DNA of 28,670 nt, from the IMG/VR virus record IMGVR_UViG_3300042367_000346, positions 1-28,670 of that record; one strand, 5' to 3'. Under the pieces are notes generated by a model. The model was not told the DNA's origin. It was given only the letters and a program-made list of their open reading frames with translations, and searched no databases. Source of the stretch: a virus. The position numbers were made by a program, and so were the translations under genes. Shown here piece after piece: positions 1 through 28,670 of the stretch (its first letter is position 1; every line of letters starts with the position of its first letter).

Positions 1-123
1 GCGCGGCAGGGCCGACTCTGGCACGTCATAGACCGCCCGAGGCGACAGGCCGAGCATCGGCCCGACCTGCTTGGCCGTGAGCAGGGAGCCGGAGGATACG
101 GCGGATACGCTGGTTGCGGTCAC
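1..123 (-). CDS. Helix-turn-helix DNA-binding protein, N-terminal part (cut by window edge)
   Basis: Forty-one codons from a GTG start run leftward off the window edge. After a Ser/Val-rich leader the peptide reads LTAKQVGPMLGLSPRAVYD, the usual first two helices of an AlpA/MerR-type (HTH_17-like) DNA-binding domain. Such small proteins serve as phage excisionases or transcription regulators; which applies here cannot be told from the fragment. It starts 7 bp after the stop of the preceding 105-aa gene and is probably the last visible gene of the leftward operon. The GTG is chosen because it is the only start placing the HTH near the N terminus; its upstream ribosome-binding signal is weak. 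The rest of the protein lies outside the window. Confidence 0.6.
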   Translation of the reverse strand, partial: MTATSVSAVSSGSLLTAKQVGPMLGLSPRAVYDVPESALPR

Positions 124-130
124 CAATCGC

Positions 131-448
131 TCACTGCAAGCGCCGCGCGCCCATAGTCGGCGTCAGGCTGTCGGCCAGGCTGTGGAGCAGCGTCTTGAGC
201 GCTGCGCAGTCGGTGACGTTGCCGGCCTCGTCAAGCTGGCGCCATGAGATGTAGCCGCGGCGGGGCTCGAACGTCACCAGCTCGCCGCCAGCGCTGCGCA
301 GGTCAACCGTGAACGGTTGCCGCACGTCGGTACGCGGCTCGCGGTCCGGGATGCCTGCATCGCGCTCGGCTTGAGCGCGGCTCTCTGCAGCCCGCCAGCG
401 GCAGTTGGCAGAGTGGCGGGCAGCGGCTGAGCGGGTGCGGAATCGCAT
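131..448 (-). CDS. Hypothetical protein, 105 aa
   Basis: Not recognised. The N-terminal third is rich in Arg and Ala. The middle (about residues 45-75) alternates hydrophobic and polar residues around VDLRSAGGELVTFEPRRGY, suggesting beta strands, and the C terminus (about residues 78-95) looks helical. No signal peptide, membrane segment or metal motif is visible. It sits between two other minus-strand genes with short gaps (33 bp upstream, 7 bp downstream), consistent with membership in the leftward operon. Codon usage is high-GC like its neighbours. The exact start is uncertain because no strong ribosome-binding site precedes the ATG. Confidence 0.5.
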   Translation of the reverse strand: MRFRTRSAAARHSANCRWRAAESRAQAERDAGIPDREPRTDVRQPFTVDLRSAGGELVTFEPRRGYISWRQLDEAGNVTDCAALKTLLHSLADSLTPTMGARRLQ

Positions 449-481
449 GGCGCAAAGTCTCTAGATGTTGCCTACAACACG

Positions 482-805
482 TTAGGCCCTCAACACATCC
501 CGCAGGCGATCCAGTGCCCTGCGGTAGTACAGCGGGTGCAGCGGGTTGTAGTGCCAGTCGTGGCCGTTCCAGACGCGCGACTGTTCAAGTTGGTGCACGG
601 CGTACTCGGTTGCACTGCGCCACCGCTCGCGCTCTGTGGCCACCTCCTGCTGCACGCGCCGGCCGATATAAGCCTCCAAGCACGCTCCATCGCTGCATGC
701 GTTTGGCGTGCGGCATTGGTCGCACCGCTCCGGCAGCGGGCCTAACCCCTCGCTCAACCCGCGACCTGCGTCGGCGTTGTTGCTCGGGTTCGCTTCGTCA
801 CTCAT
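482..805 (-). CDS. Hypothetical Cys-containing protein, 107 aa
   Basis: Not recognised. The ATG is preceded by a strong AAGGAGG (minus strand, at 814-820) with 8-nt spacing, which supports both the start and the reality of the gene. The N terminus (residues 1-25) is polar. Four cysteines follow at about 28, 31, 37 and 42 (CDQC, then C, then C), a spacing that could bind zinc. Residues 55-75 look helical, and the C-terminal half is rich in Trp, His and Tyr (VWNGHDWHYNPLHPLYY). A small zinc-binding accessory protein is one possibility, but no function can be assigned. The sequence around its stop closely resembles that around the stop of the next upstream gene. Confidence 0.6.
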   Translation of the reverse strand: MSDEANPSNNADAGRGLSEGLGPLPERCDQCRTPNACSDGACLEAYIGRRVQQEVATERERWRSATEYAVHQLEQSRVWNGHDWHYNPLHPLYYRRALDRLRDVLRA

Positions 806-839
806 GGCTCACGCCTCCTTGTCGGGGTTAGCTCGAACG

Positions 840-1253
840 TTAGGCCTCAACGCGGCGCCACAGGTGCGCCCACTTGTCGCGCCACTCCGTCAGCGCGTCA
901 TCGTGGCCCGCCAAGGTGTCTGCCTCCTGCAGCGCAGCGCGCAGGCTCTGCAGATCGTCGGCCACGCTCGCCGATCCGTTGCCGCTGTCGGCCGTGGCCG
1001 TCCTGTGCGGCGCGATCATCCGCGACAGTTCCGGGCCGATGCTGATCACGATCTGGCCGTACCCTCCGCTGCTCACGAGCAGCCCCGCGTCGGCCATCTT
1101 TTTGGTCGCCCACCTGGCGCCCTCGACGCTGCGGCGGAACTTTGCGGCGATGTCGACCAGCATGAGTTGCTCGTCAGGGTTGAGCGCGAAATACACAATC
1201 AGCCGCTCGCGCAGCGTGACTCTGGCGTCGACTGGGCGGGGCTTGCGTGTCAT
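840..1253 (-). CDS. Winged-helix-like hypothetical protein, 137 aa
   Basis: Residues 14-75 read as a probable winged helix: a first helix (LRERLIVYF), a HTH-like pair (LMLVDIAAKF, then SVEGARWATKKMADAGLLV), and a Gly-containing hairpin (SSGGYGQIVIS). Residues 78-97 are a polar linker and residues 98-137 form one or two amphipathic helices ending in a Trp-rich stretch. A DNA-binding or regulatory role is inferred from this pattern only. The start overlaps the stop of the upstream HTH_17 gene by 3-4 bp (ATGA), so the two are probably translationally coupled. It belongs to the leftward recombination operon. Confidence 0.65.
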   Translation of the reverse strand: MTRKPRPVDARVTLRERLIVYFALNPDEQLMLVDIAAKFRRSVEGARWATKKMADAGLLVSSGGYGQIVISIGPELSRMIAPHRTATADSGNGSASVADDLQSLRAALQEADTLAGHDDALTEWRDKWAHLWRRVEA

Positions 1254-1435
1254 TGCGTGCGTGCCTTCAGGTACTGGTCGATGTCGGTCCGGCGGTAGCG
1301 CACTGGCGCGCGCACGCCATCGCCGAGCTTGGTCCAGGGCGGGCCCTGCCGCTTGGCGCGCCAGGACTCAAGGGTGTCGGTGGAGACGCGCAGCAGGGCT
1401 GCCGCCTCCTTCGGGGTGAGGAGGTCGGTGCTCAT
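1250..1435 (-). CDS. Small HTH_17 / excisionase-like DNA-binding protein, 61 aa
   Basis: The 61-aa product starts LLTPKEAAALLRVS and continues TLESWRAKRQGPPW, then VRYRRTDIDQYLKA. This is the full layout of the HTH_17 family: helix 1 and 2, an R-x-x-G-P-P-W turn, a short wing, and a final recognition-like helix. Family members act as excisionases or small transcription regulators. The ATG lies 2 bp after the recT stop and the gene overlaps the next one by ATGA, so it is embedded in the operon. A longer open frame extends upstream through recT but is a shadow, since the HTH family begins at this ATG. No integrase is seen in the window, so a recombination-directionality role is only a possibility. 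Confidence 0.8.
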   Translation of the reverse strand: MSTDLLTPKEAAALLRVSTDTLESWRAKRQGPPWTKLGDGVRAPVRYRRTDIDQYLKARTQ

Positions 1436-1437
1436 GG

Positions 1438-2295
1438 TCAGATCGGGCTGTCTTCGTCGATGGCAGGCGGCGCGGGCGGCATGTCGATCACGCCATCGTC
1501 GTCGGCAGGCTCGGGCGGCGGGGGAGCCTGCTCGGCGACCTTGGCCAGGCGCGACGGGCGGCGGGGCGTGTCGGCCGGCGGCGGATCCGCGGGCGCGGGG
1601 GTCGCGGCCGGAGCCTGGGCCGGCTCGGTCGGGAACTCGGTGTCGTCGTCGTGCAGCACGCCATCGAGATCGGTCGACAGGGGCAGCCGCTTGGCCAGGC
1701 GGCGGATCACGCTCTTGCGCCACATCTCCTCCCACCACGTGGTCCACGGGCCGGAGTTCTTTGAGCGGCTCACGCCGCGGACTTGGTCGACCTGGCGCCG
1801 GTTCATGATCTCGACGTAGGCGCTGCCGTCCTTCATCTTGGCCACGGCGTAGACGCCGATCGCGTCGCCCCGGTCGCCGAACCAGTCCACCTCGTGCACC
1901 GGCACCAGGTCGATGCCCGGGTGGTAGGTGAACTTGTCCTTCTGGTGCACCAGGATCGCGTCGATGCTGGAGAGCTCACCGCTGTTGCGGATCAGCTTCA
2001 GCACGCCGGCGTACATCGGCATGAAACTGCAGTTGTTGCTGAAGGTCGTGATTGCGCCCTCGCGGCCGTCCGGCAGCAGTCCCATCTGCGCGGCCCGCAT
2101 CGCGGCGCCGAACAGCGTGCGACGGTCTGCTTCAAGCAGCGCCGGGGTGGTCTGCACCGCGGTGAGCAGCGTTCGCTTGAAGCGCTCGACGGTGATGTGG
2201 GCCGGGAGCGCCGCCTTGAACTGGTCGGTCATCTTGTCGATCGCTTGGCGGAAGGCGGCGATCGGGTCTTGGCGTTGTTGGGTGTCGGCGGTCAT
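1438..2295 (-). CDS. recT: RecT family single-strand annealing recombinase
   Basis: RecT proteins coat single-stranded DNA and anneal complementary strands, working with a partner 5'-3' exonuclease. Residues 8-200 show the family core: an N-terminal helical stretch, LLTAVQTTPALLEADRRTL, AAMRAAQMGLLPDGREG, a central beta segment (FMPMYAGVLKLIRNSG), and a C-terminal core ending near KSVIRRLAKRLPLS. Residues 215-285 are a Pro/Ala-rich, acidic, probably disordered tail ending in Asp/Glu, a feature also seen in SSB-interacting proteins. The length (285 aa) is normal. The partner exonuclease lies just upstream, separated only by a HNH gene. The ATG has a weak ribosome-binding site inside the end of that HNH gene, so coupling may be altered by it. 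Confidence 0.9.
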   Translation of the reverse strand: MTADTQQRQDPIAAFRQAIDKMTDQFKAALPAHITVERFKRTLLTAVQTTPALLEADRRTLFGAAMRAAQMGLLPDGREGAITTFSNNCSFMPMYAGVLKLIRNSGELSSIDAILVHQKDKFTYHPGIDLVPVHEVDWFGDRGDAIGVYAVAKMKDGSAYVEIMNRRQVDQVRGVSRSKNSGPWTTWWEEMWRKSVIRRLAKRLPLSTDLDGVLHDDDTEFPTEPAQAPAATPAPADPPPADTPRRPSRLAKVAEQAPPPPEPADDDGVIDMPPAPPAIDEDSPI

Positions 2296-2304
2296 GATTT
2301 GGCT

Positions 2305-2850
2305 TTACTTGGTTGGGGTGGCGATAATGGAGCGTTGCGCGTAGCGCGCAGTTGCCATTGCTCTGCACGCTCGGCAGCAGCGTCGCCCGTTGTGGTGGTA
2401 AGTGTTTTCGACGGTGAAGCGGTGCCCGCGCTTGCAGTGTGTCTGATTGGCCGCTTTTGCTGCAGACGCCGCGCTCGCTGCAGAAAGGCTTTCTTTCCAA
2501 ACAGACTCAGGGCGGTCGCGCCATCGTTCGGGGTGTTTCTTTGACCCGTGCCGATCTCCTGATGCGGCGCGCCCTTTTGCAGCCATGTCCCGAGAGTTGT
2601 CGGCAGGAGTGCCAAGAAATAGGTGGGCTGGATTTACGCAGGCTGGGTTATCGCAGTGGTGGCACACTAGCATCCCACGCGGAATATCCCCTCGGAAAAG
2701 AATCCAAGCTGCGCGGTTTGCTCGGCCGGAATCTCCCGCTTTGATATGAAAGCTGGCATATCCGTTCGACGTGTATGCTGCCGTCCAAAGCCAGCAACCG
2801 GTCAGCGCCTCAGGTGACACCTTTAGCATAAACCGTTCAGCTGCTTTCAT
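2305..2850 (-). CDS. HNH endonuclease (HNH_3 type) with C-terminal zinc knuckle
   Basis: Residues 17-95 form a HNH homing-type domain: [14 protein letters not shown], then [21 protein letters not shown]. His64/His65 and Asn73/His76 are the likely metal and catalytic positions, with Cys66 and Cys71 nearby as zinc ligands. Residues 139-163 (CKRGHRF, then CCRAC) form a second Cys/His cluster common in free-standing phage HNH proteins. Such enzymes nick or cut specific DNA and often behave as selfish insertions. The gene overlaps the exonuclease stop by ATGA and ends 10 bp before recT, so it splits the usual exonuclease-annealase pair. Lines counted in its 5' half run at about 53-62% GC, lower than neighbouring genes, which suggests later acquisition. 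Confidence 0.85.
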
Positions 2851-3803
2851 GCCTTGGCCTTTTTCGCTGTAACCCTGAGATTTCGATACCCCTTGCGGCC
2901 GCCCATGTACGTGCCGACGTGCTCGGCGGTGATGAGGGTGCCCGGGCTGTCGGCGACCATGCCGGCGCTGATCGAGAACCCGGGCAGCAGCACCTTCTCG
3001 GAGTCGCCGATCGCTTCGAGCAGCAGGGCCTTGGCGATCTTGGCTTCTTCCTCGTGCTCGTCGGCCATGGCCTTCGCGCTGCGGTACTGGTCCACCAGCG
3101 ATGCGATCTTCGCATCACCCGTGGCGTCGAGGATCTTGCCCGGCTCGGCGTAGGCGTTCAGGCGGATGAGGGCGGCTGCGTCCTGCGGCATCACCGGGTC
3201 GGGCTCCTCGCCGGCCTCGACGGTGCGCCAGAACTCGGCGACCTTGGCGCGGATCGCGCGGATCACATCCTCGTCGCGCTGGCGCTCGATGATCTCGAAG
3301 CGGTTCCCGCCGACGAAGGCGCCGATGAACGCGCGGCCGAACCCCGAGACTGCCATCTGGTGCTGCACTTGGAGTTCGATTTGCTCGGGGGCTTCTATCG
3401 TTCCGTCGTCGTGCTCCAGCCAGCCGTCGCGGAAGGCGAGGTAGTCGACGTTTTTGATCTCCAGGTGGGTCGGGCCGCCGTCCAGGTTCGTGATCACGAA
3501 GTCGAAGCTGCTTCCGATGCGCGCTTCGGGGTCGCGCAGGTAGTCCTTCATCGGCTCGATATTCCAGCCCTTCTCATCGGCGATGCCGTGGGCGATGGCC
3601 GACTCCAGCCGGTTGCCCCAGCGCATGCGTTCGTTGGTGCGGAACTCCGGCACTTGGCCCGAGCGCTTGCGGTGCCAGAGGTCGAAGTGCGTGACGTAGG
3701 GCGACATGCCGAACAGGGCGGCGCTCTCGGTGCTGGTCACGTCTTGCGTGCGCAGCTGCAACCAGTGGTCCTGGTCGCGTGGTGTGATGATCTCGACGGT
3801 CAC
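2847..3803 (-). CDS. YqaJ / lambda-type alkaline exonuclease
   Basis: This is the 5'-3' exonuclease partner of RecT, making single-stranded tails during double-strand break repair and recombination. Family motifs are clear: [13 protein letters not shown] near the N terminus, E67 in GNRLE, D101 in GSSFDFV, the E115-x-K117 pair in LEIKN, and Q146/Q149 in QVQHQM; these are the PD-(D/E)XK catalytic residues. Length is 318 aa. The GTG at 3801-3803 is chosen because AGGAGA (minus strand, 3809-3814) lies 5 nt upstream and the family's conserved start ([12 protein letters not shown]) follows directly; upstream ATGs at 3830 and 3914 lack a good site. The last bases overlap the HNH start. It is the first gene of the leftward operon. 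Confidence 0.9.
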
Positions 3804-3889
3804 CGTCGTCTCCTGTGATGCGCCAGCCATCCGGCGCTGAGGAGAATTCTGCAGCAGCGTTTGGAAAACCGCAACACCTGCGGCACGGG

Positions 3890-3920
3890 AAAAACCCGCG
3901 TTGCTGCCGAGCAACGGGTT
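3890..3920 (-). terminator. Rho-independent terminator or attenuator in the leftward leader
   Basis: Read on the minus strand, an 11-base arm (AACCCGTTGCT) pairs across a CGGC loop with AGCAACGCGGGTT (one 2-nt bulge) and runs into five U residues. It lies between the predicted leftward promoter and the exonuclease start, about 90 nt before the gene. Transcripts would have to pass it to reach the recombination genes. Confidence 0.65.
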
Positions 3921-3942
3921 AGGTAAGGATCATCATCACCGG

Positions 3943-3969
3943 AACGGCCCACTTCAGATGGGCCCCGTT
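3943..3969 (-). other. Hairpin in the leftward leader, no U-tract
   Basis: AACGG and CCCA at 3943-3951 pair with TGGG and CCGTT at 3959-3969, with a 2-nt CC bulge and a 7-nt loop. No T-run follows on either strand, so it is not a simple terminator. It lies in the leader RNA between the predicted promoter and the terminator at 3890-3920. It could be an antiterminator or protein-binding structure, but that is inference. Confidence 0.4.
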
Positions 3970-3988
3970 GGCGGGCTGCCGGCCCGAC

Positions 3989-4017
3989 GATGTACCGTGC
4001 TGGTGATCAAGTTGCAA
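3989..4017 (-). promoter_or_regulatory. Predicted leftward early promoter
   Basis: On the minus strand, TTGCAA (4012-4017) and TACATC (3989-3994) are separated by 17 nt. The -35 is a fair sigma-70 match and the -10 is modest. It points toward the exonuclease operon, and there is no other good candidate in the gap. The -35 hexamer is shared with the rightward promoter. Confidence 0.45.
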
Positions 4018-4040
4018 GCGCGTTGAGATTCCCGCATAAT
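4012..4040 (+). promoter_or_regulatory. Predicted rightward early promoter
   Basis: TTGCAA (4012-4017), a 17-nt spacer, and CATAAT (4035-4040) form a good sigma-70 match. Transcription would begin near 4047, shortly before the Cro-like gene. The -35 is a perfect palindrome and also serves the leftward promoter. Confidence 0.6.
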
Positions 4041-4054
4041 TGCGGAATCCTCAC
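4022..4054. promoter_or_regulatory. Near-palindromic operator over the rightward -10
   Basis: The left half reads GTTGAGATTCCCGCA and the right half, inverted, reads GTGAGGATTCCGCAA, centred on the -10 region. The two half-sites share TGAG, ATTCC and GCA with single-base offsets. A repressor bound here would block the rightward promoter. The adjacent Cro-like protein is the natural candidate ligand (inference). Its left half is one of four copies of a box found at other intergenic sites. Confidence 0.5.
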
Positions 4055-4080
4055 CCCTGATGCGTTCCACGCACCGACCT

Positions 4081-4353
4081 ATGAGCAGCCCTGCAGACAT
4101 CGTCATCTCCCGTTTCGGCGGCGTCCGGCCGCTGGCGCGGCTCTTGGGCAAAGACCCATCGACGATCCACCGCTGGCGCCTGCCGGCCGAGCGGGGCGGG
4201 CTGGACGGCCGGGTGCCGTCTGCCGTCCAGGTGCGGCTGCTGGATCTGGCGCGTGAGCGGGGTATCGAGTTGTCGCCTGCGGACCTTGTGCTGGGCAGTT
4301 GTGCATCGGCAGGTGGTGAATCAAGCCCTGCGCCTGCGGAGGTTGCGCCGTGA
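4081..4353 (+). CDS. Cro-like HTH regulator (carph-isopro / YdaS-like)
   Basis: The 90-aa protein has the compact layout of Cro/YdaS-like regulators with a carph-isopro signature: ADIVISRFGGVRPLARLLG as helices 1-2, DPSTIHRWRLP as the recognition helix, then a Gly-containing turn, VPSAVQ, and a helix with LLDLARERGIEL. These bind short palindromic operators and repress phage early promoters. It is the first gene of the rightward operon, directly downstream of an operator-like palindrome, which suggests self-repression (inference). The start at 4081 matches where the family usually begins; an in-frame ATG at 4060 would add seven residues. Neither has a Shine-Dalgarno sequence. The tail (after residue 72) is Ser/Ala/Pro-rich. 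The last bases overlap the next gene as GTGA. Confidence 0.8.
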   Translation: MSSPADIVISRFGGVRPLARLLGKDPSTIHRWRLPAERGGLDGRVPSAVQVRLLDLARERGIELSPADLVLGSCASAGGESSPAPAEVAP

Positions 4354-4676
4354 CGCGGCTGCGCTGCTACATCGCCGGGCCGATGACCGGGCTGCCGGAC
4401 CTGAACTTTCCGGCGTTTCACGCTGCTGCCGCCCGGTTGCGCGCCGTGGGCATCGACGCGGTGAACCCGGCCGAGATCTGCCCGGACCAGAGCGCGACCT
4501 GGAGCGAGTGCATGCGGAGGGACATCCGCGAGCTCGTGACGTGCGACGCGATCGTGCTGCTGGCTGGGTGGGAGAAGTCGCGCGGCGCTTCGTTGGAGTT
4601 CCTGGTCGCCAACGGCCTCGGCATGCGCATCGCCACGATCGAGGAACTGGTCGCTCAGCGGGGGCAGCCGGCGTGA
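4350..4676 (+). CDS. DUF4406 protein (nucleoside 2-deoxyribosyltransferase-like fold)
   Basis: The N terminus YIAGPMTGLPDLNFPAF followed by AAARLRAVGIDAVNPAE is the DUF4406 signature, a Rossmann-like family related to nucleoside 2-deoxyribosyltransferases. Further family positions are RRDIRELVTCDAIVLLAGWEKSRGA and the closing GLGMRIATIEEL. Family members are frequent in phage early regions; some may act on nucleotides, but the substrate is not known. Length (108 aa) is typical. The GTG start is supported by GGAGG at 4338-4342 with a 7-nt spacer and overlaps the preceding stop (GTGA), so translation is probably coupled to the regulator gene. Confidence 0.85.
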   Translation: MTRLRCYIAGPMTGLPDLNFPAFHAAAARLRAVGIDAVNPAEICPDQSATWSECMRRDIRELVTCDAIVLLAGWEKSRGASLEFLVANGLGMRIATIEELVAQRGQPA

Positions 4677-4867
4677 TCCGCTGCGACGCCTGCGGGAAAC
4701 CCATGCGCGTCGCCTGGCTCACGGTGGCAGGCCGCGCCTACGGGCCGCGCTGTGGACGGCCGCTGCTGGTGCGCAAGCTGCGCGCGCGGCGCAGCGATGC
4801 TGGCAAGGCGCGCGGGCCGAGGCCCGATCCGCGGCAGTTGTCTCTGCTGGGCGAGGTGACCGCATGA
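4673..4867 (+). CDS. Small zinc-ribbon-like protein, 64 aa
   Basis: The GTG start overlaps the upstream stop (GTGA), with a G-rich ribosome-binding site before it. The N terminus carries CDAC (residues 4-7), then VAGRAYGPRCGRP with Cys27, followed by a strongly basic stretch (LLVRKLRARR). This resembles small phage zinc-binding peptides with a GP-x-C motif. A nucleic-acid-binding role is plausible given the charge, but no family function is known to me. The final residues overlap the helicase start by ATGA, placing it inside a tightly coupled chain of genes. The longer open frame upstream is a shadow of the DUF4406 gene. Confidence 0.7.
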   Translation: MIRCDACGKPMRVAWLTVAGRAYGPRCGRPLLVRKLRARRSDAGKARGPRPDPRQLSLLGEVTA

Positions 4868-6222
4868 TCCTGCGCCCTCGCCAGCAGAAGGCCGTCGAGG
4901 ACATTCAGGCCGCCTACCGTGCCGGCTTCAAGGCGCCGATCCTGGTGATGCCTACCGGCGGCGGCAAGACCGCGACGGCCTCGGTGATCATCCGCATGGC
5001 GATCGCCCGCGGTAAGCGGGTGTGGTTCCTCGCCCACCTCGACGAGATCATCGGCGCCACGGCGCGCAAGCTGCATGCCGAGGGCATCCCCTACGGGTGG
5101 ATCGCGGCCGGCCGCGCCGGCGACCGCAAGCAGCCGGTTCAGATCGTTTCGGTGTTCACGCTGGCGCGGCGCTTGGACCGGTACCAGCCGCCGGACTTCC
5201 TGATCGTCGACGAGGCGCACCTGGCCGTGGCCAACACCTACCAGGCTGTGTTTGCGTGGGCCGGCGCCGGGCCCAAGCACTGGCGCAAGGGTGGCGCACA
5301 TCTGCTGCACCTGACCGCCACGCCCCAGCGCCTGGACGGCCGAGGCATGGGCGAGGTGGCCGACGTGCTGGTGCCGACCTGCAGCACCGCGGACCTGATC
5401 GACGAGGGCCTGCTGGCGCCGATCCGCTACTACGAGCCCGACCGCGGCGTGGACGGCAAGCCGGCGATCGTCGGCGACCCGGTGGCGCACTACCTGGCGC
5501 ACGCGCGCGGGCGGCCGGCGGTCGCGTTCTGCACCTCGAACAAGCACGCAGCGGAGACCGCTGATGCGTTCCGGGCCGCTGGCCTGCGCACGCTGGCGAT
5601 CTCGGGCGACAGCGACCCGGTGCTGCGCGACCAAGCGCTGACGGGGATCCAGTCGGGCGCGCTGGACGTGGTCACGAACTGCAAGCTGTGGGTGGCCGGC
5701 GTCGATGCCCCAGCGATCGCGTGCGTCATCGACTTGGCGCCGACCGACAGCCTGGTGCGCTACCTGCAGGGCCTGGGCCGGGGGCTGCGCACGCACCCCG
5801 GCAAGCGCGACCTGGTGTACCTGGACTGCGTCGGCAACCGGGCCCGGCATGGCGACCCGACCGCGGCGCGGCTGTGGACGCTGGAGGGCGCCGACAAGGG
5901 ATCCGGCCGCGTTGCCTCCGAGGTGCCGACGAAGACCTGCCCGCGCTGCTTCTCGACGGTGCACGCGGCGGCGACCGCTTGCCACTGCGGGCACGTCTTC
6001 GAGCCGGGCGCCGGCCGGGTGGTGGCGCAGGTCGACGGCGAGCTCCGCGAGGTCACTGGCACGGCGCCTGAGCCGGTCACGCCGCGCCAGGAGCAGGGGC
6101 GCGCGCAGACGCTCGAGGACCTCATCGCGCTGGGGCGCAGGCGTGGCCACAAGCGGCCGGAGTTGTGGGCCCGCGCCGTGATGCGCGGACGCGCTGAGAA
6201 ACAGGCAAGGAGGCAGGCATGA
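4864..6222 (+). CDS. SF2 DEAD/DEAH-box helicase with C-terminal zinc ribbon
   Basis: This ATP-driven nucleic acid translocase shows all main SF2 motifs: the Q-like LRPRQQKAVEDI at the start, Walker A PTGGGKT (30-36), motif II DEAH (116-119), motif III TATP (151-154), and motif VI Q302 with GRGLR (305-309). The layout matches SSL2/RecG-like phage helicases, which unwind or anneal DNA during phage replication and recombination. Residues 359-375 carry C-x-x-C and C-x-C, a zinc ribbon that may help bind DNA. The C-terminal 60 residues are Arg-rich. Length is 452 aa. The start ATG overlaps the previous gene (ATGA). A role in replication fork processing alongside the downstream nuclease and primase is inferred from context. 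Confidence 0.9.
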   Translation: MILRPRQQKAVEDIQAAYRAGFKAPILVMPTGGGKTATASVIIRMAIARGKRVWFLAHLDEIIGATARKLHAEGIPYGWIAAGRAGDRKQPVQIVSVFTLARRLDRYQPPDFLIVDEAHLAVANTYQAVFAWAGAGPKHWRKGGAHLLHLTATPQRLDGRGMGEVADVLVPTCSTADLIDEGLLAPIRYYEPDRGVDGKPAIVGDPVAHYLAHARGRPAVAFCTSNKHAAETADAFRAAGLRTLAISGDSDPVLRDQALTGIQSGALDVVTNCKLWVAGVDAPAIACVIDLAPTDSLVRYLQGLGRGLRTHPGKRDLVYLDCVGNRARHGDPTAARLWTLEGADKGSGRVASEVPTKTCPRCFSTVHAAATACHCGHVFEPGAGRVVAQVDGELREVTGTAPEPVTPRQEQGRAQTLEDLIALGRRRGHKRPELWARAVMRGRAEKQARRQA

Positions 6223-6338
6223 ACGACGACGATTGCGAAGGCCGAGCCGCTGGACTGGCTCTGTTGCTGACCGCGCAGGGCATCGTGTGGCTGTGCATCG
6301 GCCTGTGGGCCGGCTGGCTGATCTGGAGCCCGGCGTGA
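6219..6338 (+). CDS. Single-pass membrane peptide, 39 aa
   Basis: Too short for routine gene calling but well supported: a full AAGGAGG (6207-6213) sits 5 nt before the ATG, the ATG overlaps the helicase stop (ATGA), and the stop overlaps the next GTG. The peptide begins with an acidic head (MNDDDCEGR) and continues as one hydrophobic segment (about residues 11-36) containing LALLLTAQGIVWLCIGLWAG. It should be a single-spanning inner-membrane protein with the acidic N terminus exposed. Function is unknown. Small early phage membrane peptides can act in host takeover or superinfection exclusion, but nothing in the sequence decides this. Confidence 0.75.
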   Translation: MNDDDCEGRAAGLALLLTAQGIVWLCIGLWAGWLIWSPA

Positions 6339-6625
6339 GCGAGGGCTGCCTCGGCTGCCAGCGGTGCGAGGACGGGCCGACCGTGGTGCTGGTCGACGGC
6401 CGCACGGTGTGCACCTGGTGCCAGGACTGGAAAGACGAGTGCCTCGCGCGCGAGATCCTGAAGATGCCGCGGGAGCGCCGCCGGGCGTGGCTGTTCGGCG
6501 TGGCCGACAAAGGCCGCGTCATCGAGAAGGGCCTCGAGCAGATCCACGGCAAGAAGAAGGCCGACCACATGGCCGGCTTGGTGCGTGCGGTGTGGGAAGC
6601 GGGGCGGGGCAGAAATCCTGAGTAA
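6335..6625 (+). CDS. Cys-rich phage hypothetical protein, 96 aa
   Basis: The GTG start overlaps the upstream stop (GTGA). The N terminus carries CLGCQRC (residues 5-11), then CTWCQDW (26-32) and Cys36, probably a zinc-binding module of five or six cysteines. The second half reads ILKMPRERRRAWLFGVADKG followed by a basic helix. The CQDW-x-x-E-C plus MP-x-x-x-RR arrangement recalls a small phage family of unknown function (possibly DUF7696; recalled, not verified). It ends the first coupled gene chain, and an intergenic control region follows. A DNA- or RNA-binding role is possible from charge and cysteines. Confidence 0.7.
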   Translation: MSEGCLGCQRCEDGPTVVLVDGRTVCTWCQDWKDECLAREILKMPRERRRAWLFGVADKGRVIEKGLEQIHGKKKADHMAGLVRAVWEAGRGRNPE

Positions 6626-6628
6626 ACA

Positions 6629-6667
6629 GTGTGGATTTCTCACTGTGTTGAGATTTTCGCGTACACT
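6629..6667 (+). promoter_or_regulatory. Intergenic control region with box and -10-like element
   Basis: Within the 82-bp gap before the 71-aa gene lie GTGTGGATTTC (6629-6639) flanked by CAGTG and CACTG, the recurring box GTTGAGATTTTC (6647-6658), and TACACT (6662-6667), a fair -10. No good -35 sits at 16-18 nt, so any promoter may need an activator. The order of box and -10 resembles the early control region at 4022-4040. Confidence 0.45.
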
Positions 6668-6707
6668 GATCTTCGGTCGCTTTGACCGGATCCACCCAGG
6701 AGAACCC

Positions 6708-6923
6708 ATGGACTCTCAGAGACTCACGATGCGGCCCGACTGGGGCGCCGACGAGGTTGGCACCCACACTTTCGACGGGCCGAGCGGCGGCAACGAGGTT
6801 TGGCTGACAGCCAAGAAGGGCGGCGCGCACTTCAGCGTCTGCATGACGTTGTCTGAAGCGCAGGAGCTCGCCGCGAACATCGGCGCCTGCATCCGCGGCA
6901 AGCTGGCAGGGGTCGCATCGTGA
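6708..6923 (+). CDS. Hypothetical protein, 71 aa
   Basis: The ATG at 6708 is preceded by AGGAGA (6698-6703). The protein begins MDSQRLTMRPDWGADEVG, then GGNEVWLTAKKGGAHFSVCM as probable beta strands, and ends with a helix (LSEAQELAANIGACIRGKL). This strand-then-helix form is common in small phage proteins that carry no known catalytic motif. It is the first gene after a control region, so it probably heads a second early transcript running through the nuclease at 7488. Its stop overlaps the next GTG (GTGA). Function unknown. The longer open frame starting upstream lacks a ribosome-binding site. Confidence 0.7.
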   Translation: MDSQRLTMRPDWGADEVGTHTFDGPSGGNEVWLTAKKGGAHFSVCMTLSEAQELAANIGACIRGKLAGVAS

Positions 6924-7162
6924 TCCGCTGCCGATCGAACGGGTGCACGGGCAGTTGCGACCTGGGCCGGCGCGACTGTGACTGCGGGCTGGGGCTGCCG
7001 TCGCTCGACACCTATGTCGTCGATCGCGCCTACCAGAACGAGCCGTTCCCGCGCGTGGCGCAATGGGTGGACGAGCACTCGGTGCTGGCTGCCGTGCTGA
7101 TGGTGGTGGCGGTGTTCGCGCTGTTCGTGCTTGGCGCCTGGCTGGATGGTGCGCCGGCATGA
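6920..7162 (+). CDS. Cys-rich protein with a C-terminal membrane segment, 80 aa
   Basis: Starts with GTG overlapping the preceding stop. The first 22 residues hold six cysteines (CRSNGCTGSC and CDCG around an Arg-rich turn), suggesting metal binding. Residues 23-52 are polar. Residues 54-74 (SVLAAVLMVVAVFALFVLGAW) form one confident transmembrane helix, followed by a short tail. The likely arrangement is a cytoplasmic Cys-rich domain anchored by a C-terminal helix, though topology is not certain. Function unknown. With the 39-aa peptide at 6219 it is the second small membrane protein of the early region. The stop overlaps the nuclease start by ATGA. Confidence 0.7.
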   Translation: MIRCRSNGCTGSCDLGRRDCDCGLGLPSLDTYVVDRAYQNEPFPRVAQWVDEHSVLAAVLMVVAVFALFVLGAWLDGAPA

Positions 7163-7488
7163 CCGAGGCCGGTCTGATCTTAAGTGAATCGGATTTAATG
7201 CGGTCGATCATGATCGCGCTGTCGGCCGATGGGCATGCCGTTTTCCGCGCGAACGTCGGGTTGTTCTTCACCAAGGACGGCCGGCCGGTGAGCACTGGCC
7301 TTCCCGTCGGGTTCTCGGACCTGTTCGGTTTCCGGGCCGGCGATGCTCGAGCGTTTTTCCTCGAGGTCAAGACGCCGATTGGCCGGGCGACCGCCGAGCA
7401 GCGCGCGTTCGTGGACGCGATGCAGCGTCGTGGCGCGCTGGCCGGCGTTGTGCGGAGCGTCGAAGACGCGCGCGGTATGTTGCGGTAA
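7159..7488 (+). CDS. VRR-NUC domain nuclease (PD-(D/E)XK, Holliday junction resolvase-like)
   Basis: The 109-aa protein is a stand-alone VRR-NUC domain. The catalytic set is visible: Glu10 early, D54 in GFSDLFGF, the E69-x-K71 pair in FFLEVKT, and Gln81 in TAEQRAFVDAM. Family members cut branched DNA or flaps and can resolve Holliday junctions, which suits a phage with RecT-type recombination and its own primase. The ATG is taken at 7159, overlapping the preceding stop (ATGA) and giving the compact domain; the longer open frame from 7063 is a shadow of the upstream gene. It closes the transcript, and the next promoter overlaps its final codons. Confidence 0.9.
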   Translation: MTEAGLILSESDLMRSIMIALSADGHAVFRANVGLFFTKDGRPVSTGLPVGFSDLFGFRAGDARAFFLEVKTPIGRATAEQRAFVDAMQRRGALAGVVRSVEDARGMLR

Positions 7489-7509
7489 TCGCACCGCTGG
7501 CGCTATCAT
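7480..7509 (+). promoter_or_regulatory. Predicted sigma-70 promoter for the primase operon
   Basis: TTGCGG (7480-7485) and TATCAT (7504-7509) are separated by 18 nt. The -10 is a strong match. It overlaps the end of the nuclease gene and points at the 82-aa gene and primase, with a start near 7516. No terminator is seen before it, so it probably adds to read-through transcription. Confidence 0.6.
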
Positions 7510-7542
7510 CACATCGTCATCAACCACTGTCCGTCCGTCTGT

Positions 7543-7791
7543 ATGTCCGAAGACCTATCACCATCTCAGTGCCCCTTCTCGTCTAAGATCCGCGACCTGA
7601 TGCGGGCTGGCGACACCGCCGTCAGCATTGAAGCTGCGCTGGCGCTGTTCGAGTACGTCGACCTGGCCAAACGAGCGTTGCTCGAGCACCGGGTGCGAGA
7701 GTTCACGGCCGCCGATGTGGTTGCGCTGGCAACCGCGATGGAGGTGCGCGAGCGCACGTTCAAGATCTCTGCCTACGACCGCGAAGCATGA
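7543..7791 (+). CDS. Hypothetical protein, 82 aa
   Basis: Not recognised. The first 15 residues are polar (MSEDLSPSQCPFSSK); the rest is probably all helical (KIRDLMRAGDTAVSIEAAL, then LFEYVDLAKRALLEHRV, then FTAADVVALATAMEVRERTF). No metal motif or membrane segment is seen. The ATG lacks a clear Shine-Dalgarno sequence, although a good promoter lies just upstream. The stop overlaps the primase start (ATGA), so the two are translationally coupled. Position suggests a small replication accessory or regulator of the primase, but this is inference only. Confidence 0.6.
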   Translation: MSEDLSPSQCPFSSKIRDLMRAGDTAVSIEAALALFEYVDLAKRALLEHRVREFTAADVVALATAMEVRERTFKISAYDREA

Positions 7792-10352
7792 ACGCGGCCG
7801 AGGAGTTTCGCGCGGCGATGGCCGCAGCAGGGCTGACGCCACCGGACGAGATCATCGGAGACGGCCAGCGTCATCGGTTCAGCAGCAGCGGCAAGCGCGG
7901 CGATGATTCAGGGTGGTACAGACTTTTTCTCGACGAGCGCCCTGCCGGCGCCTTCGGCTGCTGGCGCCTGCAGATCAGCGAGAAGTGGAAGCACGACGTC
8001 AAGCGCGAGTTCACGCGGGCCGAGCGCGACGCGTGGCGCCAGCGCATGCAGGAGATTGAGGCTGCCCGCGAGAAGGAGCGTCAGGCTGCGACCGAATACG
8101 CCGCGAAGACCGCCGATCGCCTGTGGTCCCTCGCCGAGCGTCGTGGCCATCCGTACCTGCAAGCCAAGGGCATCGACGGCGTGGCCACACGCGTCACCGG
8201 CGGCAAGTACCCGAAGGGCCACGAGCTCGATGGGCAGGCCTGTCCGGTGCTGCTGGTCCCTGTGCGCGGGCCCGGCAAGAAGCTGATCGGCCTGCAGCGG
8301 ATCTTCCCGGACGGGCACAAGGCCTTCATCAAGGGCACGCCGATGGAGTCGGGCGGCTACTGCCGCATCGGCGACCTGTCGCACACTATGGTGCTTTGCG
8401 AGGGGTACGCCACCGGCGAGTCGATCCACATGGCGACCGGCTTCGGCGTCGTGGTTGCGTTCAACGCGGGCAACATGCAGCGCGTGGCCGAGGCGATGCG
8501 CAAGCTGCTGCCGTCCGCCGAGTGGATCATCGGCGCCGACGACGATGCGTTCACGGTCTACCCGGAGCGCCACCCCAAGGCCGGCCAGCCCTGGAACCCC
8601 GGGCGCGAGGCCGCCGCAGCTACGGGTTTTCCCGTGGCCATGCCGCTGTGGCTGGGCGACCGTGGCCGAGGAACCGATTTCAACGATTTGCACGCGTCCG
8701 AGGGGCTGGACGCGGTGCGCGCGTGCTTCGAGGATCCGCAGCCGATCGACCCGCCCCGGTCAGAGGGGCCCGACAAGCCGGTGAGTGTCGGGGGTCCGGG
8801 TGGCCCGAACAACCCCGGCAGCAGCGGGACGGGTAGCCCGACTCCTTGGGACGGGTCCGCTGCCGTCGACGAGCCGCCGCCGGCGCCGCAGGGTGCTGAC
8901 ACACCTGAGCCGGCGGCGGGCTCCGACGTTACCGACGAGCGTCATGCGCCACCAGGCTGCGGCGAGCGGCCGTTGATCTTCAAGGGCAAGCCCATGCAGT
9001 CGGCGCAGATGTTCCACGACACGCTGCCCGAGGGCGGCCGGATCCTGTTTTGGAGGGGCGAGTTCTACAGCTGGGCCGGCGACCGCTACGTAGTGCGCGA
9101 CAGGGTCTGGATTGAGCAGCGCCTCTACCACTGGTCGGCGGGGTGCGACACCTGGCGCATGAACAGAGACGGCAGCCACGAGGTCGTGGCTTTCGACCCG
9201 ACTGCCGACGCGATCGGCAACATCGTGCACGCTCTGCGCGCCGTGTGCTACGCCGACTTGCCAGAGCCGCAGTGCTGGATCGAGGAGCGGACTGGCGATT
9301 TACCTGCGTCCGAGATCATCGCGTTCCGCAACGGCTTCCTGCACTGGCCGACGCGGCGCCTGCTGGCGTCGACCGACCGCCTGTTCTGCACCTCGGCGCT
9401 TGAGTTCGACTACGACCCGATCGCCGAGCAGCCGGCCGAGTGGCTGGCCTTCCTGCAGGGCTTGTGGCCCGAGGACCCCGAGAGCATCCAGGTGCTCGGC
9501 GAGATGTTCGGCTACCTGCTGACCGACGACACGAGCCAGCAGAAGGCGTTCATGCTGATCGGTCCGCCGCGCTCCGGCAAGGGCACGATCCTGCGCGTGC
9601 TCGAGAGTCTGGTCGGCTACGCCAACCGGGTGAGCCCCAGCCTGTCGAGCCTGGGCATGCAGTTCGGTCTGCAGCCGCTGATCGGCAAGCGCCTGGCCAT
9701 GATCTCCGACGCGCGTCTGTCCGGCCGCGCCGACCAGCAGCCGATCGTCGAGAACCTGCTGCGCGTCTCCGGCGAGGACACCATCAGCGTGCCGCGCAAG
9801 AACATCACCGACTGGACCGGCAAGCTGCCCACGCGGTTCGTGTTCGCGTCGAACGAGCTCCCGGCCTTCTCCGACGCCTCGGCCGCGCTGGCGAACCGGT
9901 TCGTCATGTTCCAGTTCACGACCTCGTTCCTGGGCCGCGAGGATCTCGGCCTCACGGCGCGGCTGCTGCGCGACCTGCCCGGGATCGTGCTGTGGGCCCT
10001 CGAGGGCCTCGATCGCCTGCGCCAGCGCGGCCATCTGATCCGCCCGCAGTCCGCGGACGAGCTCCACGCCGACATGGTCGAGCAGACCAGCCCGATCCGC
10101 GCGTTCGTTGAGGATTGCTGCATTGTCGGCGATGGCAATCAGGTCGACCGCGACGACCTGTTCGGGGCATGGCGGAAGTGGTGCGAAACGCAGGGCCGGG
10201 ATCACCCGGGCACGAAGGTCGGTTTTGGACGGCAACTGGCCGCGGCTTTCCCCGAGATCAAGCGCGCGCAACCCCGTGCCGGTGGCACAAGATTGAACGT
10301 GTATTCCGGTGCCAGGCTGAAGCACCAATGGGAAGGCGGGCCGTTGGATTGA
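7788..10352 (+). CDS. Toprim primase fused to an SF3 (P4-type) helicase
   Basis: This 854-aa protein should synthesise primers and unwind DNA at the phage origin. The N-terminal half carries a Toprim domain: VLCEGYATGESI with E205, and the acidic cluster D251-D253 with D297 in GTDFNDLH. No CHC2-type zinc finger is visible. Residues 320-395 are a Pro/Gly/Ser linker. The C-terminal half matches D5/P4-like helicases: WIEQRLYHWSAG, then Walker A GPPRSGKGT (592-600), a Walker B-like stretch LAMISDA (636-642), and a sensor-like FVFASNELP (685-692). Residues beyond about 790 look like a DNA-binding winged helix. It starts by overlapping the small upstream gene and ends inside a field of iteron-like repeats. 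Confidence 0.88.
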   Translation: MNAAEEFRAAMAAAGLTPPDEIIGDGQRHRFSSSGKRGDDSGWYRLFLDERPAGAFGCWRLQISEKWKHDVKREFTRAERDAWRQRMQEIEAAREKERQAATEYAAKTADRLWSLAERRGHPYLQAKGIDGVATRVTGGKYPKGHELDGQACPVLLVPVRGPGKKLIGLQRIFPDGHKAFIKGTPMESGGYCRIGDLSHTMVLCEGYATGESIHMATGFGVVVAFNAGNMQRVAEAMRKLLPSAEWIIGADDDAFTVYPERHPKAGQPWNPGREAAAATGFPVAMPLWLGDRGRGTDFNDLHASEGLDAVRACFEDPQPIDPPRSEGPDKPVSVGGPGGPNNPGSSGTGSPTPWDGSAAVDEPPPAPQGADTPEPAAGSDVTDERHAPPGCGERPLIFKGKPMQSAQMFHDTLPEGGRILFWRGEFYSWAGDRYVVRDRVWIEQRLYHWSAGCDTWRMNRDGSHEVVAFDPTADAIGNIVHALRAVCYADLPEPQCWIEERTGDLPASEIIAFRNGFLHWPTRRLLASTDRLFCTSALEFDYDPIAEQPAEWLAFLQGLWPEDPESIQVLGEMFGYLLTDDTSQQKAFMLIGPPRSGKGTILRVLESLVGYANRVSPSLSSLGMQFGLQPLIGKRLAMISDARLSGRADQQPIVENLLRVSGEDTISVPRKNITDWTGKLPTRFVFASNELPAFSDASAALANRFVMFQFTTSFLGREDLGLTARLLRDLPGIVLWALEGLDRLRQRGHLIRPQSADELHADMVEQTSPIRAFVEDCCIVGDGNQVDRDDLFGAWRKWCETQGRDHPGTKVGFGRQLAAAFPEIKRAQPRAGGTRLNVYSGARLKHQWEGGPLD

Positions 10353-10566
10353 TGCTGGCACTGGATAGAACCTGTGCCGGCACAAGGTGCGGCACAAGAT
10401 CGAATTGCTTTTAAACTGTTGATTTGTAAGGAAAAATGGACGTGGCACAAGATGGCACAAGTAAAAACGCAATAGCAGTCTCACGCGTATACACACACAC
10501 GCGCACACACAAGGAACCCCGGCACAATGGGAAACTCACCTGTGCCACCTGTGCCACCTGTGCCAG
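10284..10566. repeat. GGCACAAG iteron-like repeats (candidate replication origin)
   Basis: Exact GGCACAAG copies start at 10284, 10379, 10391, 10444 and 10454, with a one-base variant at 10521. The inverted form (CTGTGCC) ends at 10378, 10546, 10555 and 10564, the last three being tandem 9-bp units. A perfect palindrome TGTGCCGGCACA sits at 10373-10384. The pairs at 10379/10391 and 10444/10454 are spaced 12 and 10 bp, about one helical turn. Repeats beside a primase gene are typical of an initiator-binding region. The array begins inside the primase 3' end and fills the 258-bp gap before the methyltransferase. A CA-rich run lies at 10489-10511. Confidence 0.65.
10399..10440. other. AT-rich patch, possible DNA-unwinding element
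   Basis: About 30% GC by hand count over 40 bp, against well over 60% in surrounding genes. It lies between two pairs of GGCACAAG repeats, the expected place for strand opening at an iteron origin. Confidence 0.45.
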
Positions 10567-10571
10567 CCACG

Positions 10572-10600
10572 TTGCGAAAACCACACCATCGCTGTAGCAT
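10572..10600 (+). promoter_or_regulatory. Predicted promoter for the ParB-methyltransferase gene
   Basis: TTGCGA (10572-10577), a 17-nt spacer and TAGCAT (10595-10600) form a sigma-70-type promoter. Transcription would begin near 10607, only a few bases before the ATG at 10611, giving an almost leaderless mRNA and explaining the lack of a Shine-Dalgarno sequence there. Confidence 0.45.
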
Positions 10601-10610
10601 CCGCACCACG

Positions 10611-11924
10611 ATGAAAAGTCCGACCCTGAAAAGCCTCGCGGTTTCGGCGCTCGTGCCCTACGAGCGGAACGCCCGCACGCACTCGGCGGAACAGGTCGAG
10701 CAGCTGTGCCGCTCGATCACGGAGTACGGCTGGACGAACCCGCTCCTGGTCGACGACCAGAACCGCGTCATCGCGGGCCACGGGCGCTTGCTGGCGGCGC
10801 AGGCCCTGCGGATGGCTGAGGTGCCGTGCATCGTCCTGTCTGGCCTCAGCGATGCCCAGCGGCGCGCGCTGGTGCTGGCCGACAACAAGCTCGCGCTGAA
10901 CGCCGGGTGGGACACCAAGCTCCTGTCGCTCGAACTGCAGGATCTGCGCGACGCGGGCTACGACCTCACGCTGACCGGGTTCTCGATCGAGGAACTCGAC
11001 AACCTCACGCTCGCGCCCGAGCCGGAGGCCGATCCCGACGACGCGCCCGACAAGCCTGCCGAGCCGGTGACGAAGCCCGGTGACGTGTGGATCCTGGGCC
11101 CGCACCGCCTGGTGTGCGGCGACTCGACCTCGGTCACCTCGCTTGACCGCCTGATGCTCGGCGCCCCGGCGGATGTGCGCTGGACCGATCCGCCCTACAA
11201 CGTGGCCTACGAGACCAAGGCCGGCAAGATCGCCAACGACGACCTCGACGACCAGGAGTTCCGCGACTTCCTGTCCGCGGCCTTTGCGGCGGCCTACGCG
11301 AGCCTGAAGCCTGGCGCGGCGATCTACGTCGCGCATGCCGACACCGAGGGCCTGAACTTCCGCGCCACGTTCCGCGCGGCGGGCTTCAAGCTCTCGGGCT
11401 GCCTGATCTGGGCGAAGAACTCGCTCGTGCTTGGCCGGTCCGACTACCAGTGGCAGCACGAGCCGATCCTCTGCGGCTGGAAGCCGGGCAGCCGGCACCG
11501 GTGGTACGGCGGTCGCAAGCTCACGACCATGATCGATCTCGACCAGGAGCGGATGCCGTTCACGCGGCGCGACGACGGGCGCTACGAGATCCGCATCGGC
11601 GACACGGTGATGGTCATCGACGGGACTGCCGAGATCCAGGAGCTTGTGCCGTCCGTGATCAACGAACCGAAGCCCAAGCGCTCGGAAGGCCACCCGACCA
11701 TGAAGCCCGTGGCTCTGATCGAGCGGATGCTGCGGAACTCGGCCCGGCCCGGCGACATCGTGCTCGACCTTTTCGGCGGGTCGGGGTCGACGCTCATCGC
11801 GGCCGAGCGGCTGGGGATGTGCGCTCGGCTGTCCGAGCTCGACCCCGGGTACTGCGACGTGATCGTCAAGCGGTACGAGGCGTACACTGGGCGCCCGGCT
11901 GTGTTGGAGGTGCGTGATGAGTAG
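10611..11924 (+). CDS. ParB-like N-terminal domain fused to a DNA methyltransferase (beta class)
   Basis: Residues 1-125 are a ParB/sulfiredoxin-like domain (VSALVPYERNARTHS, IAGHGRLLAA, LADNKLALN). The rest is an N6-adenine or N4-cytosine methyltransferase: catalytic DPPYNVAY at 193-200, a long target-recognition segment, then HPTMKP (361-366) and the SAM-binding FGGSGST at 388-394. Motif IV before motif I marks the beta class. Phages use such enzymes to methylate their own DNA against host restriction or to mark DNA for regulation. The start at 10611 fits the family N terminus; an ATG at 10527 with a weak AAGGAA would add 28 residues encoded by the repeats. No restriction partner is nearby, so it is an orphan methylase. 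It overlaps the terminase gene by 8 bp. Confidence 0.88.
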   Translation: MKSPTLKSLAVSALVPYERNARTHSAEQVEQLCRSITEYGWTNPLLVDDQNRVIAGHGRLLAAQALRMAEVPCIVLSGLSDAQRRALVLADNKLALNAGWDTKLLSLELQDLRDAGYDLTLTGFSIEELDNLTLAPEPEADPDDAPDKPAEPVTKPGDVWILGPHRLVCGDSTSVTSLDRLMLGAPADVRWTDPPYNVAYETKAGKIANDDLDDQEFRDFLSAAFAAAYASLKPGAAIYVAHADTEGLNFRATFRAAGFKLSGCLIWAKNSLVLGRSDYQWQHEPILCGWKPGSRHRWYGGRKLTTMIDLDQERMPFTRRDDGRYEIRIGDTVMVIDGTAEIQELVPSVINEPKPKRSEGHPTMKPVALIERMLRNSARPGDIVLDLFGGSGSTLIAAERLGMCARLSELDPGYCDVIVKRYEAYTGRPAVLEVRDE

Positions 11925-12282
11925 GGGTGGCGCTCGTCCTGGCGCGGGCCGCAAGCCAAAGGAGTTCAGCGCGGAGCAGCGCACGATGATCGAGGCGCTG
12001 GCCGGCTACGGCCTCGGCGTGCGCGAAATCAGCGCCGTGGTCGGCACGACCGACAAGACCCTGAGCGCGCACTGCAGCGAGGAACTGGAGCGCGGTCGCG
12101 CGAAGGCCAACGCCCGGGTGGCGCAGAGCCTGTTCGAGCGGGCCACGAAGGACAAGGACACCACGGCGATGATCTGGTGGACCAAGGCGCGCATGGGGTG
12201 GACCGACCGCGTTGCGGTGGAGCACACCGGCGCCGTGCAGGTCGTCGTCGTGAAGGACTTCACGGGCCGCCCCGATGCCTGA
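11917..12282 (+). CDS. Terminase small subunit-like protein
   Basis: It begins GARPGAGRKPKEFSAEQRTMI, a Gly/Arg-rich lead seen in many small terminases, followed by a HTH (VREISAVVGTTDKTLSAH) and a helical segment (RVAQSLFERATKDKDTTAMIWWTKARMGW) closely resembling small-terminase sequences. The protein would bind the packaging site and guide the large subunit to phage DNA. Length is 121 aa. The ATG at 11917 has GGAGG (11906-11910) 6 nt upstream and is favoured over a GTG at 11914. The gene overlaps the large terminase by 8 bp, as expected for the pair. It opens the late region, yet no new promoter is obvious directly before it. Confidence 0.85.
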   Translation: MSRGGARPGAGRKPKEFSAEQRTMIEALAGYGLGVREISAVVGTTDKTLSAHCSEELERGRAKANARVAQSLFERATKDKDTTAMIWWTKARMGWTDRVAVEHTGAVQVVVVKDFTGRPDA

Positions 12283-13750
12283 GCCGAGGCGGATCGAGAT
12301 GCGCTACCGGCCGCAGGGCCCGGTGCTGGAGCGCTACATCGCGGGCAAGGCCCGGCGCGAGTTCATCATGGGCCCGCTCGGCTCCGGCAAGACAAACGGC
12401 AGTTGCTGGAAGGCGTTCCGGGCGATCATTGGTCAGGCGCCGAACCGCGAGGGCGTGCGCAAGAGCCGCGGGTATGCTGTTCGCAACACTTACCCGGACC
12501 TGATGGGCACGACGGCCAAGGACTGGCGCGACATGTTCGGCGAAGAGTTCGGCCGCTTCGTCGAGGGCGGGCTGGAGCCGCCGACGCACCACATGGAGTT
12601 CAACCTCGAAGACGGCACGCGCGTCGAGGCCGAGGTCGTCTTCATCGCGCTGGACCGGCCGGAGCACGTGCGCAAGATCCGCGGTTCGCAGCTGACTTGG
12701 GCTTGGATCAACGAGGTCAAGGAACTAAACAAGCAGATCGTCGACATGCTCGACCTGCGCGTCGGCCGCTACCCCTCGGCGGCTGATGGCGGGCCGTCGT
12801 GGTTCGGCATCTTCGGCGACACCAATGCGCCCGATGAAGATCACTGGTACTACCGGCTGGCCGAGGAGGAGAAGCCCGCTGGCTGGGTGTTCCATCGACA
12901 GCCTGGCGGCGTGGTTCAGGTTGGCACGGGCGACACCATCAGCTGGGTTCCTAACCCGGGCGCCGAAAACCTGCGCAACCTGCCGAAGGGGTACTACGAG
13001 GACGGCTGCAGCGGCAAGACGATCGACTGGATCAAGGTCAACCTGGCCAACGAGTACGGCTTCGTGCAGGACGGCAAGCCGGTGTACCCGGAGTACGTCG
13101 ACAGCGTGCACTGCCGATCCTTCGAGCTCGTGCCTTCGGCGGGCCTGTGGGTCGGGCTCGACTTCGGCCTGACTCCGGCGGCCGTGTTCGCGCAGCGCAT
13201 GGTGACGGGCCAGTGGCGCTGGCACCGTGAGCTTGTAACGACCGACACCGGCGTGATCGCGTTTGCCGGGCTGCTGAAGCAGGATCTCGCCACCCACTAC
13301 CAGGGTGTGCCGATCCACGGGATCACCGGCGACCCGGCCGGCGACCAGCGCCAGGGCGGCGACAGCGAGGAGAAGGTCCGCACCGTGTTCCAGATCCTGG
13401 CGGCCAACGGCGTCGAGGCCAGGCCGGCGCACACAAACAACTTCACGAAGCGGCGCGAGGCGGTGGCGGCAGCGTTGAGCCGCATGATCGACGGCGCTCC
13501 TGGGCTGCTGGTGCACCCGCAGTGCAAGACAACCCGAAAGGGCATGGCCGGGGCCTATCGGTACCGGCGCGTGCAGGTCACGGGCGACGAGCGGTTCAAG
13601 GACGAGCCGGACAAGAACGGGTACTCGCACCCCTGCGAAGCGGGCCAGTACCTTATGATGGGCGCGGGCGAGGGCCGTGCCGTCGTCGCGGCGAAGCGCG
13701 CGTCTCCGCTGCCGACCGTCGCCATCACCGACTACCAGATCTTCGGATGA
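12275..13750 (+). CDS. Terminase large subunit
   Basis: The DNA-packaging ATPase and nuclease. Walker A is GPLGSGKT (33-40), and the Walker B-like TWAWINEV places the catalytic glutamate at 147. The C-terminal RNase H-like nuclease has VGLDFGLTP (Asp296 region), GDPAGDQRQ (Asp near 353) and a final acidic position near DEPDKNGYSHPCEA. These domains translocate DNA into the prohead and cut the concatemer. Length (491 aa) is normal for podoviruses of this type. It overlaps the small subunit and is followed after 7 bp by a small Pro-rich gene. Packaging mode (cohesive ends or headful) cannot be read from this sequence alone. Confidence 0.95.
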   Translation: MPEPRRIEMRYRPQGPVLERYIAGKARREFIMGPLGSGKTNGSCWKAFRAIIGQAPNREGVRKSRGYAVRNTYPDLMGTTAKDWRDMFGEEFGRFVEGGLEPPTHHMEFNLEDGTRVEAEVVFIALDRPEHVRKIRGSQLTWAWINEVKELNKQIVDMLDLRVGRYPSAADGGPSWFGIFGDTNAPDEDHWYYRLAEEEKPAGWVFHRQPGGVVQVGTGDTISWVPNPGAENLRNLPKGYYEDGCSGKTIDWIKVNLANEYGFVQDGKPVYPEYVDSVHCRSFELVPSAGLWVGLDFGLTPAAVFAQRMVTGQWRWHRELVTTDTGVIAFAGLLKQDLATHYQGVPIHGITGDPAGDQRQGGDSEEKVRTVFQILAANGVEARPAHTNNFTKRREAVAAALSRMIDGAPGLLVHPQCKTTRKGMAGAYRYRRVQVTGDERFKDEPDKNGYSHPCEAGQYLMMGAGEGRAVVAAKRASPLPTVAITDYQIFG

Positions 13751-13757
13751 GGACCCC

Positions 13758-13955
13758 ATGAGTGGACTATTCGGATCCAAGCCGCCGCCGCCGCCGGAGC
13801 CGGTTCCGGCGCCTGTGGTGAACCAGGAGATCGTCGACCGCAACACGGCCGACGTGCTGCGCCGTCGCCGCGGCAGCCGCGCGACCATCACCGGAGCGTC
13901 GGAGATGGGCAGCACGGCCGGCAGCGTGGCGATCAAGGACCTGTTGGGGCAGTGA
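13758..13955 (+). CDS. Small Pro-rich hypothetical protein, 65 aa
   Basis: The ATG is preceded by a GAGGA-type site. The sequence starts MSGLFGSKPPPPPEPVPAP, a Pro-rich flexible region, and ends with a basic stretch (RRRRGSR) and a Gly/Ser-rich tail (TITGASEMGSTAGS). Small proteins of this shape are common between terminase and portal genes in BPP-1-like and other podoviruses; their function is not known to me. It lies between the terminase and portal genes, with its stop 1 bp before the portal start. The longer upstream frame is a shadow of the terminase gene. Confidence 0.7.
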   Translation: MSGLFGSKPPPPPEPVPAPVVNQEIVDRNTADVLRRRRGSRATITGASEMGSTAGSVAIKDLLGQ

Positions 13956-13956
13956 C

Positions 13957-15612
13957 ATGGCAGACAGCCGCGCGACCGAGATCCTGGAGATGCACGCGCG
14001 GATGCAGAACCAGCGCGAGCACTTCGAGAAGGTGTGGCAGGACATCGCCGAGCGCGCGGCGCCGCGCAAGGCCGAGTTCGGTCGGCGCAACGCGGCCCAG
14101 GTCGTGAAGGGCAAGCAGCGCACCGAGCGCATGTTTGACGCGACGCCGAGCCTGGCGCTGGACCGGTTCGCCTCGGCGTTCCACAGTCTGGTCACGCCCC
14201 GGAACCAGCAGTGGCACAAGCTGAAGGCCGTCGACGACGAGCTCAACGACAACACCGAGGTGCAGCGCTACCTCGACGAGGTGAATCAGCGCCTGTTCGC
14301 GGCGCGCTACGCGGCGAACTTCGACAACCAGGTTCACGAGTGCTACTACGACGCGGGCGCCTTCGGAAACATGGGCCTGTTCATCGGCGACCGGCCCGGC
14401 CGCGGCATGCTGTACCGCACGGTGCCTGTCGACCAGCTGTTCTTTGCCGAGAACGACTCCGGCGTCGTCGACCTGGTGCACCGGTACTGGTGGATGCCGG
14501 CCCGTGCTGCGGCGCAGCGCTGGGGCGACAGGTTGCCGGCGCACATCAAGCACGCGGCCGAGCGCACGCCCGAGGCCGAGTACCCGTTCCTGCACTGCGT
14601 CAAGCCCCGCACCGATCTGGACGTGCGGCGCATGGACTACCGCGGCATGGAGTTTGCGAGCTACTACGTCGCGGTCGACAGCCGGGACATCCTCGACGAG
14701 GGCGGGTTCCGGGTGTTCCCCTACGCGGTGGGGCGCTATGCCGTCACGTCTGGCGAGATCTACGGCCGCAGCCCGCTGATGACCGTGCTGCCCGACGTAA
14801 AGATGCTCAACGAGATCGAGCGCACCACGATCCAGGCGGCGCAGCTGGCCGTGCTGCCGCCGATGCTGGCGCACCGCGACGGCGTGCTCGACGCGATCCG
14901 GCTGACGCCGGCGGCGATCAACTACGGCGGCGTCGACGACCAGGGCCGGCAGCTGCTGCAGCCGATGAAGTTCGGCGAGAACCTGCCGGTGTCGATCGAG
15001 ATGGCCGACCAGAAGCGGCGCGTGATCCAGGACGCGCTGTGGAACACGCTGTTCCAGATCCTGGTCGACAACCCGGCCATGACCGCCACCGAGGCGATGC
15101 TGCGCGCGCAGGAGAAGGGCGCGCTGCTGGCGCCGACCGCGAGCCGCACCGAGTCGGAGTTCCTGAACCCGATGGTGGCGCGCGAGCTCCAGATCCTCGA
15201 GGACGCCGGCCAGCTGCCGCCGCGGCCCGAGGCGCTGCAGGGCGCTGGCGAGCTCGAGATCGAGTACACCAGCCCGCTGGAGCGCGCGCGTCGCGCCGAG
15301 GAGGGCGTCGCCATCCTGCGCAGCGTCGAGCAGCTGGCGCCGCTGGCGCAGGTGCTGGGCCCGGCCGCCTACAAGCGCGTGAACGTCGACGCGGCCTCGA
15401 AGGTGATCTTCGAGGTGAACGGCGTTCCGGCGAAGGTGCTCTACTCCGACGACGAGATGGCGGCGATCGACGAGGAGCAGGCCGCGCAGGCTCAGCTTCA
15501 GCAGGTGTTGCAAGCCGCGCCCGTGGCGGCCTCGGCAGCGAAGGATCTCGCTCAGGCCGGCGCGCTGGCGCAGGGCATGCCGAACACCCCGACCACCCTG
15601 TCGCAGCCATGA
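13957..15612 (+). CDS. Portal protein (podovirus head-to-tail connector)
   Basis: This 551-aa protein matches the podovirus head-tail connector family, as in T7 gp8 and the BPP-1 portal. Characteristic stretches include the helical N terminus (HFEKVWQDIAERAAPRK), MFDATPSLALDRFASAFHSLVTP, a central YYDAGAFGNMGLFIGD, GEIYGRSPLMTVLPD, and NPAMTATEAMLRAQEKGALL. A dodecameric ring of this protein forms the unique capsid vertex through which DNA enters and leaves, and it seeds head assembly. Length is normal. The C-terminal 60 residues are Ala/Gln-rich. The stop overlaps the next small gene (ATGA). Immediate neighbours (terminase upstream, scaffold and capsid downstream) fit the assignment. Confidence 0.95.
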   Translation: MADSRATEILEMHARMQNQREHFEKVWQDIAERAAPRKAEFGRRNAAQVVKGKQRTERMFDATPSLALDRFASAFHSLVTPRNQQWHKLKAVDDELNDNTEVQRYLDEVNQRLFAARYAANFDNQVHECYYDAGAFGNMGLFIGDRPGRGMLYRTVPVDQLFFAENDSGVVDLVHRYWWMPARAAAQRWGDRLPAHIKHAAERTPEAEYPFLHCVKPRTDLDVRRMDYRGMEFASYYVAVDSRDILDEGGFRVFPYAVGRYAVTSGEIYGRSPLMTVLPDVKMLNEIERTTIQAAQLAVLPPMLAHRDGVLDAIRLTPAAINYGGVDDQGRQLLQPMKFGENLPVSIEMADQKRRVIQDALWNTLFQILVDNPAMTATEAMLRAQEKGALLAPTASRTESEFLNPMVARELQILEDAGQLPPRPEALQGAGELEIEYTSPLERARRAEEGVAILRSVEQLAPLAQVLGPAAYKRVNVDAASKVIFEVNGVPAKVLYSDDEMAAIDEEQAAQAQLQQVLQAAPVAASAAKDLAQAGALAQGMPNTPTTLSQP

Positions 15613-15779
15613 GCGCCGCGGCTGTGCCGTGGCCGTGCACCGTTGCCGAGGTGGACGACATGCCCGGCCGCTGGGTGTGCGTGCCCGATGGCGCCGAGGA
15701 ACTCGCCGGGGCCGGCTGTGACGAGGACGAGGCGACAGACGACATGTGCGACCGCATCGAGGCGGCGACGGTGCACTGA
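15609..15779 (+). CDS. Small acidic hypothetical protein, 56 aa
   Basis: Begins with ATG overlapping the portal stop (ATGA) and ends 1 bp into the next start, so it is clearly embedded in the late operon. The sequence is acidic with four cysteines (WPCTVAEVDDMPGRWVC, then GAGCDEDEATDDMC). No family is recognised. It could fold as a small beta protein around the WPC and WVC stretches. Role unknown; position suggests a minor virion or assembly factor. Confidence 0.6.
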   Translation: MSAAAVPWPCTVAEVDDMPGRWVCVPDGAEELAGAGCDEDEATDDMCDRIEAATVH

Positions 15780-16072
15780 TGGTCGGCGCCAACCTGTTCG
15801 CCCGGTTCTGGAACCTGCGCGAGAGCGCGCGGGCCGTGTTCCAGCGCCGCAAGGCCACGCCGAAGCAGGCGCGGCCGATCCTGGACGAGCTCCGCGAGTT
15901 CTGCCGCGCGGACACGTCCTGCATCGTGATCGGACGCGACGGCCGCGTCGACACTCACGCCACGGCTGTGGCCGAGGGCCGGCGCGAGGTGTTTTTGAAG
16001 ATCACGCAGATTCTTTCCCTGACCGACGAGCAGATCAACGCACTGAAAGGAAACGATCATGACCACGACTGA
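15779..16072 (+). CDS. Bbp19-like phage protein, 97 aa
   Basis: The second half, ILDELREFCRADTSC, then ATAVAEGRREVFLKI followed by LSLTDEQINAL, is the pattern of the Bbp19-like domain named from Bordetella phage BPP-1. The function of this family is not established, but it recurs between portal and scaffold genes. The ATG at 15779 overlaps the upstream stop and gives a 97-aa product; an earlier in-frame ATG at 15746 lies within the preceding gene. The C terminus overlaps the scaffold start by 14 bp. Its presence is one of the strongest links of this window to BPP-1-type phages. Confidence 0.8.
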   Translation: MVGANLFARFWNLRESARAVFQRRKATPKQARPILDELREFCRADTSCIVIGRDGRVDTHATAVAEGRREVFLKITQILSLTDEQINALKGNDHDHD

Positions 16073-16787
16073 AGCACCGGCCCCGGCGGCGGCTCCTGCA
16101 CCTGCTGCCCCGAACGCGGCGGCTGAACTGCTGGGCGGCGCACCGGCGCCCGCTCCTGCGCCAGGCGCTCCTGCAGCAGCGCCAGCACCGGCCGCAGCCG
16201 ATCCGAACGCTGCCGGCGAGGCGGCGCTGAAGCTTCCCGGCAAGGACGCCACGTCCGAGCAGTGGGCCGAGTTCTACAAGGCGATCGGCGCGCCCGAGAA
16301 GGCCGAGGACTACAAGCTGCCGGTGCCCGAGGGCGACGACGGCGCGTTCGCCAAGACCGCGTCGGAGTGGTTCAAGGACGCAGGCATCCTGCCGCAGCAG
16401 GCCGAGAAGCTGGCGGGCAAGTGGAACGAGTTCGTTGCGTCGCAACAACAGGCGGCGGACAAGGTCGAGGTCGATCGCATCGCGGCGCTGCACGCCAAGA
16501 ACACCGCCGAGCAGGCCGACCTGCGCAACGAGTGGGGCCAGCAGCACGCGGCGAACATGGAGTTCGCGCGGCGCGCGGCGACGCAGTTCTTCCCGAAGGA
16601 GCAGGCCGGCGCGGTGATCGGGGCGATGGAGGGCGTGCTGGGCTACAAGGCCACGATCCAGGCGCTGCACCGCATCGGCCAGGGCCTGGGCGAGCACGAC
16701 GCGACGGCGGGCCTGGGCGGCGCAGGCAACGGCGGCGCGGGCGAAAAGTCGCTGGCGCAGCGCATGTACCCGAACATGCCGAACTGA
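16059..16787 (+). CDS. Scaffolding protein (capsid assembly)
   Basis: Scaffolds guide the major capsid protein into a prohead and are then removed. The N-terminal 65 residues are an Ala/Pro-rich low-complexity arm, followed by LPGKDATSEQWAEFYKAIGAP, EDYKLPVPEGDDG, and a long charged helix region (AEKLAGKWNEFVASQQQAADK, then EQADLRNEWGQQHAANM), and finally SLAQRMYPNMP. This layout, together with the location immediately before the major capsid gene, fits scaffold proteins of BPP-1-like phages. Length 242 aa. Preceded by AAGGAAA and overlapping the Bbp19-like gene. No protease motif is seen, so removal is probably by exit. Confidence 0.85.
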   Translation: MTTTEAPAPAAAPAPAAPNAAAELLGGAPAPAPAPGAPAAAPAPAAADPNAAGEAALKLPGKDATSEQWAEFYKAIGAPEKAEDYKLPVPEGDDGAFAKTASEWFKDAGILPQQAEKLAGKWNEFVASQQQAADKVEVDRIAALHAKNTAEQADLRNEWGQQHAANMEFARRAATQFFPKEQAGAVIGAMEGVLGYKATIQALHRIGQGLGEHDATAGLGGAGNGGAGEKSLAQRMYPNMPN

Positions 16788-16792
16788 CCTCC

Positions 16793-16841
16793 GTTGAGAT
16801 TTCCTGTGGTGTTGACGCAACAGTGGCGCGGGCGCTACAGT
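16793..16841 (+). promoter_or_regulatory. Predicted capsid promoter with upstream box
   Basis: TTGACG (16812-16817), an 18-nt spacer and TACAGT (16836-16841) make a good sigma-70 promoter before the major capsid gene. The recurring box GTTGAGATTTCC lies upstream at 16793-16804. A dedicated promoter suits the high dose of capsid protein needed. Confidence 0.6.
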
Positions 16842-16850
16842 CGCGGCTAT

Positions 16851-16887
16851 TGGTGTGGTTTCCACACCACTGACGGGAAATCCACAC
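16851..16887. promoter_or_regulatory. Palindromic operator-like sites downstream of the capsid promoter
   Basis: TGGTGTGG (16851-16858) and CCACACCA (16862-16869) form a perfect 8-bp inverted repeat with TTT between, just past the expected transcription start. A second half-site, GAAATCCACAC (16877-16887), is the exact inverse of the 11-mer at 6629-6639. The ribosome-binding GGAGG follows at 16889-16893. It could be an operator or an RNA hairpin in the leader. Confidence 0.5.
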
Positions 16888-16897
16888 CGGAGGTTGC

Positions 16898-17917
16898 ATG
16901 GCAACGATTGGCTTTCAGGCGCTGACGCTCACCGATTGGGCCAAGCGCGTCTCGCCCGATGGCAACGGCATTTCGCCGGTTGTCGAGCTCCTCAACCAGT
17001 CCAACGAGATCCTGATGGACATGCTGTGGCTGGAGGGCAACCTCGCCACCGGCCATCGCACGACCATCCGCACGGGCTTGCCGGCCGTCGCTTGGCGCAA
17101 GCTGAACTACGGCGTGCCGCAGGCGAAGTCGACGACCGTCACGGTCGACGATGCGTGCGGCATGCTCGAGGCCTTCGGCCAGGTCGACAAGGACCTCGCC
17201 GAGCTCAACGGCACGACCGCCGCTTTCCGCCTGTCGGAGTCCACCGCGTTCATCGAGGCGATGAACCAGACGATGGCCTCGACGCTGTTCTACGGCGACA
17301 GCGAGCAGAACCCCGAGCGGTTCCTCGGCTTGGCGCCGCGCTACAGCACCATCGCGGGCGCCACCAACGGGCAGAACATCCTGTCGGCCGGCACCGTCAC
17401 CGGCGGCGACGGCACCTCGATCTGGCTGATGGGCTGGGGCCAGAACAGCGTGCACGGCATCTTCCCCAAGGGGTCGATGGCCGGCCTGCAGCACGAGGAC
17501 CTGGGCCTGGATACTGTCACCGACGCGGTCGGCGGCAAGTACCGCGCCTACCTCGACCGCTACCAGTGGAAGTGCGGCATCGCGCTGCGCGACTGGCGCT
17601 ACGTGGTGCGCGGCTGCAACATCGACGTGTCCGCCCTGGTGGCCGACACCGCGGGCACGACCGTGCGGATCATCGAGCTCATGAGCCGCATGATCGACCG
17701 CATCCCGAACTTCGGCAGCTGCAAGCCCGTGTTCTACATGAACCGGACGGTGTTCTCGATGCTGCGCGTCCACGCGATGAACCGTTCGGCGAACGCGCTC
17801 GGCCTTGAGCAGGGCATGGACCAGTTCGGCAACCCGATTCGCGGCGGCCTGAACTTCCTCGGCATCCCGATCCGCCGGGTGGACGCCATCACCAACACCG
17901 AAGCGCAGATCAGCTGA
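16898..17917 (+). CDS. Major capsid protein (BPP-1 type)
   Basis: The 339-aa protein starts ATIGFQALTLTDWAKRV and contains ILMDMLWLEGNLATGH, TVTVDDACGMLEAFGQVD, ESTAFIEAMNQTMASTLFYG, and IELMSRMIDRIPN, stretches typical of capsid proteins of BPP-1-like podoviruses (Bbp17 relatives), which adopt the HK97 fold. It forms the icosahedral shell. There is no N-terminal delta domain, which agrees with the separate scaffold gene. GGAGG (16889-16893) lies 4 nt before the ATG, and a dedicated promoter and palindromic leader sites precede it. It is followed after 28 bp by the cement protein gene. Confidence 0.93.
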   Translation: MATIGFQALTLTDWAKRVSPDGNGISPVVELLNQSNEILMDMLWLEGNLATGHRTTIRTGLPAVAWRKLNYGVPQAKSTTVTVDDACGMLEAFGQVDKDLAELNGTTAAFRLSESTAFIEAMNQTMASTLFYGDSEQNPERFLGLAPRYSTIAGATNGQNILSAGTVTGGDGTSIWLMGWGQNSVHGIFPKGSMAGLQHEDLGLDTVTDAVGGKYRAYLDRYQWKCGIALRDWRYVVRGCNIDVSALVADTAGTTVRIIELMSRMIDRIPNFGSCKPVFYMNRTVFSMLRVHAMNRSANALGLEQGMDQFGNPIRGGLNFLGIPIRRVDAITNTEAQIS

Positions 17918-17945
17918 TCGGCCGCACGAGAAGGAAGGAACCATC

Positions 17946-18374
17946 ATGATTCTCGACCGCGAAAACGCGTTCAGCCAGTCGCAGGCGCTCTCCGGCACGA
18001 CGCTGGTGCCCTCCGTCGACGTGATCGACCTGTCGCAGATCCGCCAGATCGGCGCCGGCAAGGGCGAGCCCTTCATCGTCCTGAACTTCGAGGCGGCGCC
18101 GGGCGGCACGACGCCCACCATCACGGTGGCGCTGCAGACCGACGACAACGTCGGCTTCGCTTCTCCGGCGACGCCGATCACCTACCTGAACGCGGTCACC
18201 ACGCCAGGCGCGTCGTCGCAGCTCGCGTTCCACCTGCCGCGCCAGGGCCTGGAGCGGTTCATCCGCCTGGCCTACACGCAGGGCGGCACGACCCCGACGA
18301 CCACGCTCTCGGCGCACTTGGTCGTCGACGCGCAGGAAGACGTGAAGTACCCCGGCGGGTTCGTGGTGGTCTGA
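17946..18374 (+). CDS. Bbp16-family capsid cement protein
   Basis: The start MILDRENAFSQSQAL and the stretches IDLSQIRQIGAGKGEPFIV and IRLAYTQGG, ending in LSAHLVVDAQEDVKYPGGFV, match the Bbp16 cement-protein family of BPP-1-like phages. It is a beta-rich protein that sits on the outside of the shell at capsomer junctions and stabilises it after DNA filling. Length (142 aa) is typical. The gene has a clear AAGGAAGGA site and follows the capsid gene, with which it should be transcribed. No predicted membrane segment or signal peptide. Confidence 0.9.
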   Translation: MILDRENAFSQSQALSGTTLVPSVDVIDLSQIRQIGAGKGEPFIVLNFEAAPGGTTPTITVALQTDDNVGFASPATPITYLNAVTTPGASSQLAFHLPRQGLERFIRLAYTQGGTTPTTTLSAHLVVDAQEDVKYPGGFVVV

Positions 18375-18375
18375 C

Positions 18376-18618
18376 GTGAAGCAGCGCGCGCTCAAGCCCG
18401 GGGTGCTCGCCAACCCGTACCGGTACGTCGAGGCCGGGCAGGTATTTGAACACCACCAGGCCATGAACTGGGCCGAGATGGTCGACGAGGAGCCGGCCGC
18501 GGACGAGGTGGCCGAGCCGGAGCCTGAAGCGGCCGAGGCCGATGCGGCGCCAGCACCAAGCCGGCGCAAGCGAACGGCGCCGACGCAACCGGCCGGCGGC
18601 GAGGCCGATCCGATCTGA
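18376..18618 (+). CDS. Hypothetical late protein with acidic tail, 80 aa
   Basis: GTG start 1 bp after the cement gene stop, with little Shine-Dalgarno sequence, so translation probably relies on coupling. The first 37 residues are ordered-looking and contain LKPGVLANPYRYVEAGQVFEH; the rest is an Ala/Glu/Pro-rich tail ending with a short basic patch (PSRRKR). Similar short proteins follow cement genes in related phages, but no function is known to me. It is the last gene before a strong terminator at 18620-18644, which defines the end of the capsid transcript. Confidence 0.65.
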   Translation: MKQRALKPGVLANPYRYVEAGQVFEHHQAMNWAEMVDEEPAADEVAEPEPEAAEADAAPAPSRRKRTAPTQPAGGEADPI

Positions 18619-18619
18619 C

Positions 18620-18644
18620 GGGCCGCCCAATGGTGGCCCTTTTT
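18620..18644 (+). terminator. Rho-independent terminator after the capsid-cement gene group
   Basis: GGGCCGCC (18620-18627) pairs with GGTGGCCC (18632-18639), eight pairs including one G-U, with a CAAT loop, followed by five T residues (18640-18644). It starts 1 bp after the stop of the 80-aa gene. It should limit capsid-level transcription into the tail genes. Confidence 0.8.
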
Positions 18645-18657
18645 CCGAGGTGACAGC

Positions 18658-19167
18658 ATGTTCATCCGCATGTCCAGGGACAGCAACATCGCATCAGGCG
18701 TTGTGCTTCGCCTTGGCGAGACCTACGACCTGCCGCGGGAGCAGGCGCAGGCGCTGATCAACAAGGGCGACGCGTTGCTCGTCACAGTCGACCCCGGCGG
18801 CTACAACCCGGCGGCCGTGGCGCTGACCGGCGGCACCATCAACAACACGTCCGTAGGCGCGACGACCCGCAGCACGGGCGCTTTCACCACCTTGGCGCTC
18901 ACCCGCACCGACTCGTCCGCAACACCCGGCAACGTCACGAACAACTCCGCCTTGGGCCGGGCAGCCTTTGCCGTGGGGGCGAGCACGGTCGTTGTGACGA
19001 ACAGCATCGTGACCGCTTCATCCGAGGTGTTTGTGGAGCTTCGCGGCGCGGCTGACGCGACGCTAACATCGATCGTCGGCGTGACCGTGGCAGCCGGATC
19101 GTTCACGGTCACGGGCAACGCCAACGCCACGGCGGCCAAGCAGTTCAGCTTCCTGGTCGTCAACTGA
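18658..19167 (+). CDS. Fibre-like or decoration protein, 169 aa
   Basis: Preceded by a full GAGGTGA site. Residues 1-45 (IASGVVLRLGETYDLPREQAQALINKGD) resemble a short head-binding segment seen in late phage proteins. From about residue 55, GGTINNTSVGATTRSTGAFTTL is a Gly/Thr/Asn-rich motif common in tail fibres and virion surface proteins. The C-terminal half is beta-rich with alternating Val/Thr (TVVVTNSIVTASSEVFVEL). It may be a head fibre or a capsid decoration protein given its place just after the cement gene. It is flanked by a strong terminator before and a weaker one after, so it appears separately controlled. Exact role is uncertain. Confidence 0.65.
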   Translation: MFIRMSRDSNIASGVVLRLGETYDLPREQAQALINKGDALLVTVDPGGYNPAAVALTGGTINNTSVGATTRSTGAFTTLALTRTDSSATPGNVTNNSALGRAAFAVGASTVVVTNSIVTASSEVFVELRGAADATLTSIVGVTVAAGSFTVTGNANATAAKQFSFLVVN

Positions 19168-19185
19168 CGAGGCGCGCGGCGCGGC

Positions 19186-19206
19186 AGGCCCGTTGCGGTG
19201 GGCTTT
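19186..19206 (+). terminator. Weak terminator before the tail-gene promoter
   Basis: AGGCCC (19186-19191) can pair with GGGCTT (19200-19205, one G-U pair) across an 8-nt loop. Only a short T-run (TTT) follows, so efficiency should be low. It lies just before the promoter at 19213-19241. Confidence 0.35.
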
Positions 19207-19211
19207 CGTGC

Positions 19212-19241
19212 GTTGTGATTCCACAACGCTGCCGCTAGAAT
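19212..19241 (+). promoter_or_regulatory. Predicted tail-gene promoter with overlapping palindrome
   Basis: TTGTGA (19213-19218), a 17-nt spacer and TAGAAT (19236-19241) form a strong sigma-70 promoter. GTTGTG-ATTC-CACAAC (19212-19227) is a perfect 6-bp inverted repeat over the -35 and also a copy of the recurring box (GTTGTGATTCCA, 19212-19223). A protein bound there would block or modify the promoter. It drives the tail tube and ejection genes. Confidence 0.65.
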
Positions 19242-19271
19242 CGCATCACCCCCACCCGATGCGAGGCAGGC

Positions 19272-19919
19272 ATGGCCAGCCAGGTGTCCATCGTCAATCG
19301 CGCTCTGATCAAGCTGGGCGAGCAGCCGATCCTCCTGCTCACCGACAACGTGAAGCAGGCCCGCACGATGGCGGCGCTGTTCGACGACACGCGCGATGCC
19401 GAGATCCGGGCCCACCGCTGGAAGTTCGCCATGCGGCGCACGCGGCTGTCGGCGCTGGCGCAAGCGCCGGACTGGGGCTTCAAGCTGCAGTATGAGCTTC
19501 CGGCCGACTTCCTCGGCCTGGTGCAGGTCAACGAGATGTACCTGCGCACCGGCATGAAGCAGCGCGCGCCGTGGGCCGTCGAGGGCCGGCGCCTGCTGAC
19601 CGACCTCGCGGCGCCGCTGGCCGTGCGCTACGTGGCGCGCGTCACCGACGCCTCGCTGTTCGATCCGCTGTTCGTCGACGCGCTGGCCTGCCGCCTGGCC
19701 ATGGAAGCCTGCGAGGCGCAGACGCAGAGCGACACGAAGTTCCAGCGGGTTGCCGGCATGTACGACCAGGCCCTGAAGCTGGCGATCCGGCAGGACTCGG
19801 TCGAGGCGCCGCCCGACGAGCTTCCCGATGGCACGTGGCTGGAGTCGCGCCAGGGCGCTGGCTATGCGGGGATCGGGCCCGATGGCGGCCTGTGGCCATC
19901 CGGCGTGACGGTGTTCTGA
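19272..19919 (+). CDS. Tail tubular protein A (gp11-like adaptor)
   Basis: The beginning MASQVSIVNRALIKLGEQPI is characteristic of the T7 gp11-like adaptor family, as are AALFDDTRDAEIRAHRWKFA and LQYELPADFLGLVQVN, with the closing helices around LFVDALACRLAMEACEA. The protein forms a ring between portal and nozzle and completes the head after packaging. Length (215 aa) is normal. A GAGG site precedes the ATG, and a strong promoter lies about 30 bp upstream. The gene ends 1 bp before the nozzle gene. Confidence 0.9.
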   Translation: MASQVSIVNRALIKLGEQPILLLTDNVKQARTMAALFDDTRDAEIRAHRWKFAMRRTRLSALAQAPDWGFKLQYELPADFLGLVQVNEMYLRTGMKQRAPWAVEGRRLLTDLAAPLAVRYVARVTDASLFDPLFVDALACRLAMEACEAQTQSDTKFQRVAGMYDQALKLAIRQDSVEAPPDELPDGTWLESRQGAGYAGIGPDGGLWPSGVTVF

Positions 19920-19920
19920 C

Positions 19921-22149
19921 ATGGCCAAGGCATCGCCTTTCATCGCGAACCTGAACGCGGGCGAGCTTTCGCCCATGCTCGACGGGCGGGTCGACTACGC
20001 CAAGTACCCGAACGGCGCCAGCAGGCTGGAGAACTTCATCCCCACCGTGCAGGGCCCGCACGTGCGGCGCGGTGGCACGCGGTTCGTCGCCGAGGTCAAG
20101 GCCTCGGCCGCCGGCCGCCCGCTGCTGCAGGTCTTCGAGTTCAGCGTCAGCCAGGCCTACATCGTCGAGTTCGGGAACTTCTATTGCCGGTTCTACACCT
20201 GGGACGCGGTCACGCTGCGGCGCGGTCGCCTTGAGGTGTCGGGTGTTCCCGTTGAAGTCGTCACGCCCTACGCGATCGGCGACCTCTACAACCAGGACGG
20301 CACGCCCCGGCTGCGGTTCGCGCAGTCCGGCGACTTCCTCTACATCGCGCACCCGAGCTATCAGCCCCGGATCCTGCGGCGCCTGACCGCGACCTCGTTC
20401 ACCCTGGTCGTGTTTGAAGGCAAGGGCGGTCCATGGAAATCGCTGAACGACACGGGCACGACGGTCTACGCCAGCGCGGAAACGGGCTCGGGCATCACGC
20501 TGGTCGCTTCGGCCGCGATCTTCCAGGCCGCGCACGTGGGCTCGCTGTTCTTCCTGGAGTCGAAGGACCTGAACGCGATTCCGGCCTGGGAGCCGGGGAA
20601 AGCCATCACGGCCGGCGAGCGGCGGCGCAGCGACGGCAAGACCTACGAGGCCCTGAACTCGGCGCACACTGGCTCCAGCCGCCCCGTGCACAGCGAGGGC
20701 GCGCTGATCGACGGCGACAGCGGTGTGCAGTGGCTCTACCTCGATGCCGGCTACGGCTACGTGCGGATCACGGGCTTCACGTCGACTTCGCAGGTCACCG
20801 CCGACGTGGTCGAGCGGCTGCCCTCTCAGGTGGTGGGCTCTGGCAACGCCACGGCGCGCTGGGCGCATGCGGCATGGTCCGGCGTGGAGGGCTGGCCCTC
20901 GCAGGTGGCGTTCTTCCGCGAGCGGATGTGGTGGGCCCGCGGGCAGGAGGTCTGGGCCTCGGTGTCGGCCGACTTCACCGATTACTCGCCCCGGGTCTTT
21001 AACACGGTCACGGCCGACGCGGCGTTCACGGTCCAGATCAACTCCGGCAAGATCAACGCGGTGCAGTGGCTGGCGCCCGACCGCGACCTGCTGGTGGGCA
21101 CGGCCGGGTGCGAGTTCGCGATCGGCGAGCTCACCAACGGCGAGCCGCTGGGCCCGAACAACCGGCGCTCCAGGGTGGCCAGCGAGTTCGGGTCGAAGGC
21201 CATCCCCCCGGTCAAGAACGGCAAGAGCACCCTGTTCGTGCAGCGCTCCGGCCTGGTGGTGCGCGAAACGTTCTACGACTTCGGCGGCGACGGCTACGAG
21301 TCGAGCGAGACGACGGTCGAGGCCGACCACATCACGCAGACTGGCGTGCTCGACATGGTGTTCGCGCCCGAGCCCACTCCCATCGTGTGGGCCATCCGCG
21401 CGGACGGCGCGCTGATCGGCTTCACATGGAACAACGAGCAGAAGGTCCGCGGCTGGCACCGGCACCCGATCGGCGGCGACGGCGTGGTCGAAAGCCTGGC
21501 CGTGATGCAGGCGGCCGAGGGCGACCGCCACGAGCTCTGGATGGTGGTGCGCCGCACGATCAACGGCGTCACCAAACGCTACGTCGAGTACATGGAGCGG
21601 CCCTGGCGCAAGGGCGATCCGCAGTCGCGGCAGTTCTACGTCGACTCGGGCCTGACCTATGACGGCGCTCCGGCGGCGACGATCTCCGGCCTGGCGCACC
21701 TCGAAGGGCAGACCGTCGACGTGCTGAGCGACGGCGCGCCCCATCCGCAGCGCGTGGTGACGGGCGGTCAGGTCACGCTGCAGCGCCCGGCGGCTGTCGT
21801 GCATGTGGGCCTGCCCTGCCCGTGCCTGTACCGCTCGATGCGCCTGGAAGCCGGCGCCTCCGATGGCACGGCGCAGGGCAAGACGAAGCGGATCCACAAG
21901 GCCGTGCTGCGGTTCCTGAACACCGGCGGCGGGCGCTACGGCGGCGCGGAGAACGCGCTCGACGACCTGCAGTTCCGCACCTCGGCCGACCCGATGGGCG
22001 CGCCGGTTCCGTTGTTTTCTGGCGACAAGGTGGTGTCCTGGCCGGACGGCTACACGACCGACGCCTACATGATGTTCGTGAACGACCAGCCGACCGCGGT
22101 CACGCTGGTGGCGCTGGCGCCGCAGGTGGTCGCGCAGGATGCCCGATGA
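19921..22149 (+). CDS. Tail nozzle protein (tail tubular protein B-like)
   Basis: The 742-aa protein begins ASPFIANLNAGELSPMLDGR, followed by LENFIPTVQGPHVRRGGTRF, a start seen in podovirus nozzle (gp12-like) proteins. The interior is strongly beta-rich, with a Trp-rich stretch SGVEGWPSQVAFFRERMWWARG that recurs in these tail proteins, and GCEFAIGELTNGEPLGPNN. It would form the distal tail tube through which DNA passes. Placement after the adaptor gene and before the ejection protein genes supports the role. The N-terminal half might also bind fibres; none is otherwise seen in the window. The stop overlaps the next start (ATGA). Confidence 0.85.
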   Translation: MAKASPFIANLNAGELSPMLDGRVDYAKYPNGASRLENFIPTVQGPHVRRGGTRFVAEVKASAAGRPLLQVFEFSVSQAYIVEFGNFYCRFYTWDAVTLRRGRLEVSGVPVEVVTPYAIGDLYNQDGTPRLRFAQSGDFLYIAHPSYQPRILRRLTATSFTLVVFEGKGGPWKSLNDTGTTVYASAETGSGITLVASAAIFQAAHVGSLFFLESKDLNAIPAWEPGKAITAGERRRSDGKTYEALNSAHTGSSRPVHSEGALIDGDSGVQWLYLDAGYGYVRITGFTSTSQVTADVVERLPSQVVGSGNATARWAHAAWSGVEGWPSQVAFFRERMWWARGQEVWASVSADFTDYSPRVFNTVTADAAFTVQINSGKINAVQWLAPDRDLLVGTAGCEFAIGELTNGEPLGPNNRRSRVASEFGSKAIPPVKNGKSTLFVQRSGLVVRETFYDFGGDGYESSETTVEADHITQTGVLDMVFAPEPTPIVWAIRADGALIGFTWNNEQKVRGWHRHPIGGDGVVESLAVMQAAEGDRHELWMVVRRTINGVTKRYVEYMERPWRKGDPQSRQFYVDSGLTYDGAPAATISGLAHLEGQTVDVLSDGAPHPQRVVTGGQVTLQRPAAVVHVGLPCPCLYRSMRLEAGASDGTAQGKTKRIHKAVLRFLNTGGGRYGGAENALDDLQFRTSADPMGAPVPLFSGDKVVSWPDGYTTDAYMMFVNDQPTAVTLVALAPQVVAQDAR

Positions 22150-22574
22150 GGATCGAAGCGTTCAGGCCCGAGCACCTGGATCGGCTGCAGCTGCAGCCGG
22201 CGCAGGCTTATTTCGAGCAGCAGTTCTCGCAGCCGGGCTACGCGAGCATGCTCTCCAATGGCCCGGCCTTCACGGCGCTCGACGGCGACGTGGTGCTGGG
22301 CTGCGGCGGCGCGGCCGAACTGTGGGGTGACCGGGCTTGCGTGTGGTCGCTGCTCTCTGACCGCGCCGGCCCGCACATGATGGCCATCACCCGGGCCGTG
22401 CGCGGGTTCATCCTGCAGCTGCCGTACCGCAGAATCGAGGCCTTGGTCGACCGGGAGTTCGAGGCCGGTCACCGATGGGCGCGCCTGCTGGGCTTCGAGT
22501 GCGAGACGCCGGGCGGCATGCGCAGGTTCACGCCCGATGGGCGCGACGTGAGTCTCTACGCGAGGGTCAGGTAA
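22146..22574 (+). CDS. GNAT-like protein in the internal virion protein A (gp13-like) position
   Basis: The 142-aa product begins MRIEAFRPEHLDRLQLQPAQ and ends with ALVDREFEAGHRWARLLGFEC followed by a small strand, a pattern of GNAT-fold phage proteins related to T7 gp13. A canonical acetyl-CoA loop (Q/R-x-x-G-x-G/A) is not evident, so it may have lost acetyltransferase activity and act in virion maturation, as T7 gp13 does. It overlaps both neighbours by one to four bases, sitting between nozzle and gp14-like genes exactly as in T7. Enzymatic activity is unproven. Confidence 0.7.
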   Translation: MRIEAFRPEHLDRLQLQPAQAYFEQQFSQPGYASMLSNGPAFTALDGDVVLGCGGAAELWGDRACVWSLLSDRAGPHMMAITRAVRGFILQLPYRRIEALVDREFEAGHRWARLLGFECETPGGMRRFTPDGRDVSLYARVR

Positions 22575-23017
22575 TGAGTGGATTCGAGATCGCCATCCTG
22601 GCGGCGTCCGCGGCCATGTCGGCTGGCGCTGCCGTCTACTCCGGGCAGCAGCAGAAAAACGCGGCCGAGGCCGAGGTGACGCGCGTGCGCCAGGCGGCCG
22701 ACGTGTCGTTGCGCGATGCGACGGCGCAGGACGAGCAGTTCCGCCAGGACATCCGCCGGCGCATCGGCCTGCAGGTGGCGTCCAGCGCCGAAGCCGGGGC
22801 GGGCCTCAACGCCGACAGCCTGCGCGAGTCGATCTACGGCGCCGAGATGGACTCGGCCGCCATCCGCTACGGCGCCATGAGCCGAGAGCAGGCGCTGAAC
22901 GACCAGGCCAACATCCGGTCATGGGAGGGGCGCGGCGCGAAGACGGCCGGCTACCTGAACGCGGCGAGCTCTCTGCTCAACTCCGGCTCCAGCTACTACA
23001 GCCGCAAGACGAGGTAA
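22574..23017 (+). CDS. Internal virion (ejection) protein, gp14-like
   Basis: The first 25 residues form a hydrophobic Ala/Gly-rich segment (IAILAASAAMSAGAAVYSG), then a long charged helix (NAAEAEVTRVRQAADVSLRD, DEQFRQDIRRRIGLQ), then VASSAEAGAGLNADSLRESIYG and a Ser/Asn/Tyr-rich tail. This matches the T7 gp14-type internal virion proteins, which leave the capsid during infection and help build a channel across the cell envelope; the hydrophobic segment could insert in the outer membrane. Length 147 aa. The ATG overlaps the previous stop by 1 bp; a longer upstream frame is a shadow. Confidence 0.85.
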   Translation: MSGFEIAILAASAAMSAGAAVYSGQQQKNAAEAEVTRVRQAADVSLRDATAQDEQFRQDIRRRIGLQVASSAEAGAGLNADSLRESIYGAEMDSAAIRYGAMSREQALNDQANIRSWEGRGAKTAGYLNAASSLLNSGSSYYSRKTR

Positions 23018-23020
23018 GGC

Positions 23021-25648
23021 ATGGCCCGCATCCCGGTCTACGAGCGCCGCATCGCGCAGGAAAGCAACGCGCCGATCGCGCGTGTCGGCGCCAGCCCTGT
23101 CGCGGCGGCGCTCCAGAACCTGGGGCAGGCCGGCATGCAGGCGGTCGACCGCGTGATGGCAGCCGACCAGGCGGCGGCCGAGCGGGCCCTGCGCGAGCAG
23201 GACAAGGCCCGCCGCGATGCCGAGGAACTGGACAAGGCGCAGGTGCCGAACCTGCTTGCGACCGGGCAGGTGTACTGGCAGCAGCGCGAAAACGAGCGTC
23301 TCCAGGCGTGGCGCGTTGGCGACCCGGACATGCGCGAGCAGATCGGGAAGGATGTCGACAAGTGGGTCGAGGAATCCACGAAGGGCATGAACACCCCGGC
23401 CGGGAAGCGCTACTTCCAGGAGCACGCGGCGCGCATCAAGGCCCGGCTGCAGACGGACGCCTACAGCCACCAACTCAGGGCCACGGCCGAGAAGGTGAAC
23501 GCCGAGAACGTGGTGGGCGAGGACAACGACGAGATCCTCGTCACGCAGTCGTGGCGCGACCCGAAGGCCGTGGCCGAGATCATCGCGCGGCGCGTGGAGC
23601 CGCTGCTGGCCCGCTCCGACATCGGCGAGGGCGAGAAGATCAAGCAGGCGCAGCGCATCAAGCAGCGCATGCTGCTGGCCCGCGAGCGTGCGTTCGTGGA
23701 AAACGACCCGAGCACTTGGCTGCGCGAGAACGGCTTTGCGACCACCCGCAAGGGCGAGCCTGGCGCCATGCGGTTCGGCGACGTGTGGAAGGCGCTGATC
23801 CAGCAGGAGTCCGGCGGCAGGCAGTCGGCTGTGTCACCGAAGGGCGCCATCGGCGTCGCGCAGGTCATGCCCGACACTGCGCCCGAGGCTGCGCGCCTTG
23901 CGGGCCTGCCGTTCGACGAGCAGCGCTACCGCAACGATGCCGCCTACAACGAGGCGCTCGGCCGGGCCTACTTCGAGAAGCAGCTGTCGGACTTCGGCGG
24001 CGACTACGCCAAGGCGCTGGCGGCCTACAACGGCGGTCCCGGGCGGCTGCGCAAGGCGCTGGCCGATGCTGGCCCTGGTGGCGACTGGCTGTCGAGAATG
24101 CCCGCCGAGACGCGCAACTACGTCGCGGCGATCACCAAGGCCGCCGGCCCCGGCGATTCAGCCCCGGCCGCGGAGGAGCCGCCGTCCGGCCGGCTGTCGG
24201 CCACTGCGGCGCAACTGGACCCCGACGCTGTCCGAACCCTGCGCGGCAATGCCGAAACCCGGGTGGCGCAGCAGTCGTCGCTGGCGCGCGCCGAAGGCGT
24301 CCGGCTGGTCGGCGACCTGATGGCGGGCCACAAGGACGGCCGCGTCGAGCCGGCGCCGCTGGGCATGGACTACTTCGACCAGACCTTCGGCCCCGATGGC
24401 GCGCGGGCCTATGCGGAGTACCGGCAGTCGCGCGAGATGGGCAGCGACATCGCGTCGTTCCGCACGGCCCCGGTGCAGGAGATCGAGGCCGCTGTGGTGG
24501 CGGCGACGCCCGCTGTGGGGCAGGGCTACGCGGCGGCTGATGCCCGCCAGCAGACGCTGCGGCAGGCGGCCGCCTCTGTCCTGCGGCAACGCGAGGCCGA
24601 CCCGGTCACCTACGCGGCGGCGACCAGCCCGGCCGTGCAGCGGCTGATGCAGCAGGTGGCGCAGACGCAGGACCCGGAAGAGCGCAAGCGCGCCAACGAG
24701 AAGCTGATCGAGGCGAGCCTGGCCGAGCAGCAGCGGCTGGGCATCCAGGCGCCGCGCATCCTGTCGCCGGCCATGGCCGACCGCTGGCAGGCGCAGGCGA
24801 TGAAGGCCGCGCGGCCCGAGGACTCGGCGAACCTGATCGCGGCGCTCGAGATGGAGTACGGGCGGCACTTCCCGCGCGTGTTCAACGAACTGGCGCGCGA
24901 GGGCAAGGTGAGCAGCGAACTGCTGATCATCCCGAACCTGCCGGCGCAGGCCGCGCGCGAGACCGTCTCGCGCTTGGCGCGCGTGAAGGAGTCCGATCTC
25001 GCGGCATCGGTGCCGGCAGACTCGCAGCGCGTGGTGAAGGATCGCGCGCAGGAGGCCGTCGTCGACTTCGTTCGCACCATCCCGTTCATGGGTGAGCAGT
25101 CAGTCGGGATGGTCGGCAGCTACGAGCAGATGATCCGCAAGATGGCCTACGAGCAGGTAGGCCAAGGCGCATCAGCGGACGACGCTGTCGAGCGGGCCCG
25201 ACGCATGCTGCTGGGCCACTACGAGTTCCGCGACACCGTTCGCATCCCGCGCGGCGTCGACTGGAGCAAGGTGCGCAAGGGCATGGGTGAGATGGTCGAC
25301 AAGGATCTGGCAGACATCGACGTGCCAGCCGACCTTGCCGGCGCCCGCACGCCGGAGCAGGCCCGCGCGACCTTCACCAGCGTCGTGAAGGCCCGGCCGC
25401 TGTGGCACACCACCGACGACGACACCGGCGTGCGCCTGTTCGTGGTGCGAGAAGACGGCGTGAAAATGCCCGTGACGAAGGCCGGCCGGCCCGTGACCTA
25501 CACATGGGAGCAGCTGCAGGCCGTGCCCGAGCGCAAGCTCTCGGCCTTGCCGCGCACCGGCGAGGAGTTCCGGCAGCAGCTGGGCCGTGAGCCGACCATG
25601 CTTGACCAGGACCGTCTCGCCTACGAGCGGTTGAGAAACACCCGCTGA
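23021..25648 (+). CDS. Internal virion protein with lytic transglycosylase domain (gp16-like)
   Basis: The 875-aa ejection protein carries a soluble lytic transglycosylase (SLT) domain at about residues 252-372: catalytic Glu263 in ALIQQESGG, GAIGVAQVMP (276-285), AAYNGGPGRL (334-343) and ETRNYV (363-368). It would cut peptidoglycan locally so the DNA channel can pass the periplasm. The N-terminal 250 residues are charged and helical; the C-terminal 500 residues are Ala/Arg/Gln-rich helical repeats, as in T7 gp15/gp16. The start is preceded by GAGGTAAGG and lies 3 bp after the gp14-like stop. A further giant gene follows after 10 bp. Confidence 0.9.
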   Translation: MARIPVYERRIAQESNAPIARVGASPVAAALQNLGQAGMQAVDRVMAADQAAAERALREQDKARRDAEELDKAQVPNLLATGQVYWQQRENERLQAWRVGDPDMREQIGKDVDKWVEESTKGMNTPAGKRYFQEHAARIKARLQTDAYSHQLRATAEKVNAENVVGEDNDEILVTQSWRDPKAVAEIIARRVEPLLARSDIGEGEKIKQAQRIKQRMLLARERAFVENDPSTWLRENGFATTRKGEPGAMRFGDVWKALIQQESGGRQSAVSPKGAIGVAQVMPDTAPEAARLAGLPFDEQRYRNDAAYNEALGRAYFEKQLSDFGGDYAKALAAYNGGPGRLRKALADAGPGGDWLSRMPAETRNYVAAITKAAGPGDSAPAAEEPPSGRLSATAAQLDPDAVRTLRGNAETRVAQQSSLARAEGVRLVGDLMAGHKDGRVEPAPLGMDYFDQTFGPDGARAYAEYRQSREMGSDIASFRTAPVQEIEAAVVAATPAVGQGYAAADARQQTLRQAAASVLRQREADPVTYAAATSPAVQRLMQQVAQTQDPEERKRANEKLIEASLAEQQRLGIQAPRILSPAMADRWQAQAMKAARPEDSANLIAALEMEYGRHFPRVFNELAREGKVSSELLIIPNLPAQAARETVSRLARVKESDLAASVPADSQRVVKDRAQEAVVDFVRTIPFMGEQSVGMVGSYEQMIRKMAYEQVGQGASADDAVERARRMLLGHYEFRDTVRIPRGVDWSKVRKGMGEMVDKDLADIDVPADLAGARTPEQARATFTSVVKARPLWHTTDDDTGVRLFVVREDGVKMPVTKAGRPVTYTWEQLQAVPERKLSALPRTGEEFRQQLGREPTMLDQDRLAYERLRNTR

Positions 25649-25658
25649 AGGGGGCACC

Positions 25659-28600
25659 GTGCCGCTGTATCTGGGAACCGACGAAGCCGGCACGACCGGC
25701 GCATCGCTGCAGGAGTTCGCGCCTACCTTCGGCCAGAAGATGAGCGCCGCGACGCGCGAGGCGTGGCTGGAGTCCTACGGGCCGGTGGCGACCGACTTCG
25801 TGCGGTCGCGCATGACCGAAGACAAGCGCCGCATCACGGCGGCCGAGGCAGAGGCCATCCGCCAGGATCGCGGCGGCGGCGTTAGCATGGTGCTGAAGCC
25901 GAAGGACAACGAGTACACGGCCGGCCAGTGGGCGACGATCGTCGATCGCCAGCGCGAGCTCGCGGCGGTGAAGGACGTTCGTGAGCGCACCCCGTGGGAG
26001 CTTGGTTCGGTCGCCCGCGGTGCCGCGATGTTCGGCGCCGGCATCGTGGACCCGATCAACCTGGCGACGGCCTTCGTGCCGTGGACCCGCACCATCGGCG
26101 CCATGCGGGGCACGGTTGCGACAGCCCAGACCGGCGCGACGCTGGGCGCCAGGACGGGCGCGCGCGCTGCTGTCGGCGCGGTGGATGGCGGCATCTCGAC
26201 GCTGGCGCTGGAGCCGTTCTACTACGCGGGCCGGCAGGCGCTCGGCGACGACTACGACGCGGTCGACTCGATGGCGAACATCGCGTTCGGCACGGCGTTC
26301 GGCGGCGGCGTGCACGTGATCGGCGGCGCGGCCGGCGATGCCTGGAGGGCGTGGCGCGCCAGGCCGGGCATGATCACGCCGGACCCGATGCGCGATGTTG
26401 TTTCCGCGCCACAGGGCGCCATCGTCGGCAACGAGACGCGCGTGCGGGTGGGCAACGAGTACGAGCCCGCGCGCTGGACGTTGGTGGAAGCCGACACGCT
26501 GCAGGCCACGGTCGACAAGGCCGACAACCAGTTCCGCGACCGCTCGCGCCCGGCATACCAGGCCGAGATCCAGCAGCGGGCCAACAACCTCGACCCGGCG
26601 CTGGTGCTGGCCGACTCACCCGTCATGGACATCGGCGCGCCCACGCTGGCGGCTGACGGGCGCATCGTCGGCGGCAACGGGCGCACGCTGTTCATCACGC
26701 GCGCCTACGAGATCGGCAAGGCCGGCGAGTACCGCGCCGAGTTGGAGCGGCGCCTCGCCGATCTCGGCATCGACCCGGACGCGGTGCGCAACATGCAGCG
26801 GCCGGTGCTGGTGCGCCAGTTCTCGCGCGCGGTCGACGTGAAGCGCGCGGCGATGCTGTCCAACGAGGGCGGTGCCACCGTCATGAGCCCGCTCGAACAG
26901 TCGAAGGTCGACTCCGAGCGGCTGGGCGACGCGCGGCTGCAGGTTGCGCAGGATGGCGCCTTGGACGGCGCCGAGAACCGGCCGGCGATCCGCAAGTGGG
27001 TCGAGTCGATGCCCGAGAACCAGCGCAACGCGGTCATGGACTCGGACGGCCGTTTGTCGCCCGAGGGACAGCGCCGGCTGTCGAACGCGATGCTGTTCCG
27101 GGCCTACGGCGACTCGCCCGTGCTGGGCCGGCTGGTCGAGGCCATGGACCCCGGCAGCCGGAACCTGGCGAGCGCCATCGGCCGCACGGCGCCGGTCGTG
27201 GCGAACATGCGCGCGGAGATCGCGGCGGGCAACCTGCACCCGCTGGACCTGGCCGCCGACCTGCAGCAGGCCGTCGAGAAGTTCAACCAGCTGCGCGAGC
27301 AGGGCGCGCGCGTCGCCGACTACCTGGCCCAGGTAGATGCCTTCGGCGATGGCCTCACGCCCGAGGCGCTGATGCTGCTGGAGTTCATCGGCCGCAACAT
27401 CCAGAGCCCGCGCCGCCTGATGGACGGCATCACCGGCTTCGTCGACCGCCTGACCGCGGCCGGCAACCCGAAGCAGACCGACATGTTCGGCGATGCCGTG
27501 GCGCCGGACAAAGGCGCGCTCCTGCAAGACGCCATCCGCGCTGCCGAGTCCGCCCCCGAGACGGCGGCCGAGGTGGCGGCATCCCTGGCCCCGGAAACCC
27601 GCGAGGCTGTCCTGCGCGCGGCCGTGGCGCAGTCCGTGGACGGGCGCGCGGTCGATGTGGACGCCATCGTCGGCATGGACCCGGGCCGGCGGACCACGAC
27701 GATCGAGGACGTGGAAGCGGCGATGGACCGCAACGTCTCGCCGGACGAGCAGCCACTGGCCGACGTGGAGTCCGCGCGCGCGGTCGAGGAGCGCAACGCT
27801 GCGGCGCCGAAGTGGCAGGCGCTGGAAGCGGCCGACCAGGCGCAGGCCGAGGCCGACGCGGCGCTGGGCGATGTGGTGAAGGCGGGGGAGCAGGCGTTTA
27901 AGTACTCTCGCGGCGAGGCGCCGGGCCAGAAGAAGGCGACGCTGTGGCAGGGCACCACCGCCCGCTTTGCGCCCGAGGAAGGCGCGCCGCTGGGCCGGTT
28001 CCGCTGGGACATGATCAACTCTGAGGGCGGCGAGCAGGCGCAGGCGTTCGGCTATGGCCACTACCTCGCGCAGCAGGCCTGGATCTCGCAGACGCGCTAC
28101 CGGGAGAGGTTGATCGGGCGCAAGAAGAGCGTGGTCACTTCCTTCGCCATCCCGGACGGCTCTGGCGGGGTGCTCACGCTGGACCCGTTTAAGACCGACC
28201 CGGCTTGGGTGCTCGCCGATGGAACGATCGTCCATGAAAGCCAGAACGACTTGCGGTTGGCGATGCTGGCTGCCGCGATCGCGCAGGTGCGCCTGCAGGG
28301 CTACGCCAAGGCTCGACAAACACTTGAGGCGATCCTTCGCGGCAACAAGGAAGCCGTCAGCAGAAGGCTTGCGGATATCGACAAGGTAAACGCCGGGCGT
28401 CGCGCCGAGATGGTCGACGCGACACCAGAGCGGCTGGCTGTTCTGCAGCGCGATATAAACGACTCGGCAAACTTCCGAGAGAAGCTGCTGGCCGGTCTTG
28501 AGAACGACGCGGCGCTTCTGGCTGCGCTGGACGAGGTGACTGTTGCGGCCTCGCCGACCACCAAAGTCGACGCCAATGGAAACACAGAAGTGTTTCTTGG

Positions 28601-28670
28601 CAATACATCCCTTGGCACCTATCGGGACGCGTCTCCAGAGCTTGCGATTTCGATGGCCAAGAACGACGCG
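25659..28670 (+). CDS. Giant polyvalent virion protein with DdrB-like ParB domain (partial, runs off the right edge)
   Basis: At least 1004 codons from a GTG with AAGGGGG 4 nt upstream; the frame stays open to the edge. Residues 100-235 hold hydrophobic Gly/Ala-rich stretches (LGSVARGAAMFGAGIVDPIN; NIAFGTAFGGGVHVIGG) typical of large ejected proteins. Residues about 255-600 match the DdrB-like ParB superfamily domain (VMDIGAPTLAADGRIVGGNG, with DGRIVGGNGRT at 333-343; QFSRAVDVKRAAMLSNEGG). An Ala/Glu-rich linker follows, then WQGT (763-766) and SEGGEQAQAFGYGHYLAQ (ending at 805), a pattern recalling ADP-ribosyltransferase-like domains of polyvalent proteins. Its place after the ejection genes suggests it is injected with the DNA to counter host defences or modify host targets (inference). 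Confidence 0.85.
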   Translation, partial: MPLYLGTDEAGTTGASLQEFAPTFGQKMSAATREAWLESYGPVATDFVRSRMTEDKRRITAAEAEAIRQDRGGGVSMVLKPKDNEYTAGQWATIVDRQRELAAVKDVRERTPWELGSVARGAAMFGAGIVDPINLATAFVPWTRTIGAMRGTVATAQTGATLGARTGARAAVGAVDGGISTLALEPFYYAGRQALGDDYDAVDSMANIAFGTAFGGGVHVIGGAAGDAWRAWRARPGMITPDPMRDVVSAPQGAIVGNETRVRVGNEYEPARWTLVEADTLQATVDKADNQFRDRSRPAYQAEIQQRANNLDPALVLADSPVMDIGAPTLAADGRIVGGNGRTLFITRAYEIGKAGEYRAELERRLADLGIDPDAVRNMQRPVLVRQFSRAVDVKRAAMLSNEGGATVMSPLEQSKVDSERLGDARLQVAQDGALDGAENRPAIRKWVESMPENQRNAVMDSDGRLSPEGQRRLSNAMLFRAYGDSPVLGRLVEAMDPGSRNLASAIGRTAPVVANMRAEIAAGNLHPLDLAADLQQAVEKFNQLREQGARVADYLAQVDAFGDGLTPEALMLLEFIGRNIQSPRRLMDGITGFVDRLTAAGNPKQTDMFGDAVAPDKGALLQDAIRAAESAPETAAEVAASLAPETREAVLRAAVAQSVDGRAVDVDAIVGMDPGRRTTTIEDVEAAMDRNVSPDEQPLADVESARAVEERNAAAPKWQALEAADQAQAEADAALGDVVKAGEQAFKYSRGEAPGQKKATLWQGTTARFAPEEGAPLGRFRWDMINSEGGEQAQAFGYGHYLAQQAWISQTRYRERLIGRKKSVVTSFAIPDGSGGVLTLDPFKTDPAWVLADGTIVHESQNDLRLAMLAAAIAQVRLQGYAKARQTLEAILRGNKEAVSRRLADIDKVNAGRRAEMVDATPERLAVLQRDINDSANFREKLLAGLENDAALLAALDEVTVAASPTTKVDANGNTEVFLGNTSLGTYRDASPELAISMAKNDA

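What the first reader, a model, noticed from the sequence alone, without database searches (positions are those of the whole stretch)
25659..28670. Giant ejected polyvalent protein with ParB-like and possible ART-like domains
The gene follows the channel-forming ejection proteins and codes for more than 1000 residues mixing membrane-like Gly/Ala stretches, a DdrB-like ParB domain and a WQGT ... GYGHYLAQ pattern. The latter recalls ADP-ribosyltransferases (usually H-G-T and G-x-G-x-Y-F-A), but the first His is Gln here, so catalysis is in doubt. Polyvalent proteins are thought to enter the cell with the DNA and protect it in the first minutes. This is the best candidate in the window for a new anti-defence effector.
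Basis: partly seen in the sequence, partly recalled or inferred. Interest (0 to 1): 0.65.

Follow-up and report, generated by a model that had tools for sequence, protein, structure and literature searches.

The report
Modular phage protein with degenerate ART
The window ends inside the gene for a giant protein that phages probably inject with their DNA; it is a chain of exchangeable modules, and the module in this phage has the fold of an ADP-ribosylating enzyme but has lost a key active-site residue, while a short recurring peptide between modules looks like the place where the chain is cut.

Summary
It carries a DdrB-like ParB domain (Pfam E 1.5e-24) and the WQGT...GYGHYLAQ stretch. That stretch is a true ART relative: a large phage family (HG[ST]...GEGAQAYG.GLYFA) is predicted to have the diphtheria-toxin/PARP fold, and the window clade is a branch with His->Gln in 6 of 6 members (His in 74 of 74 others scanned). 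The core is under purifying selection (dN/dS 0.09-0.36), so it is maintained, but ordinary ART catalysis is doubtful.

A tripeptide [FY][SAC]R sits at nearly every module junction (slot 1: 20/20 and 19/21; slot 2: 12/14 and 18/18). A separate lineage uses NYSI[AG] at its own swap points. I propose that these are processing sites, probably for the embedded HEXXXH zincin. Cleavage, packaging and anti-defence activity are inferred, not shown. New variant of a known kind (phage polyvalent proteins).

The parts
25659..28670 (+). polyvalent ejection-type protein, first 1004 residues, 3' end missing (contig end)
   Evidence: open frame; Shine-Dalgarno-like AAGGGGG before GTG; relatives L002-L014
25692..26384 (+). 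N-terminal phrog_3003 region (residues 12-242), Gly/Ala-rich, membrane-like stretch within
   Evidence: PHROGs E 4.4e-18
26466..26819 (+). DdrB-like ParB domain (residues 270-387) with the GNGR(T) motif at 26673-26687
   Evidence: Pfam PF18763 E 1.5e-24; motif shared with P1 DdrB and seven relatives
27903..27911 (+). junction tripeptide YSR (residues 749-751), start of slot 1; candidate processing site
   Evidence: [FY][SA]R at this place in 20 of 20 relatives, 12 different codon triplets
27945..28670 (+). slot-1 module, first part of an ART-fold domain of the Gln clade; continues past the contig end
   Evidence: profile match; model of relative L004; model of compact relative L141
27945..27956 (+). 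WQGT, place of the ART motif HG[ST], His replaced by Gln
   Evidence: Q in 6 of 6 clade members, H in 74 of 74 canonical members
28050..28073 (+). GYGHYLAQ, place of the second ART motif (G.G.YFA, catalytic-type Tyr kept)
23021..25648 (+). upstream neighbour: ejection-type virion protein with lytic transglycosylase domain
   Evidence: phrog_1044 E 9e-44; transglycosylase families at residues 255-376
22475..23017 (+). upstream neighbour: internal virion protein
   Evidence: phrog_418 E 2.7e-16; related to BcepC6B gp14

Best explanation
This is the first third of a virion-packaged polyvalent ejection protein of a BcepC6B-like podovirus. In its relatives the order is: N-terminal region, DdrB-like ParB domain and helical region, slot 1, HEXXXH zincin, slot 2, C-terminal internal virion protein (phrog_684). 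Each slot takes an exchangeable module. Here slot 1 holds an ART-fold module with Gln for the NAD-binding His, probably inactive as an ordinary ADP-ribosyltransferase but kept by selection, perhaps for binding NAD, ADP-ribose or a host target. Proposed working: the protein is made late, packaged with the other ejection proteins, cut after [FY][SA]R at the junctions (probably by its own zincin, in the capsid or in the host), and the released pieces act in the first minutes of infection. Shown by sequence: backbone, slots, junction peptide, His->Gln, selection on the core. Predicted from models of relatives: ART fold. Inferred: packaging, cleavage and which protease does it, function of each module, anti-defence role.
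For: ddrB-ParB domain. Gene order as in BcepC6B; the C-terminal part of relatives matches phrog_684 'virion structural protein' (E 5e-189) and BcepC6B gp17, a free protein of 864 aa. Different modules in the same two slots. ART relationship. His->Gln fixed in the clade and core dN/dS 0.09-0.36. Junction peptide at 20/20, 19/21, 12/14 and 18/18 junctions against a background of 0.0013 per residue, with 11-14 different codon triplets per junction; it also parts two modules inside one slot in L022 and L032. An independent lineage swaps modules exactly at NYSI[AG]. P1 DdrB, which has the same ParB domain, is found in virions (PMC9024508) and is reported to be cut to about 76 kDa (PMC5512222).
Against: No virion, cleavage or activity data for this family. 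The zincin and slot 2 are not in the window itself. Phage N4 virion RNA polymerase, also with an MPTase domain, is packaged uncut (PMC5512222). [FY][SAC]R also occurs away from junctions (56 of 109's count lie outside the two slot-1 windows, many of these at slot 2), so the tripeptide alone cannot be the whole signal. Two slot-1 ends lack it (L033 YSL, L035 YAQ).
Confidence: 0.6

Rival explanations
1. The junction peptides are not cut; they are hinges, or the preferred points at which modules are exchanged between phages, and the protein acts as one chain.
For: Swap boundaries coincide with the peptide, as recombination at a short homology would give; N4 virion RNA polymerase is packaged uncut; the tripeptide is not confined to junctions.
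Against: Many different synonymous codon triplets encode the peptide, so what is kept is the protein sequence, not a DNA site; empty slots keep one copy.
Confidence: 0.3
2. The slot-1 module of this phage is a fully active ART (or NADase) in spite of the Gln, and modifies a host target on entry.
For: ART fold predicted; second motif with Tyr kept; core under purifying selection. ARTs without the classical third Glu are known to be active (own knowledge).
Against: His is invariant in 74 of 74 canonical members scanned and is replaced in all six of this clade; PARP9, with Gln at this place, is regarded as inactive alone (own knowledge).
Confidence: 0.2
3. The WQGT domain is a decaying relic on its way to deletion.
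For: L015 keeps only GEAPGQKKATLWQG followed by the downstream backbone, an in-frame loss of the domain; L010 has a similar HGT scar.
Against: Five other members keep the domain open over 600-770 aa or to their contig end; core dN/dS 0.09-0.36, with 49 invariant columns of 98, WQGT among them.
Confidence: 0.08

Closest known systems
Phage polyvalent proteins (Iyer et al. 2017, PMC5512222)
   Same: DdrB-like ParB, ART, PBECR and HEXXXH zincin domains in one chain; context of virion genes; variable module make-up; proposed autoprocessing
   Different: The passages read name no junction peptide and no fixed pair of exchange slots; the Gln-for-His ART clade is not described there
ART-PolyVal (Pfam PF18760) and the H-Y-E ARTs (diphtheria toxin, PARP1, tankyrase)
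   Same: Predicted fold and strand order of a compact relative; 46 of 52 canonical relatives match ART-PolyVal and two match PARP
   Different: The window protein itself matches no ART model; His->Gln in its clade; Asn at the place of the third acidic residue throughout the family; large insertions
P1 DdrB
   Same: DdrB-like ParB domain and following region (about 31% identity over residues 291-587); virion head protein; C-terminal zincin
   Different: P1 DdrB has an HEXXH zincin (HELGH), no ART module, and no [FY][SAC]R tripeptide
BcepC6B gp17
   Same: Free-standing relative of the C-terminal part of the relatives (E 4e-43), same place in the gene order
   Different: A separate 864-aa protein without ParB, ART or zincin parts
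Cyanophage A4 pre-ejectosome protein (PDB 9k3a chain B)
   Same: Best structural match of the compact ART relative: Z 10.6, 143 residues, rmsd 4.2; a protein of an ejection apparatus
   Different: No sequence match; no paper found in the library

Membership tests
Phage polyvalent proteins | Several unrelated effector-type domains in one chain | tested here: met
   ddrB-ParB plus ART-fold module in the window; zincin and further modules in complete relatives
Phage polyvalent proteins | Packaged in the virion and injected | not testable with these tools
   Inferred from gene order and from the C-terminal phrog_684 region of relatives
DdrB-like ParB domain | Profile match above the curated cut-off | tested here: met
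   86.9 bits, cut-off 27.6
DdrB-like ParB domain | Conserved active-site-type Arg (GNGR) | tested here: met
   GNGRT at residues 339-343, also in P1 DdrB and seven relatives; that this is the Arg meant by Iyer et al. is my reading
ART superfamily (H-Y-E/D class) | ART fold | tested here: met
   Predicted models of relatives only: L004 hits ART-PolyVal-like phage models; compact L141 aligns with diphtheria toxin, PARP1, tankyrase, MbcT, NatT, ParT at Z about 7-8
ART superfamily (H-Y-E/D class) | His in strand 1 | tested here: not met
   Gln in all six members of the clade; His in 74 of 74 canonical relatives
ART superfamily (H-Y-E/D class) | Tyr in strand 2 | tested here: met
   GYGHY
ART superfamily (H-Y-E/D class) | Acidic residue (E/D) in strand 5 | tested here: not met
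   Asn in L003, L004, L006 and L008 and in the 26 canonical members in which the pattern found it; beyond the contig end in the window itself
ART superfamily (H-Y-E/D class) | Transfers ADP-ribose from NAD | not testable with these tools
   Needs a biochemical assay
ART-PolyVal (PF18760) | Profile match above the curated cut-off | tested here: not met
   No match for the window protein or for L003's WQGT domain; canonical relatives match (46 of 52)
HEXXXH zincin (MPTase) of polyvalent proteins | HEXXXH motif with a downstream Glu | tested here: met
   Relatives only: HEVGVH invariant in 13, with invariant EEQLAYLVQ downstream; not reached in the window; zincin fold not predicted here

The most novel reading that the evidence does not exclude
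Phage polyvalent proteins are self-cutting cassette polyproteins: each lineage punctuates its modules with its own short peptide ([FY]SR here, NYSI[AG] or RFQP elsewhere) that its embedded zincin reads, so that modules can be swapped between phages as units that are already cut correctly.
Probability: 0.4. Interest if true: 0.78.

Novelty: new variant of a known kind. Interest (0 to 1): 0.55.

Why it matters
Polyvalent proteins were predicted in 2017 to be cut by their own peptidases, but I found no cut signal named in the passages of that paper that I read. A concrete peptide at nearly every junction in one family, with a different one in an independent lineage, makes the prediction testable with one mutant or one virion proteome, and gives a practical way to split many unannotated giant phage proteins into modules. 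The Gln-for-His ART clade is a natural case of an ART fold kept by selection after loss of a residue that is otherwise invariant in its family.

Tried and rejected
Direct search of residues 738-1004 against PDB sequences gave only chance matches, mostly fluorescent proteins, and none among annotated phages. Profiles A2 and A7 against PDB sequences gave nothing credible. Fold search of the 595-aa L004 model in the PDB was filled by long insert helices and listed no ART; the compact relative was used instead. Its plain Foldseek run listed no ART with a meaningful E-value; the ART matches come from the VIA second look, where most Z lie near 7-8, so I rest on their consistency and on the residue register, not on any one score. 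Within-protein tripeptide counts alone did not single out the junction peptide. P1 DdrB has LSR at residue 720 (78.6-kDa fragment against the reported 76 kDa), too weak to use. The hhalign value for A2 against A7 is inflated because A2 holds a canonical row; I use A5. One Pfam query used a wrong short stretch and is void. PADLOC: no match. The tree is midpoint-rooted on the long Gln branch: it shows that the clade is monophyletic, not where it attaches.

Full report
What is there. The frame 25659-28670 (+) codes for 1004 residues from a GTG behind AAGGGGG and runs off the end of a 28,670-base IMG/VR fragment. Pfam finds only ddrB-ParB (residues 270-387, E 1.5e-24); PHROGs adds phrog_3003 (12-242) and phrog_5143 (289-632). 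Upstream lie genes of a tail protein, an internal virion protein and a transglycosylase-bearing virion protein. The tail protein is 41% identical to that of Burkholderia phage BcepC6B, whose cluster has the same order.

Relatives and the missing part. Thirteen loci encode relatives of the whole fragment. The complete proteins nearest in make-up (L003, L006, L008) are 2704-2766 aa. After the region present in the window they carry a HEXXXH zincin (HEVGVH, invariant in 13 sequences) and a C-terminal phrog_684 'virion structural protein' region, homologous to BcepC6B gp17, a free protein. The window thus holds about 37% of the protein; everything about the zincin, slot 2 and the C-terminal part is inferred from relatives.

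Two module slots. The backbone is shared, but between AG[DE]QAFKYSR and the zincin (slot 1), and between the zincin and YSRGETPDPST (slot 2), relatives differ. Slot 1: the WQGT domain (window, L003, L004, L006-L008), a canonical HGT member of the same family (L014), ART-PolyVal (L012, L013, L024, L033), PBECR5 RNase (L002), ParB-like (L009), RadC-like (L041, by inspection), large unassigned modules (L022, L032, L035, L036), or nothing (L005, L019). Slot 2: ART-PolyVal, ParB-like (by inspection), acetyltransferase-like (L033, by inspection), or nothing. L015 and L010 carry in-frame deletion scars that begin inside an ART.

The ART question. The WQGT domain belongs to a large phage family HG[ST]...GEGAQAYG.GLYFA...NYVVF: 583 of 600 pattern-matched stretches in IMG/VR encode relatives. 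Window-type sequences alone match the canonical profile with prob 96, E 2.8e-9. 46 of 52 canonical members match ART-PolyVal and two match PARP. The window-type model (L004, pLDDT 84) hits ART-PolyVal-like phage models. The compact relative L141 (pLDDT 90) aligns with a cyanophage ejectosome protein (Z 10.6) and then with diphtheria toxin, tankyrase, PARP1, MbcT, NatT and ParT. Taking the ends of those alignments as register, H7 falls on PARP1 His862 and N236 on PARP1 Glu988; this register is my inference, as no residue-level alignment was printed. His is present in 74 of 74 canonical members scanned, and Asn at the third position in the 26 in which my pattern found it. The window clade has Gln instead of His in all six members, found in this slot only. 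Nei-Gojobori dN/dS for the core is 0.09-0.36 where dS is not saturated, lower than for the rest of the domain. So: ART relative yes, working ART doubtful, maintained by selection yes.

Junction peptide. [FY][SAC]R lies at the start of slot 1 in 20/20, its end in 19/21, the start of slot 2 in 12/14 and its end in 18/18 relatives, against a background of 0.0013 per residue. Four further proteins failed my anchor pattern at the start of slot 2 but show FSR or YAR there by eye. In proteins with an empty slot the windows of its two ends overlap, so one copy is counted at both. The sequences are related, so the binomial p-values overstate independence; the stronger points are that unrelated modules end in the same peptide and that 11-14 different codon triplets encode it at each junction. 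Overall the proteins hold 109 copies where composition predicts 39. The peptide also parts two modules within one slot in L022 and L032. In an independent lineage (L124, L149, L163) NYSI[AG] recurs four or five times, and L149 and L163, 86.6% identical up to residue 1575, switch to different modules at this peptide and rejoin at the next. Other proteins repeat RFQP or FS[IV]S.

Interpretation. Iyer et al. (PMC5512222) proposed that embedded zincins free the domains of polyvalent proteins; the passages I read name no cut site. The simplest reading is that these peptides are the cut sites. Against it: N4 virion RNA polymerase is packaged uncut, the tripeptide is not restricted to junctions, and no cleavage data exist. 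I put 0.6 on the overall explanation and 0.4 on the cassette-polyprotein reading in full.

Noticed in passing
window:10527-11924 (+): Fusion of a ParB-like domain (residues 29-172) with a DNA methyltransferase (phrog_498, E 6e-164).
   Followed up: no
L022, L035, L036 (slot 1): A module of about 620-880 aa (VVWANRGKGVTSQKAAKLKEGANYM...) shared by three relatives; no Pfam match in L022 or L036 apart from an ART-PolyVal in slot 2 of L022.
   Followed up: partly
L180, L181, L182: Relatives of the zincin region on short contigs of MAGs labelled Opitutae and Comamonadaceae, with a RadC-like module and SR-containing junctions (AYAR, FRSR, ALSR, KYSR); possibly phage contigs binned with bacteria.
   Followed up: partly
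L124, L149, L163: A separate polyvalent lineage with NYSI[AG] at each module junction and a clean module exchange between L149 and L163.
   Followed up: partly
PDB 9k3a chain B, residues 1420-1601: The cyanophage A4 pre-ejectosome protein appears to contain an ART-like domain (Z 10.6 to the L141 model); not examined further.
   Followed up: no
L014, L066, L095, L100-L179: The large canonical family keeps His and Tyr but has Asn where PARPs have the catalytic Glu, wherever the third motif was found; its chemistry is unknown.
   Followed up: partly
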